Positions 1 through 64,000 of a stretch of 64,000 nucleotides of DNA are shown piece by piece (position 1 is the first letter of the stretch; each line of letters begins with the position of its first letter). This DNA comes from an uncultured Desulfatiglans sp. Its GTDB lineage: Bacteria > Desulfobacterota > DSM-4660 > Desulfatiglandales > Desulfatiglandaceae. The notes beneath the pieces are model-generated. The model saw only the letters and a list, made by a program, of their open reading frames with translations, did not search any database and had not been told where the DNA came from. Location: contig LR026961.1 of NCBI GenBank assembly GCA_900498135.1, forward strand, positions 1,180,520 to 1,244,519, in the 5' to 3' direction. A program made the position numbers and the translations under genes.

Positions 1-93
1 TTGGCCAATCTCGGCGTCAATCTGCACGTTTGCTTGTGCGGCGACCTGCAGGTCGCCTCCGCACAAACGCTTGATTTCCTTGATATTGGCCAA
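1..93 (+). repeat. 93-bp imperfect palindromic repeat, copy R1
   Basis: The unit starts with TTGGCCAAT and ends with ATTGGCCAA. Its centre holds the perfect palindrome GCGACCTGCAGGTCGC, and further arm matches (TGTGCGG, CAAACG) make the whole unit an imperfect inverted repeat able to form a hairpin. The reverse complement occurs at 50215-50307 with only one substitution in 93 bp. A diverged relative lies at 35740-35832. There is no coding capacity and no transposase nearby, so it resembles a REP/MITE-like non-coding element. The element may continue left of the window. Confidence 0.9.
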
Positions 94-143
94 ACTGGGA
101 CCCGCCGCGAAGCGGTGGGACTGAGCACCCGAAAGGTGTGAAG
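94..143 (-). repeat. Second dispersed repeat, nested beside R1
   Basis: On the minus strand this reads TTCACACCTTTCGG, then GTGCTCAGTCCC, then a GC-rich hairpin (CCGCTTCGCGG) and GGGTCCC. A clearly related block occurs on the plus strand at 41900-41950. In copy R2 of the 93-bp repeat, the sequence CCGGAAATGAGGATTT directly abuts TTGGCC. Here the same two segments are separated by this roughly 50-bp block, so it looks like an insertion next to R1. Confidence 0.6.
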
Positions 144-910
144 AAAAATCCTCATTTCCGGATTGGAAACTGAGTCCTACCGCGAAATCATTTCCGGATG
201 AACACGAATTAGGGGCCGGCCAACTTATCTGCGATGCCGGCCGACTCTTGCCCGGTATTTCATTTCCATTCGACGCGAATATCAGCACCCTTCTGAAGCC
301 GCTGCTGCCGCTATCCTCTTTTCATCCAAAACGGGGCCCTGCGTCGGGCACCCCGTCACGAAAACAGCCCGGCACAAGCCAAAGCGCCTTTTCCACCTGG
401 ACCTTACCGTGTGATTTTAAAGAAGGTCGCCCCCGAAATCAAGGGTTATCCCCGGGACGGCTCCTCTTGGATCACGGGCTTCACCCCGGATCCGGATCCG
501 TCTTTCGCGCTGCCTCCTGCCGGTGGAGTTGCAATCGTCGCTGTCCGGTCTTAGTTTATTTTAAATGCGGTCAGCGAAACTTCGCTGATACGCCATGCAT
601 CCACAGCATGAGGCGGCTGGCCCACCGTCGGGAAGAGATCAACCGGCTCCCGCTCCGAGGAGCATCGAATGGAAGAGGAAGAAACCCGGTGCAGATTCTT
701 CTGGAGAGTTCGGGAACCCTCTTAGACTTCGGCTCTTGAATCCCGTTTTTGCAGAATGACTTGACGCTTTGCCGGTATGGGAGAGTGCGTTTTTTTCAGG
801 GGACTGCCGCGATTCAGCGCAGGGGCCGACCGGCACGCCGCGGCGGGGTCGCTGGAAACGTGGGATTATCCTGTGTCGGATGAGTAAACATCCCTATGGA
901 GGTATTTGAG
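144..910. other. Non-coding stretch upstream of the copper genes
   Basis: About 770 bp with no convincing gene. The short open frames here give low-complexity, Arg/Ser/Pro-rich translations with no recognisable domain and no good ribosome binding site. Segments at about 144-160 and 184-196 (CATTTCCGG, CATTTCCGGATG) repeat motifs that also flank copy R2 near 50320. I see no clear CueR-type operator or consensus promoter for the copper genes. Confidence 0.5.
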
Positions 911-1117
911 ATGGAGCAAAAGACCTTTTCGATCCCCAACATCAGCTGCGGACACTGTGTCAAGACGATTCAGCGCGAATTGCTGGAGATCCCCGGCGTA
1001 ACCGGCGTGGAGGGAGACCCGGGCCTCAAGTCCGTCGTCGTCCACTGGGAAGCGCCTGCCACGCTCGATAAGATCAAGGCGACGCTCGAGGAAATCCATT
1101 ATCCCCCAAGCGAATAA
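911..1117 (+). CDS. copZ: Heavy-metal-associated (HMA) domain copper chaperone, CopZ-like
   Basis: A 68-residue single-domain HMA protein that probably carries Cu(I) in the cytoplasm and hands it to the neighbouring CopA. The metal-binding CGHC motif is at Cys13/Cys16 (family consensus GMxCxxC), and the expected beta-alpha-beta segments follow. I chose the ATG at 911 because GGAGG at 898-902 sits 8 nt upstream; an in-frame ATG at 896 overlaps that site and is unlikely. The stop is 9 bp before copA, so the two are co-transcribed. The first residue of the usual GM pair is replaced (NIS before the first Cys), a mild deviation. Another heavy metal cannot be excluded. Confidence 0.85.
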   Translation: MEQKTFSIPNISCGHCVKTIQRELLEIPGVTGVEGDPGLKSVVVHWEAPATLDKIKATLEEIHYPPSE

Positions 1118-1126
1118 GGCTTCAGC

Positions 1127-3574
1127 ATGACCGAGAAAACCATCGATCTGCCGATCACGGGCATGACCTGTGCGAATTGTGCCATAACCATCGAACGGAC
1201 CCTTGGACGTCTCGATGGCGTTCACCGGGCGCAGGTCAACTTCGCCTCGGAACGGGCAACCATCACCTACGATCCGCAAGCCCTATCGATCGACGCGATC
1301 ATCCGGCAGATCGAACAGGCGGGATACGGTGTGGCCAAGGCGTCCGCGGAGTTTCCCGTCACAGGAATGACCTGCGTCAACTGCGCCGCGAACATCGAGC
1401 GGGCATTGAAGAAGAAGGTTCCCGGGGTATTGAACGCCGCCGTGAACTTCGCCGCCGAGCGCGTCCATGTCGACTATGTCCCAGGATTGACCGGCATCGA
1501 TGACATCCTTTCAGCTGTCGAAGCGGCGGGATACGGCGCACTCCGGCCGGAGGATACCGCTGAGGGCGACGATGCCGAGCAGGCTGCACGCAGGGCCGAG
1601 ATTGCGGACCAAACCCGGAAATTCATGGTGGGCGCCATTTTCACCGCCCCCCTGTTCTTTCTCAGCATGGGACGGGATTTCGGTCTTTTCGGCCCCTGGA
1701 GCCATGCCGCCTGGGTCAACTGGCTGCTGTTCGCGCTGGCCACCCCCGTCCAGTTTTTCACCGGGTGGGATTACTACACCGGCGGCTGGAAAAGCCTCCG
1801 CAACCGGAGCGCCAACATGGACGTGCTGGTGGCGATGGGCTCCTCAGTCGCGTATTTTTATTCCCTTGCCCTTCTTTTCTATCCCCCGCTCGGTGAACAT
1901 GTCTACTTCGAGACCTCCGCGGTCATCATCACCCTGATCAAGCTCGGCAAGATGCTCGAGGCACGGACCAAGGGGAAGACGGGCGGCGCCATCCGCAAGC
2001 TCATGGACCTGCGCCCGAAGACCGCTACAATTCGAACGGACGGGGAGGAGAAGCAGATTCCGCTCACCATGGTGCAAGTCGGCGATACGCTCGTGGTCAG
2101 GCCAGGAGAAAGCATCCCCGTCGACGGGGTAGTCCTCGAGGGCGCCTCTGCGGTCGACGAGTCCATGCTGACGGGCGAACCTTTGCCGGTCGATAAATCC
2201 CAGGGGGATTCCCTTGCCGGCGGCACCATCAACGGAGAGGGACTGCTCCTTTTCCGTGCGACGCGAGTCGGGAGGGATACGGCGCTTGCCAGGATCATCC
2301 GGCTGGTTCAGGAAGCGCAGGGCAGCAAAGCGCCCATCCAGGCCCTGGCGGATCGAGTGGCGGCGATCTTCGTTCCGGGCGTCATCCTGATCGCTTTCGG
2401 GACCTTTTTCCTCTGGTGGGCGGTCGGTGGGGCGTTCGTGCCCGCCATGATCCGACTGGTCGCGGTCCTGGTCATTGCCTGCCCCTGTGCACTGGGTCTG
2501 GCAACCCCCACCGCCATGATGGCCGGCACGGGTAAAGGGGCCGAACAGGGAATCCTGTTCAAGAAAAGCGAGGCACTGGAAAGCGCGACCAAGCTCGACA
2601 CCATCGTATTCGATAAAACGGGAACCCTAACCATCGGGAAACCTCTGGTAGCCGATATCGTCCCTGTAGAGCCGTCCTCATTCGGCAGCGAAGCCCTTTT
2701 GAAATTGGCCGCATCCCTCGAGCGAGGCTCCGAGCACCCCTTGGGCCGCGCCATGGTGCAGGAAGCTGAGGAAAGGCGCATCGAACTTTCGAAGCCCGAG
2801 GCCTTCAGCGCCGCCCGTGGCATGGGGGTGAGCGGCCGCGTCGATGGACGCGCGGTCATGGTTGGAAAACCAGGCTGGTTCGAAGAGCAGGGCCTCGATC
2901 TGACCCCTGTTACGGACGCCCTGCAGGCCCTTCGCGGCGAAGGGAAAACGGTGATGCTGGTCGTGGTCGAAAACCGCCCGGCCGGATTGATCGCTGTGGC
3001 GGATCGCGTCAAGCCGGAGGCCGCGGATGCCGTTCAAGCGCTTCATGCCACCGGTCTGCGGGTGGTGATGCTCACGGGCGACAATCGTGAGACGGCGGAG
3101 GCTATAGCCGGGGAAGTCGGGATCGACGATGTGGTGGCTGAGGTCAGGCCAGAAGACAAATCTGCTCGGATCAAGGCCATGCAGGACAGCGGGCACCGCG
3201 TCGGGATGGTGGGCGACGGCATCAACGACGCGCCGGCCCTGGCCCAGGCCGACGTCGGACTGGCTATCGGGACAGGGACGGATGTCGCCATCGAAACGGC
3301 GGATGTCATCCTGGCAAGCGGGAGGCTGAAGGGCGTGCCCAACGCGATCGGTTTGAGCCGCTTGACCATGGCTACCGTCAAACAAAATCTTTTCTGGGCC
3401 TTCTTCTACAATGTGGCCCTGATCCCTGTCGCCGCCGGCATCCTCGCGCCTTTCGAGGCGTTTCCGGAGTTCCTGCGGCACTTGCATCCCATCCTGGCGG
3501 CGCTCGCCATGGCGACGAGCAGCGTCACGGTCGTCAGCAACAGCCTCCTGCTCTACCGAGGGAAGACCCTTTGA
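1127..3574 (+). CDS. copA: Copper-translocating P1B-type ATPase CopA
   Basis: An 815-residue inner-membrane pump that exports Cu(I) using ATP. Two N-terminal HMA domains carry MTCANC (Cys15/Cys18) and MTCVNC (Cys83/Cys86). The transmembrane metal site is CPC (452-454), typical of Cu/Ag-type P1B ATPases. The phosphorylation motif DKTGT begins at Asp496, TGEP marks the actuator domain, and GDGINDAP marks the hinge. Length matches two-HMA CopA proteins. It follows the CopZ-like gene by 9 bp, a standard copper-resistance pair. No metal regulator gene is adjacent, so its control may be encoded elsewhere. Confidence 0.95.
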
Positions 3575-3751
3575 CGCACCTCGGCCTGACGGCCTATCCG
3601 AACGGGCATGTCCGGGTCAACCACCCAGCGTTCCTGGCGAGGCCGAAAGGGCCAGGAGTGGGGACGGACAAACCTTTTGGACCGATCCACCCCCGATCGC
3701 ACCGCCATCCCGGGCATCACACGGACGCTGAGGTGTCGCCGTGCTGCGCGC

Positions 3752-4636
3752 TCAGGTTCTCCGGGCCATGACCAACCGGTAGCGACGGGTGTAATCCTCC
3801 ACGCGCCGCGCCGAGTCATAGACCCCTTGTTGGGCGACGATGCCCAGCGCGGCCTCCGTCTGCTCCGGAGACATCTCGATCAAGAGCCACCCTCCCCGGG
3901 CCAAAAACCCCGGGGCGCCCTCGATGATCTCCGACACGACCTGCATCCCTTTTTCGCCTCCATCGAGGGCCACTCGGGGTTCATAATCGCGGACCCCTGC
4001 GGGCAACGTATCGTAAATCTCCGAAGCCACATAGGGCGGGTTGCTGACGATGAAATCGAAGCGGACACCGAGAGGGCTCACAGGTGCCCAAAGACCGCCT
4101 TGCAGGAGGTGGACCCTTTTTGAGACGCCATGCCGCTCAACGTTCCTTCCCGCATAGGCCAGGGCCTCGGAGGAAATATCCGTCGCCCAGACCTCGGAAG
4201 AAGGAAGCGAGGTGGCGAGGACCACGGCTACGGCCCCCGATCCTGTCCCCAACTCGAGGATCCGGATGCGGTCGTCTGCGTGCTCCCGCGTTTCGCGGAC
4301 GATCTGCAGCACCTGCTCTACCAGCAGCTCCGTTTCCGGCCGAGGGATAAGCACCCCCGGCCCGACCTCGAAGGCCATCGACCAGAATTCTTTTTCCCCG
4401 CGGATGTAGGCCACCGGCTCAGCAAGCAGCCTGCGCCGGATCAACTCCCTGAACCCTGTGACTTCTTCCTCCTGCAAGGGCTGATCGAACCGGAGATACA
4501 GCGCGACACGCTCGAGCCCCAATTGCAGCGCCAGGAGAAGCTCCGCCGTCAGGCGCGGGCTTTCCACCCCCTTATCCTTCAGATACAGGGCGCTGACATT
4601 CAACAGCTCCCCGATAGTCCAACGCCTGGCTGTCAT
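3752..4636 (-). CDS. prmC: Release factor glutamine methyltransferase PrmC
   Basis: A 294-residue S-adenosylmethionine-dependent enzyme that methylates the Gln of the GGQ motif in RF1/RF2. RPETE (99-103) and the AdoMet glycine-rich loop ELGTGSG (128-134) are followed by the catalytic NPPY (199-202), which recognises the target glutamine. An N-terminal helical domain (about 1-80) precedes the Rossmann fold. The gene directly follows prfA (13 bp), its substrate's gene, as in many bacteria, and is the last gene of the rho-rpmE-prfA-prmC series. It converges with copA. Confidence 0.95.
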   Translation of the reverse strand: MTARRWTIGELLNVSALYLKDKGVESPRLTAELLLALQLGLERVALYLRFDQPLQEEEVTGFRELIRRRLLAEPVAYIRGEKEFWSMAFEVGPGVLIPRPETELLVEQVLQIVRETREHADDRIRILELGTGSGAVAVVLATSLPSSEVWATDISSEALAYAGRNVERHGVSKRVHLLQGGLWAPVSPLGVRFDFIVSNPPYVASEIYDTLPAGVRDYEPRVALDGGEKGMQVVSEIIEGAPGFLARGGWLLIEMSPEQTEAALGIVAQQGVYDSARRVEDYTRRYRLVMARRT

Positions 4637-4649
4637 AGACGGCTCTTCG

Positions 4650-5723
4650 TCAATGGATCGAAGCGCCCTGTTTCAAGGCTTCGGTCTGGAAGTGGTTGAT
4701 CAGGGGCTCGATCACCAAATCCAACTCCCCCTGAAGAACCGTTTCAATCTTGTAGAGGGTCAATCCGATGCGATGGTCGGTGATGCGTCCCTGCGGGTAA
4801 TTATAGGTTCGGATGCGCTCGCTCCGATCGCCCGATCCGACCATGTGGCGACGCTCCTCGGAGATCCTGGACTGTTGCTCCGTCTGTTCCATATCGAGAA
4901 GTCTGGAGCGGAGCACCTTCATGGCCTTGGCCTTGTTCTTATGCTGGGATTTTTCGTCCTGGCAGGTCACCACCAGACCGGTCGGGAGATGGGTGATCCT
5001 GACCGCAGAGTCGGTTGTGTTGACATGCTGTCCGCCGCACCCGGACGACCGATAAACATCGATCCTCAGATCCTCGGGATCGATCTGGACATCGATCTCC
5101 TCGGCCTCCGGCAACACGGCAACAGTCACGGCCGAGGTGTGGATGCGGCCCTGAGCCTCCGTCTCGGGGACCCTCTGGACCCGGTGAACGCCACTTTCAT
5201 ACTTCAGGCGGCTGTAGACTCTTTCTCCCGTGATCAAAATCACGACTTCCTTGAAGCCACCCATACCGGTCTGGCTCTGGCTCAGGATCTCCGTCCGCCA
5301 CCCTTTCAGTTCAGCGTAGCGGCAGTACATCCTGAACAGATCCGCAGCGAAGAGGGCCGCTTCCTCCCCCCCCGTTCCGGCGCGGATCTCGAGGAGGATG
5401 TTCTTCTCGTCGTTGGGATCCTTCGGCAGCAGCAGGAAGGTCAATTGACCCTCTACATCCTCCAGTTCCGCCTTCAGGGCCTCGATTTCCTCCCTGGCGA
5501 GCTTGCGCATATCGGGATCGGGATCATCCAGCAAAGGCCGGCTGTTCTCGATCTCTCCCTGTATAGCCTCGTAACGCCGGAAACTCTCGATGATCGGGCT
5601 GAGCTGGCTATGCTCCTTCATGAATTTCTGATAGGCCTTCTGGTCCTTCAGAACATCGGGTTGAGCCAGTTTCTCTTCGAGCGCCTCGAAACGGGTCTCG
5701 ATATCTTTCACTTTGGCGAACAT
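4650..5723 (-). CDS. prfA: Peptide chain release factor 1
   Basis: A 356-residue class I release factor that reads UAA and UAG and triggers peptidyl-tRNA hydrolysis. The catalytic GGQ is at about 230-232 and the codon-reading PxT motif appears as PET (about 186-188), which assigns it to RF1 rather than RF2. I chose the ATG at 5723 (MFAKVKD), with AGAGGA upstream; a frame-open extension to 5753 adds ten residues not expected for RF1. It sits directly upstream of prmC, whose product methylates its GGQ. Confidence 0.95.
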
Positions 5724-6338
5724 CTTGCGTATTCCTCTTGCTGGACGGGGCACAACCCCGATTCGAAGGCATCATCGGGGGGCCCATGGGGGCTTCACGC
5801 GCATATCTATTGGTCGATGGAGGAAAGGGCCGCTGCGGCTTGAAAGAAAGCGGGGCCAGATACTCACAGCCTTATACAGCGCCAGAACGCAGTCATCCTC
5901 CGGCGCTAAACAGGCAAATCATCCCCTATGAGGAACCATTCGCTTCTATTGAGAAGAGAGGCAAAAAGCGCAGAAGCCCAAGCGGCCGAAGACTGAAAAG
6001 CCTTCGGGACACGCAGCGGCGCGGGCCTTCAGCGACATCCAGTCATAGGACGGTTTCATCGAATCGAAGCGAGCGTCGATCAGAACGGCGGTTCACCCTC
6101 CTGATCGACAAACACCCTACACGAGGCCATCTGCCTGAAGACAAAAACCACCGTATTCTCCAGGCAAGGCTGCAGCCATCTTGCCAGCCCCTTCGAGACG
6201 GCCCATCCACGGAGCGCTGCGAGGCATCCCGTCCAACGGAACACCTGCTCGGCTCCTGGAAGACTGCCGGCTGGCACCCTGCAAGATCCGCCCGGCGCAA
6301 GACAGGGTCAATCAGGAAAGACCTTTCGCAGAATCGGA
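5724..6338. other. Gap between rpmE and prfA without a recognised gene
   Basis: About 615 bp. Several open frames exist on both strands (for example plus-strand 5738-6430), but their translations are Arg/Ser/Pro-rich, match nothing I know, and one runs into rpmE on the opposite strand. I see no tRNA, clear terminator or repeat. It may hold the 3' end of the rpmE transcript and a prfA promoter, but no consensus promoter stands out. Confidence 0.4.
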
Positions 6339-6557
6339 CTACTGCTTGTCGCTCGACTGGAACTTTGCGTACTTCTTGCGGAACCGCTCGACTCGGCCTG
6401 CCGAATCGACCAGCTTCTGCTTGCCGGTGAAAAACGGGTGGCAGTTAGAGCAGATCTCCACGCGGATCTCTTTGCTCGTAGAACCCGTTTCAAACTCATT
6501 TCCGCAGGCACAGCGAACCTTTGCCCGATGATATTCCGGATGGATCCCCTCTTTCAT
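6339..6557 (-). CDS. rpmE: 50S ribosomal protein L31, zinc-binding type
   Basis: A 72-residue L31 beginning [10 protein letters not shown]. Zinc-coordinating cysteines are present: CAC at 16-18 and CSNC at 37-40. It is therefore the C+ zinc form rather than the zinc-independent paralogue. The ending KKYAKF matches the family tail. It lies 17 bp downstream of rho, a common order, and should be transcribed with it from the promoter at 8159-8186. Confidence 0.95.
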
Positions 6558-6574
6558 TCTCTCATCTCCTGTAC

Positions 6575-7822
6575 CTATTCGCTCATGGAAGCTAGAAACT
6601 CTACATTATCCTTGGTTCCTTTGATTTTATCAAGCAAAAATTCCATGCTGTCCACGGGGGTCAACGGTGAAAGCAATTTCCGAAGGATCCAGATGCGGTT
6701 CAGGTCCCCCTCGGGGATCAACAACTCTTCCTTCCGGGTCCCCGACCGGTTGATGTCGATCGAAGGGAAGACCCGGCGGTCGCTCAGTTTTCGGTCCAGA
6801 TGGATCTCCATATTGCCGGTCCCCTTGAACTCCTCGAAGATCACCTCATCCATGCGGCTCCCCGTATCGATGAGTGCGGTCGCGATGATCGTCAGGCTGC
6901 CTCCCTCTTCGACATTCCTTGCAGCCCCGAAAAAGCGCTTCGGCTTGTGCAGGGCATTGGAATCAAGCCCTCCGGAGAGGATCTTTCCGCTCGGAGGCAC
7001 CACGGTATTGTAAGCCCGCGCCAAACGCGTGATGCTGTCGAGCAGAATCAACACATCCCGTTTGTGCTCAACGAGGCGCTTCGCCTTTTCGATCACCATT
7101 TCAGCCACCTGCACGTGCCTCTGGGGCGGCTCGTCGAAGGTCGAGCTGATCACCTCGGCATCCACCGACCGGAGCATGTCGGTGACTTCTTCCGGCCGCT
7201 CGTCGATCAGCAGCACGATCTTGTGGATCGACGTGTCATTGGCCGTCACGCTGTTTGCGATGTTTTGGAGGAGCATGGTCTTGCCCGTCCGCGGAGGCGC
7301 CACGATCAACCCTCTCTGACCTTTCCCGATCGGGGTCATCAAATCCATGATGCGCGCCGAATAATTCGTCGGTGTGGTCTCTAGGGTAATCCTCTCCTGC
7401 GGATACAGCGGAGTCAGGTTGTCGAAGAGGATCTTCTCCCTTGCCACCTCCGGATCTTCATGGTTGACCTTTTCCACCTTCAGCAAGGCGAAATATCGCT
7501 CGGAGGCCTTTGGAGGCCTTATCTGTCCTGAGATCGTATCCCCTGTCCGCAGATTGAAGCGCCTAATCTGCGAAGGAGAGATGTAGATATCATCCGGTCC
7601 CGGCAGATAGTTGGCGTCCGGCGCCCTCAGAAAGCCGAACCCGTCCGGCAGGATCTCAAGAACCCCTTCGCCGTAAATCAACCCGTTCTGCTCGGAATGC
7701 GCCTGCAGAAGCGAGAAAATGAGGTTCTGTTTGGGCATACCCGAAGCCCCTTCGATATGGAACTCCTTGGCCATATTGGTCAATTCGTTGATCTTCATTT
7801 TCTTTAATTCAACAAGATTCAT
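6575..7822 (-). CDS. rho: Transcription termination factor Rho
   Basis: A 415-residue hexameric RNA helicase that terminates transcription. The N-terminal Rho helix bundle is followed by the RNA-binding cold-shock-like domain (about 48-120, with GFGFLR). The ATPase core has Walker A APPRTGKT (175-182; the best-known form is APPKAGKT) and a Walker B ending in LLD. Length is standard and no insertion is seen. A consensus-like promoter lies about 340 bp upstream, leaving a long leader. Rho autogenous control is known in other bacteria, so the leader may be regulatory. rpmE follows at 17 bp. Confidence 0.97.
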
Positions 7823-8158
7823 GCGTCATCTCCGTCTCAAGGGATCATTTCCGTCATCGAACAGGTGGGATTCGGCATCTGCAGTCAAATCACCGGGTAT
7901 TCCAAGCCGGACGGCCGTCGGGCCCCTACGGCCTGACGTCTCCGGGTGTCCAAGAAAGGCAGACTGTCATCGATCAACAGGCCACGTTGGATATGGAAAC
8001 TTGCCCGCGCCTTCATTCTATTTCCGCTTGGGCACTCTCTATCAGGAGTCCTTGCAAGAAACGGTGAGAAATGGATTCAGCGGGATCGCGCACACGGCGC
8101 TAACGGGATAAGTGGTGTTCAGGGATTCCTCCTGAAGGCAGGAGGAACATGTACGCAC
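7823..8158 (-). other. Long rho leader with a small hairpin
   Basis: About 335 nt separate the predicted transcription start (near 8152) from the rho ATG. Close to the 5' end is a perfect hairpin, CCTCCTG / CAGGAGG with an AAGG loop (about 8129-8146). No open frame with support was found in the leader. This would suit attenuation or autogenous control of rho; the function is inference. Confidence 0.45.
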
Positions 8159-8186
8159 AATATAGGCAGTTTTTCCTGCTTGTCAA
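8159..8186 (-). promoter_or_regulatory. Sigma-70-type promoter for rho
   Basis: Minus strand: -35 TTGACA (8186-8181), 16-nt spacer, -10 TATATT (8164-8159). Both boxes are close to consensus. It lies just after the rluD stop and fires toward rho, so the rho-rpmE-prfA-prmC series can be transcribed separately from the upstream genes. Confidence 0.65.
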
Positions 8187-8201
8187 TCCTTTTCTGTTCT
8201 G

Positions 8202-9158
8202 TCAATTCTTCAATTGCGAGCTTCTCAGGACATCCAAAACAGTCGACATGTCTTCGGGCAAAGGGGCCTCGAACAGCTGTCTTTCCCTGCTTACGGGATG
8301 GTCGAACGAAATCCGGAAGGCGTGCAGCATCTGACGGTGCACAACCGGCGCATCTATCCTCCGATCGGCCCAGATCCGTTTCCACCCGGCTATACCCCTC
8401 CCGTAAACCGAATCGCCCACCACAGGATGACCGATATGCGCCAAGTGGACGCGGATCTGGTGGGTTCGTCCGGTCTTGATCTTGACTGAAAGCAAAGAAC
8501 ATCCTACAGGAAACACTTCCCGCCGCTCCCAAAGGCTCAGGGCGCGGCGCCCCCCGGAGGCCCGCACGCACATCTCCTTGCGCTTGAGGTGATGGCGTGC
8601 GATCGCCGCATCGATCTTACCGGATGGCGACTGCACGATCCCGTGCACGAGTGCGAGGTATTCTTTGCCGATCTGACCGTTCTTGAACTGCAACGATAGG
8701 ATTTGATGAGCCGCATCCGTTTTCGCAACGATCATCACCCCGGAGGTATCTTTGTCGAGCCGGTGGACGATCCCGGGGCGGGCGGTTCCACCAATCCCGG
8801 ACAGACCATCGCAACGTTGCAGGAGTCCATGGACCAGCGTTCCGGTATCATGCCCCGGAGCCGGGTGCACCACCAGGCCGGGCGGTTTGTCCAACACGAC
8901 CAGAGATTCATCCTCGTAAAGAATGCCGAACTCGATTGCCTCGGGTTCCAATTCCAAGGGCCTGGGAGGCGGAATCGCAATGGAAACATGGTCTCCAGGC
9001 CTGACCGCCTGGCTGGGCTTGATCACAGGAATCCCGTTGATATCGACCTTTCCACCCTTGATCAAGGTCTGGATGCGCGAGCGGGATAATTCAGGAAAGC
9101 GGGAGGAAAGAAAGACATCTAGCCGGATGTCCCCAAGACCGGTGGATGCGCTGCACAT
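8202..9158 (-). CDS. rluD: RluA/RluD-family 23S rRNA pseudouridine synthase
   Basis: About 318 residues. An N-terminal S4 RNA-binding domain precedes the catalytic pseudouridine synthase domain, which carries HRLDKDTSG with the nucleophilic Asp and the later GRTHQIRVHL motif. S4 plus this catalytic block is the RluD/RluC/YlyB architecture; rluD is the best guess, and the exact uridines cannot be told from sequence. I give the ATG at 9158. A GTG at 9185 would add nine residues, and neither has an obvious Shine-Dalgarno. carD lies just upstream. Confidence 0.85.
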   Translation of the reverse strand: MCSASTGLGDIRLDVFLSSRFPELSRSRIQTLIKGGKVDINGIPVIKPSQAVRPGDHVSIAIPPPRPLELEPEAIEFGILYEDESLVVLDKPPGLVVHPAPGHDTGTLVHGLLQRCDGLSGIGGTARPGIVHRLDKDTSGVMIVAKTDAAHQILSLQFKNGQIGKEYLALVHGIVQSPSGKIDAAIARHHLKRKEMCVRASGGRRALSLWERREVFPVGCSLLSVKIKTGRTHQIRVHLAHIGHPVVGDSVYGRGIAGWKRIWADRRIDAPVVHRQMLHAFRISFDHPVSRERQLFEAPLPEDMSTVLDVLRSSQLKN

Positions 9159-9203
9159 GCAGTGATGAAGAGCATCGGATGCCACTGCAGGCCGGTGTCA
9201 TAC

Positions 9204-9683
9204 CTATGAAAAGATGCGGTCGAGATCGTCTTCGATCTGATCTTCCTCGACATTGCGCGCCAGGGAGATTTCCTTCACCAGCAAGGTCCTTGCCGTGTCC
9301 AACATCTTGCGCTCACCGAAGGACAGGTCCTTTTCCAGCTTCAGCATCAGCAGGTCGCGGTAAACCTCAGCGACCTCGAAGACCGACCCGGTTTTGATCT
9401 TTTCCATGTATTCCCGATACCGCCTGTTCCAGGTCTGATTGTCGATACAGACATCCCGCTTCTCGAGAATCGAATAGAGCTTACGGACCTCGGCCTGGTC
9501 GATGATTTCACGCAGCCCGACATTGTTGACGTTTTTCGTGGGAATCATGATGATCATATTGTTGTCCAGGATCCGCATGACATAAAAATCCATCTGACAC
9601 CCGGAAATCTCCTGGGTTTCGATCTTCTCGATCACACCCACACCGTGAGCGGGATATACGGCCAAATCTCCTACACTGAACAT
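9204..9683 (-). CDS. carD: CarD/CdnL-family RNA polymerase-binding regulator
   Basis: A 159-residue protein. The N-terminal Tudor-like RNAP-interaction domain begins FSVGDLAVYPAHGVG, the hallmark opening of the CarD_CdnL_TRCF family, and is followed by an all-helical C-terminal DNA-binding domain. Proteins of this family bind the RNAP beta subunit and stabilise open complexes at rRNA and housekeeping promoters. I chose ATG 9683, which puts GGGGGT at Shine-Dalgarno distance; the frame is open to 9704. It is more like the CdnL group than Myxococcus CarD, which has an HMGA-like tail that is absent here. Confidence 0.9.
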   Translation of the reverse strand: MFSVGDLAVYPAHGVGVIEKIETQEISGCQMDFYVMRILDNNMIIMIPTKNVNNVGLREIIDQAEVRKLYSILEKRDVCIDNQTWNRRYREYMEKIKTGSVFEVAEVYRDLLMLKLEKDLSFGERKMLDTARTLLVKEISLARNVEEDQIEDDLDRIFS

Positions 9684-9794
9684 GGAACCCCCCATGCAAA
9701 ACACTGGAAACCTGATGTTTACCTGGTTTGAAAGACGGGCATTTTCCAGAAGGGCGAGAACTTCGGTAAAAGGTTTTCAGTCGATTGACGTTCT

Positions 9795-9826
9795 CCTGGA
9801 GACAGGGGCGCACCCCTGTCTCCAGG
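9795..9826 (-). terminator. Strong stem-loop after hppA
   Basis: A perfect 14-bp stem (CCTGGAGACAGGGG / CCCCTGTCTCCAGG) with the 4-nt loop CGCA lies 44 bp after the hppA stop and before carD. No U-run follows on the minus strand, so it may work as a Rho-associated or processing/stability hairpin rather than a classical intrinsic terminator. Confidence 0.6.
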
Positions 9827-9869
9827 ATGAAACACAGAGCCCGAAAGCCTTTTCGAGCAACAACTCCTG

Positions 9870-11924
9870 CTAGCCGACGAGCCAGCCTAACATCGGCAGG
9901 ATCGGGGCAAGAACAAGGGAAACCACGGACATCAGCTTGATCAGGATGTTCATGGCAGGGCCGGAGGTATCCTTGAAGGGATCGCCGACCGTGTCACCCA
10001 CAACCGCAGCCTTGTGGTTCGGAGAACCCTTGCCGCCGTGGTAACCTTCCTCGATGTACTTCTTGGCATTGTCCCAGGCGCCGCCCGCATTGGCCATGAA
10101 CAGGGCCAGGAAGGCGCCCATGGTGGTGGCACCGAGCAGCATGCCGCCCAAGGTTTCCTTGCCCAGCAGGAAGCCCACCACGACGGGGGCCAGAACCGCC
10201 AGGAGGCCAGGGGCGACCATTTCCTTGAGGGCCGCGCCGGTGGCGATGGACACACAGGTCTTCGGATCGGGTTTGGCCCCTTCCTTCCCTTCGAGCAGGC
10301 CGGGGATCTCACGGAACTGCCGCCGGATCTCCTCGACGATGCTGAAGGCCGCCCTGCCGACGGAGGTCATCGTCATCGCGGCGGCGAGCATCGGGACAAT
10401 GCCGCCCAGGAAGACGCCAATGACGACCATCGGGTTGGTGATGTCGATGACTTTCAGTCCCGCGGCCTGCGTGTAGGCCACGAAGAGGGCGAGGGCGGTC
10501 AGCGCCGCCGAACCGATGGCGAAGCCTTTTCCGATGGCTGCGGTGGTGTTGCCGAGGGCGTCCAGACTGTCGGTGATCTTCCGGGTCTCTGGGCCGAGCC
10601 CTGACATCTCGGAAATGCCGCCGGCGTTGTCAGCGATCGGGCCATACGCATCGACCGTCATGGTCGCGCCGACCGTCGCCAGCATACCGACAGCCGAAAG
10701 GCCGATGCCGTAAATGCCGGCCATCTTGTACCCGATGAAGGTCGCGACGCAGATGCCGAGCATGGGGAGATAGGTGGACTGCATACCGATCGCCAGACCG
10801 GAGATGATGACCGTCGCCGGGCCGGTCTTGGACTGCTCGGCAATCACCTTGACGGGTTTCCCGGAGGTGTAATACTCCGCCAGGAGGCCGATCGCGATGC
10901 CGCAGAGAAGCCCGGAGAGGATCGCCCAGAAGGCGCCCATGGGCATCCCGAGTCCCTTGGTCACCAGGATGGTCAGGATGATGAAGATGATCGCCGCCAC
11001 GAAGGTCGTGTAACGCAGGGCCCCGGCGGGATTCCCCTTCTGGAAGACCTTGATCGAGAATACGCCTATGAAGGAAGACACCAATCCAGCCATGACGACC
11101 AGGAGCGGCATCGACATATACTTGAGCCGGATGGCCAGTTCGTCGAGACCGGCCAGTTCGGGCCGGCTGGCGAGCCATTCCGGTGTAATCGCCAGGGTGG
11201 CCCCGATGGCGATGGTGGCGATAACCGAACCGACGAATGATTCGAAGATGTCGGCGCCCATACCCGCGATGTCGCCGACGTTGTCTCCGACATTGTCCGC
11301 GATGACACCCGGGTTGCGCGGGTCGTCTTCGGGAATGCCGGCCTCGACCTTGCCGACCAGGTCGGCGCCGACGTCAGCGGCCTTGGTGTAGATGCCGCCG
11401 CCGACACGGGCGAAGAGGGCGATGGAACTGGCGCCCATGGCGAATCCGTTGATATACTGCGCGGTGTCAGGGCTGCCGCCGTAAATGTAAAACCAGAAAC
11501 CGAGGCCGAGGAGTCCGAGGCCCGCAACGGCCAGCCCCATGACCGACCCAGAAAAATAAGAAACGTTCAGGGCCTTTGCCTGGCCAAGCTTGTTGGCGGC
11601 CTCCGCCGTGCGGCTGTTGCCGCGCGTCGCGGCGGTCATACCCGCGTAGCCCGCCATGATGGAGCAAGCCGCCCCGGTCAGGAAGGCGATGGCGGTCTTC
11701 CAGGAAATCCCCCATCCCAGCAGGATGAAGACGATCGCGATAAAGACGACCAGAACGGAATACTCCCTCTTCAAGAAGGCCATGGCCCCTTCATGGATCA
11801 TCCCTTCCAGTTCCTGCATGAGCTTGCTGCCGTTCGGCTGCTTCTTGACATAGCCATAGATCAGGAAGGCGATGATCAAGCTCAGGATCCCCAAAAAGGG
11901 AGCGTAGACTGTTAATCCCTGCAT
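9870..11924 (-). CDS. hppA: Membrane-bound ion-pumping pyrophosphatase (K+-dependent type)
   Basis: A 684-residue integral membrane enzyme that hydrolyses pyrophosphate and pumps H+ or Na+. The pyrophosphate site is seen in [14 protein letters not shown] and [12 protein letters not shown]. The diagnostic block [10 protein letters not shown] has Ala where K+-independent enzymes have Lys (GNTTKA), so I assign it to the K+-dependent class. That class includes both H+ and Na+ pumps, and the pumped ion is not settled here. GGAGG precedes the ATG. The ATG overlaps the pth stop (TGATG), implying translational coupling. Such pumps are typical of energy-limited anaerobes. Confidence 0.95.
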
Positions 11925-12547
11925 CAGCTTTTTTCCTCCTTAGTTGCTAAATTTTGGCAATTGGTCCAATTCATTGCCGCTTCAACCCCCGTCAAAAGAA
12001 GCCACTCGCAGGCGCGAATGGCAAGGCGGACGACCTGATCAACGGTGCCAAGTTCATCCTCGTAAAAGGGACCGAGAACAAAATCCTCCACTCTTTCCCC
12101 ATGACGCGGCCGCCCGATCCCCACCTTGACCCTGGTGAAATCCTTCACACCCAGAGACGCAATGATGGATTGGACACCTTTGTGCCCCCCCGGTCCCCCG
12201 TTTCTCACAACCTTGACACGGCCCAAGTCGAGATCGATATCGTCGTGGATCACCAGAATCTTTTCTGTCGAGATTCCCAAAGTGTCCACGGCGGCCTTTA
12301 CGGCCAACCCGCTCAGGTTCATGTAGGTCTGGGGACAAAGGAGAATGAACCGTTCACCTTCCAGAGCCGCCCGGGCATACCTGGAATGGAATGCTCCCTT
12401 GAGCCATTGCCCAGCCAGCGCCTCGAGCCAGCTCTCCAGCACCCGAAATCCCATGTTGTGCCGGGTTTGCCGGTAGGCCTCGCCGGGGTTTCCAATCCCA
12501 ACAATCAGGTACGCCTCTTCGGATCGGAACTCACCCCCTTTCTCCAT
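11924..12547 (-). CDS. pth: Peptidyl-tRNA hydrolase
   Basis: A 207-residue enzyme that releases peptides from drop-off peptidyl-tRNA. GIGNPG near the N-terminus, the catalytic His of TRHN, NLSG in the substrate cleft and HDDIDLDLG with the catalytic Asp are all present. ATG 12547 lies 7 bp after the rplY stop; an upstream GTG/ATG extension would overlap rplY and lacks family support. rplY-pth adjacency is widely conserved. The stop overlaps the hppA start by one base. Confidence 0.93.
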
Positions 12548-12554
12548 CAAGGTT

Positions 12555-13199
12555 TCATGATTCCTCAGCGGTTGCTGCTTCAGCGCCTCCGGCCTCCTCA
12601 AGCTCCTCTTCGGCGACCTCGCCGACCGGCGCCGTCGGGGCCACGACCACCGCGACGGTCAGGTGCTCATCATCCAGAGCCGTAATCCCTCGAGGCAGCT
12701 GAATATCACGGAGATGCACGGCGTCGCCAACCCCCAGCCCGGAAACGTCGAGTTCCAGTTTCTCCACCAGGGCATCGGGCAGGCACGAGATCGCCAGTTC
12801 CCTGCGCACATGCTGCAGAACGCCGCCGCTCTCAACCCCGGCAGGGGTTCCCACCAACTCGATCGGGATGTTGACGCTGATTTCCTTGTCCATCGAAATC
12901 TCGTAGAAATCGGTGTGCAGCACGACACCCTTCAGAGGATCGATCTGCAGGTCCTTGATCATCGCACTGCGACGGTCGGGCGTCCCCCCAGCACCGGCGA
13001 TCTCGAGGCTCAGGATGACATTCTCGCCGCCAGCCTCCCTCAGAAGCCGCTCCAACGCGGGCCTGTCTACCTGCAGCATCATGGGGTTCGATGCAGGTCC
13101 GTAAAATACGGCTGGAATGTGGTCTTGTCTCCTGAGTTTCCTGGCTGCGCCTTTTCCTTTGACATCTCTCAGCGCGGCACCGAGCGTAGGCATTGACAT
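12555..13199 (-). CDS. rplY: 50S ribosomal protein L25 (CTC family)
   Basis: A 214-residue two-domain L25/general stress protein Ctc that binds 5S rRNA. The N-terminal L25 domain (about 1-95, opening with R/K-rich RKLRRQDHIPAVFYG) is followed by the CTC-type beta domain and an acidic Ala/Glu-rich tail. GGAGGAAACC precedes the ATG at a good distance. It lies between prs and pth, the usual bacterial order prs-rplY-pth. Confidence 0.95.
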   Translation of the reverse strand: MSMPTLGAALRDVKGKGAARKLRRQDHIPAVFYGPASNPMMLQVDRPALERLLREAGGENVILSLEIAGAGGTPDRRSAMIKDLQIDPLKGVVLHTDFYEISMDKEISVNIPIELVGTPAGVESGGVLQHVRRELAISCLPDALVEKLELDVSGLGVGDAVHLRDIQLPRGITALDDEHLTVAVVVAPTAPVGEVAEEELEEAGGAEAATAEES

Positions 13200-13273
13200 G
13201 GTTTCCTCCGGTACTAATTAATTTTTTCACAAACCCCGGCAGTCCTCACCCTTGGGCGGCCTTTCGCCCCACC

Positions 13274-14203
13274 CTAAACAAAGAGCGTGCTGACTGAGTG
13301 GGAATTGTGGATTCGTTTGATGGTCTCCCCCAAAAGCTCCGCCACCGAAAGGACGATGACGCGCTTGGAGGTCTTGGCCTTGTCATTCAAAGGGATGGTG
13401 TTGGTGACGACCAGGCTGTCGATACTCGAGGCCTCGATGCGCTCGACGGCCGGCCCCGAAAGGACCGGATGGGTGCAGCAGGCATGGATGGACACCGAGC
13501 CGCGGTCGCGCAGAGCCTGTACGGCCTGCGTGAGCGTCCCGGCGGTATCCACCATATCGTCGAGGACAATGGCCGCCTTACCCCGTACCTCACCGATGAT
13601 GTTCATGGCCTGTGCCACGTTTGGCGCTTCCCGGCGCTTGTCGATAATGGCCAGGGAGGCGTTCAACCTCGTCGCAAACGCCCGCGCACGCTCGACGCCG
13701 CCCGCGTCGGGTGAAACGATGACCAGGTCATTGTGAAAGTGCCGCCGGATATACTTGAGCAGGATGGGAGCGGCAAAGATGTTGTCGACGGGAATATTGA
13801 AATATCCCTGGATCTGCCCGGCATGCAGATCCATGGACACGACCCGGTGGGCACCGGCCGTCGTGATCAGGTCGGCGACCAGTTTGGCGCTGATGGGCAC
13901 GCGGGGTTTGACTTTGCGGTCCTGGCGTCCATAACCGTAATAAGGGATGACAGCCGTGATCCTTTCGGCGGAAGCGCGCCGGAGCGCATCCATGATGATC
14001 AGAAGCTGCATGATATTGTCATTGACCGGTGTGCAGGTCGACTGGAGGATGAAGACATCCCGCCCCCTGACATTTTCGCCGATCTCTACAAGGGTCTCGC
14101 CGTCGCTGAAGGTCCTGGTGGTGATCTTTCCGGGCTCGATACCGAGGTAGTTGCAGACTTCGAGGGTCAAGGTTGGGTTGGAGGTCCCGCCAAAAAGCTT
14201 CAT
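13274..14203 (-). CDS. prs: Ribose-phosphate pyrophosphokinase
   Basis: Makes PRPP from ribose 5-phosphate and ATP. The family signature [11 protein letters not shown] and the PRPP loop ending in [11 protein letters not shown] are present, as is [12 protein letters not shown] prefer ATG 14203 (MKLFGG, 309 residues, usual length about 310-315). The open frame extends to ATG ATG at 14224, only 5 nt from the tRNA 3' end, leaving no room for a ribosome binding site. The gene would then be translated from a processed tRNA-mRNA transcript. Confidence 0.95.
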
Positions 14204-14229
14204 ATCAAATTTCCCAAACATCATAAAAA

Positions 14230-14305
14230 ATGGCTGGGGTGGGAGGATTCGAACCTCCGAATGCGGGCTCCAAAGGCCCGTGTCTTACCGCTTGACGACA
14301 CCCCA
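14230..14305 (-). tRNA. tRNA-Gln (anticodon TTG)
   Basis: A 76-nt cloverleaf on the minus strand. The acceptor stem is TGGGGTG / CACCCCA with encoded CCA. The anticodon stem CGGGC / GCCCG encloses the loop CTTTGGA, giving anticodon TTG. The T arm GGAGG TTCGAAT CCTCC is canonical. It sits between ispE and prs, a tRNA-Gln location common in proteobacteria, and probably shares their transcript. Confidence 0.97.
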
Positions 14306-14314
14306 ACGGATGAT

Positions 14315-15157
14315 TTACATGCCTCGCACCACAAAGACGTGCGGCCAACCCTCGTCAAGTAGTCGATCTGCAGCAAGAGAGGCCTGTCTTTCGGATTCAA
14401 ACACCCCGAAGACCGTGGGGCCGCTCCCAGACATCAGCGCACCCAAAGCCCCCGCCCCCCTGAGGGCCTCTTTCAATTTTCCAATGGCGGGATAATGGGC
14501 GGCGGTGACCGCTTCAAGGTCGTTTTCGAGGAGCTCAGAGAGCTCAAGAGGCCTTTTTTTCAAGGTTTTTACTATATAGGCATATTCCCCTGTTGTCAAC
14601 TCTAATTTCAGACGGCGAAAGGCCCAGGCCGTGGATACCGCCATCCCCGGGTTCACCAGAACATACCAAACCTGAGGCCACCCATCCAAAGGCTCGAGAA
14701 GATCTCCGATCCCCCTGGCGATACAGGGTTTTGGATCGATAAAAAAGGGGACGTCCGCACCCAGCGACCTTGCAAGCGTCAGGATGCGCCCCTGGCTCAA
14801 GGGGCGGTGGAACAGTCGGTTGAGCCCGAGGAGCGTCGCCGCCGCATCGCTGCTGCCCCCTCCAAGCCCCGCCGCCACGGGGATGCGTTTGATGAGTTCG
14901 ATCGCCAGCCCCGCAGTGAGTCCCGCGGCATCCAAAAAAGCGGCCGCCGCCCGATACACCAGGTTGTCCTCCCCTGGCGAAAGGGCGAAACTGCCCTTAC
15001 AGACCAGTCGAATCCCCTGCGCAGACTGCAACCGAATATCCAATTCGTCAAAAAGCCCGACGGGCACCATGATAGAAACCAACTCATGATACCCGTCGGG
15101 CCGTTGCCCGATCACTTTCAACCGCAAATTGAGCTTGGCCGGTGCAAAGAGATGCAC
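14315..15157 (-). CDS. ispE: 4-diphosphocytidyl-2-C-methyl-D-erythritol kinase
   Basis: A 280-residue GHMP-family kinase of the MEP isoprenoid pathway. The N-terminus begins FAPAKLNLRL, the ATP loop is AAGLGGGSSDAA, and the C-terminal GHMP motif contains LMSGSGPTVFG. I chose GTG 15157 because GGAGG lies 7 nt upstream and the resulting length matches IspE. An upstream frame to 15238 would add 27 residues of unlikely sequence. The ispE-tRNA-prs order is conserved. Confidence 0.93.
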   Translation of the reverse strand: MHLFAPAKLNLRLKVIGQRPDGYHELVSIMVPVGLFDELDIRLQSAQGIRLVCKGSFALSPGEDNLVYRAAAAFLDAAGLTAGLAIELIKRIPVAAGLGGGSSDAAATLLGLNRLFHRPLSQGRILTLARSLGADVPFFIDPKPCIARGIGDLLEPLDGWPQVWYVLVNPGMAVSTAWAFRRLKLELTTGEYAYIVKTLKKRPLELSELLENDLEAVTAAHYPAIGKLKEALRGAGALGALMSGSGPTVFGVFESERQASLAADRLLDEGWPHVFVVRGM

Positions 15158-15306
15158 CCCGTTGCCTCCGGCCTCATGGAGCGTTTGGTCCTTTTCCCGT
15201 TCTTCGCCTCCCAAAACAGCGGCCTGCCTCCTGTCCACTCACACCCAGCACCCGGCAGGGGATCCATCAGGGATTCGAAATGTATCCCACCGACGCGCGA
15301 TCCCAG

Positions 15307-15726
15307 CTATTGCACGGCCTTGACGTACCGCCAGCGCAGATCCGTCAGGATGCTTTCCAGAAGGTTCTGCTCCTCTCTGGTCAGATTGCCCGCGGTCTTC
15401 TCCTTCAGCATGCCGATCGTGTCGATGCCGTGTTTCGCCAATTGCAGATCTTTGGTCCTTTCACCGGACTGAGGATCCGGGATTTCCCCCAGATTGAAGA
15501 GCGCCGATGAACTCAGGCTCAGAACCAGCGTCGAGAACGTGACGGGAGGCAGCGGCGGGGTCTCCGCCTTTTCGGCTTTCCTCGAATCCCTCCCGGTATC
15601 CGCCGCTCCGGGCCCCTGAACCGTCTCCCTTTTCGGCTCTTCGGCCGGGGCCTCTTCCTTCAGTGTGCCCTGCTGGTCGAAGGCACGGCGATCCTTGACG
15701 ACAAAACCCTTTTCTTCCTCTTCCAT
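15307..15726 (-). CDS. DUF1844 family protein
   Basis: About 139 residues. The C-terminal half (VTFSTLVLSLSSSALFNLG, then QLAKHGIDTIGML and EEQNLLESILTDLR) is the DUF1844 domain, a conserved domain of unknown function common in Desulfobacterota and related phyla. The N-terminal half is charged and low in complexity (Glu, Lys, Pro, Ala), probably disordered. The ATG at 15726 is preferred over a TTG at 15738. It follows serA by about 23 bp. Confidence 0.8.
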   Translation of the reverse strand: MEEEEKGFVVKDRRAFDQQGTLKEEAPAEEPKRETVQGPGAADTGRDSRKAEKAETPPLPPVTFSTLVLSLSSSALFNLGEIPDPQSGERTKDLQLAKHGIDTIGMLKEKTAGNLTREEQNLLESILTDLRWRYVKAVQ

Positions 15727-15749
15727 CGCCTTCCCCAAACGTAGAAAAA

Positions 15750-17330
15750 TTACAATTCGATCCGTCTCACCGCAAATACATTTGGAAGCCCCCTCAGGGC
15801 CTCCAGCACGTCATCATTGACGATCGTGCTGGTCGTCAGGATGATGACATTCTGCTTTTTCTCCCTCTCCTCGCCAACATGCATGCGGCTGATATTGAGC
15901 CCGAATTTTCCGAGCATCATCCCGATTTGCCCGATGACCCCCGGACTGTCCTGATTCTGAATCAACAGGATGTGTCCTTCTGGTATCGCTTCCATGTAAA
16001 AGTTGTTGATTCTGAGGATTCTGGGCCTGTCCTTGCCGAAGATCGTCCCGGATACGATATTCTCCCCCTCGAGCGTCTTGACCGTCAGTGCGACGAGGCT
16101 CGCGAAATCCTCGGAAGTCTTGCTCTTCGATTCCACAACCTTGATTCCGCGCTCGGACGCGATGTAAGGCGCGTTCACGAAATTGACGTCATCCTTCAGT
16201 ATCGGTGTGAGGAGCCCTTTCAGGACCGCGGTCGTAAGGGGGGCCATATCGTACTGGCTGACAGCTCCGGCATAATGGATCTTGACCTCGAGCACCGCAC
16301 TTTCGGCAAGCTGCGACTGCAGGGCGCCCATCCGCTCAACCAACGTGACGTAGGGGCGCAGGACGCTCATCAGTTCACTGCTGATGCTCGGCACATTGAC
16401 CGCGTTTTTCACGGAACCGTGCAACAGATAGGCGGCGATCTGCTCGGCCACGTCCTTGGCGACATTATCCTGCGCCTCGGTAGTCGATGCCCCGAGGTGC
16501 GGGGTGCAGATAAAATTTGGGAGTTCCAGCAGTTTGTTGGCCCCAGGGGGTTCGGTCGCAAAGACATCGAGGGCCGCGCCCCCGAGCTGCCCGGAAACAA
16601 GCGCGTCATAGAGATCCGCCTCGTTCACGATGCCGCCGCGGGCGCAGTTGATTAGCATCGCGTCCTTTTTCATCCGCGCGAATGTGTCGGCGTTGAACAT
16701 GTTCATCGTCTCATTGGTCTTCGGTGTGTGGATCGTCACGTAGTCGGAGCGCTGCAGCAATTCGTCGAATGAAACCGGCTCCAGGTCCATCTTTTCAATG
16801 CTCTCGGGTTTGATGTACGGATCGTAGACGATCACCTTCATCTTCAGCCCCTTGGCCCGGTCAGCCACGATCCTCCCGATGTGCCCCGCCCCGATGAGCC
16901 CCAGGGTCTTATTGAAGACCTCCCGGCCCTTGAGCTTTTTCTTTTCCCACTTGCCTTCCCTCAGCGAGCCCGTCGCCTGGGGGATGTTGCGCGTAAGGGC
17001 CATCATCATGGCGATCGTATGCTCGGCCGTCGTAATGGTGTTCCCTTCGGGCGTGTTCATCACCACGATCCCCCGTTGACTGGCGGCGGGGATATCGACA
17101 TTGTCCAGCCCTATGCCGGCGCGGCCGATGACCTTCAACTGCGTGGCAGCGGCGATGATATCGGCCGTGACCTTCGTCGCGCTCCGGATGGCCAGCCCAT
17201 GATACTGCCCGATGATCCCTTTCAACTCCTCCGGCGTAAGCCCTGTATTGACGTCTACATCGATGCCCGGCGTCTCCTCCAGGACCTTGATGCCGATTTC
17301 CGACATAGGATCACTTATCAAAACCTTCAT
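15750..17330 (-). CDS. serA: D-3-phosphoglycerate dehydrogenase
   Basis: A 526-residue NAD-dependent enzyme that starts serine biosynthesis from 3-phosphoglycerate. The substrate domain (1-100) is followed by the NAD-binding fold with GAGHIGRIVADRAKG, then the CARGGIVNEADL block and the catalytic His in CTPHLGASTTEAQ. An intervening ASB domain and a C-terminal ACT domain (about 450-526) make this the long form. GGAGA precedes the ATG. The promoter at 17411-17439 reads into it. Confidence 0.95.
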   Translation of the reverse strand: MKVLISDPMSEIGIKVLEETPGIDVDVNTGLTPEELKGIIGQYHGLAIRSATKVTADIIAAATQLKVIGRAGIGLDNVDIPAASQRGIVVMNTPEGNTITTAEHTIAMMMALTRNIPQATGSLREGKWEKKKLKGREVFNKTLGLIGAGHIGRIVADRAKGLKMKVIVYDPYIKPESIEKMDLEPVSFDELLQRSDYVTIHTPKTNETMNMFNADTFARMKKDAMLINCARGGIVNEADLYDALVSGQLGGAALDVFATEPPGANKLLELPNFICTPHLGASTTEAQDNVAKDVAEQIAAYLLHGSVKNAVNVPSISSELMSVLRPYVTLVERMGALQSQLAESAVLEVKIHYAGAVSQYDMAPLTTAVLKGLLTPILKDDVNFVNAPYIASERGIKVVESKSKTSEDFASLVALTVKTLEGENIVSGTIFGKDRPRILRINNFYMEAIPEGHILLIQNQDSPGVIGQIGMMLGKFGLNISRMHVGEEREKKQNVIILTTSTIVNDDVLEALRGLPNVFAVRRIEL

Positions 17331-17410
17331 GTTTCAAATCTCCTTCTGACGAGGTTGAAATGGGCCCGGCAACGCCGGAAAGGCTGCAAACGCATTTACG
17401 AAAAGCTTTA

Positions 17411-17439
17411 ATGCTATGCATGTCATCGATGCTTGTCAA
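17411..17439 (-). promoter_or_regulatory. Sigma-70-type promoter for serA
   Basis: Minus strand: -35 TTGACA (17439-17434), exact 17-nt spacer, -10 TAGCAT (17416-17411). It lies about 80 bp upstream of the serA ATG, in the gap after the TPR-protein gene. Confidence 0.6.
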
Positions 17440-17470
17440 GCAATTCGAAGCAGGCCAACAGGCCTTCCCT

Positions 17471-20400
17471 TCACCGTGCGCGAATCTGCTGCAGCAGCGC
17501 CCTGGCTCTTGGATGCTCCTCCTGCTTTAACCCCTCTTCCAAGTAGCGCTCCGCTTCCTTGAAATCCTGCTTCTCGAGTTGCACCTGTGCCAGATTGAAA
17601 TAAGCATGGGCATGCGTCGGAGCGACCCGCACACTCCTTAAAAAGGCGCTTTCCGCCTCGTCCATCACACCATTCCGCATATACGCGATCCCGAGATTGT
17701 TCCATGCCTTGGCGTGCAACGGATCCAGACTCACCGCCTCCTCGAAGGCCGCCACTTCCCCCTCCGAATCACCGGTCACGCCAAGCGCCAGCCCGAGGCT
17801 GTACCAGGCCCCGGCATCGCCCGGCGAGGCCTGGAGATGCGCACGGATCAACGCGGCCTGTCTTTCAGCGCACCTTTGCCTGTACAAACCTTCCGGAAGC
17901 TCACTGTAGTCGCCGACCGCCTCTCTCTCGCAATAGGCATCGAGGATCCCCGCATACCGCCCGCGGTCGGATTCGGCCATCGCCCCGGGATCGACGACTC
18001 CGAAAAGGGGGTTTCCGACCGATGCGCCGAACTCGATCAGATCAAGCACCGCCCGTGTGGGATGTCGACCCGTCAACACGGCGCGGGTCCTGCTCGAAAG
18101 GGTGCCCCTCGCCGCAATCCGCTCCTCGATACCCGTGTCGCTCACATGCAGGACCCTCGGGGCGGCGAATTCCAGCAGCGGGCGATTGTCCGTATGCAGC
18201 GGCCCCGTGCCAAACAGGGTCTGGATATCGTCCGCCACAACCAGATTGAAAAGCACCCTTGCGTCTGGAAGCACCATATTCTTAGAGCGGGCGGCAAAGC
18301 GGAGATTCCCCTCAGCCGTCTCGAAATCCAGGACGGCCCTGCCTTTCGCTCCCACGAGCAGATAATCCCCGCCTCCGGTCAAGGTCGTAAACAGGACCCC
18401 CTCCGGAAAAACCGCAGCGAAGGTCCGCCCGACCATCGCGAAGCTGTCCCAATCCATTTCGTAGGAGTGAATCCACTGCACGAAAATCCCATTGTCCCGC
18501 AGACATTCCGAGACGAGAGAAAAGAATTCACGGGTGTAAAGATTGGCGAGGCCTGCCATCCATGGGTTGGAAGGTTCAGAAATGATGACGTCGTAACACT
18601 CGTCGGTCAGCGCGAGATGGTTTCGTCCATCCTGCACGATCAGCCGACAGCGGGGGTCCTCGAGGCACCCGTTGTTCCATGGCTCGAAATAGCGGGCCGC
18701 CTCGATCACAGCAGGATTGATCTCCAGCACGTCCACCCTCTCAACCGGATAGTGCAGCACCTCTCCCGCCGTCATACCGCTCGCAAGCCCGAGCACCATC
18801 ACCGTGCGGGCCCCCGGGTGGAAAAGAAGAGGCACATGGGCCAGCAAGGTCTGTGTCGAACGGTCTCCATGAGAAGAAGCATCGGGCTTGCCGCTGTTCA
18901 GAAGGGTAAACCGCTCGACCCCGAGGCTGTCCACCATCCGCTCGACCGTCGTAAATCCGCCCGGGCCGTCCTCGAAGAACACGACCTCCCGCCCCTTTTC
19001 GTGCCTCGCAAGCAACTGGCCGCCTCGCAGAAGCGCATCGAGCCAGCCGCTCCGCACCAAATCAGCGGCCACCGCCCCAAAGTTGTGATACCTCCCGTAG
19101 GAAAGGAGCTGCCTCTCCCAGGACGGAACATGCCACAGGACGAAAACACTCAGCCCGGCCCCGGCCAATCCTGCCCCCACGGCGAACCCTCTGCTGTTTC
19201 TGCCGTCGGCAATCGACCAGACGATCCACGAAACCAGCGCCACACCGAGCTGCAGCCCGGCAATCGACCGGATAGCCGCAGCCTTGCCGAGAAAAGGCAG
19301 GAGGACGAATCCGGCACAGAGCGACCCAAGGATGGCACCGACGGTGTTGAAGGCATAGGCCTTGCCGACGCTCCCTCCGACGGTCTCCACCGACCTCGCC
19401 GTCAGCCGGTTCACGAGCGGGAAGGCGGCTCCCCACAAGACCGTCGGTCCCAGCATCAGGGCAAAAAGCAGCACGGATTGAGACCATATCATGGCACCAA
19501 AATCGTCTTTCAAGGTATAAATCAGCTTCGCGAAGAAGACCTGACTATTTCCGAGCAGGTGACTGACGAACAACGCCGACAGGGCCGCGGCCGCCTGCGT
19601 GCCCAACAGCCAGCCGGCCCCGCCGGAGCGGTCCGCAACCCAGCCGAAGACGAGCGCCCCGACCGCCAGACCCACGATGAACGTCCCGACCACCAGGGCG
19701 AAGGAATACGGTGTCGGCCCAAGCAGCAACCCTATCAGCCGCGTCCAGAAAACCTCGTAGGCCATCGCGCAGAACCCGGACACCCCGAAAATCCAGAGCG
19801 GCCAGACCGGGGCCCCCTCCACGGCGGCCGGAGACTTCACCCGAGCCTCCGCCCGCTTGACAGCCCGGCCTCGCTTTTCCTCCAGCGGGCCGTTCCTGCG
19901 CCCGGCGGCAAAACAGGCCACAGCCACCAGGCCGTTCAACCCGGCCGCCACACCGACCGATCCCCAAAGCCCAAAGGCCTCGATCAGGTAAAACCCGGTC
20001 AAGAAGGCACCGGCCGCCGCCCCCACCGTATTCAGACCGTAAAGCGATCCGGTCCGTTTCCCAAGGTGGTCCAGCGCTTCGACATAAAACCGGCAAAGGA
20101 TCGGCAGGGTCGCCCCCATGAACGCGGTCGGGATGATCAGGATGAGGGCGCATCCGAGGAAGGCGATCGCGGTGTAGGGCCAGAAGGAATCGAATAGGCT
20201 CCGATAAGCCGCGGCGTACAGCGGCTTCAACATCACCAAAAGCAGGGGAATCAACAGGCCGTAGAGGCCGATCAGACCCTCCAGTTTCCCGTAAAGCAGC
20301 AGCAGCCGGCGCCTGTCTATCCCCCGGTCGATCAACCGGCCGGCCCAGTGGCTCCCGAGGGCCAACCCGCCCATGAATACGGTCAAGACGGTCGCCACGG

Positions 20401-20518
20401 CAAACGGGGCGCTCCCCATGACCTTGTCCAGCAGGCGCACCCAGACCACCTGGTAGATCAGGCCGGCCAGGCCCGAAAAGAAAAAGCAGGCAAGCGTGAG
20501 AATCGAGATCTTCATCAT
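17471..20518 (-). CDS. Fused MFS-like membrane / spermidine synthase-like / TPR protein
   Basis: A 1015-residue protein. The N-terminal half (about 1-490) is hydrophobic with many transmembrane helices and opens FFFSGLAGLIYQVVWVRLL, typical of membrane-fused spermidine synthase homologues. A Rossmann methyltransferase/aminopropyltransferase fold follows (about 560-760, with ISEPSNPWMAGLANLYTREFF). The C-terminus has about three TPR repeats (about 890-1010). The enzymatic role is unproven: members of this group often lack aminopropyltransferase activity. The start ATG ATG directly follows the U-run of the preceding porin terminator; GAGG in the hairpin's 3' arm, 7 nt upstream, is the only Shine-Dalgarno candidate. 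Confidence 0.85.
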   Translation of the reverse strand: MMKISILTLACFFFSGLAGLIYQVVWVRLLDKVMGSAPFAVATVLTVFMGGLALGSHWAGRLIDRGIDRRRLLLLYGKLEGLIGLYGLLIPLLLVMLKPLYAAAYRSLFDSFWPYTAIAFLGCALILIIPTAFMGATLPILCRFYVEALDHLGKRTGSLYGLNTVGAAAGAFLTGFYLIEAFGLWGSVGVAAGLNGLVAVACFAAGRRNGPLEEKRGRAVKRAEARVKSPAAVEGAPVWPLWIFGVSGFCAMAYEVFWTRLIGLLLGPTPYSFALVVGTFIVGLAVGALVFGWVADRSGGAGWLLGTQAAAALSALFVSHLLGNSQVFFAKLIYTLKDDFGAMIWSQSVLLFALMLGPTVLWGAAFPLVNRLTARSVETVGGSVGKAYAFNTVGAILGSLCAGFVLLPFLGKAAAIRSIAGLQLGVALVSWIVWSIADGRNSRGFAVGAGLAGAGLSVFVLWHVPSWERQLLSYGRYHNFGAVAADLVRSGWLDALLRGGQLLARHEKGREVVFFEDGPGGFTTVERMVDSLGVERFTLLNSGKPDASSHGDRSTQTLLAHVPLLFHPGARTVMVLGLASGMTAGEVLHYPVERVDVLEINPAVIEAARYFEPWNNGCLEDPRCRLIVQDGRNHLALTDECYDVIISEPSNPWMAGLANLYTREFFSLVSECLRDNGIFVQWIHSYEMDWDSFAMVGRTFAAVFPEGVLFTTLTGGGDYLLVGAKGRAVLDFETAEGNLRFAARSKNMVLPDARVLFNLVVADDIQTLFGTGPLHTDNRPLLEFAAPRVLHVSDTGIEERIAARGTLSSRTRAVLTGRHPTRAVLDLIEFGASVGNPLFGVVDPGAMAESDRGRYAGILDAYCEREAVGDYSELPEGLYRQRCAERQAALIRAHLQASPGDAGAWYSLGLALGVTGDSEGEVAAFEEAVSLDPLHAKAWNNLGIAYMRNGVMDEAESAFLRSVRVAPTHAHAYFNLAQVQLEKQDFKEAERYLEEGLKQEEHPRARALLQQIRAR

Positions 20519-20553
20519 AAAAAAACCTCGAAGGGCCGGAGCCCTTCGAGGTT
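20519..20553 (-). terminator. Rho-independent terminator of the porin-like gene
   Basis: A perfect stem AACCTCGAAGGGC / GCCCTTCGAGGTT with a 4-nt loop is followed on the minus strand by seven T residues (20525-20519). The T-run is immediately followed by the ATG of the next gene (20518). The 3' arm contains GAGG at Shine-Dalgarno distance from that ATG, so the same hairpin could hide the next gene's ribosome binding site. Confidence 0.85.
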
Positions 20554-20571
20554 GAAAGCCGTCCTAGATGG

Positions 20572-21915
20572 TTACCACTGGATGACCAGCATATGCCGCA
20601 TACCGTAAGGATCGTTGGTCAGATCCCTGCCAAAGGCACCCGTGGTCACATCTTCGAAATAATCGCCGGCCTGCAGATAGGCCAGGTCGACCACGTACTT
20701 CAGGTTGTCCATGAGCTTCCATTCGAAGTTCAGGTCGAACTCCATGCCGAGCTGATCGTCCACGCCGGCCCACTCCATTTCGGCTGCCTGGAGATAACCG
20801 ATGACGCCCGTCAGCTTCATGGTCTCGCTGATCTTGTAAGAACCCTTCACGTAAATGGACTCATATCCGCTCGCGCCCACGCTGCCGTTCGGCACGCCCA
20901 TCGTATCCCACAGGAGGCCGACATCTTCGCTGAAGAACAGGAAATACGGCTGGAACTCGGGGCCGACCGACCAGATGGAGTCGTTGTCAGTGCCGCTGAC
21001 GGCATCTTCGCCCTGCAGATAGAAGAGACCGAGGCCCATGGTGAAGGGGCCCATCGCATAGGTGCCTTCGATCCAGCCGGAGAACTGATCGCCTTCCCTG
21101 CCTGTCACATCCCAGTCGCGCTTGCGCCAGTTGATCTCGGCATCCACCATGAATGGGCCGGAGGTGTAGGTGAGTTGGTTGCAGGTGAGGAAATCATACC
21201 CCTCGAGGGGCTGGAACTGGATGTAATAGAGGAGGGGTTTGAAGACAAAGCTCTTCGAGAAGGGGATTACCGAACCCACAAAGTAGGCGTTGATGTCATC
21301 GTAGCTCTTGGTCCAGACATCGTTCGGGAGCGGGTTGAGGGTCAGGGACCGATAGTTGGCACCGACAAAACCGCCGTCACCTTCATTCAGCTTCTCGAGA
21401 CCGGCTGCCAGCACGATGTTGCTGTTGGGGAGCTTGCCGACCCACTTGACACGGTCACGGTTGCTGTCCCAGTCCTGGAACCAGGTACCCCAGGCGCCAC
21501 CGGACTGGCGACCGACGTAGAGATGCCCGCCCAGCAGCGGGAAGGACAGGTACAGCCTCTCCCACCAGAAATTGTTGTTCTTGGCGCGGTAATTGACACG
21601 GTCATCCGTCTTGGTGATGTCATCGCCGAGGCCCGTGCCCATGCTGCCTTCCCAAAACCTCTCCATGATGGTCACACGGCCGTGGATCCGGACCTTGTCG
21701 TTGATGTGGAGAACGGGATCGATCACCATCTTCTGCTTGTAGTAGGCATTCGTGGAGTCCGCCTCGAAGGTGGGGTCGTTCACGATGTTTTCCTTGACCA
21801 TGATCCCCCTGACATCCATGTAGCCGGTCGTCGTCAGCTTGACCTCGGCCATGGCAGGCACCGCCAATACGAAGGCGATGGCCAGGGCCATCACGCCCAA
21901 AAGCACTTTTTTCAT
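20572..21915 (-). CDS. Outer-membrane porin-like beta-barrel protein
   Basis: A 447-residue exported protein. A clear signal peptide (KK, hydrophobic core, AMA cleavage site near residue 22) is followed by a Tyr/Trp/Gly-rich mature part with alternating short strands. It ends in HMLVIQW, with a terminal aromatic residue as in outer-membrane barrels. It is probably a general porin or substrate channel; the substrate is unknown. ATG 21915 has AGGAGG 8 nt upstream. A GTG directly before it is also in frame but less likely. It has its own promoter and a strong terminator, suggesting an abundant monocistronic product. Confidence 0.8.
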   Translation of the reverse strand: MKKVLLGVMALAIAFVLAVPAMAEVKLTTTGYMDVRGIMVKENIVNDPTFEADSTNAYYKQKMVIDPVLHINDKVRIHGRVTIMERFWEGSMGTGLGDDITKTDDRVNYRAKNNNFWWERLYLSFPLLGGHLYVGRQSGGAWGTWFQDWDSNRDRVKWVGKLPNSNIVLAAGLEKLNEGDGGFVGANYRSLTLNPLPNDVWTKSYDDINAYFVGSVIPFSKSFVFKPLLYYIQFQPLEGYDFLTCNQLTYTSGPFMVDAEINWRKRDWDVTGREGDQFSGWIEGTYAMGPFTMGLGLFYLQGEDAVSGTDNDSIWSVGPEFQPYFLFFSEDVGLLWDTMGVPNGSVGASGYESIYVKGSYKISETMKLTGVIGYLQAAEMEWAGVDDQLGMEFDLNFEWKLMDNLKYVVDLAYLQAGDYFEDVTTGAFGRDLTNDPYGMRHMLVIQW

Positions 21916-22076
21916 CACTCTTTCCTCCTAAGGAATGGTTGAATTCTTACTTCATCCTCACCCAAAAATGAAGCATTCAAAGGCTGTACTCAGCACCACC
22001 TCCTTTCCAGAATCGCCCCGCTTTCGGCTAAGGGCCCGATATTTCCTGACAAAACTCTAGACATAATAGTTGCGTT

Positions 22077-22105
22077 TTTTTAACATCTTGGCAAGTGCTT
22101 GTCAA
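22077..22105 (-). promoter_or_regulatory. Possible promoter for the porin-like gene
   Basis: Minus strand: -35 TTGACA (22105-22100), 17-nt spacer, -10 TAAAAA (22082-22077). The -10 is weak; an alternative -10, TATTAT, lies at 22068-22063 but without a good -35. The untranslated leader would be about 160 nt. Confidence 0.4.
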
Positions 22106-22130
22106 GCATAAATTGGCTTACGCACGGAAA

Positions 22131-23822
22131 CTACCTGGAGCCGCCTGCGCCTGCCTCCGCAGGGAGCTGCAGTTCATAACTGACCACCATGCTCCGGCCG
22201 TTGGTCACCATTGACACCTTCCGGTCCTCCAGCAGTCCGACGACCAGATCCGGCCGGCTGTCGTTGTCGAGGTCCTTGATCTGATAGTCCGACACAGCGC
22301 CGCTCAGTTTGCGCGATTCCCAGACAGGTTCGAGCGCGAGGCCGTTCCAAAGCAGGGCCGCGATCCGGCCGTCCTTGAAGGCCTTCAACCGCTCCGTCCA
22401 GCCGCCGGTCATCGATTTGTTGCGATTGATGATGACCTCGTTCCGCCCGTCGCCGTCGAGGTCTTCGATCAGGATCCGGGCGGGGATGTAAAGGAAGGCG
22501 GTCTTCATGGCGCTCGCCGCCGTCTCCCGGGTCGCATCGGGCTCGGGATTGGTCACGATGTAATTGAGGCTCCCTCCATACAGGTCACTGGATTTGTAAA
22601 GCAATCCCCCCGAAAGATCCTTGAGGTGGAGTTGATAGTCCCGGTCGATCATCACCACTTCGGCCGCCTGGTCCCCGTCCAGATCCCCGACGGCAAAGTT
22701 GTAGATGTACACATCTTTTTGATCGATCAGGGGGGTTTCCTCAGACGCGGAGTAACGGCCGTCCTTCCAGCTGAGCGCAAACACCCCAGGCTCGAAATAG
22801 TCCCGGATCAGGGCGGTGTAGCCGCCCGCCGGACCCATCGACTTTTTCTGGCCAACCAGAATTTTCCCCCTGCCGGGCCAGGACATGACCCTGAACAGCC
22901 AGGGGGAATTTTCCACGATCGGCTTCAGGCCGCCCGGGCCCAATTCGAGCACCATGGACGTTACATTCAAGCCGCTCACCCTGCTGGCGAATATCTCGGC
23001 ACGGCCGTTCCCATTGATGTCCGCCACGTCCACCGCGACGAACCGGTTCTTGTCGGCGGAGGTGTGTGAACCCAGCCGGCGCATGGCGCCGTTTTCCCAG
23101 CGGTAGGCCACCACATCGATCCCTTCGATCAGCACGAACTCATTCTTGCCGTCCCCGTCGAGGTCTCCGATATCGAGCCCGCGCAGTTCCGTATTGAGAA
23201 TCTTGCTTTTCCAAAAGGATTGCTGCATGGCATCCGCCTGCTGGAGCTGCTGAAAATTCGGGTTCAAAGGGGAAACCCCCGGACCGGTTCCGGCAGCCGG
23301 CGGCGCATAGGCGGTCTGAACCTCGGGCACGCGGCCGAAGATCTGAGCGTTGACTTTCTGCGCAAAGCGGTCGATCTCCGGGATCACGGTCTCCATCCCC
23401 TGGGTCTGAACGTAAACGGTTACCGGGGCCTCCTGTTTCGTCAGGCTCGCCATCGTAGCATCCATGCTCACACTTTCCCCGAAGACCGTCAGACTGCCGA
23501 AAAGCACATAATCGGCACCCAGTTTTCGCCCCAGGGCACCGGCCGTCTCGACGTTCAGGGGTCCTTTCTCCTCCGCGACGGCCTCCCGGATCACCCCTTT
23601 GTCGATGACCTCGACCCGGTCCTTCCAGTAAAGGCGTGAAGCGAGCATGTCCTGAATGCCCTCCCGGAGGAATCCGAGATCCCGTTCCGCATTGATCGTG
23701 AAGGGGAGAACAGCGATCTTCACCGGCTGTTCGGCGGCCAAGGGGCCCGAGGGTCCGGGCATCAGAGCGAATACGGCCGCCGCAACGGCCGAAAAAATGA
23801 ATGTCGACAAAACGCGCTTCAT
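22131..23822 (-). CDS. Secreted TolB/FlgO-like plus FG-GAP (VCBS) repeat protein
   Basis: A 563-residue protein with an N-terminal signal peptide (MKRVLSTF, hydrophobic core, Ala-rich end). Residues about 35-170 (KIAVLPFTINAERDLGFLREG, GADYVLFGSLTV) resemble the TolB N-terminal/FlgO-like domain of periplasmic or lipoprotein families. The rest carries five calcium-loop-like FG-GAP motifs (DLDGDGKNE, DINGNGRAE, DLDGDQAAE, DLDGDGRNE, DLDNDSRPD), suggesting a beta-propeller. ATG 23822 has GGAGAGG upstream; the frame is open to 23852. Function unknown; the periplasm or outer membrane is likely. Confidence 0.75.
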   Translation of the reverse strand: MKRVLSTFIFSAVAAAVFALMPGPSGPLAAEQPVKIAVLPFTINAERDLGFLREGIQDMLASRLYWKDRVEVIDKGVIREAVAEEKGPLNVETAGALGRKLGADYVLFGSLTVFGESVSMDATMASLTKQEAPVTVYVQTQGMETVIPEIDRFAQKVNAQIFGRVPEVQTAYAPPAAGTGPGVSPLNPNFQQLQQADAMQQSFWKSKILNTELRGLDIGDLDGDGKNEFVLIEGIDVVAYRWENGAMRRLGSHTSADKNRFVAVDVADINGNGRAEIFASRVSGLNVTSMVLELGPGGLKPIVENSPWLFRVMSWPGRGKILVGQKKSMGPAGGYTALIRDYFEPGVFALSWKDGRYSASEETPLIDQKDVYIYNFAVGDLDGDQAAEVVMIDRDYQLHLKDLSGGLLYKSSDLYGGSLNYIVTNPEPDATRETAASAMKTAFLYIPARILIEDLDGDGRNEVIINRNKSMTGGWTERLKAFKDGRIAALLWNGLALEPVWESRKLSGAVSDYQIKDLDNDSRPDLVVGLLEDRKVSMVTNGRSMVVSYELQLPAEAGAGGSR

Positions 23823-23924
23823 AGAACCAACCTCTCCTGGAAAGCGTTTCAAATCACTTCGTCAATAGCACCCACCCAACACGCGGGTCAACCTCAAAGA
23901 TCGGTAGCCCTGGGAATCCCTGCC

Positions 23925-25031
23925 TCAATCCTCCCTCTTCCCGGCGATGAAATCCTCGGTCATCTGCCAGGCCTCTTCATCGGTGTATTGCCTCGCGGGA
24001 TGCTTCATGAAATAAGCGGAAGGAGAATAGAGAATCCCGCCCTTTCCGCGCTCGAGCGCCAGCTTGCAGCAGCGGATCGCATCGATGACCACCCCGCCGG
24101 AGTTGGGTGAATCTTCGACCGAGAGCCGCAGTTCGAGATTCATCGGCACATCGCCGAAGAGCTTCCCTTCCATCCGGATGAAACAGACCTTGTTGTCCTT
24201 CTGCCAGGCCACCCAGTCGCTGGGCCCGATATGAATCTGCTCGTCCTCCAAACGGTTCGCCCCCAGCTGCGATTGCACCGCCTCGGTCTTCGACTCCCGC
24301 TTCGAGGCAAGGCGGCTCCGGTCGAGCATGTTGAGGAAGTCCGTGTTCCCGCCCGTATTCAGCTGATAGGTGCGCTCGAGCTTGACTCCCCGGTTGGCGA
24401 AGAGATGGGTCAGCACGCGGTGCACAATCGTCGCCCCCAGCTGGGACTTGATGTCATCCCCGATCACCGGGACACCCCTGGCCGCGAAACGCTCCCCCCA
24501 AACCGGATCACTGGCGATGAACACCGGCATATTGTTGATGAGACCGATCCCCGCCTCCAGCGCGCACTCGGCATAGAACCTTGCCGCCTGCTCGGAGCCG
24601 ACCGGCATGTAATTCAACAGCATGTGGGCCCCGGATTCCTCGAGGACGGAGACCACCTCGTCCTTGTCCGGCTCTTTCTCCTTTGCGGGTACGAAGCGAA
24701 ACCGCTCATCATAGCGGCTCAGGTGAGCGGCGCAGCCGTCCAGCACACGCCCCATCCGGACCTTGACCCCCGTGGGCGCAATATTTCCTTCTATCGTGCG
24801 CGTGCAGTTGGGCAATTCGAAGATCGCGGATGAGACATCCTTGCCGACCTTTCTTGCATCGATGTCGAAGGCCGCCGCCACTTCGATGTCTCCGGGACGA
24901 TAATCACCGATCTTCCAGTGCATGAAACCGATGGCTTCATGCTCCTCCTTCCGACGATAATATTCGATCCCCTGGATCAAAGAGCTTGCACAATTCCCCA
25001 AACCGGCAATGGCAATCCTGATCCTGTCCAT
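23925..25031 (-). CDS. ino1: Inositol-3-phosphate synthase family protein
   Basis: A 368-residue protein. The N-terminal NAD-binding motif AIAGLGNCASSLIQG and the later LNTGGNTDFLNML, DDIKSQLGATIVHR and IGPSDWV blocks match the myo-inositol-1-phosphate synthase family (actinobacterial/archaeal-like short form, about 360-390 residues). The reaction would be glucose 6-phosphate to inositol 3-phosphate, NAD-dependent. In an anaerobe this could supply inositol phospholipids or a compatible solute. GGGAGG lies upstream of the ATG. The YcaO-TPR gene is 120 bp upstream. Confidence 0.88.
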   Translation of the reverse strand: MDRIRIAIAGLGNCASSLIQGIEYYRRKEEHEAIGFMHWKIGDYRPGDIEVAAAFDIDARKVGKDVSSAIFELPNCTRTIEGNIAPTGVKVRMGRVLDGCAAHLSRYDERFRFVPAKEKEPDKDEVVSVLEESGAHMLLNYMPVGSEQAARFYAECALEAGIGLINNMPVFIASDPVWGERFAARGVPVIGDDIKSQLGATIVHRVLTHLFANRGVKLERTYQLNTGGNTDFLNMLDRSRLASKRESKTEAVQSQLGANRLEDEQIHIGPSDWVAWQKDNKVCFIRMEGKLFGDVPMNLELRLSVEDSPNSGGVVIDAIRCCKLALERGKGGILYSPSAYFMKHPARQYTDEEAWQMTEDFIAGKRED

Positions 25032-25152
25032 GTCAGCTCAATCCTCCCTCGTTTCCATCCGATCATCTCAGGTACTCACGCCGCAGACTCGCCATGCCAT
25101 CGGGGCGCAGGCCCCGGTCTTCAATGCGTCCGCACGCGGTCAGGCCGCCAAC

Positions 25153-26922
25153 TCACCCTCCGTGGCCGTTTGGAACGCTGCCTCCGCCGGTCTTTCCCCT
25201 TGTCAGTCGATCGAGGTTCTCTCTAGCGAATCCTATTCCCGGATCGATCTCCAATGCAAGCCGATAATAATGGATGGCCCGTTCCCGATCTCCCATATCG
25301 CGGTAATTGGATGCGATATTCGCATAGTCGATCGCCGAGGACGGATCCAGCTCGATAGACCGCTCGAAACACGCAATAGCCTTTTCGTGCTCCTGAAGCT
25401 TGAAATGGCAAAATCCCATCAGGTTGAACACATCCGTCCTTTCGGGATCATACCCTTCCGCTCGCCGGGCGGCCGCGATCGACTCGCTGTACCGGCCCAG
25501 TTCCTTGAGACATACCGCCGCATATACCAGGATGGTGGGAATATCCTCCTCCTTGGGATCCAGGCTCGATGCCCGCTCGAAGGCCTCGAGGGCCTCGGAA
25601 TGACGACCGGATTCGAGGTACGCCATGCCCTTGTAAAAGTGGATGTAATATCGACCGGGAAGCGCCTTCTCCATTCGATCGAGCCCCTCCAGGACCCGGA
25701 ACGGATCTCCCTTTTCGGCCATGATTTTGGCCGTAAACATCCCGACACTGGTCCCCGCCGCACGCTCCCTGAAGTGGGCGCCCGGGATGATCGTATAGAA
25801 AGCGGGCACACCCAGCCGGGGATGGGTGACATCGATCACGAGCACCTCCATCCCCCTGCCGGCCAGGGCGTCCACGCAGTTTTCGACCTCCACACGAATA
25901 TTGGCGTCCGAAAGATTCGGCAAATCACCCAGTCCGACCGCTACCCCTGGCTTGCGGATGAAGGCCGCCTCATCGAGCGTCCCGAACTTCGGCAACCCGC
26001 TCGCGACATAGTTCGAGCCGGTGTCGAAATCCCCGCCGAGCTGTGCCACCTCCGTCAGAGCCCGGCTGAGGGCCTTTTCCGGGTCGGGGGTGGTTCCCGC
26101 CGTCCAGACGATTTCACTCCTGCGGGGGAAGGTCGCCGGGTCATACGCCAGGACCCCCACCGTCGGGATACCCGTATCTAGGGAAAAATCGGACGCAACC
26201 AGTTCGATCCCGGCGGCACGGTATTTCGCAAGCATTTCTCTCACCAGCGGATCTCGCGCCGTATCGAGGTCGATCGCCGGAACCCTGAGCCTTCCTCTGC
26301 TCACGAGGCTCGAGACATGCCGCTCGACCACCTCGCACAAACCCTGGAGCAGGGCCTCTTCGACACAGTTGCCCGCAGAAGGTCCGTTGAACTCGTTGAT
26401 CGCGAAAAACCAGTCGAAGGGGATCAGCACCGCTTCTTTCCGCGTGAGATTGTACCCCCACGTCCACCTGAGAGAGAGCCGCGCGAAGATCTCCAGGGCC
26501 TTGTCCACATCCTCCGAGGTGTCGTGCACGGAGCGGGCGATCATCGCGAGCGGGACGGCGCGTTCTTTCAGATTCTCCCAGCAATCCACCACAAAATGGG
26601 CCTCGTCCCGGCAGAAACTGAAGAAGCTGAAACGCTCGGCCAGTTCCATCACAGCGCTCGCCTCTGCCTGCGCAGGTGTTCCGCCCTTGCCCATCTGTTT
26701 GCGCGTGCCGGTCACCGCCTCGGCATCCTGGCCGCAGACGCTGAAGTAAACCGGTATCCCGATGCGGCCGTTATCGATCCGGACCGTTTCGGCCAGGATG
26801 TCCAGATCGAGAGAGGCAAGCTTGCGTTTGAAACGGGCTACGGTTTCTTCCGGTGTCAGGACCTTGTCCTGGTCCAGCGTGAAATGCTTGTAGGCATCCT
26901 TTAAACTTATCGTGTAGGGCAT
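25153..26922 (-). CDS. YcaO-domain protein with C-terminal TPR repeats
   Basis: A 589-residue fusion. Residues about 60-400 form a YcaO domain: the ATP-binding stretch has KGGTPAQAEASAVMELAER with conserved Glu residues, and VEEALLQGLCEVVERH carries another. YcaO enzymes activate amide carbonyls with ATP, for azoline or thioamide formation or other modifications. Residues about 430-570 are three or four TPR repeats. No precursor peptide, dehydrogenase or TfuA gene is adjacent, so the target is unknown and may be a protein recruited by the TPRs. AGGAGG precedes the ATG. Confidence 0.85.
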   Translation of the reverse strand: MPYTISLKDAYKHFTLDQDKVLTPEETVARFKRKLASLDLDILAETVRIDNGRIGIPVYFSVCGQDAEAVTGTRKQMGKGGTPAQAEASAVMELAERFSFFSFCRDEAHFVVDCWENLKERAVPLAMIARSVHDTSEDVDKALEIFARLSLRWTWGYNLTRKEAVLIPFDWFFAINEFNGPSAGNCVEEALLQGLCEVVERHVSSLVSRGRLRVPAIDLDTARDPLVREMLAKYRAAGIELVASDFSLDTGIPTVGVLAYDPATFPRRSEIVWTAGTTPDPEKALSRALTEVAQLGGDFDTGSNYVASGLPKFGTLDEAAFIRKPGVAVGLGDLPNLSDANIRVEVENCVDALAGRGMEVLVIDVTHPRLGVPAFYTIIPGAHFRERAAGTSVGMFTAKIMAEKGDPFRVLEGLDRMEKALPGRYYIHFYKGMAYLESGRHSEALEAFERASSLDPKEEDIPTILVYAAVCLKELGRYSESIAAARRAEGYDPERTDVFNLMGFCHFKLQEHEKAIACFERSIELDPSSAIDYANIASNYRDMGDRERAIHYYRLALEIDPGIGFARENLDRLTRGKTGGGSVPNGHGG

Positions 26923-27165
26923 CGGCCTCCTATTCAGCTCACCTCTCCGAAATGGGCGCTTCCGCCGATCGCAGCCGCGATCTTTCGCCTATAGCGCTGA
27001 GGCATCGCCGGCGCGGCCCCGTGGAAATCGAGGGCGGCGGCTGGTCGGACGCACCTGTCCCTGCAGGATGCCTCCGGCGGCGCAAAAGCGGGGCGGGTCT
27101 GTTCCTGAACGAGAAGCAGTATAATGCCGGAAGGCAGCCTTGTCCATCTTCGGGAGCGACCCGCA

Positions 27166-27984
27166 TCAGTCGACCGGCCGATTCACCTTCCCGGGCAGGT
27201 ACCCTTCGAGATCGATCGAGATGTGGGTGAACCCGAGCGACCGGAAGTGCTCCACCAGCCCTGCACGGAGGCCCGGATCCAGGAACCGGTGCAGATCCTC
27301 CGGCGCCGCTTCGATCCGGGCGACCCCCACGCTGCTTCTGACACGGATCCCTGAAAAGCCCCGATCATCCAGATAGGCCTCCGCCTGCTCCACCTGTCTC
27401 AAGCCGCGTTCCGTCAGGGGCTCCCCATAGGGAATCCGGGTGGCCAGACAGGCCATGGCGGGTCTCCGCCAATTCGGAAGGCCCATACGGCCCGCCAACG
27501 CACGGATTTCCGCCTTCCCGAACCCTGCCGTCATCAGGGGCGAAAGGATTCCCTCCTCCTCCGCAGCTCGAAATCCGGGACGGAAGTCCGACAGGTCGTC
27601 CCGGTTCGCCCCGTGGGCCACGTGGGCAAGGCCGGCTTCTTCGGCGATCTCTCGAATCCGTTTGAAAAGAAGACGCTTACAGTGATAACACCGGTCGCGA
27701 TCATTGACCCTGAAGGCCTTCAGATCCATTTCCCGAGGATCGAAAACCCGTTGCGGCATCCCCAGGCGGCCCGCCATCTCCGCCGCATAGACTGTTTCTC
27801 CGCTTGAACGAATGGAGGATGCAGCCGTGGCAGCCAGCACCCGGTCCTTTCCAAGGGCGGCCTTACCGGCAGCCAGGAGCAGAGTGCTGTCCACCCCCCC
27901 GGAAAAGGCGACAACAAGAGAATCCAGCCGTTTCAGGGCGTCCAGCAGGGCCGAGAATTTATCTTCGGCCGGGATCTTGTCCAT
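27166..27984 (-). CDS. larE: ATP-dependent sulfur transferase LarE
   Basis: About 272 residues. The PP-loop AFSGGVDS near the N-terminus binds ATP for adenylation. LarE incorporates sulfur into the nickel-pincer nucleotide cofactor of lactate racemase and relatives. Three cysteines stand out: CYHC (two) and the Cys in RPAMACLATRIPYG, which aligns with the sacrificial cysteine of the Lactobacillus enzyme. The three-cysteine set suggests the [4Fe-4S] form described for some LarE proteins rather than the sacrificial form (inference). No larA, larB or larC is in the window. ATG 27984 is preferred over 28005; neither has a clear Shine-Dalgarno. Confidence 0.88.
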   Translation of the reverse strand: MDKIPAEDKFSALLDALKRLDSLVVAFSGGVDSTLLLAAGKAALGKDRVLAATAASSIRSSGETVYAAEMAGRLGMPQRVFDPREMDLKAFRVNDRDRCYHCKRLLFKRIREIAEEAGLAHVAHGANRDDLSDFRPGFRAAEEEGILSPLMTAGFGKAEIRALAGRMGLPNWRRPAMACLATRIPYGEPLTERGLRQVEQAEAYLDDRGFSGIRVRSSVGVARIEAAPEDLHRFLDPGLRAGLVEHFRSLGFTHISIDLEGYLPGKVNRPVD

Positions 27985-28420
27985 GTCCGGAGTCCGGCTC
28001 TTCATCGAGCGCTACCAGCAGATCTTCCACCTGCAAGACAAAATGTCGGGGCTGCCATTCCGTGACAAGAAACATCCTCCCCTCCAGCCTGGCAGCCTCC
28101 GAGGCAGCCCTGGCGGAAGGGGCCTCCCCCGGAGCGTCCCCTTCGGACGCCGTTTCAGCTGCGGGCGCAGCGGCTTCGTCGTCCGGCTCATCCTTTTCCT
28201 GCGGCTCCCAGGCAAACGCGACCCGCAAAGGGCAGCCCTTCTCATCCACACACGACGCGCCCGGGTGAATCCGATACACCATCCCGTTGAACAGCCGGTA
28301 GGCTATCACCACGGGGAAGCTGACCCCGTCGGATTCCCCGCTCCCCTGAACGTCCTGGACGTCGATCATCAGCAACAAAGAGACCGCGTCGCTCAAAGGC
28401 CGCACTTTCTCCGATTCCAA
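27959..28420 (-). CDS. Hypothetical protein overlapping larE
   Basis: I do not recognise this protein. The supported part begins near the TTG at 28420 or GTG at 28405 and reads through SDAVSLLLMIDVQDVQG, FPVVIAYRLFNGMVYRIHPG, then an acidic Ala/Glu/Pro linker and GRMFLVTEWQPRHFVLQVEDLL. The hydrophobic/charged pattern looks like folded protein on both sides of the linker. It overlaps the larE start by about 26 bp, as coupled genes do. The frame stays open to 28609, but that part would overlap the preceding gene. The start is uncertain and the gene could be spurious. Confidence 0.45.
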   Translation of the reverse strand: MESEKVRPLSDAVSLLLMIDVQDVQGSGESDGVSFPVVIAYRLFNGMVYRIHPGASCVDEKGCPLRVAFAWEPQEKDEPDDEAAAPAAETASEGDAPGEAPSARAASEAARLEGRMFLVTEWQPRHFVLQVEDLLVALDEEPDSGHGQDPGRR

Positions 28421-28521
28421 AAACGAAAACCTTCGGGAGGGTTTCCGGCGTGAAGGATTCTCCCGGCGGGCAGGCAAATCGCTATCTGGCTGAAGGCCCG
28501 GGGCCCCTTCGAAGAATCCTA

Positions 28522-29139
28522 TCAGTCCCCTCCGACCGGTTTCCCCGAGCTGACAGTCAAAACATCCTGGAGGGCCTTGACAAAGCGCCCGAATTCCCCG
28601 TTCCTGCAAAGGCCTCCATCCTTCCGCCCCAAGAGGGCGCGTCGCAGCCCGGCTGTCAGCTCGAGCTGCAGTCCTTTGCCGGAACGCCCGCGGTTGCAGA
28701 GGTTCATCGGGTTGACACCCGGGAACCGAGCCGACTCGCTGACCGTAAACGAGGCGGCGTTGAGCGCCTCCCGAGCGGCTTCCTTCAGCGCATCATCGCG
28801 GCCCCCAAGATAGATGCAACACTCGGGACCACGGCATCCATGAATGGAAAGGACCGATTCAGCCGCGCAGGCGAGCTCCACAGCGCAGGGTTCGTCGAAG
28901 AGATGGCTCGGGATGCGGAGAGCTGCATTCCCGGCCGTCCCTATCCCCCTGAAGCAGTAAAAGCCGTGCAGATCTCCTGCAATAGCCTCGGCCAGAGTAC
29001 CGGTACCCGGCTCTATGCCGCCCCCATGCAGTGCCATGACAAGGATGCCGGTCGGTCCGGCAGGTCTGAACCGAATGTCATAGTCCCTGCCTAAGGCCTG
29101 CTCCAGCCGCAGCACCTGAAAACTCGCATATCCCACCAT
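28522..29139 (-). CDS. Poly-gamma-glutamate hydrolase-family protein (zinc amidopeptidase-like)
   Basis: About 205 residues. LVMALHGGGIEPGTGTLAEAIAGD is the hallmark start of the phage-type poly-gamma-glutamate hydrolase family (PF05908), with the zinc-binding His and Glu. SVLSIHGCRG and YLGGRD follow, as in the family. It would cleave gamma-glutamyl bonds; the family is best known from Bacillus phages attacking PGA capsules. Here it is chromosomal, between a HEAT protein and LarE, with no phage genes around. ATG 29139 has AAGGAGAG about 9 nt upstream; the frame is open to 29148. Confidence 0.8.
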   Translation of the reverse strand: MVGYASFQVLRLEQALGRDYDIRFRPAGPTGILVMALHGGGIEPGTGTLAEAIAGDLHGFYCFRGIGTAGNAALRIPSHLFDEPCAVELACAAESVLSIHGCRGPECCIYLGGRDDALKEAAREALNAASFTVSESARFPGVNPMNLCNRGRSGKGLQLELTAGLRRALLGRKDGGLCRNGEFGRFVKALQDVLTVSSGKPVGGD

Positions 29140-29154
29140 AGGGTCCAACTCTCC

Positions 29155-29868
29155 TTATGCATGTTTTTCGGCGGACGCACGGCGCACGCGCTCGACGGCC
29201 TCCCGCGCCACTTCCCCCACACGCCAGGGACGCAGCGTACCCTCCAGAAACAGCAACACTTCACGGGCATCGGCCCGGAGCGACTCGAGCAGGGACAGTG
29301 CAGAAGAGGCCGACAACTGTCCGAGGGCCCTCGCCGCCAGCGCGCATTCCTCGGCATCGTCGCTTTGGCAGAAACCGAGAAGAGGCTCCGTTGCCTTCTG
29401 CATCAAATCCGCCCTCGTCTCCGCAGCCCGGCCTACGCCCCAGAGCGCACCCCTGCGCAACGGGCCGTATTCGAGGAAATTTCCATCTTCCCGGATATAA
29501 GAGATCAAAACCTGGTGGAATTCCACGGCCAGACCGGCGTGGACGGCAACGATCTCACCCATGCCTTCCGGACACCCCCACCCGATACCGCCCGATTCGT
29601 CGTTCAACTGCCACATCATCCGGCGAAGGATCGTCCTGGCCCCTTCCATATCTTCCCTGGCTATACGCTCGGCAACGATACCGAATCCCTGAACCGCCCG
29701 CCACTTCACAAGCGGCACGGGATGAAGAAGCAGCGAAAAAAGGGGGTTCACGGCTGTGCGCGGAGCGAGAGACGCGATGAACGCCCGGCAGGTCTTTGCA
29801 TCCATCTCGCTGAATACACGCGCCATTTCGGTCTTGATCTGTCTGGAGCGGGCGGGCTGCTTTGGCAT
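29155..29868 (-). CDS. DVU0298-type HEAT-repeat protein
   Basis: About 237 residues, almost entirely helical with HEAT-like repeats. PLVKWRAVQGFG, RGALWGVGRAAE and ALAARALGQL mark successive helices, and MMWQLNDESGGIGWGCPEGMGEIVA is a conserved loop of the DVU0298 family that I know from sulfate reducers. The role is unknown; HEAT scaffolds usually bind proteins. The ATG at 29868 is preferred over GTG 29883. The gamma-PGA-hydrolase-like gene starts 15 bp after its stop, so they are likely co-transcribed. Confidence 0.75.
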   Translation of the reverse strand: MPKQPARSRQIKTEMARVFSEMDAKTCRAFIASLAPRTAVNPLFSLLLHPVPLVKWRAVQGFGIVAERIAREDMEGARTILRRMMWQLNDESGGIGWGCPEGMGEIVAVHAGLAVEFHQVLISYIREDGNFLEYGPLRRGALWGVGRAAETRADLMQKATEPLLGFCQSDDAEECALAARALGQLSASSALSLLESLRADAREVLLFLEGTLRPWRVGEVAREAVERVRRASAEKHA

Positions 29869-29922
29869 GGGTTCGGGATTCACATCGAGACCAGCCTGAT
29901 CGGTCCTGAGTGGTTTCTGGGA

Positions 29923-30294
29923 TTAAGAGGCCTCCAACACATCTTCGACACCCTGGAGGAACTCGTTCAAGGCGAAGGGCTTCGTAAATATCTTACGGGC
30001 ACCCAGCGCCTCGGCCAGGTGAAGATAGGTCTCGGGACCCAGTTGACCTCCGCCGGATATGGCGATAATCTTGACTGCGGGAAAGTCCCGGCGCAGATCG
30101 CGAATTGTTTCGATGCCTTCTTTTCCGGGCATGAGAACATCCGTAATCACCAGATCGGCCGGATTTTGACGGTACCGCGCGATCCCTACGTTCCCGTCAT
30201 CGGCATCATCCACGTCGTAGCCCTTCATTTCCAGGAACTGTCTCAACATGGACCGGATCTGGTCGTCGTCGTCTATAATCAAAATGCGCGGCAT
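29923..30294 (-). CDS. Stand-alone response regulator receiver
   Basis: A 123-residue CheY-like receiver with no output domain. The acidic pocket IIDDDD, the phospho-acceptor Asp in VITDVLMPG, the Ser of ISGGG in the Thr/Ser position, and Lys in FTKPF are all present. ATG 30294 (MPRILIID) is preferred; a GTG at 30321 would add nine residues. There is no histidine kinase in the window, so its partner is encoded elsewhere. It is divergent from the DUF2889-like operon. Confidence 0.9.
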   Translation of the reverse strand: MPRILIIDDDDQIRSMLRQFLEMKGYDVDDADDGNVGIARYRQNPADLVITDVLMPGKEGIETIRDLRRDFPAVKIIAISGGGQLGPETYLHLAEALGARKIFTKPFALNEFLQGVEDVLEAS

Positions 30295-30536
30295 GGCCTC
30301 GTTGCTTTCCTGAGATCTCACCTATTTGATATCCATATTTCAACCGTTTCAGGATAGCGGCCTCGCCGAGGCGGGTCAAGCAGAATTGGGAGGGGCAGCC
30401 CTCTCAAAACATCCCGGCCCCTGCCGGGACAATCCGGACAAATCCGCCAAAGGCCCCTTGACAACCGATTGGACCGGGGAGTATAGGGTCTTTTAGTCAG
30501 CCTGGCCGCTCACGTTCCACTTTGGAGGCAATCCTG

Positions 30537-31058
30537 ATGGGCCATCTGTTGATCTTTTCAAGAAACCGCTCCACCGTTGTCGAAAGAATCTCTCCTGAAT
30601 GTATGAAATCATCCTGCGTCCTGCGGGACACCTTCGTCGATGCCCTCGTTGAAGTCACCGTCGAACTTCCAGACCTCGAAATCACACAAGTGAGCCACCA
30701 AGTCCGGCGATGGAAGCATCCTGTCGGACCAGAGGCAGAAGAGATGCTGCAGCACGCCATCGGCGTTCGGATAGGCCCGGGCATGCTGAAGATCATTCAG
30801 GGGCTCGGCGGAAATCAACAGAGATTTCGGGAGCTCTTCTTCATGCTCGAAGAATGCTGTCAGGCGATCATCCTTTCCTTTACGAAGGACGTTCTCGTGC
30901 AGTCACCCCGGCCGACGGACGCCGACGCCTCCAGGGCCTTTTACAACGAAATGGTAAGGGAAAACATCCGGCTGTACAACCGCTGCGCAGCCTTCGCCCC
31001 GGGCAGTCCTCTGGTGGAAGGCATCGACCTTGCCGGCAACGGGGCCGAGAACTCGTGA
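30537..31058 (+). CDS. DUF2889-like protein
   Basis: A 173-residue protein. The region from CVLRDTFVDALVEVTVELPDLEI through LQHAIGVRIGPGMLKIIQGLGG to LEECCQAIILSF follows the DUF2889 pattern (a catabolism-associated family of unknown function). The usual GCTHL segment is replaced by NQQRFREL. The start at 30537 has TTGGAGG 8 nt upstream. It opens a compact plus-strand operon with a PHP protein whose N-terminus looks like a second copy of the same fold. The assignment is by pattern only. Confidence 0.6.
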   Translation: MGHLLIFSRNRSTVVERISPECMKSSCVLRDTFVDALVEVTVELPDLEITQVSHQVRRWKHPVGPEAEEMLQHAIGVRIGPGMLKIIQGLGGNQQRFRELFFMLEECCQAIILSFTKDVLVQSPRPTDADASRAFYNEMVRENIRLYNRCAAFAPGSPLVEGIDLAGNGAENS

Positions 31059-31122
31059 GCCGTAAGATCCTGTCTACAGACGGGTTCGTGTCGCGTCTCA
31101 CTATCTCTTAAGGTTATTCAAC

Positions 31123-32307
31123 ATGCCTGACGTTACCTTCATCCGCAACAAGATCGTGACCGTCGAAGTGCACGACGGGAAGACCCTCCTCGCGCGCGGG
31201 CTGCTTGCCGACGATATTTACGGTCTCGAAATCAAGGTCTACATCGACACCACCGGCATGACGATCCATGCCCTCCAAGGGCAGTGGAACCGCTGGACAA
31301 CGCCGGAATGTCATCGGGCGATCGAAGAACTGCAGCGAGCCGTGGGGGCGTGCATACTCGACAGCGATTTCAGCCAGAAAATCAAAAAGACCGTGGGACG
31401 CCTTTCCTGCCTCCACTTCGCCAATCTGCTCCTCGAGTGCTGCGACAGCGCACGGGAGGCGGCGGAGTCGCCGGTTAAACCTCTCGAAAAAACCGCCGCC
31501 CCAGCATCGAAGGAAACCCCGGCAGCCCTTGCCGCCGCGCCACAGCCCGAGCGGCGGCCCGATGCTGAAGCGGCCGGAGGCCCTGTCCCACCTGTTCCCG
31601 CACCCGAGCCGGGCCGACAGCCCAAGATCCAAAGCACCCCCGCTCCTTCGTGGAAAAATGGCGGGTGTATCATCGATCTGCATCTGCACAGTTATCCGGC
31701 CTCGCCTTGCAGCTCCGTATCCGTCGATGACCTGATCCGGGAAGCCAAGCGGATCGGCCTCGACGGCCTCTGCCTGACCGATCACCATCACCGCTGGGAT
31801 CGGGATTCCCTCGCTCGTCTCTCCAAAGCCCACGACTTCCTGGTTCTCGGCGGCAACGAGGTCACCACCGATCAGGGGGACATCCTCGTCTTCGGCGCGG
31901 AGAAGGACTTCCCCGGCATCGTCACTATCCAGGAGTTGAGAGAGCAGGCAGGACCCGAGGCCTTCCTGATCGCGGCTCACCCGTTCCGCGGGTTCTTGAC
32001 CTTTGGGGTCGGCCGGCTGGGCCTCACGCCCGAAAAGGCCATGCAGCGGGCCCTCTTCCGATATGTCGATGCCGTCGAGGTCCTGAACGGCAAGGTGACG
32101 GAAAAAGAAAACGCCTTCTCACGCGAAGTGGCCGATGCCCTGCACCTGCCCGCAACCGGGGGCAGCGATGCCCATGAGGTATCCGAGGTGGGCCTTTACG
32201 CTACCCATTTCGAAGCGACGATCCACAGCGAGGCAGAGCTTCTGGCAGCCCTTCGGAGCGGCCGCTTTCATCCCGTCGTCTATCGTGTCAACCACTCATC
32301 TGTTTAA
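31123..32307 (+). CDS. DUF2889-like domain fused to a PHP-domain phosphoesterase
   Basis: A 394-residue protein. Residues 1-115 (ARGLLADDIYGLEIKVYID, CHRAIEELQRAVGACI, GRLSCLHFANLLLECC) resemble the downstream part of DUF2889. A Pro/Ala-rich linker (about 120-180) follows, then a PHP domain (183-390) with metal ligands HLH (His187, His189), CLTDHHH, IAAHPFR and GGSDAHE. PHP proteins of this size hydrolyse phosphate esters or 3'-phosphonucleotides; the substrate is unknown. AAGG lies 9 nt before the ATG. Its TAA overlaps the Shine-Dalgarno of the next gene. Confidence 0.8.
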   Translation: MPDVTFIRNKIVTVEVHDGKTLLARGLLADDIYGLEIKVYIDTTGMTIHALQGQWNRWTTPECHRAIEELQRAVGACILDSDFSQKIKKTVGRLSCLHFANLLLECCDSAREAAESPVKPLEKTAAPASKETPAALAAAPQPERRPDAEAAGGPVPPVPAPEPGRQPKIQSTPAPSWKNGGCIIDLHLHSYPASPCSSVSVDDLIREAKRIGLDGLCLTDHHHRWDRDSLARLSKAHDFLVLGGNEVTTDQGDILVFGAEKDFPGIVTIQELREQAGPEAFLIAAHPFRGFLTFGVGRLGLTPEKAMQRALFRYVDAVEVLNGKVTEKENAFSREVADALHLPATGGSDAHEVSEVGLYATHFEATIHSEAELLAALRSGRFHPVVYRVNHSSV

Positions 32308-32319
32308 GGAGTGACCTCC

Positions 32320-33750
32320 ATGAAACCGCAACGTGACTGGGAAAAAATAATTCGGCGGCTCGAACTGCTCCTGCGCCTCAAATCCTTCCCCGTAGGGATG
32401 AAACTGCTCGAGAAGAAAGAGGAGTTGGACACCATTCCATTTTTGCGCCGCATGGGCCACAAGGTGACCTTCTGCCAGATGACCAATCTGGTGCGCAACT
32501 TCGACTGGACGGTCGGTGCCTCCCGGGAGGACTTCATCTATATTTCCTGCCCCTCCATTCTGGGCTTCACCGATATCCCCCAACTATACAAAGACGGGAC
32601 ATTCCGGAGCATCGTCTGGGTAAGGACGCGCGAGGACGGAAAGCGCTACGAGGCCTCGGTCCCGCGCATCCCCCTGGGTCGATTCGAGGCCGTCGCCCTG
32701 GCGCCGCAGGTCTACAAGCCCTTCGAACCCGACATGGTTCTCATCTACGCCAATCCGGCGCAGATGATGCTTCTCATCAACGCCCTGCAGTTCGACGACT
32801 ACGAAGTCATGACCTTTCACTGCGTCGGGGAATCCAGTTGTTCCGATGCCATCGCACGGTGCTTCCTGACCGGCAAGCCGTCCCTGACCATCCCCTGCTA
32901 CGGTGAGAGACGCTACGGCCACGCCCAGGACGACGAACTGGTCATGGCGCTGCCGCCCGAAAGCCTTGAAAAGGCCCAGAGGAATCTCGAGACGCTTTAC
33001 CGCAAGGGCATTCGCTACCCCATCAGCTATGCCGGAGCCGAACTGGACGTGACGAGCGGCTTCCCAGGCGCTTATGGGGGCCTTGACCAGATCCAGGAAA
33101 TCCGGGGCGACGACAACCGCCTTCTTTTGGGCGTGACAGGCGGCATCGGCAGCGGAAAAAGCACGGTGGCCGCCATGCTGGAAGAACTCGGGGCGCCGAT
33201 CATCGACTTCGATGTCCTCGCCCGCGAAGTCGTCCAACCGGGGAAACCCGCCTACAACGAGATCGTGGAATTCTTCGGACGACAGGTCCTGCAGCCTGAC
33301 GGCCAACTGGATCGCAAGGCCCTGTCCAAGATCGTCTTCCGGGACTTCGAAAAGCGCAAGCGCCTCGAGTCCTTTACCCATCCTCGAATCTTCGAGGCCT
33401 ACCACCGCGAGGTCGAACGGCTGGCCAGCGAAAACCCCGGCGCCGTCATCCAGGTGGTTATCCCGCTTCTGATAGAACTCAACCTGCAGCACCGGTTTCA
33501 CAAGCTGCTGGTGGTCTATGTCCCGGACAACGTCCAGGTCGAACGGCTGGCCGCGCGGGACAACATCAGCCTCGAGGAGGCCGCCAACATTCTGAAATCC
33601 CAGCTCCCCATCGATGAAAAAGTCGCCTATGCCGACTATGTCATCCGCAATGACACATCGATCGAGGACACGCGCCGGCAGGTGGAAGAGCTCTGGAAGT
33701 CCCTGCAGACGCTCCAGGCGGAAAGACTCGCCTCCAAGGGCGGGTGCTGA
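32320..33750 (+). CDS. DUF169 domain fused to dephospho-CoA kinase (CoaE)
   Basis: A 476-residue in-frame fusion. Residues about 1-255 are a DUF169 domain: FPVGMKLLEKKEEL, TFCQMTNLVRN, CVGESSCSDAIARCF and CYGERRYG give its conserved cysteines. Residues about 268-476 form a full-length dephospho-CoA kinase with the P-loop GVTGGIGSGKST, DFDVLAREVV and THPRI. CoaE makes CoA from dephospho-CoA and ATP. DUF169 proteins are common in anaerobes and of unknown function. ATG 32320 has AAGGAG 8 nt upstream; the GTG at 32311 lies inside that site. No frameshift or stop lies between the domains. Confidence 0.88.
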   Translation: MKPQRDWEKIIRRLELLLRLKSFPVGMKLLEKKEELDTIPFLRRMGHKVTFCQMTNLVRNFDWTVGASREDFIYISCPSILGFTDIPQLYKDGTFRSIVWVRTREDGKRYEASVPRIPLGRFEAVALAPQVYKPFEPDMVLIYANPAQMMLLINALQFDDYEVMTFHCVGESSCSDAIARCFLTGKPSLTIPCYGERRYGHAQDDELVMALPPESLEKAQRNLETLYRKGIRYPISYAGAELDVTSGFPGAYGGLDQIQEIRGDDNRLLLGVTGGIGSGKSTVAAMLEELGAPIIDFDVLAREVVQPGKPAYNEIVEFFGRQVLQPDGQLDRKALSKIVFRDFEKRKRLESFTHPRIFEAYHREVERLASENPGAVIQVVIPLLIELNLQHRFHKLLVVYVPDNVQVERLAARDNISLEEAANILKSQLPIDEKVAYADYVIRNDTSIEDTRRQVEELWKSLQTLQAERLASKGGC

Positions 33751-33764
33751 AGGAGGGCAATGGG

Positions 33765-34721
33765 ATGACCATGCACCGTTCCATCCGTAGCGTGGACCGC
33801 ATCGAGGTCCTGACACTCGCCGACAATTATGTCGATCTCCTCCTGCAAAGCGATGAGAGGGTGCAGCGGCCGCCGCTCGCCCAAAACGGTTCGATCCCCT
33901 CCGACACGCTGCTGGCCGAGCATGGCCTGTCGCTCCTGATCACGCTCGAAGCGAACGACTCGACCTACACCCTCCTCATGGATGCAGGATACACGAGGAT
34001 TTCCGTGCTCCACAATCTGTCGATCCTGGGCCTCACGTTGGAAGCGGTGGAAGCGGTGGTCCTGAGCCACGGCCACATGGACCACACGGGCGGCCTCTAC
34101 CCGCTTCTGGACACCCTGCCCAAAAGGGTCCCGCTGGTGGTTCACCCCGACGCGTTCCTCGAACGGCGCTATCTGCAACTGCCGGATGGACGGCGACTGC
34201 TTTTCCCGCAAAGAATCGACCGGGCCGAGCTGGCGAAGCACGGGGTCGACCTCCGTGAGACGAAGGAGCCGTCTTTTCTCTGCGATGATCACGTGCTCGT
34301 CACCGGCGAAGTGGAGCGCGTGACCTCCTTCGAAAACGGGCTTCCCGGGGCGGTGGTCGAAAGGAACGGCGCTGTCGAGCCCGACCCCATCCGGGATGAC
34401 CAGGCCCTGTTGATGCACCTGAGAGACCGCGGGCTGGTGGTCATTTCCGGGTGCAGCCATGCTGGGATCGTCAATACCATCCTCTACGCCCGCACCCTGA
34501 CAGGCACGGAGAGGATCCATGCCGTCCTGGGCGGGTTTCACTTGACCGGCCCCTATTTCGAGCCAGTGATCCCCCCGACGATCGAGGCGCTGCAGTCCAT
34601 GGACTGCACCCTGATCGCCCCCATGCACTGCACAGGCTGGAAGGCGATCGGGGCCTTCGAGAAGGCCTTCCCCGAGGCCTTCGTCCTCAACAGCGTCGGA
34701 TCCCGCATCTCGATCGCGTAG
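33765..34721 (+). CDS. Metallo-beta-lactamase-fold hydrolase (DHPS-like)
   Basis: A 318-residue metallohydrolase. HGHMDHTGG is the zinc-binding HxHxDH motif; GCSHAG, GGFH and MHCTGWKA supply further ligands. The pattern fits the subgroup annotated as 7,8-dihydropterin-6-methyl-4-(beta-D-ribofuranosyl)-aminobenzene-5'-phosphate synthase homologues; the real substrate is unknown. ATG 33765 has AGGAGGG at the right distance, just after the DUF169-CoaE stop. It is the last gene of the four-gene operon and converges with the DUF262 gene. Confidence 0.85.
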   Translation: MTMHRSIRSVDRIEVLTLADNYVDLLLQSDERVQRPPLAQNGSIPSDTLLAEHGLSLLITLEANDSTYTLLMDAGYTRISVLHNLSILGLTLEAVEAVVLSHGHMDHTGGLYPLLDTLPKRVPLVVHPDAFLERRYLQLPDGRRLLFPQRIDRAELAKHGVDLRETKEPSFLCDDHVLVTGEVERVTSFENGLPGAVVERNGAVEPDPIRDDQALLMHLRDRGLVVISGCSHAGIVNTILYARTLTGTERIHAVLGGFHLTGPYFEPVIPPTIEALQSMDCTLIAPMHCTGWKAIGAFEKAFPEAFVLNSVGSRISIA

Positions 34722-34753
34722 CGGGCCGGCGTGCAGACGCCCCTCAGAAGCAG

Positions 34754-35527
34754 TCAGTGGGCGTCCGGCGGAGCTTCGGAGGGCGTCCAGAGATCGTCCT
34801 CCACCAGGTACTCATAGTCCTGGAAGGTCTTCGCGATCATGATGTCCATCGGCTTGAGGTCCTGCCCCTCCTGGTTGATGCGCATGAAGATGTCCCGTAC
34901 AGCCGGGATGTCGAAGCCCCTGATCCAGATGACGGGGATCCGGTAGGCGCCGAACACCCGTGCCAGCCGACCAAGGTTCGAAAGGACCGCTTCATCGCAG
35001 CCCCCCGCCTCTGATATGGCACGCCGCACCTTCGCCGCGTCCGTCATGATCTCCTTCAACGGGATCAGAAAGACCGGGTCGCGCTTTCGCCTTCTGCGCT
35101 TCAATTCGTACCCGAAAAAAAAGGTGCCCCCGACCGCGTCGAAATAAAGGGCATGTGCAAGGCAGGGCTGCTCCCGTCTCCCGCGCACCCTCCCCTCCCC
35201 GCCGAGCACGGCGATCATGATCGCCGTGGCACGTTGCTGGCCGTCCAGGATGTACCGCCTTGGACCCTTCCGCCCGGCGGCGCCGTTTTCAGGCAATATG
35301 AAGCCTCCGATCTTTCGATGGACGTGCAGGGAAAGGGCTGTCTCCCAGCACAACAGACTTCCGATAGGATAGAACCGGTAGAGGCTGTCCCAGAGTTGAA
35401 TGATCTCCTGCGGCTCCCACACGAACTCCCGTTGAAAGGAAGGGATCAGAAGCTCGTTTTTTGAAAGCATCCCGATCAGCTCAGGCAACCCTACTTCTTC
35501 GGTATGAATATGGCGATCCTGTTTCAC
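34754..35527 (-). CDS. Stand-alone DUF262 (GmrS/ParB-like) protein
   Basis: A 257-residue protein. LLIPSFQREFVWEPQEI and YILDGQQRATAI (the DGQQR nucleotide-binding motif) define DUF262, the N-terminal domain of GmrSD-type modification-dependent restriction enzymes and relatives. FMRINQEGQDLKPMDIMIAKTF closes the domain. The C-terminal DUF1524 HNH nuclease part (GmrD) is absent here and in the neighbourhood. I chose GTG 35527 because AAGGAGG lies 7 nt upstream; the frame is open to 35626. Role unknown; a defence link is possible but unsupported here. Confidence 0.82.
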   Translation of the reverse strand: MKQDRHIHTEEVGLPELIGMLSKNELLIPSFQREFVWEPQEIIQLWDSLYRFYPIGSLLCWETALSLHVHRKIGGFILPENGAAGRKGPRRYILDGQQRATAIMIAVLGGEGRVRGRREQPCLAHALYFDAVGGTFFFGYELKRRRRKRDPVFLIPLKEIMTDAAKVRRAISEAGGCDEAVLSNLGRLARVFGAYRIPVIWIRGFDIPAVRDIFMRINQEGQDLKPMDIMIAKTFQDYEYLVEDDLWTPSEAPPDAH

Positions 35528-35739
35528 TCGGATCCTCCTTCGACCATCCACGGGAGTTCGAAATGTGCTCGAGACGAGGAACACCTCGAAATCGCACGCC
35601 CGGCCCCGATGTCTCCTGGCAAACATCCACCATTCCAGCCCCGAGGCCGGGGCAGAAGGCTGGGTACTCTGCCCTTGCTTTGCCTATGTGTAAAAGGGTG
35701 TCCGGCATGATCCGGTTTCCAAACTGTACCCATGGATTT

Positions 35740-35832
35740 TCAGCCGGTGTCAGAAAGATCGGAGACCTGCCCGGAGGCGGCCGTCAGGCCGCCCCACGAG
35801 CAAGGGTACAGAGGGATGCCAAGATTGGCGTA
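35740..35832 (+). repeat. Diverged copy R3 of the 93-bp palindromic repeat
   Basis: Aligned without gaps to R2 (50215-50307). The right two thirds (from CGGAGGCG to ATTGGC) are roughly three quarters identical; the left third is about half identical, with nearly all differences being transitions. The central palindrome is conserved in form (GGCGGCCGTCAGGCCGCC). Homology continues beyond the right end into AAAAGACC and GGATGG, which also follow R2. It lies in the 370-bp gap between the DUF262 gene and the molybdenum hydroxylase gene, which otherwise holds nothing I recognise. Confidence 0.65.
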
Positions 35833-35900
35833 AAAGACCTTCTTAGGATGGAAACCCCTTTGGAGACTGTAGGATGGAGACTCCGGACTCCTTAGGGTTT

Positions 35901-38171
35901 TTACTTCTTGCCGATCGCCCCCAGAATCTTCTCCGGGGTGATCGGCAGGTCCTTGCAGCGGTAACCTACGGCGTGATAGACGGCATCCGAGATGGCCGGC
36001 GCCGAAGGTGAAGCAAGACCTTCTCCGCATTCCTTGGCCCCCATCGGTCCTTCCGGTTCATACGTTTCGATGTGCTCCAGGGCGCTGGGCGGCATATCGA
36101 GCGCCGTGGGCATCTTGTAATCCAGGAAGTTGGGATTGAGGGTCTTGCCGTCCTTCATGACGAACTGCTCCGAGAGGGCATAGCCCAGGCCCATTTGGAT
36201 CGAACCCGCCAACTGCCCTTCGACAGCGCGCGGGTTGACCACCGTCCCGATGTCATGCGCCGTCCACATCTGTTTGACCTCGACCAGACCCGTCTCCTGA
36301 TCGACCTCCACCTGAGCGATCTGGGCCCCGAAACTGAAGGCCGGCGTCACCAGCCCCTTGCCGCGCGGCGTGTAGGAGCCCCGCGCCACCAGCGGTTCAC
36401 CGCGGCGGGCCTTCTGCACCATCGCCACCGCGTCGCCGAATGTCATAAACCGGTCGGGCCGCCCCTGCGGGAAGACCTTGCCGTCCCGGCACACGATCTC
36501 GTGGATGACGTTCAGGTTGAACCGCGCCGAGACCGCCCCGAAGAGCTCCGCCTTGATCTTGCGGGCCGCGTCGATCACCGCGTTGCCCGCCATCAGGGTC
36601 ACCCGGCTGCCCCAGGCCCCGAGATCGGCCTGCGGGGTCATGGACGTGTCGGCGGAGGTGACGCGGATGTCCTCCATCTTCAGGCCCAGCTCCTCCGCCA
36701 GAATCTGTTTGAGCGTAGTGTCGGAACCTTGGCCGATGTCCGAGGCCATGGTCAGCAGGTGGGCCGTACCGTCCGAGAACACCCTGACCTCAGCGGCCGA
36801 GAAGGGATACTGGGTGTTGAACCAGTTGAAGACCCCGCCCGAGATGAAGCTGTAACAGCCGATCCCGATCCCCTGTCCCGGCTTGAGGTTCTTCCGCTTG
36901 TTTCTCCAGTCGCTCATCTCGGCGGCCTTTTTGATGGACTCGACAAATCCGCAGCTCGAGATAGTCGCCACATCCGGGATCTTGTCACCGCTGACCTGCG
37001 CATTCTTGAGGCGGATATCGACCGGATCGATCCCCAGCTCCTCGGCCGCCATGTTCATCTGGATCTCGCTGACGTAGAGGGACTGCGGCGCCCCGAAGCC
37101 CCGCATGGCGCTGGCGGGCGGCTTGTTGGTGTAGACGTGCTCCCCGTGGAACCGGTAGTTCGGATAGCGGTAGAGCATGGCCCCGAAATTGCCGCACAGG
37201 AAGGTGGCCGTAGGACCCATGGCGTTGTAAGCGCCGCCGTCCAACCGGATCCGCAGATCCTTCGCAACCAGCGTGCCGTCCTTCTTGAAAGCCACTTTCG
37301 AATGGAGCTGCATCGGGTGGCGGCGCCGCCCGGTCAGGAATTCCTCCTCCCGGCTCATGGTAAATTTCACGGGGCGGCCCGTCTTGCGGGCCATCAAGGC
37401 GGCGCAGAACTCCCAGGTCCTCAGTTCCATCTTGCCCCCGAAACCACCCCCCACGAAGGGCTTGATCACCCGGATGTCGTTTTCACGCATCCCGAGGGTC
37501 GAGGCGAGCAAACACTGGACGATATAAGGCACCTGGGTGGAGGTCCACAGCGTGATCCTCCCGTCCAGGTCCACCTGCGCCAAGGCCGAGCAGGGTTCCA
37601 GATAGGCGGGGCTCACTCCATGCACATTGAACGTGTCCTCCCGCACATAGTCGGCTTCGGCGAATGCCTTTTCGACGTCCCCGTACTGGATCTTGCGATT
37701 GACGCTGATGTTGTTGGGGCAGTAATCGTGCAGCACGGGCGCCCCTTCGCGAGCGGCGTCGTTGACGTCGAAGACGGCCGGGAGTTCCTCGTATTCCACT
37801 TCGATCAGCTCCAGCGCCTCTTCGGCTGTATCCTTATCGACGGCGGCCACCGCCGCCACCTCGTCCCCGATGAAGCGGACCTTGTCCACCGCCAGGGGAT
37901 ATTCATCCTGGGTTTCGGGAAAGAGACGCCAGTTGCCGTATTTGATCTTGGGGGTATCTTCGGCCGTAATGACGCACTTGACCCCCGGCAGCGCCGCCGC
38001 GCGGCTCGTGTCGATCCGGACGATACGCGCATGGGCCACGGGGCTCCGCAGGATCTTTCCATACAGCATACCCGGCAGTTTCATGTCATCGGTATAGGTA
38101 GCGGTGCCCGTCGCCTTGGCGCGGGCATCGTTTCGCGGCACATCCTTGCCAACCATATTGAATCGTTTCAT
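35901..38171 (-). CDS. Xanthine dehydrogenase-family molybdenum-binding subunit (module A)
   Basis: A 756-residue large subunit of a molybdenum hydroxylase. The N-terminal a/b hammerhead (ATGTATYTDDMKLPGMLYGKILRS) is followed by the molybdopterin-binding regions (GGGFGGKMELR, AMRGFGAPQ, DIGQGSDT) and the C-terminal GAKECGEGLASPSAPAI, whose Glu is the catalytic base position. Such enzymes insert water-derived oxygen into C-H bonds of heteroaromatic rings or acyl-CoAs. The FAD and 2Fe-2S subunits are upstream. The substrate is unknown; 4-hydroxybenzoyl-CoA reductase is unlikely (see the FAD subunit). Confidence 0.9.
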   Translation of the reverse strand: MKRFNMVGKDVPRNDARAKATGTATYTDDMKLPGMLYGKILRSPVAHARIVRIDTSRAAALPGVKCVITAEDTPKIKYGNWRLFPETQDEYPLAVDKVRFIGDEVAAVAAVDKDTAEEALELIEVEYEELPAVFDVNDAAREGAPVLHDYCPNNISVNRKIQYGDVEKAFAEADYVREDTFNVHGVSPAYLEPCSALAQVDLDGRITLWTSTQVPYIVQCLLASTLGMRENDIRVIKPFVGGGFGGKMELRTWEFCAALMARKTGRPVKFTMSREEEFLTGRRRHPMQLHSKVAFKKDGTLVAKDLRIRLDGGAYNAMGPTATFLCGNFGAMLYRYPNYRFHGEHVYTNKPPASAMRGFGAPQSLYVSEIQMNMAAEELGIDPVDIRLKNAQVSGDKIPDVATISSCGFVESIKKAAEMSDWRNKRKNLKPGQGIGIGCYSFISGGVFNWFNTQYPFSAAEVRVFSDGTAHLLTMASDIGQGSDTTLKQILAEELGLKMEDIRVTSADTSMTPQADLGAWGSRVTLMAGNAVIDAARKIKAELFGAVSARFNLNVIHEIVCRDGKVFPQGRPDRFMTFGDAVAMVQKARRGEPLVARGSYTPRGKGLVTPAFSFGAQIAQVEVDQETGLVEVKQMWTAHDIGTVVNPRAVEGQLAGSIQMGLGYALSEQFVMKDGKTLNPNFLDYKMPTALDMPPSALEHIETYEPEGPMGAKECGEGLASPSAPAISDAVYHAVGYRCKDLPITPEKILGAIGKK

Positions 38172-38194
38172 CGGATTATCCCTTTCCTCGTTCC

Positions 38195-39070
38195 TTACCG
38201 TTTCGCAGCCCGGGCCCGGGCCTCTTCGAGCGCCCGGCGGGTCAGTACCGCCACCATCTGTTTCCGATATTCGGCGCTCGCCCTGACGTCCGCGATCGGA
38301 CGCGCCTCGGCCTCAGCCGCTGCAGCCGCTTCCCTTGCCAGCTCGGCGCTCCATTCTTTTCCGCGAAGGATTTCCTCTGCCTTCCGCGCCCGCATGGGAA
38401 TCGGGGCAACCGCCCCGAGGACAATAGCCGCCTCACTGCAGACGTTCCCGTCCATGGTCACCATCGCTCCGACGCAAACAGCCGAGATATCCACCTTGCC
38501 GCGCGCGGAGATGTGCTGGTATGAAACACCGGCTCCCGGCGGCGGGGTCGGAACGTGAATGGCGGTCATGATCTCGGCCGGATCCATCGCCGTCTGCCCC
38601 GGGCCTTTGAAAAATCGATCGAGGGGGAGTCTCCTTTCACCCTTCGGCCCCATCAGAACGGCCTCCCCACCCATAGCCACGAGGGTCGGGGCATTGTCGG
38701 CGGACGGGGCGGCGTTACAGAGGTTTCCGGCCACCGTGCCCATGTTGCGGATCTGGACGTTGGCCGTTTTGTTGGCGGCATAGGCTACAGCCGGGTAGTC
38801 GCGAAGGATGTCCGGATGCGCGGCGACCTCCGCGAGGAGGACGGTCGCCCCGATCGTCAGGCCCTTTTGCGGATCGACCTTGATCGCGCTCAAACCGGGG
38901 ATCCCTTTCAAAGCGATCACGGTCTTCGGCTTCAACATCCCGTGGTTCATCTTCACCAGGAGGTCCGTCCCGCCGGCCAGGAGATGGGCGCCGGCGCCCT
39001 TTTCGGCCAGCAGCTGCAGGGCGGCATCCAGCGTTTCCGGTGCATGGTATTCGAATTTAGGCATTCTCAT
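38195..39070 (-). CDS. Molybdenum hydroxylase FAD-binding subunit (module A)
   Basis: A 291-residue CoxM/XdhB-type flavoprotein. HLLAGGTDLLVKM and RNMGTVAGNLCNAAPSADNAPTLVA are the two FAD-binding stretches. It lacks the roughly 40-residue 4Fe-4S insertion of 4-hydroxybenzoyl-CoA reductase beta subunits, so it is a normal hydroxylase subunit. ATG 39070 overlaps the stop of the 2Fe-2S gene (ATGA), implying translational coupling; a frame-open extension to 39265 lies inside that gene and is not used. Confidence 0.9.
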   Translation of the reverse strand: MRMPKFEYHAPETLDAALQLLAEKGAGAHLLAGGTDLLVKMNHGMLKPKTVIALKGIPGLSAIKVDPQKGLTIGATVLLAEVAAHPDILRDYPAVAYAANKTANVQIRNMGTVAGNLCNAAPSADNAPTLVAMGGEAVLMGPKGERRLPLDRFFKGPGQTAMDPAEIMTAIHVPTPPPGAGVSYQHISARGKVDISAVCVGAMVTMDGNVCSEAAIVLGAVAPIPMRARKAEEILRGKEWSAELAREAAAAAEAEARPIADVRASAEYRKQMVAVLTRRALEEARARAAKR

Positions 39071-39564
39071 CGCTCGCCCCCCGCTTTGGATTGGTTGCGC
39101 ATCTTTTCGGCGGCCACCCCGATGGCTTCCACGATCTGGTTGTAGCCCGTGCAGCGGCAGAGGTTGCCCGAAAGGCCCGCGCGGATCTCGCCTTCGCTCG
39201 GCGCAGGGTTGTGGCTCAGGAGATAATAGGCCGACATCTCCATCCCCGCCGTGCAGAAACCGCACTGGATCGCTCCGTTTTCGATGAACGATTCCTGGAT
39301 CGCGTGCAGTTCCTCACCCGACCGTGCAAGCCCCTCCACGGTGCGAATGTCCCTTCCGCTCACCGAAACCGCCAGGGTCAGGCAGGAACTGACGCTGCGA
39401 CCGTCGACGATGACGGTGCAGGCGCCGCAGTCCCCGGACCCGCATCCGAGTTTGGTTCCGGTCAGATTCAAATCGTCCCTCAGGACTTCGTTCAGAGTCC
39501 GCCACGGCTCCACCAAAAGGGAGTAGCGATCCCCGTTGACGATCAATTCGATCTGCTGTTTCAT
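39067..39564 (-). CDS. Molybdenum hydroxylase 2Fe-2S subunit (module A)
   Basis: A 165-residue CoxS-type protein with two [2Fe-2S] sites. The N-terminal plant-ferredoxin-type site is in KLGCGSGDCGACTV plus SSC. The C-terminal helical site is in QCGFCTAGM and NLCRCTGY. It passes electrons from the molybdenum centre to the FAD subunit. GGAGGG precedes the ATG. The order is 2Fe-2S, FAD, molybdenum subunit. Confidence 0.93.
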   Translation of the reverse strand: MKQQIELIVNGDRYSLLVEPWRTLNEVLRDDLNLTGTKLGCGSGDCGACTVIVDGRSVSSCLTLAVSVSGRDIRTVEGLARSGEELHAIQESFIENGAIQCGFCTAGMEMSAYYLLSHNPAPSEGEIRAGLSGNLCRCTGYNQIVEAIGVAAEKMRNQSKAGGER

Positions 39565-39612
39565 AGGTGTTTACCCTCCATCTTTGTCCGAGATATCAAT
39601 GAACCGGTTTGT

Positions 39613-41169
39613 TCAGACCCGTCTTTCGCGCCCCTGCCAGAATTCGTCGCGGATCTTGCGCTTCAGAAGCTTACCCGTCGGGTTGCGCGGCAGATCGGAC
39701 CTGAACTCCACCGACTTGGGTTTCTTGTAACTGGCCAATTTCTGCTTGCACAAGTCGATGATCTCCTGCTCCGTGGCATGCATCCCTTCCTTCAGCACCA
39801 CCAGGGCCTTGACCGATTCCCCCCAGTAGTCGTCAGGAATCCCCACCACCGCCACCTCGAGCACCGCCTCGTGGCCGTAGATGACCTCCTCCACCTCCCG
39901 GGGGTAGATGTTTTTGCCCCCGCTGATAATCATGTCGTTTTTCCGGTCGACGATGAAGACATAACCCTCCGCGTCGCGCCGGCCGTAATCACCGGTGTAC
40001 AACCATCCATTGCGGATGGTCTTGGCGGTTTCTTCGGGCAGGTCCCAATAGCCGACCGTCATGGCCTCCGTCCGCACGATGATCTCGCCGACCTCGCCTA
40101 CCGGCACATCGTCTCCTTCATCATCGACGATCCGGACCTCGCAGTCGACGATCGCGCGGCCGGCTGATGCCAGGCGGGCCATCTGCTCCTCGCTGCCTTC
40201 GAGCACATGGTCCTCCGGTCTCAGCGCGGTCGTGGCCGGACCCGTTTCAGTCTGACCATAAAGCTGCACAAAGCCGCACTTAAAGCGCTGCATGGCCCGC
40301 TTCAACAGTTCGACCGGCATGGGCGAGGCGGCATAGGGCATCAGCCTGAAATGCCCCAGATCGTAAGTCTCGATGTCCTTGGCCTGGAGCATGGCGTTGA
40401 TCATGGTCGGGACGAACTGCGCGGTGGTGATGCGCTCCGCAGCCAGGATCTCCAGGACCTCCCGGGGATCGAAGCTGCCTTCCTTCTTGATCACGATCGT
40501 GTTGGACATCAACACATGCCGGATCTGATCCTCGAAGGAGACGTGATAGAACGGAGACAGAAGCAGGACCCGATCATCGTAGGTCAACCCGAGTTCAATA
40601 GCACAACTCATAATATTCGTCAAATTGTGATGGTGGGTCCGCATCGCCCCCTTCGGACGGCCCGTCGTTCCGGATGTGAGGAAGATGCTGAAGATATCGT
40701 CTCGGCTGATCGGAACACCCGGTTCATCGGCAGAACCTTTTCCGAGGAAATCCTCGTAGACACTGAATCCGGAACCCCTGTCATTCAGAACCACGGGGTG
40801 CTCCATAAAGGGCGCCCTGGGCCCGATGCCCTGGATGAACGGAATGAACTCCGGATCAAAAAAGACGAACCGGGGCTTGATGTAATCCAAAATATAGCTC
40901 AGTTCCCCCTCTTTCAGAAGGTTGTTGATCGGAACGAGGATACCGCCGGACTTTGCACAGGCGAAATAGAGTTCGATGAACTCGGGGCAGTTGTGCAGAA
41001 GCAGGGCGACCCGGTCGCCTTTCTGGAGCCCTGTCCGCAGCAGACTGTCCGTCAAACGGTTGACCCGCCGATTCAATTCCCCGTAGGTCAACCGGCGCCC
41101 GCCGAACACCAGGGCGTCCTTATTCGGGAACTTTGCAGCGCTCCTCCTCAGAATATCTCCTAGGCCCAT
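39613..41169 (-). CDS. AMP-forming acyl/aryl-CoA ligase (module A)
   Basis: A 518-residue ANL-superfamily enzyme that activates a carboxylic acid with ATP and CoA. Motifs: the P-loop SGTTGRPKG (166-174), YGQTETGP, YTGDYGRRD with the ribose-binding Asp, and the C-terminal NPTGKLLKRKIR with the catalytic Lys. It is closer to the FadD/long-chain-type group than to PaaK. The substrate cannot be read from sequence; context suggests an aromatic or heteroaromatic acid brought in by the adjacent TRAP system. GGAGGGG precedes the ATG. Confidence 0.92.
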   Translation of the reverse strand: MGLGDILRRSAAKFPNKDALVFGGRRLTYGELNRRVNRLTDSLLRTGLQKGDRVALLLHNCPEFIELYFACAKSGGILVPINNLLKEGELSYILDYIKPRFVFFDPEFIPFIQGIGPRAPFMEHPVVLNDRGSGFSVYEDFLGKGSADEPGVPISRDDIFSIFLTSGTTGRPKGAMRTHHHNLTNIMSCAIELGLTYDDRVLLLSPFYHVSFEDQIRHVLMSNTIVIKKEGSFDPREVLEILAAERITTAQFVPTMINAMLQAKDIETYDLGHFRLMPYAASPMPVELLKRAMQRFKCGFVQLYGQTETGPATTALRPEDHVLEGSEEQMARLASAGRAIVDCEVRIVDDEGDDVPVGEVGEIIVRTEAMTVGYWDLPEETAKTIRNGWLYTGDYGRRDAEGYVFIVDRKNDMIISGGKNIYPREVEEVIYGHEAVLEVAVVGIPDDYWGESVKALVVLKEGMHATEQEIIDLCKQKLASYKKPKSVEFRSDLPRNPTGKLLKRKIRDEFWQGRERRV

Positions 41170-41282
41170 CTATCTCCCCTCCATTTACAGGCTCGTGTAT
41201 CAAGCTGTTGTCATGTCTAGCCGCCCCAAGAAGAATCAGCGGAAACCCCCGTTCAACGTGGACGACGGCAGGGCTGACCTCC

Positions 41283-41774
41283 TTACACTCCGTATTTGAT
41301 CTTGTTCCACATGTCCTTGTCCTTCTCCGTCCAACCCACCCCGAACTTCCGGTCATAGTAGGACCCCAATCTCTCGAACCATCGCCACCAGGGGCTTTGC
41401 CCCTTCTCTCTCGCCTCGAGGACATCGTTCAGGAAGATCTCGAGGTTCGCCATTTCTTCCTTCGGCAGATACGAGGCGGCACCGCCGCGCCAAGAGCGGG
41501 CGGCATCCTCCGGAGTCAATGCATGCGCAGTCAGCATGACCGGCACCACCTCCCGCTTGACGGCGATGTCAAGAAGGGCATACCCGTCCACGCCCATGAT
41601 ATCGAGGATAGCGATATCGAAATATTCGGTTTCAAGTCTTTTTCTCGCCTCTTCGAAACTCGTTGCGGTCACGAGATGACACATCGTCAGCAATTCTGAC
41701 AATGCATCCAAGACATCTGGCTCATCGTCAACCAGAAGGATTTTCTTGCCTTCAAGAAGATTTTTCTGCTTCAT
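41283..41774 (-). CDS. Receiver-domain protein between TRAP and ligase genes
   Basis: About 163 residues. The receiver (ILLVDDEPD, phospho-acceptor Asp in AILDIMGVDGY, Thr in MLTAHAL, Lys in YLPKEE) is followed by about 45 Trp/Lys/Asp-rich residues with no recognisable DNA-binding domain. I use ATG 41774; the frame is open to 41816 and neither start has a clear Shine-Dalgarno. A receiver without output domain inside a catabolic operon is unusual; no kinase is nearby. Confidence 0.8.
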   Translation of the reverse strand: MKQKNLLEGKKILLVDDEPDVLDALSELLTMCHLVTATSFEEARKRLETEYFDIAILDIMGVDGYALLDIAVKREVVPVMLTAHALTPEDAARSWRGGAASYLPKEEMANLEIFLNDVLEAREKGQSPWWRWFERLGSYYDRKFGVGWTEKDKDMWNKIKYGV

Positions 41775-41899
41775 GGGGATACCGTTGGCTTCCTTCTCCG
41801 TAAATGGAACAATCATTCAATCGAATGGGGCAATCGAGGACCATCCTGAAATGATCTGCCGGTAGGACCCAGTTTCCCCACCGACCATGAGGACTTGTT

Positions 41900-41975
41900 T
41901 TCACACCCTTCGACTGCTCAGTCCCGCCCTGCGGGGCGGCTCCCGGTTTTTTCACACCTTTCGAGCGCTCTGAAC
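41900..41975 (+). repeat. Dispersed repeat related to 94-143, with partial tandem second half
   Basis: TTCACACCCTTCGA-CTGCTCAGTCCC, then CGCCCTGCGGGGCGGCTCCC, aligns to the reverse complement of 94-143. Directly after it, TTTTCACACCTTTCGAGCGCTC starts a second, truncated unit. It lies in the 250-bp gap between the receiver gene and dctM, which holds no gene. Confidence 0.55.
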
Positions 41976-42021
41976 CATTGAGAAGAATTAAACGCTCCTC
42001 CCAAGAATATCTAACGATCCC

Positions 42022-43305
42022 TCAATCATAGAGAACATGCGGCAGCCACAATGACAACTGTGGAATGTACGCGACGAGGAACAAGATCACCACATACACG
42101 ATCAGGGGCGGCATGATGGACCGGCAGATGAACGTGAACTTTTCCTTCATCACAGCGACCGCAGTGTACAGGAGCAAACCGAGGGGCGGCGTAATGTAAC
42201 CGATCCCGAACCCGAGGCAGAGAATGATGCCGAAGTGCACCGGATCCATGCCGTAGGCCTTGGAAAGCGGCAACATCACCGGCGTCAGGATCGCCAGGGC
42301 CCCGATAATGTCCAGAAACGTGCCGATGACGAGTACCAGAACGACCGTCATGAACACGAAGATCCAGGGCTGCGAAATATATCGCATCGTCGTGTCGACC
42401 AGCACGTTCGGAAGATCTTGCAGCACGATGAACTCTCCGAGGGTCATGGCCCCGGCTATGATAATGACCAGCGTGCCGCTCAGAATCCCGGACTGGACTG
42501 CCAGACGCCAGATCTCCTTGAAGGAGACCTGCCGGTACAGGAGCGTTTCGATCAGGATCGCATAGGCTGCCGCCACGACGGACGCCTCGGTCACCGTAAA
42601 GACACCGGTGTAGATCCCGACATAAAGGATCAGGGGCAGCAACAGCGACCACCCCGCTCTCCAGAAAGTCCGCCCCATGTGCCTCAACCCCATGAACTGC
42701 GTCGCAGACTGCCTCTTCAACCGGCCGTAGCCGTAGGCGTACAGCGAAAGCAACACCATGATGAGCAAACCCGGAAGGATGCCCGCCACGAACACTCGGT
42801 TGACGGAGGTGCCGGCGATCATGGCGAAGATGATCATGGGAACGCTTGGAGGGATGATGATGCCCAGGATCGAGGAAGCCGTGAGAATACCGACCGAAAA
42901 CCGCCTTTCATAACGGTTTTCGTCCAGGGCCGGCATAATGATCCCGCCGATGGTGACAAGGGTGGAGATACTCGACCCTGAAATCGCACCGAACAGCCCG
43001 CACGAGTTGACCGCGGCGATCGGCAGCCCCCCGCGCAACGGGGAAACGATCGCAAAAACGAGGTCCACCAGCCGCTTCGCACTCTCCCCGCGCACCATGA
43101 TATTGCCAAGGAAGATGAAGAAGGGGATGGCGATCAGCGAGTAATTATCGAGCTTCTTGATCAGGATCTGCCCGATGACCGCCATCGGCACCGGCGCAAA
43201 GAGCATGAAACAGACGAACCCCGACAGGAAAAGGGACAGAAAGACGGGGATCCGCATGAAGATCAGAATGAGCAATAACCCAATGGCAAAAGCGAGCATC
43301 AGCAT
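42022..43305 (-). CDS. dctM: TRAP transporter large permease DctM (module A)
   Basis: A 427-residue, about 12-helix membrane protein, the ion-coupled permease of a tripartite ATP-independent periplasmic transporter. Family blocks seen: the IPFFIFLGNIMVRG start, AVNSCGLFGAISGSSISTLVTIGGIIMPAL, IIPPSVPMI and FGIGYITPPLGLLLY. It works with the adjacent DctQ and DctP. It starts 3 nt after the dctQ stop. The substrate is probably an organic acid related to the neighbouring CoA ligase. Confidence 0.94.
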   Translation of the reverse strand: MLMLAFAIGLLLILIFMRIPVFLSLFLSGFVCFMLFAPVPMAVIGQILIKKLDNYSLIAIPFFIFLGNIMVRGESAKRLVDLVFAIVSPLRGGLPIAAVNSCGLFGAISGSSISTLVTIGGIIMPALDENRYERRFSVGILTASSILGIIIPPSVPMIIFAMIAGTSVNRVFVAGILPGLLIMVLLSLYAYGYGRLKRQSATQFMGLRHMGRTFWRAGWSLLLPLILYVGIYTGVFTVTEASVVAAAYAILIETLLYRQVSFKEIWRLAVQSGILSGTLVIIIAGAMTLGEFIVLQDLPNVLVDTTMRYISQPWIFVFMTVVLVLVIGTFLDIIGALAILTPVMLPLSKAYGMDPVHFGIILCLGFGIGYITPPLGLLLYTAVAVMKEKFTFICRSIMPPLIVYVVILFLVAYIPQLSLWLPHVLYD

Positions 43306-43308
43306 CGT

Positions 43309-43800
43309 CTAGCCCTCTTGTTTCCCGGTAGACCGGTCCGCAAAGATTTCACGAAAGCTCAACAGCGTTCTGACAGCGAAAAGCACCGCCGCAAAAGGCA
43401 AAACGCCGAAGAGGATCCATAGCGGAAGGCGCAGGGTAGGGCTGACATTGCTGAAGGCGTATTCCATCTGAACCACGGATATCCCCGCCCAGAAAAAGAT
43501 GACGCAGGCCGCCAGCCGGACGATATTCAACCAGACGGCAAAGAATTTCCCGGTGCGGGGGAAGACATCGACGATGAAATCGACCTTGAGCTCCGAGTCG
43601 TGTTTGATGCCGGCGCTCGATCCGAGGTATACGAGAAGGATCATCAGATAGGTGGACAATTCGGCCGGCCAGGAAAGGGATGCATGAAAGAGGTAACGAA
43701 GGATTACATTGACAACAAGTATGACCAACGAGACGAGCATACACATGCCGATGCCGTACTCTTCGAGCACAGTCAGGAATTTATCGATCCGCCGTGTCAC
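43309..43800 (-). CDS. dctQ: TRAP transporter small permease DctQ (module A)
   Basis: A 163-residue, four-helix membrane protein of the DctQ family, with the conserved SWPAELSTYLMILLVYLGSS block near helix 2. I chose GTG 43800 because GAGGAGG is at the right distance. It lies between dctP and dctM. Confidence 0.9.
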   Translation of the reverse strand: MTRRIDKFLTVLEEYGIGMCMLVSLVILVVNVILRYLFHASLSWPAELSTYLMILLVYLGSSAGIKHDSELKVDFIVDVFPRTGKFFAVWLNIVRLAACVIFFWAGISVVQMEYAFSNVSPTLRLPLWILFGVLPFAAVLFAVRTLLSFREIFADRSTGKQEG

Positions 43801-43934
43801 TGAGCACCTCCTCTTTGCTGTAAAAACGGCCGCTACGCCAAAAAAATTCGGTCCCCCTCTACACTCCTGCAGGAGCCCCTATTCCGAGGAAGAGAGCTCC
43901 CCCCCCCGTCTTCGAGAGCAGCTCCGGCCGGGGG

Positions 43935-43982
43935 AAAGGGGATCGGCGGCGCGCAGCCTCCCCCCGGCGGCCGATCCCCTTT
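43935..43982 (-). other. Stem-loop between dctP and dctQ
   Basis: A perfect 12-bp stem AAAGGGGATCGG / CCGATCCCCTTT, with more partial GC pairing inside, overlaps the dctP stop codon. No U-run follows. In an operon where the binding protein is needed in excess, such a hairpin can protect the 5' message or cause partial termination. That role is inference. Confidence 0.6.
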
Positions 43983-45006
43983 ATTCCATCGGAGGGCTCT
44001 TCTCCACATCCTTCAAAAATTCCACCACCTTATCGAACCACTCGGCGCCGATCCGCTCGCGCCACTTCGGCCAGACCTTCTCCTTCACTGCCTGCCTGAA
44101 CTTGGCATCCTCCTCCGGTTTCAGCGGTGTAAAGGTAACCCCTTTCTCCTTCATCGGAGCGATCACCCTGCATTCGTCGTAGAGCTGGGCCACACGCGCC
44201 TGGGCTGACGCCTCACGGATGACCTGCACCACCAGGGTCTTCAGATCCTCCGGCAGATTGTCGTACCATTTTTTGTTCAAGACGATGTACCAAGTCCCGA
44301 CGACATGGTCGGTGTGCAGGATGTACTTGGTCAGGTCGTCCACCTTGAGAAAGTGGATCGCCGTTTTCGATTGTTCGATCCCGTCGATCACCTTCTGATT
44401 CAGCGCCGGATAAACCTCGGGCCACGGCATGGTGTCGGCGTTCACCCCCCAGGCCTTCCACCAGTCGAGATTGATCTGCGATTCCGTACAGCGGAACTTC
44501 AGCTTTCCAACTTCTTCAAACGTGTTGATCGGTTTGGTGCTTGCGATGACATAACGGCCGAACCACATCTGGTCGACAAACATGAGACCGGTGCGCTTTT
44601 CCCCATATTGGAAGAGTTCGTTCCGCAGTTCGTCATTCGCCAGGAACTTGGTCCATTTTTCATAGGAATCCAGGACATAGGGGCAGTAACCGATACCGAA
44701 CTCGGGGGCCATATCGGGCAGGATATTTCCATTGGTGTAGGCTGCCTCGATCATGCCCATCTGGCATTTCTTGGTGATCTCGATCGTATTGCCCAGTTGG
44801 AAGCTGTGGAAATACTGAACCTCCATCCGGCCCTTCGAGCGTTTTTCGATCTCGTCCTTGATCCAAACCCCGGCCCTGGCATGCGATTCGATGAGCGGCG
44901 TCATGTGGGCAAGGCGCATCTTGTATTCAGCGGCCGTTGCGCTGGCAGCGATAAACCCGATACTTATGACGACGATCCCCAGCAGGGTCCAACACCCTTT
45001 TCTCAT
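43981..45006 (-). CDS. dctP: TRAP transporter substrate-binding protein DctP (module A)
   Basis: A 341-residue periplasmic solute receptor. A signal peptide (RKGCWTLLGIV, ending ASATAAE) precedes the DctP fold. KLRFRCTESQINLDWWKAWGVNADTMPWPEVYPALNQKVIDGIEQS includes the conserved Arg that clamps substrate carboxylates and the family's P-x-E-x-Y-x-A-L-x-x-x-x-I-D-G motif. GGGAGG precedes the ATG. Confidence 0.93.
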   Translation of the reverse strand: MRKGCWTLLGIVVISIGFIAASATAAEYKMRLAHMTPLIESHARAGVWIKDEIEKRSKGRMEVQYFHSFQLGNTIEITKKCQMGMIEAAYTNGNILPDMAPEFGIGYCPYVLDSYEKWTKFLANDELRNELFQYGEKRTGLMFVDQMWFGRYVIASTKPINTFEEVGKLKFRCTESQINLDWWKAWGVNADTMPWPEVYPALNQKVIDGIEQSKTAIHFLKVDDLTKYILHTDHVVGTWYIVLNKKWYDNLPEDLKTLVVQVIREASAQARVAQLYDECRVIAPMKEKGVTFTPLKPEEDAKFRQAVKEKVWPKWRERIGAEWFDKVVEFLKDVEKSPPME

Positions 45007-45355
45007 GACCTCACACCTCCCTTTCTCAGCTCAGTGATTCATTGCACCAGGAGAGCCACCAGGCATCCCGTCTACAGGCTGGGATCCACTCCCGCCCACC
45101 TCTCCGGAAGCCGGCAACCGGATCGCCCCAGGCGATCCGGTCATGGATGGCCCTTTGCAAACCAAGATTTCTCGAGGAACCGGTAGCCTAGGCCTATGGC
45201 CGTGCCTTTCGATTTCGACCCCTTGAATTCGATATGGAGTCACACAGCACGAACCGGGGTCCGGCGGGAGGAAGCCCTGCCAGGTGCAGACGCTCCTCCC
45301 GCAAACGACGGATCCGCCCAAAGCCGGGCCACGGAATCCATTAGGCCGTTTCCCG
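45007..45355. other. Gap between flavoprotein and dctP genes
   Basis: About 350 bp without a supported gene. The open frames here are short or antisense extensions with no domain. No consensus promoter was found, so the dctPQM genes may be read from upstream or from an unrecognised promoter. Confidence 0.4.
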
Positions 45356-46978
45356 CTATTCCCGGCCGCCCGAATCTCCCAGGATGTCCGCGGGGGAATC
45401 CCAGTCCCGCATGGCGTGCATCCAGGGCGCGCGGTCCACGAACAGGTCATGGGCGAGGGGCACCGGCGGGTGTGAACGCCATTTCGGGTCGAACTCGTTT
45501 TTGACCTTCAGCAGGAACTCGTGATAATTGGGGCCGTATTTCGGGCCCGTCAGGTAAAGCGGCTGGTGAGGGCCCAGAAGCGAGGTGTAGAACCGGTTCT
45601 TGATGTTCATCTTGGAAGTGTCGACGTAGAACTGGTCCACCGGGTCCGTATCGTCGTCCTGGTCCCAGTAGATCAGGAACTCCGAGTAGCCCTGGTGCCC
45701 AAGCTCGAAGCTCTGGAACCAGCCCGGGTCGCCGTAGTCCGGCATCAAGGGCGGCGTGTACTTCTTCTTCAGCTCCGCGTAGCTCGGACCGTGGTCGGGC
45801 GCCTGGGTGAGGGACTCGATGACATAGTCGACCGAGACATACCCGCCGCACATGAGCCACATGCCGGCCGAGTCGGCGTTCTTGATCCACGACTCGTCCG
45901 AGGGCTTGGTCCGCCGGGCCACCCCGCCGACCTCCGTCATGATGTCCATCAGCACCCGTTCGTCGTATTCCATCTGCTCTTCGGAGGTGAAACCGATCAG
46001 GAGCACGCGCACGATGAAAAAGTTCGCGATGCTCTCCTCGTTCTCCTTGCCCCAGATGTCCCAGAACTCCTCCTTGCATTCGGCCTTGGCGATGGCCCGC
46101 CAGAAAAGCGGCACCTTCGTGACCGCCCCCGCGATCTCGGCATGCCCGATGTTTCGCATGGCCGTCACCTGGGCCTCCTTGGAGGGAACGGTGAAGTTGA
46201 TCCACTTGACGCGCTTCTCGGGAAGAGCCAGGGCGGTGTTGGGGGAGATTCCGGTCGGCTCGAGCCGCTCGGGCTGGAACGGCAGGGTCTTGATCGCCAT
46301 CCGCGTCACGATCCCGAGGCAGCCCCGCAGACCCGTGTAGCCCCTCAGAAGCCCGCGCAGGTCCGGGCCCGGACCCTCGCCCCAGAAGGGATCGTCCCCG
46401 GTGGCCAGGGAGCCCATCCGCAGGATTTCGCCGTCCGGCATCACCACCTCGGTCCCGAGGATCCGGCGGTGCGGCAGTCCGATCCGGTGGCTGAGCGGCG
46501 ACCACCCGTCCCCGATCAGGTTCGCGATGGCCGAGGCCTGCGCCCCGCCCCCACCGATCACCACGTAGGCCCCGTGGCGCATGCACTCCTCCTGGATGGG
46601 GGAATAGACCATCCCCGGGCCCACCTCGACGTAGAAATGCTTTTCGTCCAGCACGAAGTCATTCATGCGCTTGAGGTCGATCAGGAGCGCATCTTCGACA
46701 TGCGGGTGGGAGCGCGGTCCATAGAAGCCGGTGCTGTAAGGGACATAAGGGATGTCGTGGCGGTAGCAGATCCGCACGATGCGCTGCACCTCTTCGGTCG
46801 TCCGCGGCATGATGATACAACCCGGAATCTTGGTCATGACCCGCTCATAGCCAAGACCGTTTTCGTATCCGCCCGGTCCACTCCGGTAGCTTTCGCAGAT
46901 CACCGGATCGTCCGAGATATATTCAGGCCCGACGACGGCTTTTAGCGCCTGGTAGATTTCCTTCGTAATGGCTGGCAT
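45356..46978 (-). CDS. FAD-binding (PCMH/VAO-type) oxidoreductase, 540 residues
   Basis: A flavoprotein of the FAD_binding_4 superfamily. The FAD domain covers about 40-230 (CIIMPRTTEEVQRIVRICY, IPYVPYSTGFYG, VGPGMVYSPIQEECMRHGAYVV). A cap domain follows. The C-terminus lacks the usual FDPNNIMNPG of lactate/glycolate oxidases and reads FDPKWRSHPP instead. It is paralogous to the 485-residue flavoprotein encoded at 48505-49962, with a CCG iron-sulfur protein between them. The family includes D-lactate dehydrogenases, glycolate oxidase GlcD and 4-cresol/vanillyl-alcohol enzymes; the substrate here is unknown. GGAGG precedes the ATG. Confidence 0.85.
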   Translation of the reverse strand: MPAITKEIYQALKAVVGPEYISDDPVICESYRSGPGGYENGLGYERVMTKIPGCIIMPRTTEEVQRIVRICYRHDIPYVPYSTGFYGPRSHPHVEDALLIDLKRMNDFVLDEKHFYVEVGPGMVYSPIQEECMRHGAYVVIGGGGAQASAIANLIGDGWSPLSHRIGLPHRRILGTEVVMPDGEILRMGSLATGDDPFWGEGPGPDLRGLLRGYTGLRGCLGIVTRMAIKTLPFQPERLEPTGISPNTALALPEKRVKWINFTVPSKEAQVTAMRNIGHAEIAGAVTKVPLFWRAIAKAECKEEFWDIWGKENEESIANFFIVRVLLIGFTSEEQMEYDERVLMDIMTEVGGVARRTKPSDESWIKNADSAGMWLMCGGYVSVDYVIESLTQAPDHGPSYAELKKKYTPPLMPDYGDPGWFQSFELGHQGYSEFLIYWDQDDDTDPVDQFYVDTSKMNIKNRFYTSLLGPHQPLYLTGPKYGPNYHEFLLKVKNEFDPKWRSHPPVPLAHDLFVDRAPWMHAMRDWDSPADILGDSGGRE

Positions 46979-47162
46979 GATTTACCTCCTTCAGCCTGGA
47001 TGTCCATTGGTCGAAACAAGAGTATTCCTGCAAACGCTTCGCCCCGGCGTCCAACGGTTGCGGACACCCGGCGCGGCGGCGGTTCCTGAGCGTATCCTCC
47101 GATCCCCTCTGAACCGCAGCCCCTTCGGATGAAAGCCCCGCCTTCCCGGGGTGAGGCATCGA

Positions 47163-48491
47163 TTATCCCTCGATGGATGCCAAGATCACCTCCGAGATAT
47201 CCATGACCTGCACCGGCAGCCCGTCTTCTTTCACCACCCGGCTGAAGTTGTTCTTGCACCACGGGCAGGTGGAGACCAGGGTCTCGGCGCCGACGTATTT
47301 CACCTCTTCCAGCCGTTCGGCCGCCGCCCAGCGGGCGAAGTCCGGAAAGGCCTCGCCGGTTCCGCGCCCGGCGCCGCAGCAGAAGGCGTTTTCGCGCATC
47401 CGGGGCATCTCGACCAGCTGCACCCCGGGGATCGCCTGCAGGATCTCCCGCGGTTGAGCGTAGACGCCGTTCGTCCCGCGGCGGCGCTTGAGGCGCGGTT
47501 CGACGCATCCCATCCAACCGCGCTTGCCCTCGTAGGGGGTCCAGGGCTCGCTCAGCCGGCTCAGGCTGCAGGAGTCGTGATAGCTCATGCGCGTCTCGAA
47601 GGGCTTTTCCAGGGTCAAAGCCCCGTCCTTGATCTTCTCGTCCACGTACTCCACCAGATGGAGGACCTCGAAACCCAGGTCCGCGGTGGCAATCCCCAGG
47701 AGCTTCGGGTAATCCACCTTCCACATGCGATAACCCTCGGCGCAGCTCGTCAGGAGGATCTTGGCCCCGGTCCTGCGGACCGCCTCCACGTTGCGCTCCG
47801 CAAGCGCCTTCGCTTCATCGTAGAGCCCGACCGAAAAGAGTGTGTTGCCGCAGCACCACTCGTCCGGCAGCAGCATGAAGTCCGTCCCCGCCGCCTTCAG
47901 GATCCGCGCCGTCGCCCGGGCGATCTCCTTGTTGGTGTACGAGGCGCTGCACCCGACGAAGTAGAGCACATCCGCCTTTTCGGCCGGAGTCACCCCGGAG
48001 GCCGCCACCCAGTCCCGGCGCTGTGCGTGCGCCGCGTTGAAGAAGTTGTGGCTCTCGGCGATGTTGGCGGCGATCTTCTTGTGGGCCGGCATCGGCCCCA
48101 CCCCGTCTTTGACCGCCTTCACCCGCAGGGCCTCCAGGCTCAGCTCGATCTCGAGGTCGAGGTTGCGCTTGCAGCCTACATCGCAGGCCCCGCAAAGCGT
48201 GCACGCATACATGATCTCGAGCGCCTTCTCGTTCCAGTCGAGCACGCCTTCGGCCATGGCGTGGCCGATGCGCATCTTGCCGTAGGCGCCGTAGGCATCG
48301 AACTCGAATTTCGTCGCGCTCGGGCAGCGCGTCATGAACCGCGCACCCGGCATATAGGTATGGTCCACCCACGTGCATCCCTTGCACTTGATGCAGCGGC
48401 TCATATCGTAGACGAAGTTCTGGATATCGGTGACGTCCAGACCGAACTCCGCCCTCGGCTTGTAGTATCTGACAGCTGATTCCTTGCTCAT
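47163..48491 (-). CDS. (Fe-S)-binding protein with two CCG domains (GlcF/HdrD-like)
   Basis: A 442-residue electron-transfer protein. Two [4Fe-4S] ferredoxin sites lie near the N-terminus: CIKCKGC (33-39) with Cys56, and CTLCGACDVGC (97-107). Two CCG-type cysteine-rich domains follow, with EWCCGN and later AFCCGAGRG plus STCPWCKNN. This is the GlcF/LutA/HdrD architecture that takes electrons from a flavoprotein partner to a quinone, heterodisulfide or other acceptor. It sits between the two flavoprotein genes, with short spacing to the upstream one, so the three may form one complex. Confidence 0.9.
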   Translation of the reverse strand: MSKESAVRYYKPRAEFGLDVTDIQNFVYDMSRCIKCKGCTWVDHTYMPGARFMTRCPSATKFEFDAYGAYGKMRIGHAMAEGVLDWNEKALEIMYACTLCGACDVGCKRNLDLEIELSLEALRVKAVKDGVGPMPAHKKIAANIAESHNFFNAAHAQRRDWVAASGVTPAEKADVLYFVGCSASYTNKEIARATARILKAAGTDFMLLPDEWCCGNTLFSVGLYDEAKALAERNVEAVRRTGAKILLTSCAEGYRMWKVDYPKLLGIATADLGFEVLHLVEYVDEKIKDGALTLEKPFETRMSYHDSCSLSRLSEPWTPYEGKRGWMGCVEPRLKRRRGTNGVYAQPREILQAIPGVQLVEMPRMRENAFCCGAGRGTGEAFPDFARWAAAERLEEVKYVGAETLVSTCPWCKNNFSRVVKEDGLPVQVMDISEVILASIEG

Positions 48492-48504
48492 TGTCCCCTC
48501 CTCC

Positions 48505-49962
48505 TTAGAAGCACAGGTTCCCGGGATTCATGATGTTGTTCGGGTCGAACACCTTCTTCAGCCGCTTGAGGTTCGCGGCATAGGAGGCGGCCCGCTCGTA
48601 GACGATCGGCGCGAGTTCGCCATACGGTCTCGTGAAGACAGCGCCTTCCTTCAGGAAGGTCTCGGCCGCCTCGAGATAAAGGCCTCGCACCGCCGCCTTG
48701 GCCGAGTCGTCCGACGGATCGTAGAAGAAGGTGAACTCCGGCCGGCAAGCCCGGTTGTGCTCGATCGGCTGGATGTACATCCCGATCTCCTGCGCGGGAT
48801 AGCCGTGCCGGGTCGCGATCTCCCGGATCCGGTCCACAAACTGGTTCGCCTGGAGCGGGCGCGTGTGGAAGAACAGGCTCTGCGAGGCCCCCTTGACCCG
48901 GTTGCGCCAGTGCGGCACATCCGCCGGCCAGGGGTTTCTCAGGATCGACAGGACCCGGTGGCGCAGGCCCGGGAACCCGGGAAGGTTTTCGCCGAGATGC
49001 ATTTCTGTGAACTCGTTCTTGATCACTTCAGCCAGGAAGTTCATCTCATAGGCGATTTTTTCCTCCGGCCGGCGCAGGAGTCCACTCACGACCAGGATCA
49101 GGGTCCAGGGAGGCAGCGTCGCCTTCATGCGCTCGTAGTCCGACGGCCCGTTCTCCGCCAGGATCGCCGCCAGATCGACCTGGTTCAGCAGCAGCACCTC
49201 CTGACCGATGCGCCTCGGCAGGATGCGGTGCAGGAACTCCATGGCGTAGTTCAGGTCTTTGACGGGGGCGAACAGCACCTTGTCTTTGCGGGGGATCGAT
49301 TCCATCTTGAGGTTCGTCCAGGTCACGACCCCCATCGTCCCCTGCGCGCACTGAAAAAAGCGGTAAAAATCGAGGCCCGGGCCGGAGGGGTTCGCCCCCT
49401 TCGACGGGCTGTCCGGGTAGCCGTTCACGCTCGCCGAGCCCATGCGGAAGATCTCGCCCGTAGGCCAGACGACCTCCATCGCCTCGAGCGGCTCGCCGTA
49501 GTCATAGACCTGATTCGTGGGCTCTTCGCGCTCCATGAAATCGGTCAAGACTGAGCGCTCCGCCGGCGGGGTCAGGGGCATGATCACCCGGTAGCCCGCC
49601 GCCTTGAGTTCCCGCGTCAGCTTGTCCCAGCTCACGCCGGCCTCGAAACGCACCCGCCGGTTCTCCGGATCGATCTCCAGGATGCCGTCCATCCGGCTCA
49701 GGTCCATCAGCACGCCGCCTTCCTTCGGGATCGTCGCACCGAAGAAATGCACTTTCGAACTGCAGGGCACCACAGGCGTCATCGTGTCGTTGCAGACCTT
49801 GATAACCTCCGATACCTCGCTCGAATTTTTTGGTTTCACCACACAGCTCGGTGCAGCCGCCCGCGTGTAGCTGTAATCGCTGGCGTATTCCTGCAGCCTC
49901 GCCGGGTCATCCAAGAAATTTTCCGCTCCGACCACTTCGGACAATCTTTCTTTTACGTCCAC
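48505..49962 (-). CDS. FAD-binding oxidoreductase (GlcD-like), 485 residues
   Basis: A flavoprotein of the FAD_binding_4/FAD-oxidase C family. CVVKPKNSSEVSEVIKVCN and VPCSSKVHFFGATIP mark the FAD domain, and it ends KKVFDPNNIMNPGNLCF, the classic C-terminal motif that its 540-residue paralogue has lost. The GTG at 49962 is preceded by AGGGAGGGAG. It is the first gene of module A, transcribed from the promoter/operator at 50105-50133. Function probably depends on the downstream CCG protein as electron acceptor. Confidence 0.88.
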   Translation of the reverse strand: MDVKERLSEVVGAENFLDDPARLQEYASDYSYTRAAAPSCVVKPKNSSEVSEVIKVCNDTMTPVVPCSSKVHFFGATIPKEGGVLMDLSRMDGILEIDPENRRVRFEAGVSWDKLTRELKAAGYRVIMPLTPPAERSVLTDFMEREEPTNQVYDYGEPLEAMEVVWPTGEIFRMGSASVNGYPDSPSKGANPSGPGLDFYRFFQCAQGTMGVVTWTNLKMESIPRKDKVLFAPVKDLNYAMEFLHRILPRRIGQEVLLLNQVDLAAILAENGPSDYERMKATLPPWTLILVVSGLLRRPEEKIAYEMNFLAEVIKNEFTEMHLGENLPGFPGLRHRVLSILRNPWPADVPHWRNRVKGASQSLFFHTRPLQANQFVDRIREIATRHGYPAQEIGMYIQPIEHNRACRPEFTFFYDPSDDSAKAAVRGLYLEAAETFLKEGAVFTRPYGELAPIVYERAASYAANLKRLKKVFDPNNIMNPGNLCF

Positions 49963-50104
49963 GGCTCCCTCCCTATTCTGGTGATCAGCTCATTTCCATT
50001 TCATCCTGTGCCGCAGGGCCTCCTTCATACCGTTTCGATCGAGGAGAACACCATCCGGTACGAAATCCACAAAATCAAAACACGAATTATTTGCGTTTTA
50101 ATTG

Positions 50105-50133
50105 TTAATAGTTTAACTATTAATCCGTGTCAA
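50105..50133 (-). promoter_or_regulatory. Module A promoter with a 19-bp MarR-type operator
   Basis: Minus strand: -35 TTGACA (50133-50128), exact 17-nt spacer, -10 TATTAA (50110-50105). The perfect palindrome TTAATAGTT-T-AACTATTAA (50105-50123, plus strand) covers the -10 and most of the spacer, so a bound dimer would block RNA polymerase. MarR proteins commonly bind AT-rich palindromes of this size. The divergent marR gene carries a similar sequence in its own promoter. Confidence 0.75.
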
Positions 50134-50636
50134 GAGTTTTCCGGGGTCTCATCTTTATTTTTTCGGAGGCGATTTTCTTCCGCGGCCCGGCCATCAAACC
50201 GGAAATGAGGATTTTTGGCCAATATCAAGGAAATCAAGCGTTTGCGCGGAGGCGACCTGCAGGTCGCCGCACAAGCAAACGTGCAGATTGACGCCGAGAT
50301 TGGCCAAAAAGACCATTTCCGGATGGATCTAGATAAACCATTTTAAATCCATAAGTTCACCAGAACTGCAGACCCTCTGCCCGGGAAACGAACAGATGGA
50401 AACCGTCATGAGGCGGGTCGGGATCGACCCCGCAGGGCGGGCATGAAACCGGGGAGTCAAGGCTGTGGGCGGCAAAAGACCTTTACGAACAGTCCAGAGG
50501 GCGGGTCGAAAATGATCGAACTCTCAAACAGCGTGTACGGGACGCAAAACGTACCGAGGCCATTGGAAGGAGCCGGCTGTTTCTGCGAAGAGCACCCTTA
50601 CACCGTGGGATGAGGCAAAAAAAACACATTTCATTG
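50134..50636. other. marR / module A intergenic region outside the mapped sites
   Basis: About 500 bp with no gene. It contains repeat copy R2 (listed separately) and GC-rich remnants around 50400-50460 (CCCCGCAGGGCGGGC) that vaguely recall the second repeat family. Nothing else was recognised. Confidence 0.4.
50215..50307 (-). repeat. 93-bp palindromic repeat, copy R2
   Basis: The reverse complement of 1-93 with a single substitution. The ends are TTGGCCAAT and ATTGGCCAA and the centre is GCGACCTGCAGGTCGC. It lies in the 740-bp gap between the divergent module A promoter and marR. Confidence 0.9.
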
Positions 50637-50666
50637 TTGACAATTTATCTATTTACAGCTTAACAA
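50637..50666 (+). promoter_or_regulatory. marR promoter with degenerate operator
   Basis: -35 TTGACA (50637-50642), about 17-18 nt, -10 near TTAACA/TAACAA (50660-50666). The stretch 50637-50655 matches the 19-bp module A operator at 14 of 19 positions, sharing TTTA and CTATT, and three more matching bases lie just upstream. In addition CATTGTT (50632-50638) and AACAATG (50662-50668) form an inverted repeat around the promoter. Autoregulation by MarR is the simplest reading. Confidence 0.6.
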
Positions 50667-50699
50667 TGCTGTCAAGATTAAAAGGAAGGCGTAATAGAC

Positions 50700-51158
50700 A
50701 TGGTAGACAACGATTACCAGAACGACATGAGCATCGACGAAAAGGTGATGATGGCGATCGTCCGGCTAGCCGAGCGCTTCAAGAAGGAGGCCTCCGCCCT
50801 TTTCAAGCACCACGGGCTCACCTTTCCTCAATACAATGTGCTACGGGTTCTGGATGCCTCGCGGAACGGACAAAACACGATGCGGGACGTCAACCGCATC
50901 ATGCTCGTCTCGGGGGCCAACATGACCGGCATCGCCAAGCGCCTCGAGAAAGCGGGATTCATCACCCGACAAAACGACCCGGACGACGATCGTCTCAAAC
51001 GCCTCCAGATCACCCCCAAAGGCCGCCAAGTATTGCAGGATATCGCAGCCGACAAGGAGCGGAACGTGAAACGGTACCTCGCATCCTATTCGGAAGAAGA
51101 AAAACAACTTCTGCTCAAGACGCTCTCCAGCATCCTGACGCACAAGAAGAAACGCTGA
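50700..51158 (+). CDS. MarR-family transcriptional regulator
   Basis: A 152-residue winged-helix protein. KKEASALFKHHGLTFPQYNVLRVL leads into the recognition region MLVSGANMTGIAKRLEKAGFI, and the wing DPDDDRLKRLQITPKG has the conserved DxRxxxxxLT-like pattern. MarR proteins release DNA on binding small aromatic compounds or CoA thioesters. AAGGAAGG lies 10 nt before the ATG. It is divergent from module A and convergent with hyuBA. A role like that of regulators in anaerobic aromatic or indoleacetate catabolism is inferred from context. Confidence 0.92.
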   Translation: MVDNDYQNDMSIDEKVMMAIVRLAERFKKEASALFKHHGLTFPQYNVLRVLDASRNGQNTMRDVNRIMLVSGANMTGIAKRLEKAGFITRQNDPDDDRLKRLQITPKGRQVLQDIAADKERNVKRYLASYSEEEKQLLLKTLSSILTHKKKR

Positions 51159-51192
51159 CGCAAGGCCCCCAAGGCACCCGGCGGCGGCCGAC

Positions 51193-51222
51193 GCGAAGGG
51201 CGGAAGATTCCCGTCCTTTCGC
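51193..51222. terminator. Stem-loop between convergent marR and hyuB
   Basis: GCGAAGGGCGG pairs with CCGTCCTTTCGC (one bulged T, one G-T pair) around a 7-nt loop, in the 84-bp gap between the two stops. No long U-run on either side, so bidirectional termination is plausible but not certain. Confidence 0.45.
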
Positions 51223-51242
51223 AGCAAGCGCCGACTCCCGCC

Positions 51243-52982
51243 TTACCGATCGACCTTCCCTGCACCCGCCAGGCGTGCTCGCAGCGCCTCGGTGGCCGCG
51301 AGGTCCAGCGCGAGTGTCTGAAGGTCTATCACCACGCCGTACTTTTCCCGCGCCGCTCCGATCGTGACATAGCCGTTCTGGACATCCGCCAGGACCCGCT
51401 CTGGCTCGCGCTCATGAGGCGGACCGTATCCGCCGCCGCCGGCCGCATCCATGGTCACGACATCCCCGGGTTTGAGCTGCGTCAGCCCATACGGATTGCC
51501 TTGCTCCTCATTGACCAGAAAACGGGCCTTCCCGCCCGGAAGACCGCCGAAGAGCCCCTCGGGCGGATAGCGATAGCGGCCCGATTGGATGCCGAGTTTG
51601 ACCGGCGGAAGGGGCGCATAGGCATCGTCCGGAACCCGGAAGACCACGCGCCGTCCGAGGCCCCCCTTCGCACGTCCGGGCCCCCCTGAATCGGGCAGCA
51701 GCTCCCTTCGCTCCACGATGAGCGGCGTGTCGCTCTCGAAGATTTCCACCGGCGTATTGGCGCCGTTGGCCGGAAAGATGTAGACGTAGTTGCCGTCCTC
51801 CGATGCGCTCGCCCCCATGCCACCCCCGCGGATGATGACCGAGTGCCAGGGGTGACCGTCCTTCCGGCGGCCGTAAAAGACGTTCATGGTGGCCGGGGTG
51901 CCGCCGCTCCCGGCAATGACGCGCGCCGGCACCGCCTCCGCCAGAGCACGGTAGATGATCTCCGTCACAAAGTGGCCGATCTGCATCCGGGCCGCCACCG
52001 CCGCCGGAAACCGGCAGTTCACGACGCTCCCCTCGGGCGCCGTCAGGTGAATCGGGGCTGCGCATCCGTCGTTGTTGGGGATGTCCGGATCGAAGATGCT
52101 CTTGACGGCCATGAAGACATAGGCGTACGTAAAGTTGTAGACGACGTTCCCGCCCCAGTCCACCTGGGGCGAAGACCCTTCGAGATCCACGTGGATGTCG
52201 CTTCCCCGCACCTCCACCGCGGCCTTGATGACCACGTCCCCCTTTCCTTCCATCTGCTCCACGATCCCCTCGGCTCGATAGACCCCATCCGGGACCTTGG
52301 CGATCGCCGCCCGTATGGACTTTTCCGTACGGCCGATGATCTCGTCGGCCAGGTCGTCCAGGTTGTCCATCTCGTATTCAGCCAGCATCTGGCATATCTT
52401 CCGGGAGCAGACGTGGTTGGCGGCGATCTGCGAGCGGATGTCCCCGATGACCTCGTCGGGGGTGCGGACATTCCAGCGGATCATCTCGAGGACCGCCTCG
52501 TTGACCACCCCGCCGTCGTAAAGCTTCACCAGCGGAATGAACAAGCCGTCCTCGAAGACATCGTGGTTGTCGGAAGAAACCCGGCCGCCGATATCTGAAT
52601 GGTGGAAGACGCAGGCGGTGAAGGCCGCCAGTCGCCCCTCGTAAAAGATCGGACTCATCACACAGACGTCGTTCAAGTGCCCGGCCAGCGCCCAGGGGTC
52701 GTTGGTGATGTAGACGTCGCCGTCCCTGTGGCTCGCGAGCGGAATGCGCTCGACCAGTCGCTTGATGCCGAGGGCCATTGCGCCGGACTGCCCGGGCGTG
52801 GCGAAGGTTCCCTGGGCCAGTTCACGCCCGCGGCTGTCGGTGAACATGCAGGTGTAGTCATGCGCATCCCGCAGGAGGCTCGAGAAGGCCGTGCGCGAAA
52901 CGGAGCTGTCGGCCTCGTCCACGATCGAGATCAAGCGCCGCCAAAGGATTTCCAGCGTGACGGGATCAAAGGTCCGGCCCAT
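51243..52982 (-). CDS. hyuB: Hydantoinase B/oxoprolinase-family subunit HyuB
   Basis: A 579-residue HyuB subunit. FDPVTLEILWRRLISIVDEA at the start, DYTCMFTDSRGRELAQG, YITNDPWALAGHLNDV and PDSGGPGRAKGGLGRRVVF are family blocks. With HyuA it forms an ATP-dependent amidohydrolase of cyclic amides (N-methylhydantoin, 5-oxoproline, oxo-indole lactams) or a related acetone/acetophenone-carboxylase-like ligase. Its start lies 2 nt after the hyuA stop, with GGAGGAGG inside the hyuA end, so translation is coupled. Confidence 0.9.
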   Translation of the reverse strand: MGRTFDPVTLEILWRRLISIVDEADSSVSRTAFSSLLRDAHDYTCMFTDSRGRELAQGTFATPGQSGAMALGIKRLVERIPLASHRDGDVYITNDPWALAGHLNDVCVMSPIFYEGRLAAFTACVFHHSDIGGRVSSDNHDVFEDGLFIPLVKLYDGGVVNEAVLEMIRWNVRTPDEVIGDIRSQIAANHVCSRKICQMLAEYEMDNLDDLADEIIGRTEKSIRAAIAKVPDGVYRAEGIVEQMEGKGDVVIKAAVEVRGSDIHVDLEGSSPQVDWGGNVVYNFTYAYVFMAVKSIFDPDIPNNDGCAAPIHLTAPEGSVVNCRFPAAVAARMQIGHFVTEIIYRALAEAVPARVIAGSGGTPATMNVFYGRRKDGHPWHSVIIRGGGMGASASEDGNYVYIFPANGANTPVEIFESDTPLIVERRELLPDSGGPGRAKGGLGRRVVFRVPDDAYAPLPPVKLGIQSGRYRYPPEGLFGGLPGGKARFLVNEEQGNPYGLTQLKPGDVVTMDAAGGGGYGPPHEREPERVLADVQNGYVTIGAAREKYGVVIDLQTLALDLAATEALRARLAGAGKVDR

Positions 52983-52984
52983 GA

Positions 52985-55075
52985 TTACACCTCCTCCATG
53001 TCAATCCAGAGAAAACCATATTCATCGATCTTCACCCGGGCATCTTCGCCGACGATCAAGGTGGACTCGCGCTCCTCGATGATCGCGGGGCCCTCGAATT
53101 CCGCCCCGGCGAAGAGACGGTAGCGGTCGTAGACGGTATAGGGGATGAAGTCCCGGCTGACCCCCGAGAAGGCCGGGCGCTTCCCCTTCACGGCGTCCGC
53201 GAGGCTTCCGCCGGTCCTCGGGCATTTCGGGAGCCGCAGCAGCCGCTCGGGCAGGCTCGCGCGCACCTTGAAATTGATGAACTCGACCGGCGAATCCTTA
53301 TAGGTCCGGCCGTAGAGCCTTTCGTAGATCTCGTCGAAGGCCGCGCGGATAAACTCCTTTTCGACTTCGGCAAAATCGCCGCCGGGCACGAGGACATTGG
53401 TCTCCGAACCCTGTCCGACGAAGCGCACGTCCACGGAGCGCTGGAAGCTGATCATCTCTCCGCCCGCCTTCTGGAGCGTTCGCGCCCCTTCCGTCTCCAT
53501 CTCCCGGAAGATGGCCTCCAGCGAGGCGAAATCCGCCTGCTCCAGCGTCACCTTGTGGCTCCGCACAAGGTCGAAGGCCCTGGGGGCCGTGAAAAACCCG
53601 AGGGCCGAACCCACCCCGGCGTTCGGCGGCACGATCAGCCGCGGGGCACCGAGCTTCCTGGCCAGGCCGTAGGCGTGTACCGGACCGGCGCCCCCGAAGG
53701 CCGCCACTGTCACCACGTTCGGGTTGCCGCCCTTTTCGGCGATGTGGGTCTTGGCCGCTGCGGCCATGGTCTCGTTGATCAGGTCGTGGATCCCCCAGAC
53801 GGCCTGCAGAAAGCTGACCCCCAGCGGTCCGGCGATCTTTTCCTCCACCCCGCGGCGCGCGGCCTCCAGGTCGAGTTTCATCTCGCCGCCCAGAAAATAG
53901 TCCGCGTCCAGATACCCCAGCAGCAGGTCGGCGTCCGTCACGCAGGGTTCCGTCCCCCCCCGCCCGTAGCAGATGGGGCCGGGGTCCGCGCTCGAACTCT
54001 CCGGACCGACTTGGAGCGTCCCCATGCGGCTCACCTTGGCGATGCTGCCGCCGCCCGCGCCGATCTCCATCAGGTCCACCACCGGCACCTGGATCGTGAG
54101 GCCGCTCCCCTTCATGAACCGCTGCACCCGTCCCACCTCGAAGGTCGGCACCACGCCGGCCACGCCCCCCTGAATGAGGCAGGACTTGGCGGTGGTGCCC
54201 CCCATGTCGAAGCAGAACATCTCGGGCAGATTGAACAGCCTGCCGTAATACTGACCGGAAATCACCGCCGCGGTCGGGCCCGACTCGATGATCCGGACCG
54301 GGAACTCGGCGGCGGTCTCCACCGACGTGATCCCTCCGCTCGACAGCATGATGAAGAGCTTTCCATCGAAGCCGACGTCCTTCAACCGCCCGGAAAGACG
54401 GGAGAGGTAACGGCCGGTCAAGGGTTTGACGTAGGCATTGGTGACCGTGGTGCTCGTACGTTCGTATTCCCGGATCTGCGGCAGGACATCGTAGGAGATG
54501 GAGACGGGCAGCCCGGGCGCCTCCTCGAGGATGAGGGCCTTCAGCATCTGTTCGTGCCGGGGGTTCTCGAACGAGTTCAGGAGGCAGATCGCGATCGACT
54601 CCACCCCCGCATCCAGCAGGCGGCGGATGACCGTCCGGCCCTCCTCCGGGTCGAGCGGCCTCAGAACCGTGCCGTCGCTGCGGACCCGTTCGTCCACTTC
54701 GAGACGGTATCGCCTGGGGATGAGCGGCGTGGGGAATTCGGCGAAGGTATCATAGGGCGCGTACCGGATCTCACGCCCCAACTCCAGGACGTCGCGGAAC
54801 CCTTTCGTGGTGATCAGGCCGGTCCTGGCCCCTTTGCGTTCGATGATGGCGTTGATGACCAGGGTCGTTCCGTGGATGACCTCATCCAACCGCCCGACAA
54901 AACCCGGGACCCGCCCCTCCAGTTCCTCGATGCCCTGCACCACGGCATCCGAAGGGTCCTTCGGCGTCGTCAGGCATTTGTTGATCGTCAGTTCGCCGGT
55001 CTGGTCGTCGAGTAGAACGAAGTCGGTGAACGTTCCCCCAATGTCGCAACCCAATCGAAAACGCTTTTGGGACAT
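52985..55075 (-). CDS. hyuA: Hydantoinase A/oxoprolinase-family subunit HyuA
   Basis: About 696 residues. GCDIGGTFTDFVLLD is the ASKHA-type phosphate loop of the HyuA N-domain; HGTTLVINAIIERKGARTGLITTKGFRD and CFDMGGTTAKSCLIQGG follow. It couples ATP hydrolysis to opening of a cyclic amide, or to carboxylation in the ketone carboxylase branch. ATG 55075 is chosen because GGGAGGA is 7-8 nt upstream; the frame stays open to 55276. It is divergent from the HAD-ECH gene, sharing a 230-bp promoter region. Confidence 0.9.
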   Translation of the reverse strand: MSQKRFRLGCDIGGTFTDFVLLDDQTGELTINKCLTTPKDPSDAVVQGIEELEGRVPGFVGRLDEVIHGTTLVINAIIERKGARTGLITTKGFRDVLELGREIRYAPYDTFAEFPTPLIPRRYRLEVDERVRSDGTVLRPLDPEEGRTVIRRLLDAGVESIAICLLNSFENPRHEQMLKALILEEAPGLPVSISYDVLPQIREYERTSTTVTNAYVKPLTGRYLSRLSGRLKDVGFDGKLFIMLSSGGITSVETAAEFPVRIIESGPTAAVISGQYYGRLFNLPEMFCFDMGGTTAKSCLIQGGVAGVVPTFEVGRVQRFMKGSGLTIQVPVVDLMEIGAGGGSIAKVSRMGTLQVGPESSSADPGPICYGRGGTEPCVTDADLLLGYLDADYFLGGEMKLDLEAARRGVEEKIAGPLGVSFLQAVWGIHDLINETMAAAAKTHIAEKGGNPNVVTVAAFGGAGPVHAYGLARKLGAPRLIVPPNAGVGSALGFFTAPRAFDLVRSHKVTLEQADFASLEAIFREMETEGARTLQKAGGEMISFQRSVDVRFVGQGSETNVLVPGGDFAEVEKEFIRAAFDEIYERLYGRTYKDSPVEFINFKVRASLPERLLRLPKCPRTGGSLADAVKGKRPAFSGVSRDFIPYTVYDRYRLFAGAEFEGPAIIEERESTLIVGEDARVKIDEYGFLWIDMEEV

Positions 55076-55199
55076 GCCCATTCCTCCCTTTCCATATCCT
55101 GACTCGAGGCCATACGGCTCAGGCCGGAAATTCGTGCGACCCCGGCCAGCCTCCGTCGCCGCCCCATCCGCTGTCTGTTTGCCATCCCCGGCTTTTCGC

Positions 55200-55234
55200 T
55201 TGACACTGTTCTTGTACACAGTATACAGATTATA
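55200..55234. promoter_or_regulatory. Overlapping divergent promoters with a GTATAC-centred palindrome
   Basis: Plus strand toward the HAD-ECH gene: TTGACA (55200-55205), 16 nt, TATACA (55222-55227). Minus strand toward hyuA: a perfect -10 TATAAT (55234-55229) with a poor -35. The shared core TTGTACACAGTATACAG is an imperfect palindrome (TGTA...TACA) lying between the boxes, so one regulator could control both directions. It differs from the MarR operator described at 50105. Confidence 0.5.
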
Positions 55235-55308
55235 GTAAAGCAAAAAATGGCGGAAAATCCCCCCCCGGCCAGACACGCCAAGGGGCCCCTTTTCTCAGGA
55301 GATCGCCG

Positions 55309-57333
55309 ATGGATCACGAAAAAAGGCTCTACCCGTCTGCCTCCAATCCCCTTTTCCACCAGCCCGTCCGGCCTCTGCCGGAGGTCATCGGCATCGTCGG
55401 TGCCGGGACCATCGGGCCGGACATCGGTTATTACTTCAAGAGCGCCCTTCCAGGAACCGCGCTCACCCTGGTCGACGTGGCCGAACCCCCTCTGCTCGCG
55501 GCCGAAAAACGCCTCTCGGGCTACGCCGAAAAGGCTGTTCGGCGCGGCAGGATGACCGGGGAAAAAGCGGCCCGAATCCTCGAAAACATCCTTTACACAA
55601 CGGATTACCGTCGTCTGGAAGGTTGTCAACTCATCATCGAGGCCGCCACGGAGCGCATCCCGCTCAAACAGGAGATCTTCGCCCGGGTCGAGGCGATCGT
55701 CGCTCCTGAGACCGTCATCACCTCCAACACCAGTTCGATCCCTGCGGACCGCATCTTCTCCGGATTGCGGCATCCGGAGCGCGCCACCGTCACCCACTTC
55801 TTCGCACCGGCCTGGCGCAACCCGGCGGTCGAGGTGATCCGCTGGGAGAAAGCCGACCCCGACATCGTGGCCTACCTTTGCTGGCTCTTCGCCATGACCG
55901 GCAAGGCCCCCGTCGTCACGGACAATGTCATCTGCTTCATGCTGGATCGCGTCTTCGACAACTGGTGCAACGAAGCCGCCATGCTCCTCGACCGGGCTAC
56001 CGCCGCCGAAATCGACGCCGTCGCCGAGGAATTCGCCTCTGCGGGGCCCTTTTTCGTCCTCAATCTGGCAAACGGCAATCCCATTATTGTCGAGGCCAAC
56101 ACCCTCCAGATGGAGGAAGGATCCTGTTATCGGCCGGCCCTCATCCTTCAATCGGTCGACCGGTGGAACACCCCGAAGCCGGGAAAAGGGCGGAATATCC
56201 CCGACGATGTCAGCCAGTCCGCGCGTGACAGGCTCCTCGGGATCCTTTTTTCGCAGGCTTTCGACATCGTTGACCGCGGCATCGGCACACGGGAGGACCT
56301 CCATTTCGGGTGCCAGATCGCCCTGGACTTCAAAAAAGGGCCCTTCGATTTCCTGGCGGACCTGGGCGAGGCGGAGGCTGGACGGATCATGAAAAGATTC
56401 GAGGCGGAGCGTCCTGGATTCCCCCGGGCTAAGGAACCCTTTTCCTTCTACCAGGATTTCTATCGCACCCTCCTGATCGACGACCTGGACGGGATGAAGG
56501 TGATCACCATCCGGCGGCCGCAGGCCAGGAACGCCCTCAACCTGAACATCGTGCAGGAAGTCCTGTCTGTGCTGGAGCGATACACCCCGGATCCGGCCGT
56601 CAAAGGATTCGTGTTGACCGGCTATGGGCCGAGCGCCTTTTCCGCAGGAGCCGATATCGTCCGTTTCCAGGAGGTCCTCGGCCGTTTCGACGCATCGATC
56701 GCTTATGCCCGCGAATGGGCAAAGGTCCAGCGCTTCCTCGACCGGATGGACAAGCCCGTGGTGGCGGCTGTAAACGGCATGGCCCTCGGAGGTGGACTGG
56801 AACTCGCCATCCGCTGCCATGCGATGGTGGCGACCCGCAACGCCCTTTTCCAATTCCCCGAAATCACCCTCGGCATCCTGCCGGGGATCGGCGGCTGCAT
56901 CGTGCCCTACCGAAAATGGCCGCAAAGCGCCGCCCGCTTCCATGACATGCTGTGCCTCGCCGCCCCCCTCCGGGCCCAAGAGGCCTTCGCGGCGGGGATC
57001 GTGACGGGTCTTTCCGCCGACTACGCCGCCTTGATCCAGGATGCCGCAGCAGCAGCCAGGGCCCTCCAGGGTCGAATCCCGCGCATCCCTGATGGAAAGG
57101 TCGACCTGCCCCCGTTCAACCTCCCCGGCGAGCCCAGGTCCGGCTCGCTGCGCTTGAGCCGGGAGGCCCTCTCGGTGATGATCGAGACCATCGAAGCCGG
57201 GGCGGCCGCAACGACCCTCGAAGCAGCCCTCGAAGCGGGCTACCGCGGCTTTGCGAGAATCGCCTGCCTGGAGGCCGCCAGGGAGGGGATCGCAGCGTTC
57301 CTGGAAAAGCGGAAACCCGTCTATGAAAAGTAG
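55309..57333 (+). CDS. 3-hydroxyacyl-CoA dehydrogenase / enoyl-CoA hydratase fusion (HAD-ECH order)
   Basis: A 674-residue bifunctional beta-oxidation protein. The N-terminal NAD-binding motif GIVGAGTIGPDIG is at about 28-40, and the dehydrogenase part has SNTSSIPA and THFFAPA (catalytic His region). From about 395 a crotonase domain follows, with both catalytic glutamates (Glu498 in MALGGGLELA and Glu518 in FPEITLG). The order is dehydrogenase first, the reverse of FadB/FadJ and like FadN. At 674 residues it is shorter than FadN-type proteins (about 790). AGGAG lies 8-9 nt before the ATG. It could process the acyl-CoA made by the nearby ligases. Confidence 0.9.
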   Translation: MDHEKRLYPSASNPLFHQPVRPLPEVIGIVGAGTIGPDIGYYFKSALPGTALTLVDVAEPPLLAAEKRLSGYAEKAVRRGRMTGEKAARILENILYTTDYRRLEGCQLIIEAATERIPLKQEIFARVEAIVAPETVITSNTSSIPADRIFSGLRHPERATVTHFFAPAWRNPAVEVIRWEKADPDIVAYLCWLFAMTGKAPVVTDNVICFMLDRVFDNWCNEAAMLLDRATAAEIDAVAEEFASAGPFFVLNLANGNPIIVEANTLQMEEGSCYRPALILQSVDRWNTPKPGKGRNIPDDVSQSARDRLLGILFSQAFDIVDRGIGTREDLHFGCQIALDFKKGPFDFLADLGEAEAGRIMKRFEAERPGFPRAKEPFSFYQDFYRTLLIDDLDGMKVITIRRPQARNALNLNIVQEVLSVLERYTPDPAVKGFVLTGYGPSAFSAGADIVRFQEVLGRFDASIAYAREWAKVQRFLDRMDKPVVAAVNGMALGGGLELAIRCHAMVATRNALFQFPEITLGILPGIGGCIVPYRKWPQSAARFHDMLCLAAPLRAQEAFAAGIVTGLSADYAALIQDAAAAARALQGRIPRIPDGKVDLPPFNLPGEPRSGSLRLSREALSVMIETIEAGAAATTLEAALEAGYRGFARIACLEAAREGIAAFLEKRKPVYEK

Positions 57334-57468
57334 GCAGCCGCCGGTGGCAGCGAGTCCGCCAGATGCGCCCCCGAGACCTGAGCCATACGGAAAAGGATCG
57401 CCCTTCAATCCATGGAAGCAGATGGCCTCTCTGCCTTGAGCGACGCCGACCTATCAGGCGATGATTCG

Positions 57469-57529
57469 CCCGGGGTCCTGGGGCCGCCCTTCCAAGAAGG
57501 CCATGCCATCATGGGCGGGCCGCCCCGGG
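57469..57529. terminator. Long GC-rich stem-loop between convergent genes
   Basis: CCCGGGG (57469-57475) pairs with CCCCGGG (57523-57529), and an inner GCCGCCC / GGGCGGG nearly pairs too. It lies between the HAD-ECH stop and the stop of the module B molybdenum subunit gene. There is no U-run. It may end both transcripts. Confidence 0.35.
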
Positions 57530-57530
57530 T

Positions 57531-59930
57531 TTACGCCGCCTTTTTCCGTGCCTTCAGCGCTGTCAGGATTTTCTGCGGGGTGATGGGCAGATCCGTGATC
57601 CTGAGGCCGATCGCGTCGTAGACCGCGTTCGCGATCGCCGGGGCCGTCGGCACCAATCCGGGCTCACCCACGCCCTTCGCCCCGAAAGGACCCTCCGGGT
57701 CGTGCGTTTCGACGCAGGTGATGTCGATCGGAAAATCCACATCCGGCGCCGAGAGAATCTTGTAGTCCAGGAAGTTGGGATTCAGGTTGCGCCCCTTCTC
57801 CGTCTTGTATTCCTCGCAGAGGGCGTAGCCGAGGCCCTGGACGATCCCTCCGTAGATCTGCCCCTTGATGGTCTGCTGATTGATCACCTGGCCGACATCG
57901 TGCGCCGCCGCGAAACGGAGGATCTTGACCCGTCCGGTCTCGGTGTCCACCTCGACTTCGGCGCCCTGGGCCCCCGTGATGTAAGCCGCCGACATGTTGC
58001 CACGGCAGGTCTTCATGTCGATCATCTGGTTGCAGGGGTCGTAGAAGGCCTCCGTGACGATCATGGTCCCCTGCTCCTTGAAATGCGCCTCGCGCAGAAT
58101 CTCCTCGATGCTCAATTGCAGGAAGGGGTTTTCGGGCTCCTCGTGGAAGAAAACGATGTTTTTCTTGAGATCGAATTCCGAGGGGTCGCAGTAGCGCTCG
58201 TAGTCGAGGTCCGGGATCTCGAAATCAGGCTCCTTCTTCTTCCGCAGCTTCATCCGGAAATGGACCCTCGGCATGAAATGCTCGGCCGCCAGTTCGAAGA
58301 CCCTCTTTCTCGCCTTCTGAGCCGCCTGGATGGCCGCGTTGCACGAGGTGAACGCGCCCCGGCTCGCATGCGTCCCCACATCCCACGGACAGGTGGCCGT
58401 ATCGCCCGACACCACCATGACCCGGTCCGGAGTCACACCGAGCGCCTCGGCGGTGGCCACCGCCAGCGCGCTGTGGAATCCCTGACCCATCTCGACCCCG
58501 CCCGTGATCACCGAGACATGGCCGAAATCGTCCAGCTTCATGATGATGCCGGTGCCGTCGGAGCGGTAGACCCGGCCCGAGCCGCCCACGTGGAACAGGG
58601 AGGCCATGCCGACCCCGCGCGCCTTTCCCCTCTGTTGCCCCCGCTTGGTCTTCCAGTCGAGCTTTTCGGCAACGGTCCTCAGGCACTCCTCGTGCCCGCA
58701 GGAGGTGATGTTGAGACCCATCGGCGTAATGTCGTTCGGGATGTTGCAGTTCAAAAGCCGGAAGTCATAGGGGTCGATCCCGGCCGCATCCGCGAGTTCG
58801 TCCAGATTGCTCTCGAGCGCCCATGCCGCCTGCGGATTCCCGTATCCGCGCATGGCCTGACAGTAGGTGTTGTTGGTGTAGACGATGGTCGTCTCGTAAA
58901 AGACGTTGGGCACACGATACAGCGACGAGATCGGCAGCATCATCACACTCGGCGTCGTCGCCCCCCAGGAGGTGTAAGCGCCATTGTCGAGCAGCATGCG
59001 GATCTCGCGGAAGGTCAGCTTCCCCTCGCGGCTGCAGCCCTGGATGATCTGCGTCCGCGTGGGCTGCCGGGGCGAGAGGTAGGCGAACTCCTCTTCCCGG
59101 TTGAGGACGATCTTCACCGGCCTTCCCGTCTTGTAGGCGAGAAGGATGGCGATGTACTCGTAGCCATGGGTGTCCAGGCCCGTCCCGAAGGAGCCCCCCA
59201 GCGCGGGCACGATCACCCGGCTGTTCTTTCCCTTCAGCCCCATGGCCGACAGGGCGGCATTGAAGTCGTTCTGGGCCAGGAAGGGGATCTGGGTCTTCGT
59301 GTGGATGATCAGGTTGCCTTGAAGATCGAACTCCGCTACGCATCCCGCCGTACCCATGCAGGACTGCTGGATGAGCGGCGTGGAAAAACGGCCCTCGGCC
59401 ACGAAAGCGGCCTCCTGCTTCGCCTTTTCCACATCTCCTGCAACAAACTTCCAGGGAACGGGCACCCGGTTGTCCACTTTGGGCCGGCCCCGGGCATCCG
59501 TTTCATGGACCAGAGGCGCGCCTTCCTGCAGGGCCTCTTCCGGGTCGAAGACGCCGGGGAGTTCCTCATATTCGACCTCGATGAGATCCACCGCCTCCGC
59601 AGCGATCTCCGGGTCAATCGCGGCCACCGCCGCCACCTCGTCCCGGAACTGGCGCACCTTGTCCCGCTTGAGCGCCACATTGTCCTTGATGAATCCGATC
59701 CGGATCTGCGGCGTGTCGTAGCCTGTAATCACCGCGCGGACCCCCGGCAGACGCTCTGCCCTGGAGGTGTCGATGGCCTTGATCCTGGCATGGGCGTATC
59801 GGCTGTATTTGATCTTGCCGTACAGCATGCCCGGCCGAACGAAGTCATGAATGTAGACGGCCTTGCCGGCCGCTTTATCGGGGGCGTCCGGCCTTGGAAG
59901 CTCGGTGCCGATGTAGTCGAATTGCGTCAT
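57531..59930 (-). CDS. Xanthine dehydrogenase-family molybdenum-binding subunit (module B)
   Basis: A 799-residue molybdenum hydroxylase large subunit. AAGKAVYIHDFVRPGMLYGKI opens the hammerhead domain; GGSFGTGLDTHGYE, AMRGYGNPQ and EMGQGFHSA line the cofactor site; GVGEPGLVPTAPAIANAVYDAIG near the C-terminus has the catalytic Glu. It is a diverged paralogue of the module A subunit: GGSFGTGLDTHG stands where the other has GGGFGGKMELR, which suggests a different substrate. GAGGGG precedes the ATG. Confidence 0.9.
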   Translation of the reverse strand: MTQFDYIGTELPRPDAPDKAAGKAVYIHDFVRPGMLYGKIKYSRYAHARIKAIDTSRAERLPGVRAVITGYDTPQIRIGFIKDNVALKRDKVRQFRDEVAAVAAIDPEIAAEAVDLIEVEYEELPGVFDPEEALQEGAPLVHETDARGRPKVDNRVPVPWKFVAGDVEKAKQEAAFVAEGRFSTPLIQQSCMGTAGCVAEFDLQGNLIIHTKTQIPFLAQNDFNAALSAMGLKGKNSRVIVPALGGSFGTGLDTHGYEYIAILLAYKTGRPVKIVLNREEEFAYLSPRQPTRTQIIQGCSREGKLTFREIRMLLDNGAYTSWGATTPSVMMLPISSLYRVPNVFYETTIVYTNNTYCQAMRGYGNPQAAWALESNLDELADAAGIDPYDFRLLNCNIPNDITPMGLNITSCGHEECLRTVAEKLDWKTKRGQQRGKARGVGMASLFHVGGSGRVYRSDGTGIIMKLDDFGHVSVITGGVEMGQGFHSALAVATAEALGVTPDRVMVVSGDTATCPWDVGTHASRGAFTSCNAAIQAAQKARKRVFELAAEHFMPRVHFRMKLRKKKEPDFEIPDLDYERYCDPSEFDLKKNIVFFHEEPENPFLQLSIEEILREAHFKEQGTMIVTEAFYDPCNQMIDMKTCRGNMSAAYITGAQGAEVEVDTETGRVKILRFAAAHDVGQVINQQTIKGQIYGGIVQGLGYALCEEYKTEKGRNLNPNFLDYKILSAPDVDFPIDITCVETHDPEGPFGAKGVGEPGLVPTAPAIANAVYDAIGLRITDLPITPQKILTALKARKKAA

Positions 59931-60019
59931 GTTTTCCCCTCTTGCCTATACACCTGCTGGAAATCCCCGCGAGGACACGCGCCCCAGCGGGGTGCATGCC
60001 TTTCTTTCACAAAGCCTTG

Positions 60020-60496
60020 TCAGGCCGCCCCTTCCTCCGCCGCCCGCCGGACGGCCTCAACGATCTGGAGGTATCCCGTGCAGCGGCACAGATTTCCGGA
60101 AATCGCCCGCCGGATCTCGGCCTCGTTCGGATGCGGGGTCTCCTCCAGCAGCGCCTTGGCCGACAGGATCATCCCCGGCGTGCAGAACCCGCACTGGACA
60201 GCTCCGTGCTCCACGAAGGCGGCCTGGATCGGGTGGAGGCGGTTTCCCTCACCCACCAGGCCTTCGATCGTCGTAACGCTTTTGCCTGCGATCTCGAAGG
60301 CAGGATAGAGGCAGGAATCCACCGGGACCCCGTCGACCAGAACCGTGCAGGCTCCACACTCTCCCTGGCCGCACCCCTCCTTCACGCCCGTCAGCTCGAA
60401 ATCCTTTCGCAAGACCTCCAGGAGCACCCTGTGCGCCTCGACCTCCGAAGAAACCTCGTAACCGTTCAAACGAAACCGGATCTCCTTCTTCATCAT
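60020..60496 (-). CDS. Molybdenum hydroxylase 2Fe-2S subunit (module B)
   Basis: A 158-residue CoxS-type iron-sulfur subunit with EGCGQGECGACTVLVDG plus DSC for the first cluster, and QCGFCTPGM and NLCRCTGY for the second. GGGGAGGA lies just before the first ATG; a second in-frame ATG follows immediately. Here the gene order is FAD, 2Fe-2S, molybdenum subunit, unlike module A, so the two modules are not a simple recent tandem duplication. Confidence 0.93.
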   Translation of the reverse strand: MMKKEIRFRLNGYEVSSEVEAHRVLLEVLRKDFELTGVKEGCGQGECGACTVLVDGVPVDSCLYPAFEIAGKSVTTIEGLVGEGNRLHPIQAAFVEHGAVQCGFCTPGMILSAKALLEETPHPNEAEIRRAISGNLCRCTGYLQIVEAVRRAAEEGAA

Positions 60497-60702
60497 TCCT
60501 CCCCTGGATAAACACCCTATCCAGCCACGATTTTTCAGACCGTCCCCTATCGGCTCACTGCCGGCCGCTTCCCCCGACGGCCTTTTCGTCTCGATGCATG
60601 ATCAGCGTTTCCGGAGGGCCCCAGCCTCGACCCGTGCCTCGGTTCGTGCGGCCCGGGACGATGCCGCTCCACTGCCCCCGGAAGATCAGCGACCCGGCTT
60701 CC

Positions 60703-61566
60703 TCAGTCGGAGCGGCCGACCGTCGCGAGGGCCTGCTGCAAGCCCCTCTTCACCAGGACACCCGCTACGGTGCACCGGTACTCCGCCGTAGCGCGGACAT
60801 CGCTGATCGGCCGGACCTCTTCTGCGGCCTCTGCAGCAGCCGCCTCCAGCAGATCGGGGTCGATCCGGCGGCCCTCGATCCGTTTTTCCGTTCTGCGAAG
60901 CCTGAGCGGCACCGGCGCAACGGCCCCGGCCGCCAGCCGACATCTGCGGCAGACCTCGCCCTCCATCTCCACCAGGACGGCCATATTCACCACGGCGATA
61001 TCCTGGCTCACGCGCCCGATCTTGAGGAAAGCGCTGCCGGTTTGCCCGCCCGGCTGCGGCACCCGGATACTCGTCATGACCTCTTCAGGCCTCTTGCAGG
61101 TCTGTCCCGGGCCGGTAAAGAAATCCTCGATCGCCACCTCACGGACCCCTCCCGGGCCTTCCAACGTGATGCGCGCATCCAGCACGAGCAACGGAGGGGC
61201 GCAATCGGCTGAAGGCGCGGCGTTGCAAAGGTTTCCCCCGATCGTCGCCACGTTACGCACCTGTGGATTGGCCAGCACCTTCACCGCCTGAAACAGCGCA
61301 GGGAGGGCCCGCTCGACGGAGGCGGATCTTTCGATCTCCCTGAAGAGGCACATGCCCCCGAAGCGCCATTCGCCGTTCTTGGCAATCCCCCGCAGCTCCG
61401 GGATCCCCCTCAGTGAAACCAGCGCGTCCACGGCCATCGCACGCTGCTTCAACCGCACGATGAGGTCCGTGCCTCCAGCAAGATACCGGGCTTCACCGGT
61501 CTGTTCTTCCATGATCTTCAGCGCATCCCTGAGGGTCTGCGGCTGATGATAGTCAAATCTTCGCAT
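60703..61566 (-). CDS. Molybdenum hydroxylase FAD-binding subunit (module B)
   Basis: A 287-residue CoxM/XdhB-type subunit. RYLAGGTDLIVRLKQ and RNVATIGGNLCNAAPSADCAPPLL are the FAD-binding blocks. No 4Fe-4S insertion is present. ATG 61566 (MRRFDYH) is the family-like start. A 206-bp gap without gene separates its stop from the 2Fe-2S gene. Confidence 0.9.
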   Translation of the reverse strand: MRRFDYHQPQTLRDALKIMEEQTGEARYLAGGTDLIVRLKQRAMAVDALVSLRGIPELRGIAKNGEWRFGGMCLFREIERSASVERALPALFQAVKVLANPQVRNVATIGGNLCNAAPSADCAPPLLVLDARITLEGPGGVREVAIEDFFTGPGQTCKRPEEVMTSIRVPQPGGQTGSAFLKIGRVSQDIAVVNMAVLVEMEGEVCRRCRLAAGAVAPVPLRLRRTEKRIEGRRIDPDLLEAAAAEAAEEVRPISDVRATAEYRCTVAGVLVKRGLQQALATVGRSD

Positions 61567-61799
61567 GATATGGACGCCCTTTCTTGAACATGAATCCGAC
61601 GGCCGAAAATCCACGGTTGCTCGCCCACGCGCAGGCGGTCCGGCACACCGCAAGTCCGATTTCGGGCCCTACCACCCCCGAACCCCGATCGGCGGGCCGG
61701 TCTCTGACGAGGCTCTCCCCGCCATCCGCTGACACGGCCTCGACCCCCAAGAGACATTCCCCGCTCGAACCCGCCGAACGATTCCCCAGTGGAAAACCC

Positions 61800-63092
61800 T
61801 TAAAGATCACGGTTGTCGAAGACCCGTTTGCTCTTCCTCTCCGAACGCGGCAGAGAACCGTAAGCGACCATCTCGATGTTGGCGCTCACCATGATCTGTT
61901 TCTTGATGTCACCGGCGATCGCCCGAGCCACGGCATCATCCCGGGAAGGATCGCCGTCCGGCTCCCGTTCGACCTTCAGGAGCATGTAATCCCGGCCGTC
62001 GGAGCCATGGTCCAGAATGATCTGGTACTCGCTGCCGATCCCGCTTACGCCGGAAAGCACATGGTCGATCTGCCCGGGGTAGACATTCACGGCGCGAAAG
62101 ATGATCATGTCGTCCGATCGGCCCAGCAGCCGGTCGTGCCGAGGCAGGATGGAACCGCATGGGCAGACCCCGGGGATCAGGCGGGTCAGGTCCCTGGTGC
62201 GGTAGCGGATGAGAGGCACCGCTTCCTTCGCGAGGGTGGTGACGACCATCTCACCCGTCTCCCCCTCCGGAACCGGCAGGAGCGTCTCAGGATCCAGGAT
62301 CTCGAGGATATAGTAATCCGCCCAATAGTGGATCCCCGTGTGATGAAGGCAGTCGAGACCGGTCCCGGGCCCGTACAGTTCCGTCATGCCCGGGATATCG
62401 AACATGTGCTCCACCCCCAGGAGATCCCTTATTCGATCACGCATGGCCTGACTGCAGCGTTCGGAGCCGAAGATCATCTTCTTCACGTTGATCTGATCGA
62501 GGATCCCCCGCCTTCTGACCTCCTCCGCCAGAAGAAGCCCCATCGAGGCTGTGCAGCAAACGACCGTGGTCTGAAAATCCACAAGAAACTGGCACTGCAT
62601 GTCCAGGTTGCCCGGACCCGCTGGAATCGCCATGGCGCCGAAGGTCTCGCACCCGAGCTGGAAGCCGATCCCGGCAGTCCATACCCCGTATCCGACCGCG
62701 ATCTGGATCCTGTCTTCCACTGTAAGCCCGGCCATCTCGTAGCACCGTGCAAAGAAGTGGGCCCAATCCTGGACATCCTTTTGGCTGTAGGAAAGCACTT
62801 TCCTCTTTCCGGTGGTTCCGGACGAGGCGTGGATCCGGACCACCTTCTCGAACGGCACCGAGAGCAGAGGGAACGGGTACCCCTCCTTCAAATCCTCCGC
62901 CGTCGTAAACGGGAGCCGCTCGATGTCGGCCAGAGACCGGATTTGATCCGGCCTGACCCCGGCCTGCTCCAGTTTGGCGCGGTACACCGGAGAACCATGG
63001 TAGGCGTGGTTGACGGTCCACTTCAGACCTTCCAGCTGCAGTGCCTTCAGCTCCTCTTGCGTTTTGACGGTAGGCATAAACGTTTTCGTCAT
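61800..63092 (-). CDS. PaaK-type aryl/phenylacetate-CoA ligase family protein (module B)
   Basis: About 430 residues, AMP-forming. HASSGTTGKRKVLSYS is the P-loop, SMGLLLAEEVRRRG and FGSERCSQAMR are PaaK-like, VPLIRYRTRDLTRLIPGVCPCGSILPRHD carries the ribose-binding Asp and a CxC pair, and GRSDDMIIFRAVNVYPGQI opens the C-terminal lid. The family activates phenylacetate, indoleacetate, 2-aminobenzoate and similar acids. ATG 63092 has AGGAAAG at Shine-Dalgarno distance; the frame is open to 63176. Its substrate probably links to the TRAP system upstream and the hydroxylase downstream. Confidence 0.9.
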   Translation of the reverse strand: MTKTFMPTVKTQEELKALQLEGLKWTVNHAYHGSPVYRAKLEQAGVRPDQIRSLADIERLPFTTAEDLKEGYPFPLLSVPFEKVVRIHASSGTTGKRKVLSYSQKDVQDWAHFFARCYEMAGLTVEDRIQIAVGYGVWTAGIGFQLGCETFGAMAIPAGPGNLDMQCQFLVDFQTTVVCCTASMGLLLAEEVRRRGILDQINVKKMIFGSERCSQAMRDRIRDLLGVEHMFDIPGMTELYGPGTGLDCLHHTGIHYWADYYILEILDPETLLPVPEGETGEMVVTTLAKEAVPLIRYRTRDLTRLIPGVCPCGSILPRHDRLLGRSDDMIIFRAVNVYPGQIDHVLSGVSGIGSEYQIILDHGSDGRDYMLLKVEREPDGDPSRDDAVARAIAGDIKKQIMVSANIEMVAYGSLPRSERKSKRVFDNRDL

Positions 63093-63294
63093 TTCTTTCC
63101 TGTACCCCTTTTTCGCAGACTGGATGTTTGACATCCCCTCATTGTCCAAGCCACATTTCTCTCCGGTCTGGAACACGTTGAGCCCAGCACCCGGATGACC
63201 TTTTGAACGAACGATCCTGTCGGCGGCATCCCTCTGTGTTCAGAGCGTGGCTTCTCATCATATCGAAGCCGCTGAGAACACATCTGGCGGGCCC

Positions 63295-64000
63295 CTAATG
63301 CATCAGATTCGGCAGGAAGGTTATGATTTGCGGAAAAATCATCAGCAGAACGACACAAAGGATATAAGCAGGGAGAAAATAGGCCACTCCCTTGAAGACA
63401 TCTTCGAGCGGCACGTCCTTCGCCATCCCTCCGACGACATACGTCGTAGCTCCCACGGGGGGTGTCACGGCACCGAGGGTCGTAATGACGGTGATAGTGA
63501 CACCGAACCAGATGGGATCATGTCCGAGTTCGGTCGCAACCGGGAAAAAGATCGGGATCGTGATCAGCAAAAGCGCCAGGGCATCCATCACCGCACCGCC
63601 GACCACATAGATGGCGAAGATGATGCTGATGATGACGACATCGGGCACAGGCAGGTCCGCCACCCAGGTGGCGATGTTATAGGGGATCCGGGTCACGGCA
63701 AGAAACTTGCCGAACAGCATGGCCCCCGCGACGATCATGATCACCATGCACGAGATTCGCAAGGTGTCGGTAAAGGAGGCGATAAACCCCTTCCAGCTGA
63801 GGCTTCGCTGCACAAGCGCAATTATCACGGCGAAAAAGGAACCGGCGGCACCGGCCTCCGCGGGCGTAAAATACCCGAAGTAAAGACCCAGCATAACGAG
63901 AAGAAAGAGGAGCAGCATCTCGAAGGCACCGGGCAAAGCCCTGAATTTTTCCCCCAGGGTCGTCCTGGGGCCTGCCGGCCCCCACGCCGGGTAGATCCGG
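63295..64000 (-). CDS. dctM: TRAP transporter large permease DctM, C-terminal part (module B, cut by window end)
   Basis: The C-terminal part of a DctM permease; the coding frame is open to the last base of the window and its start lies beyond 64000. GPAGPRTTLGEKFRALPG, YFTPAEAGAAGSF, VVGGAVMDALALLLITIPIF and TLGAVTPPVGATTYVVGG are family blocks. It is a second TRAP system, different from the module A one. Its DctQ and DctP genes are presumably just outside the window. Confidence 0.92.
   Translation of the reverse strand, partial: RIYPAWGPAGPRTTLGEKFRALPGAFEMLLLFLLVMLGLYFGYFTPAEAGAAGSFFAVIIALVQRSLSWKGFIASFTDTLRISCMVIMIVAGAMLFGKFLAVTRIPYNIATWVADLPVPDVVIISIIFAIYVVGGAVMDALALLLITIPIFFPVATELGHDPIWFGVTITVITTLGAVTPPVGATTYVVGGMAKDVPLEDVFKGVAYFLPAYILCVVLLMIFPQIITFLPNLMH

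What the first reader, a model, noticed from the sequence alone, without database searches (positions are those of the whole stretch)
28522..29139. Poly-gamma-glutamate hydrolase-family protein with no phage or capsule context
The family is known mainly from Bacillus phages. A chromosomal copy in an anaerobic Gram-negative, next to a HEAT scaffold and LarE, suggests another gamma-glutamyl substrate such as folate polyglutamate, F420-like tails or glutathione-type thiols.
Basis: inference. Interest (0 to 1): 0.5.

Follow-up and report, generated by a model that had tools for sequence, protein, structure and literature searches.

The report
Chromosomal poly-gamma-glutamate hydrolase family gene
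This is a real but fairly ordinary bacterial gene for a zinc enzyme that probably cuts gamma-linked glutamate chains inside the cell; its neighbours do not reveal its substrate, though one usually conserved pocket residue is changed in this genus.

Summary
The gene is real but on the minus strand (ATG 29139 to stop 28522, 205 aa). It is a clear PF05908 (PghP, M86) protein by sequence and fold, with all three zinc ligands, the catalytic glutamate and the substrate arginine. It is under purifying selection (dN/dS 0.12), and no structural phage genes were found beside it. The LarE/HEAT argument fails: that block, with YcaO, also exists without this gene, and over 91 distinct loci no neighbour is constant. 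F420 tails (no CofE) and glutathione (two ligase families absent) are unlikely substrates; folate polyglutamate stays open because FolC is present. No signal peptide fits before the fold, so it should act in the cytoplasm on L-gamma-glutamyl oligomers, imported or from folates. One feature is new: PghL's His77, kept in the other 89 genome-contig rows and 75 of 80 viral rows, is Arg in both species sampled of this genus, and Thr79 is Pro. That suggests altered specificity, or lost activity on gamma-PGA. No activity was measured. Low to moderate interest.

The parts
28522..29139 (-). PF05908 / PghP-family protein, 205 aa (the finding)
29011..29028 (-). HGGGIE motif: zinc ligands H38 and E43 (PghL H41, E46)
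   Evidence: aligned; ligands as given in PMC6506827
28909..28917 (-). R75-I76-P77: substrate positions His77 and Thr79 of PghL, changed here
   Evidence: role of the positions from PMC6506827
28840..28842 (-). third zinc ligand H100 (PghL H102)
28660..28662 (-). catalytic E160 (PghL E165)
28642..28644 (-). substrate-anchoring R166 (PghL R171)
29155..29883 (-). HEAT-repeat protein, NCBIfam DVU0298 family; neighbour, not part of a shown system
29923..30321 (-). single-domain response regulator; neighbour
27962..28468 (-). remnant of a DUF4340 protein (C-terminal part only), beside the junction to sister species G001
28463..28468 (.). junction, 6 bases shared by both sides, where about 5.5 kb of G001 is absent
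27166..28005 (-). LarE sacrificial sulfur transferase; goes with YcaO rather than with PghP
25153..26922 (-). YcaO-TPR protein; neighbour

Best explanation
A chromosomal, cytoplasmic zinc peptidase of the PghP family. Shown: family membership, predicted fold, zinc triad H38/E43/H100, E160 and R166, purifying selection, no structural phage genes nearby. Inferred: it cuts L-gamma-glutamyl bonds as PghL does (zinc polarises the gamma-carbonyl, E160 helps, R166 holds a substrate carboxylate). With no room for an export signal it should work inside the cell on short L-gamma-glutamyl oligomers, most likely imported fragments of gamma-PGA made by other organisms, as an accessory gene gained and lost often. 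In this genus His77 has become Arg and Thr79 Pro, so preference within gamma-glutamyl substrates is probably shifted.
For: PF05908 E 9.5e-47; only PDB sequence matches at E up to 1 are 21dc, 5onl, 5onj, 3a9l; model pLDDT 88.8, pTM 0.88; best folds 21dc, 5onj, 3a9l at TM 0.88-0.90. Zinc triad, N146 and E160 kept in 90 of 90 genome-contig and 80 of 80 viral rows; R166 in 89 of 90 and 77 of 80. dN/dS 0.119 against the sister species; neighbours CoaE 0.125, YcaO 0.123, RR 0.063, HEAT 0.210, LarE 0.256. Pfam match starts at residue 4 and the stop-to-stop frame is only 210 codons, so no signal peptide fits. Patchy: 20 of 61 relatives, 32 of 394 in the phylum; also on 40 of 72,556 plasmid records. 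No PgsB match in the own genome. PghL is an endo-hydrolase releasing L-glutamate oligomers (PMC6506827, passages).
Against: No activity, transport or expression data. His78Ala and Thr80Ala of PghP (the positions changed here) are reported as deleterious and nearly abolishing (PMC6506827), so the window protein may not cut gamma-PGA at all. Import of gamma-glutamyl oligomers is assumed, not tested. PgsB passes its cut-off in 3 of 20 carriers and 0 of 41 non-carriers among relatives, a hint (two of the three are one genus) that in some relatives the substrate is home-made.
Confidence: 0.45

Rival explanations
1. It trims poly-gamma-glutamate tails of folates inside the cell, a bacterial analogue of gamma-glutamyl hydrolase.
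For: Folate tails are all-L gamma-linked (recalled); of the ligases looked for, FolC is the one found in the genome (PgsB, CofE, GCS2, Glu_cys_ligase without match). Cytoplasmic location fits.
Against: FolC is widespread (11 of 14 control genomes) while the hydrolase is patchy (20 of 61; 32 of 394). FolC lies about 325 kb away. No paper in the library holds both 'PghP' and 'folate'.
Confidence: 0.2
2. It has lost gamma-PGA hydrolysis in this genus and does something else (another gamma-glutamyl or carboxylate substrate, or binding only).
For: His77 to Arg in both species of the genus and in none of the other 19 HMM-found matches of the relatives, nor in 14 of 14 further phylum loci read; long branch of 0.76 to this genus; the two lowest PF05908 scores among the relatives' matches. 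In carboxypeptidase A an Arg occupies roughly this space (PMC6506827), so an Arg could still serve catalysis with other substrates.
Against: Zinc ligands, E160 and R166 are kept and selection is purifying. Thr79 is not Thr in 22 of the other 89 genome-contig rows, so it is not strict, and Thr168 and Ser74 vary too. 5 of 80 viral rows also lack the His (3 Ser, 2 Tyr).
Confidence: 0.25
3. Part of a LarE/YcaO/HEAT sulfur or thioamide pathway handling gamma-glutamyl thiols.
For: Close together in window and sister species; HEAT-PghP-LarE-YcaO in order in G018; PghP and YcaO on one contig, up to 14 kb apart, in 6 of 20 carriers, and PghP next to LarE in G015.
Against: YcaO-TPR is in 40 of 61 genomes, PF05908 in 20; LarE goes with YcaO in 9 loci from PF05908-free genomes; of 91 distinct PghP loci only 6, all of this family, have LarE within 9 kb, though many contigs are short; two GSH ligase families absent.
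Confidence: 0.05
4. A prophage remnant.
For: The family has a PHROG (phrog_4175) and 214 of 50,697 phage records hold a homologue.
Against: PHROG scans of 15 window ORFs between 17471 and 38171 gave no capsid, tail, portal or integrase family; they did match families of unknown function (phrog_33138, phrog_731, phrog_7590 and others), phrog_139 (nucleotide kinase, on CoaE) and phrog_25833 (dehydrogenase). Not every window ORF was scanned. Phage hits are Bacillus 138, Staphylococcus 74, Listeria 1 and 'Phage f2b1', all under 60% identity. 75 of 80 viral rows lie across a fully supported branch from the window. Gene order is kept in the sister species apart from the 5.5 kb.
Confidence: 0.03

Closest known systems
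PghL (YndL) of Bacillus subtilis, PDB 5onl/5onj
   Same: Same fold (TM 0.88-0.89), zinc triad, E165, R171, N151, N73 and Ser80 equivalents
   Different: 32% identity in the structural alignment; His77 to Arg, Thr79 to Pro, Thr168 to Ala, Ser74 to Ala; host chromosome of a likely Thermodesulfobacteriota, not a prophage
PghP of phage phiNIT1, PDB 3a9l, MEROPS M86.001
   Same: Same fold (TM 0.88-0.89) and metal site
   Different: 28% identity; phage gene; His78 and Thr80, which mutagenesis found important (PMC6506827), are changed here
Chromosomal PghP-like genes of non-Bacillales (Mamberti et al. 2015, PMC4497714; abstract and sections 15 and 17 seen)
   Same: Chromosomal, outside predicted prophages, mostly without pgsB
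   Different: This genus carries the Arg variant, which none of the other genome-contig rows examined here has; the sequences of that paper were not compared one by one
Carboxypeptidase A, and the Atu2144 protein 2odf
   Same: Distant fold likeness (2odf TMq 0.49-0.53); an Arg in about the His77 place in carboxypeptidase A (PMC6506827)
   Different: Different families, no sequence match

Membership tests
PF05908 Gamma_PGA_hydro / PghP family (M86) | profile score over the curated cut-off | tested here: met
   159.4 bits against 22
PF05908 Gamma_PGA_hydro / PghP family (M86) | fold of PghP/PghL | tested here: met
   TM 0.88-0.90 to 21dc, 5onj, 3a9l from a predicted model of pLDDT 88.8
PF05908 Gamma_PGA_hydro / PghP family (M86) | zinc ligands His, Glu, His | tested here: met
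   H38, E43, H100
PF05908 Gamma_PGA_hydro / PghP family (M86) | catalytic Glu165 and substrate Arg171 | tested here: met
   E160, R166
PF05908 Gamma_PGA_hydro / PghP family (M86) | substrate residues His77 and Thr79 | tested here: not met
   R75 and P77; Thr79 varies in the genome-contig rows, His77 does not outside this genus. This is a feature of the characterised enzymes, not of the sequence family as Pfam defines it
PF05908 Gamma_PGA_hydro / PghP family (M86) | hydrolysis of gamma-PGA | not testable with these tools
   no assay; therefore filed as a member of the sequence family, not as a proven gamma-PGA hydrolase
Gamma-PGA producer system (pgsBCA) | PgsB synthase in the genome | tested here: not met
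   TIGR04012 no match in G000
F420 polyglutamate metabolism | CofE ligase | tested here: not met
   0 of 61 genomes; three archaeal controls ring
Glutathione metabolism | glutamate-cysteine ligase | tested here: not met
   PF04107 and PF04262 absent from G000; other ligase families not tested
Folate polyglutamate turnover | FolC present | tested here: met
   TIGR01499 406.5 bits; says only that the substrate can exist

The most novel reading that the evidence does not exclude
In this genus a PghP-family depolymerase has been turned, by replacing the substrate-binding His with Arg (and Thr with Pro) while keeping the zinc site, into an intracellular enzyme for another gamma-glutamyl substrate such as folate polyglutamate, which would be a bacterial zinc folylpolyglutamate hydrolase.
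Probability: 0.1. Interest if true: 0.55.

Novelty: new member of a known kind. Interest (0 to 1): 0.2.

Why it matters
Chromosomal PghP-like genes are widespread, and I found no proven role for them outside phages and Bacillales in the papers seen. A genus with a natural replacement at the substrate His, but with the gene kept under purifying selection, gives a cheap test of whether these enzymes have moved to other gamma-glutamyl substrates.

Tried and rejected
LarE/HEAT as functional partners: rejected, because the block exists without PghP and 91 distinct loci show no constant neighbour; the commonest is an ABC ATPase cluster within 9 kb in 16 of 91 (its member in L022 is ABC_tran), which is a large family.

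F420 tails and glutathione: rejected on missing ligases (two GSH ligase families only). Home-made gamma-PGA: no PgsB match in the genome; in the phylum PgsB passes its cut-off in 2 of 394 genomes (96 have weaker matches at E up to 0.001, a family that cross-matches other Mur-type ligases by recall), and one of the two, G004, has PF05908.

Gene fusion as a clue: in another family of the phylum PF05908 is fused to (G156) or overlaps the end of (G127) a protein with an AAA_33 domain. Homologues of its N-terminal part are in 46 of 61 relatives; in the own genome the copy lies about 2.7 Mb from PghP. Of the loci compared only L264 and L265 have it near PghP, so it was not used.

Literature: 'poly-gamma-glutamate hydrolase' with 'YcaO' 0 papers, with 'Desulfo' 0, 'PghP' with 'folate' 0, 'LarE' with 'YcaO' 0, DVU0298 1 paper, listing only, DUF867 6 papers, of which only PMC4497714 was opened, 'poly-gamma-glutamate hydrolase' with 'zinc' 8 papers, two opened. 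The library lacks most subscription papers.

Weak points: the 80 named genome loci and the 80 viral loci were found with two peptide patterns, one of which contains the His, so the count of His is partly chosen. The HMM-found sets are not: His in 19 of 21 matches of the relatives, both exceptions being this genus, and in 14 of 14 loci read of the 23 phylum carriers outside the relatives. 10 duplicate loci were dropped before the 91. The tree is a quick one rooted at the midpoint. Gene calls were chosen by conservation because long shadow ORFs misled a first try.

Full report
What is there. The finding's coordinates hold an open frame on the minus strand, ATG 29139 to stop 28522, 205 aa. It matches PF05908 at E 9.5e-47 and phrog_4175 at 2.6e-23, and no NCBIfam model at E up to 0.01. 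Its only sequence relatives in the PDB at E up to 1 are the phage and B. subtilis poly-gamma-glutamate hydrolases 21dc, 5onl, 5onj and 3a9l. An AlphaFold2 model from 12 aligned sequences has pLDDT 88.8 and pTM 0.88, and its three best folds are those hydrolases at TM 0.88-0.90. Against the sister species G001 the gene is 96.6% identical with dN/dS 0.119; neighbours give RR 0.063, YcaO 0.123, CoaE 0.125, HEAT 0.210, LarE 0.256. It is a gene under selection, not chance.

Active site. PMC6506827 (passages and sections 7, 8 and 9) gives for PghL the zinc ligands His41, Glu46, His102, the catalytic Glu165, and substrate contacts of the side chains Asn73, Ser74, His77, Thr79, Ser80, Asn151, Thr168 and Arg171; Arg171Ser abolished cleavage, and in PghP alanine at His78 was deleterious and at Thr80 nearly abolished activity. 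Here the zinc triad (H38, E43, H100), E160, N146, S78, N71 and R166 are kept; His77 is R75, Thr79 is P77, Thr168 is A163, Ser74 is A72. The His is kept in 89 of 90 other genome-contig rows, the exception being the same genus, and in 75 of 80 viral rows. Those rows were partly found by a pattern with the His. Among loci found by profile without regard to it, it is His in 19 of 21 matches of the relatives, the two exceptions being the window genome and its sister, and in all 14 further phylum loci read, of 23 such carriers. Thr79, Thr168 and Ser74 vary widely in the genome-contig rows. So the His to Arg change is specific to this genus as far as sampled; the others are not remarkable. A histidine stands one place after Ser78 here, as in a few other rows (L105, L110), and might partly compensate (inference).

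Place in the cell. The Pfam match begins at residue 4 and the frame is only 210 codons from stop to stop, so no export signal precedes the fold; a cytoplasmic protein is the simplest reading. In some relatives the open frame reaches further upstream, and their starts were not settled.

Distribution. PF05908 is in 20 of 61 relatives and 32 of 394 phylum genomes. In a tree of 172 rows, 75 of 80 viral rows, B. subtilis YndL and one Bacillota contig (L121) lie across a fully supported branch from the side that holds the window, which has five viral rows. The phage collection has 214 of 50,697 records with a homologue: Bacillus 138, Staphylococcus 74, Listeria 1 and one named Phage f2b1; the plasmid collection has 40 of 72,556. 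Mamberti et al. 2015 (PMC4497714) already reported such genes in 53 further bacterial genera besides the main ones, no prophage co-localisation in 55 species tested, and pgsB with only 13% of the non-Bacillales cases.

Neighbourhood. From high to low coordinate the minus-strand genes are a response regulator, HEAT (DVU0298 family), PghP, a DUF4340 remnant, LarE and YcaO-TPR. In G001 about 5.5 kb lie between PghP and the matching DUF4340 end: an ABC ATPase, a permease-like ORF, an ABC_transp_aux protein, transposase-like ORFs (recognised by eye, not tested) and the start of DUF4340; the window lacks this, with a junction at 28463-28468 sharing 6 bases. G018, of another genus, has HEAT-PghP-LarE-YcaO followed by the same ABC and DUF4340 clusters, so loss in the window is the likelier direction (inference). 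PghP and YcaO share a contig in 6 of 20 carriers, up to 14 kb apart, and G015 has PghP beside LarE. But YcaO-TPR is in 40 of 61 genomes, and LarE lies within 1.5 kb of it in 21 of the 30 loci examined (of 41 matches; one of the 21 is a 50-aa fragment and some loci are cut by contig ends); 9 of the 21 are from genomes without PF05908. HEAT is in 48 of 61 genomes and lies within 4 kb of YcaO in G013, G031 and G032, which lack PF05908 (these three genomes are 63-83% complete, and in G013 the HEAT match is in two pieces). PghP is thus best read as a passenger beside an older block. Over 91 distinct loci no neighbour is constant; LarE is within 9 kb in 6, all of this family.

Candidate substrates. 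PgsB: no match in the own genome; over its cut-off in G004, G005 and G025, all carriers, so 3 of 20 carriers and 0 of 41 others; in the phylum 2 of 394, one of them a carrier. CofE: 0 of 61. GCS2 and Glu_cys_ligase: none in the own genome. FolC: present. This leaves imported gamma-glutamyl oligomers or folate tails as the main candidates. The patchy distribution favours an environmental substrate; the cytoplasmic location and FolC favour folates; the changed His argues against plain gamma-PGA in this genus. None of this is decisive.

Verdict. A new member of a known family with one genus-specific pocket change, in an uninformative neighbourhood. 

Noticed in passing
window 27962-28468: DUF4340 C-terminal remnant at a junction with 6 bases of shared sequence; sister species G001 keeps a 5.5 kb ABC transporter cluster here, with transposase-like ORFs in it (L022 14023-14884; by eye).
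   Followed up: partly
L264 1471-3714; L265 390-2617: In another family of the phylum PF05908 is fused to, or overlaps the end of, a large protein with an AAA_33 domain; the fused form is 747 aa.
   Followed up: partly
window 25153-28005: YcaO-TPR and LarE form a recurrent pair (21 of 30 loci), at times with a DVU0298-family HEAT gene nearby; no paper in the library holds both 'LarE' and 'YcaO'. LarE as a sulfur donor for a YcaO thioamide enzyme is a thought worth testing.
   Followed up: partly
P0001 residues 102 and 148: Cys148 (Asn-x-Cys-Asn) is in 88 of 90 genome-contig rows but 24 of 80 viral rows, and Cys102 after the third zinc ligand in 59 of 90 against 2 of 80: a signature of the chromosomal branch, of unknown meaning.
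   Followed up: no
L068, L073, L089, L109: In four loci PF05908 is followed directly by an RNase_H_2 (PF13482) protein on the same strand.
   Followed up: no
window 32311-33750: A fusion of DUF169 (COG2043) and dephospho-CoA kinase CoaE in one open frame.
   Followed up: no

What the first reader, a model, noticed from the sequence alone, without database searches (positions are those of the whole stretch)
50105..50655. A paired MarR operator: perfect 19-bp palindrome over the module A promoter and a degenerate copy in the marR promoter
The palindrome TTAATAGTTTAACTATTAA sits exactly over the spacer and -10 of a TTGACA-17-TATTAA promoter driving the catabolic operon. A 14/19 match overlaps the -35 and spacer of the divergent marR promoter. 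Two related sites placed on both promoters around a MarR gene make a specific model: repression of module A and of marR, with release by a pathway intermediate.
Basis: partly seen in the sequence, partly recalled or inferred. Interest (0 to 1): 0.65.

Follow-up and report, generated by a model that had tools for sequence, protein, structure and literature searches.

The report
Tandem MarR operator at catabolic promoter
Two divergent promoters around a MarR-type repressor gene carry matching operator sites; relatives show that the real element is a row of short palindromes spaced exactly 15 base pairs apart, so this looks like an ordinary repressor with an unusually regular operator that probably keeps an anaerobic breakdown pathway switched off until its substrate arrives.

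Summary
A 14/19 copy (20/25 in longer register) lies over the TTGACA of the marR promoter. Comparison supports the MarR-operator reading but corrects the element. In orthologous promoters the conserved unit is a 14-bp palindrome GTTAANNNNTTAAC, repeated in tandem with a strict 15-bp centre-to-centre spacing (e.g. Desulfonema magnum: GTTAATATATTAATC GTTAATACATTAACT ATTAACGCATTAAC). The marR promoter holds two 8/10 sites, again 15 bp apart. The array is found upstream of the flavoprotein gene in 13 of 13 genomes with an orthologous MarR and in 0 of 13 searched genomes without one. Most likely the MarR binds as adjacent dimers and represses both promoters, released by a pathway metabolite (probably an acyl/aryl-CoA; untested). 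New variant of a known kind.

The parts
50104..50117 (-). Main operator site GTTAANNNNTTAAC (10/10), in the spacer and -10 of the flavoprotein promoter
   Evidence: Only 10/10 site in the 64-kb window; same register as orthologous arrays
50089..50132 (-). Three-site array at 15-bp spacing: 50089-50102 (6/10), 50104-50117 (10/10), 50119-50132 (5/10); TTAA half-sites flank the central site on both sides
   Evidence: Joint-top triple score (21/30) of the 64-kb window; p=0.005 against shuffles
50105..50123 (.).
   Evidence: dyad at this centre not conserved in relatives
50105..50133 (-). Predicted promoter TTGACA-17-TATTAA of the flavoprotein operon
   Evidence: Sequence; same TTGACA-17-TATTAA under an array in L043, L045, L049
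50636..50664 (+). marR-promoter operator: GTTGACAATTTATC (50636-50649, 8/10) and ATTTACAGCTTAAC (50651-50664, 8/10), 15 bp apart, over the TTGACA (50637-50642)
   Evidence: Pair p=0.003; joint-top pair score and the only other locus with a high triple score in 64 kb
50700..51158 (+). MarR-family regulator, 152 aa
   Evidence: Pfam MarR_2 3.5e-13; orthologues 50-98% identical
48505..49962 (-). FAD-linked oxidase 1 (flav1), first gene of the regulated operon
   Evidence: Pfam FAD_binding_4, FAD-oxidase_C
47163..48491 (-). 4Fe-4S/CCG iron-sulphur protein
   Evidence: Pfam CCG, Fer4_8
45356..46978 (-). FAD-linked oxidase 2 (flav2)
   Evidence: Pfam FAD_binding_4; conserved order flav1-CCG-flav2
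42022..45006 (-). TRAP transporter (DctP 43981-45006; small and large membrane subunits), probably same operon
   Evidence: DctP Pfam/NCBIfam; DctQ/DctM named by position and by homologous order in D. magnum
39613..41169 (-). Acyl-CoA ligase, end of the presumed operon
   Evidence: Pfam AMP-binding, NCBIfam PRK06187 above cut-off

Best explanation
The MarR encoded at 50700-51158 is a dedicated local repressor. It binds, as adjacent dimers, a tandem operator of GTTAANNNNTTAAC-type sites spaced 15 bp. At the flavoprotein promoter the array covers the -35 edge, spacer and -10 (50089-50132); at its own promoter a weaker two-site version covers the -35 and spacer (50636-50664). Both promoters are held off until a metabolite of the pathway, most likely an acyl- or aryl-CoA made by the cluster's CoA ligase, releases the protein. 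Shown here: the sites, their 15-bp phasing, their position on the promoters, and their co-occurrence with this MarR lineage. Inferred: binding by this MarR, repression, self-repression, and effector release.
For: Conserved 15-bp array upstream of flav1 in 13/13 loci from genomes with the MarR and 0/13 searched genomes without it (Fisher 2e-7). Spacing test: at 15 bp mean z 5.9 and 12/13 loci significant; no other spacing from 9 to 30 exceeds z 3.0. L048 and L050, close flav1 relatives without the MarR, lack the array. In D. magnum and L052 the marR is not beside the flav1 promoter, yet the array is still there. An array is also upstream of marR in G089 (L014), on a short stretch without flav1, and between an acyl-CoA ligase and a mutase gene 4.4 kb from marR in G108. 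In the 64-kb window the top-scoring arrays are exactly the two promoters. TTGACA-17-TATTAA under the array in four lineages. Precedent: two Rv2887 MarR dimers cover 15 bp each on nearly opposite DNA faces (PMC5526998); BadR and CouR sites overlap -35 boxes and respond to CoA thioesters (PMC9795900; PMC4737184).
Against: No binding or expression data. The genomes are related, so the 13/13 versus 0/13 contrast is not 26 independent events, and most array-negative loci are also the more diverged flav1 genes. In the window only the central site is perfect; the outer sites are 5/10 and 6/10. Arrays are not found directly upstream of marR in several relatives (D. magnum, G106), so self-repression is not general. 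A second, unlinked flav1 copy in G117 (L063) has no array. The -10 hexamers are weak. The ligand is unknown.
Confidence: 0.8

Rival explanations
1. Single-site model: one MarR dimer binds the 19-bp palindrome, and the neighbouring half-sites in this genome are vestigial.
For: Only one 10/10 site in the window; the 19-mer is a perfect palindrome and rare by chance; characterised MarR operators can be single sites (HucR, CouR).
Against: The 19-mer dyad is off-register by 3.5 bp from the conserved dyad and is not conserved (0.40 of pairs against 0.66 at the site centre); the marR promoter has two sites with 15-bp phasing and no 19-mer palindrome.
Confidence: 0.2
2. A different, unlinked transcription factor binds the array; the MarR is only carried along with the cluster.
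For: No binding data; in G101 and D. magnum no array stands directly in front of marR.
Against: Array and MarR are present or absent together across genomes; the array stands upstream of marR in G089 on a stretch without flav1; the only other regulator-like gene in the operon, 41283-41816, matches a receiver domain only; TAAN4TTA has the geometry of the MarR-type BadR site CAAN4TTG.
Confidence: 0.1
3. The MarR activates rather than represses the flavoprotein operon.
For: Some MarR proteins are activators (PMC4737184).
Against: The arrays sit on the spacer/-10 or just downstream of a good TTGACA in nearly all lineages, not upstream of the -35.
Confidence: 0.07
4. Chance: AT-rich promoter DNA with palindromic look and no regulator.
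For: The scanner's strict promoter rule finds nothing; AT-rich DNA is rich in TTAA.
Against: Dinucleotide-preserving shuffles, spacing specificity and the MarR-negative control loci speak against it.
Confidence: 0.02

Closest known systems
BadR (MarR family; Aromatoleum sp. CIB, Rhodopseudomonas palustris)
   Same: Local MarR repressor of an anaerobic ring-compound pathway; operator CAAN4TTG has the same half-site geometry as TAAN4TTA here; sites overlap divergent promoters; released by a CoA thioester (PMC9795900)
   Different: Reported as single 10-bp sites per promoter, not a 15-bp tandem array; pathway genes differ; no sequence comparison with BadR itself was made here
CouR (MarR family, Rhodococcus jostii RHA1)
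   Same: MarR repressor of an aromatic pathway, inverted repeat over -35 boxes, divergent gene, CoA-thioester effector (PMC4737184)
   Different: One inverted repeat cATTGA-N5-TCAATg per promoter region; no tandem phasing reported in the passages read
Rv2887-DNA complex (MarR family, M. tuberculosis)
   Same: Two dimers side by side, 15 bp of DNA each, on nearly opposite faces (PMC5526998): the same 15-bp step as the array here
   Different: GC-rich site read mainly by DNA shape; two dimers in a crystal, no conserved tandem palindromes
HucR (MarR family, Deinococcus radiodurans)
   Same: Divergent regulator/enzyme promoters controlled by one MarR released by the pathway substrate (PMC5487221)
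   Different: Single shared site in the intergenic region

Membership tests
MarR family of transcription factors | Winged helix-turn-helix MarR domain | tested here: met
   Pfam MarR_2 3.5e-13 and MarR 1.1e-10, both above cut-off; PDB MarR structures at 5e-12
MarR family of transcription factors | Palindromic operator-like site at target and own promoter | tested here: met
   Sites on both promoters in register; binding itself not tested
MarR family of transcription factors | Homodimer that binds the site and is released by a ligand | not testable with these tools
   Needs purified protein
HpaR (homoprotocatechuate regulator, TIGR02337) | Score above the curated equivalog cut-off | tested here: not met
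   52 bits against a cut-off of 121
BadR-type repressor | Operator of the CAAN4TTG geometry over the -35 | tested here: inconclusive
   Core here is TAAN4TTA; relatives vary between TTAA and TCAA/TTGA (e.g. TTCAACATGTTGAC upstream of marR in L021). Geometry matches, first base usually differs: works like BadR; membership not claimed
BadR-type repressor | Controls bad-ali cyclohexanecarboxylate genes | tested here: not met
   Cluster is two FAD oxidases, CCG iron-sulphur protein, TRAP transporter and CoA ligase
15-bp tandem MarR operator (proposed here) | At least three sites at exactly 15 bp, conserved across lineages | tested here: met
   12/13 loci, mean z 5.9 at 15 bp only; strong triple in D. 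magnum and L049 (28/30); in the window one full site plus two weak ones

The most novel reading that the evidence does not exclude
A lineage of MarR repressors that assembles three or more dimers in a row on DNA, one every 15 bp on alternating faces, giving a cooperative, switch-like derepression of a so far undescribed flavoprotein/iron-sulphur/CoA-ligase pathway of anaerobes.
Probability: 0.35. Interest if true: 0.6.

Novelty: new variant of a known kind. Interest (0 to 1): 0.45.

Why it matters
It gives a testable regulator-operator pair for an uncharacterised anaerobic catabolic cluster found in sulphate reducers and relatives, and an exact DNA spacing rule (15 bp) that suggests how several MarR dimers pack on one promoter, something seen in a crystal of Rv2887 but, as far as the held literature shows, not described as a conserved tandem operator. 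The operator also offers a way to find the inducer, and so the pathway's substrate.

Tried and rejected
Regulon elsewhere in the genome: the pattern GTTAANNNNTTAACNNTTAA with up to 2 mismatches gives only this locus without mismatches, the rest at the level of the reversed-pattern control; the four-half-site TYAAN4TTRA pattern gave no further credible site in G000. Response regulator 41283-41816 as the binder: receiver domain only. Rfam: nothing in 49900-50800. Promoter scanner: no hit under its rule. Simple pair-lag profile: peaks at 8, 15, 23 and 30 reflect the 7.5-bp half-site rhythm; the triple test was needed to single out 15. NCBIfam equivalogs: none above cut-off, so no effector can be named. 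Literature searches for tandem MarR operators returned nothing closer than Rv2887; the MepR operator paper is not held.

Full report
Observation. The sequence TTAATAGTTTAACTATTAA is present at 50105-50123. It is the longest perfect palindrome of the marR-flavoprotein intergenic region, reached by 1 of 1000 local dinucleotide shuffles, and is unique in the 4.8-Mb genome at up to 3 mismatches. On the minus strand it lies over TTGACA(50128-50133)-17-TATTAA(50105-50110). The 14/19 copy TTGACAATTTATCTATTTA is at 50637-50655 (1 of 500 shuffles); taken as 25 bases in the same register it is 20/25 (0 of 500). The marR side reads TTGACA-17-TTAACA, a weak -10. The promoter tool, which demands a T at the end of the -10, calls neither.

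Genes. The 152-aa protein at 50700-51158 is a MarR; no NCBIfam equivalog reaches its cut-off, the nearest being HpaR at 52 bits against 121. Divergently lie two FAD-linked oxidases with a CCG/4Fe-4S protein between them, then a TRAP transporter, a receiver-domain protein and an acyl-CoA ligase. The two flavoproteins resemble D-lactate dehydrogenase, p-cresol methylhydroxylase and vanillyl-alcohol/eugenol oxidases at similar weak levels, so the substrate cannot be named. In Desulfonema magnum the same block continues with an acyl-CoA dehydrogenase, a 4-hydroxybenzoyl-CoA-reductase-like molybdoenzyme, a CoA ligase, TRAP genes and then marR, which points to an aromatic or similar acid; this is inference.

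Relatives. MarR orthologues 50-98% identical and flav1 orthologues were fetched. Divergent marR-flav1 pairs recur in G001, G012, G030, G076, G100, G110 and G117. Apart from the congener G001, their promoters do not keep the 19-mer. They keep a 14-bp palindrome GTTAANNNNTTAAC repeated in tandem, separated by one base, so that centres are 15 bp apart: L049 GTTAATGTATTAACC GTTAATACATTAACG ATTAACGTATTAAT; D. magnum (L045) GTTAATATATTAATC GTTAATACATTAACT ATTAACGCATTAAC; L043 GTTAAAATATTAATA GTCAATACGTTAACT ATTAGCGTTTAAAC. In the window the unit in register is GTTAATAGTTTAAC at 50104-50117 (10/10), with weaker sites at 50089-50102 and 50119-50132, so that four TTAA half-sites stand in a row. Its dyad is matched by 0.40 of base pairs in relatives against 0.66 at the site centre.

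Statistics. Scoring three sites at spacing d against dinucleotide shuffles, 12 of 13 loci from MarR-bearing genomes are significant at d = 15 with mean z 5.9; no other spacing from 9 to 30 exceeds 7 loci or z 3.0, and those that rise most (22, 23, 30) are multiples of the 7.5-bp half-site rhythm. A set of 13 array-free loci is flat at every spacing. Each of the 13 MarR-bearing loci has an array at p <= 0.015; none of 25 other flav1 loci has one. Of these 25, 13 genomes were searched for the MarR and none had it at E <= 1e-12. The two closest of them, L048 and L050 (75% and 72% identical flav1), lack both MarR and array, also in the wider 13-kb loci. Caveats: the genomes are related; for L017, L053 and L141 the array lies in an intergenic region shared with marR, and in L017 the best-scoring triple is on the marR side although a flav1-side array is also there; a second, unlinked flav1 copy in G117 (L063) has no array.

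marR side. In the window GTTGACAATTTATC (50636-50649) and ATTTACAGCTTAAC (50651-50664) score 8/10 each and are 15 bp apart (p = 0.003). Over the whole 64 kb, every triple scoring 17 or more lies at one of the two promoters. This is a check of its own, since the consensus was read off flav1 promoters of relatives. Arrays upstream of marR are also significant in G089 and G012, but none is evident directly upstream of marR in D. magnum or G106. The congener G001 keeps both arrays (98% and 96% identical) while parts of the spacer between them fall to about 70%.

Mechanism. In window, D. magnum, L043 and L049 the array lies under TTGACA-17-TATTAA; in most other flav1 promoters a good TTGACA is kept and the array overlaps or follows the -10. 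That placement fits steric repression. A 15-bp step is about 1.4 helical turns, so neighbouring dimers would sit on nearly opposite faces; the Rv2887 crystal shows two MarR dimers covering 15 bp each in that way (PMC5526998). The half-site geometry TAAN4TTA matches that of BadR (CAAN4TTG), whose effector is a CoA thioester (PMC9795900), and CouR is released by p-coumaroyl-CoA (PMC4737184). Binding, repression and effector are not shown here.

Regulon. No other array was found in the genome, so the regulator looks local. In G108 a second array lies between an acyl-CoA ligase and a methylmalonyl-CoA-mutase-like gene, 4.4 kb from marR, which suggests a small regulon in some relatives.

Verdict. 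It is a new variant of a known kind of regulation, of moderate interest.

Noticed in passing
50199-50322: A 124-bp near-perfect hairpin (predicted RNA fold -64.9 kcal/mol, z -8.5) between the two promoters has about 40 full-length copies at 98-100% identity in this genome, some in tandem; it is also abundant in the congener G001 but absent from this locus there (probably a recent insertion), and diverged copies occur in G005, G006 and G046. No Rfam match. Looks like a high-copy mobile palindromic repeat.
   Followed up: partly
L169 2849-2892 (G108): A second 15-bp array, between an acyl-CoA ligase and a methylmalonyl-CoA-mutase-like gene followed by a B12-binding protein, near marR.
   Followed up: partly
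L168 (Desulfonema magnum): One continuous cluster: array, flav1, CCG protein, flav2, acyl-CoA dehydrogenase, 4-hydroxybenzoyl-CoA-reductase-like enzyme, CoA ligase, TRAP transporter, marR; substrate unknown.
   Followed up: partly
window 41283-41816: A stand-alone receiver-domain protein lies between the TRAP genes and the CoA ligase; no output domain was matched.
   Followed up: no
L145 (D. magnum 3210416): A broken second copy of the marR gene with stops, about 830 kb from the intact one.
   Followed up: no
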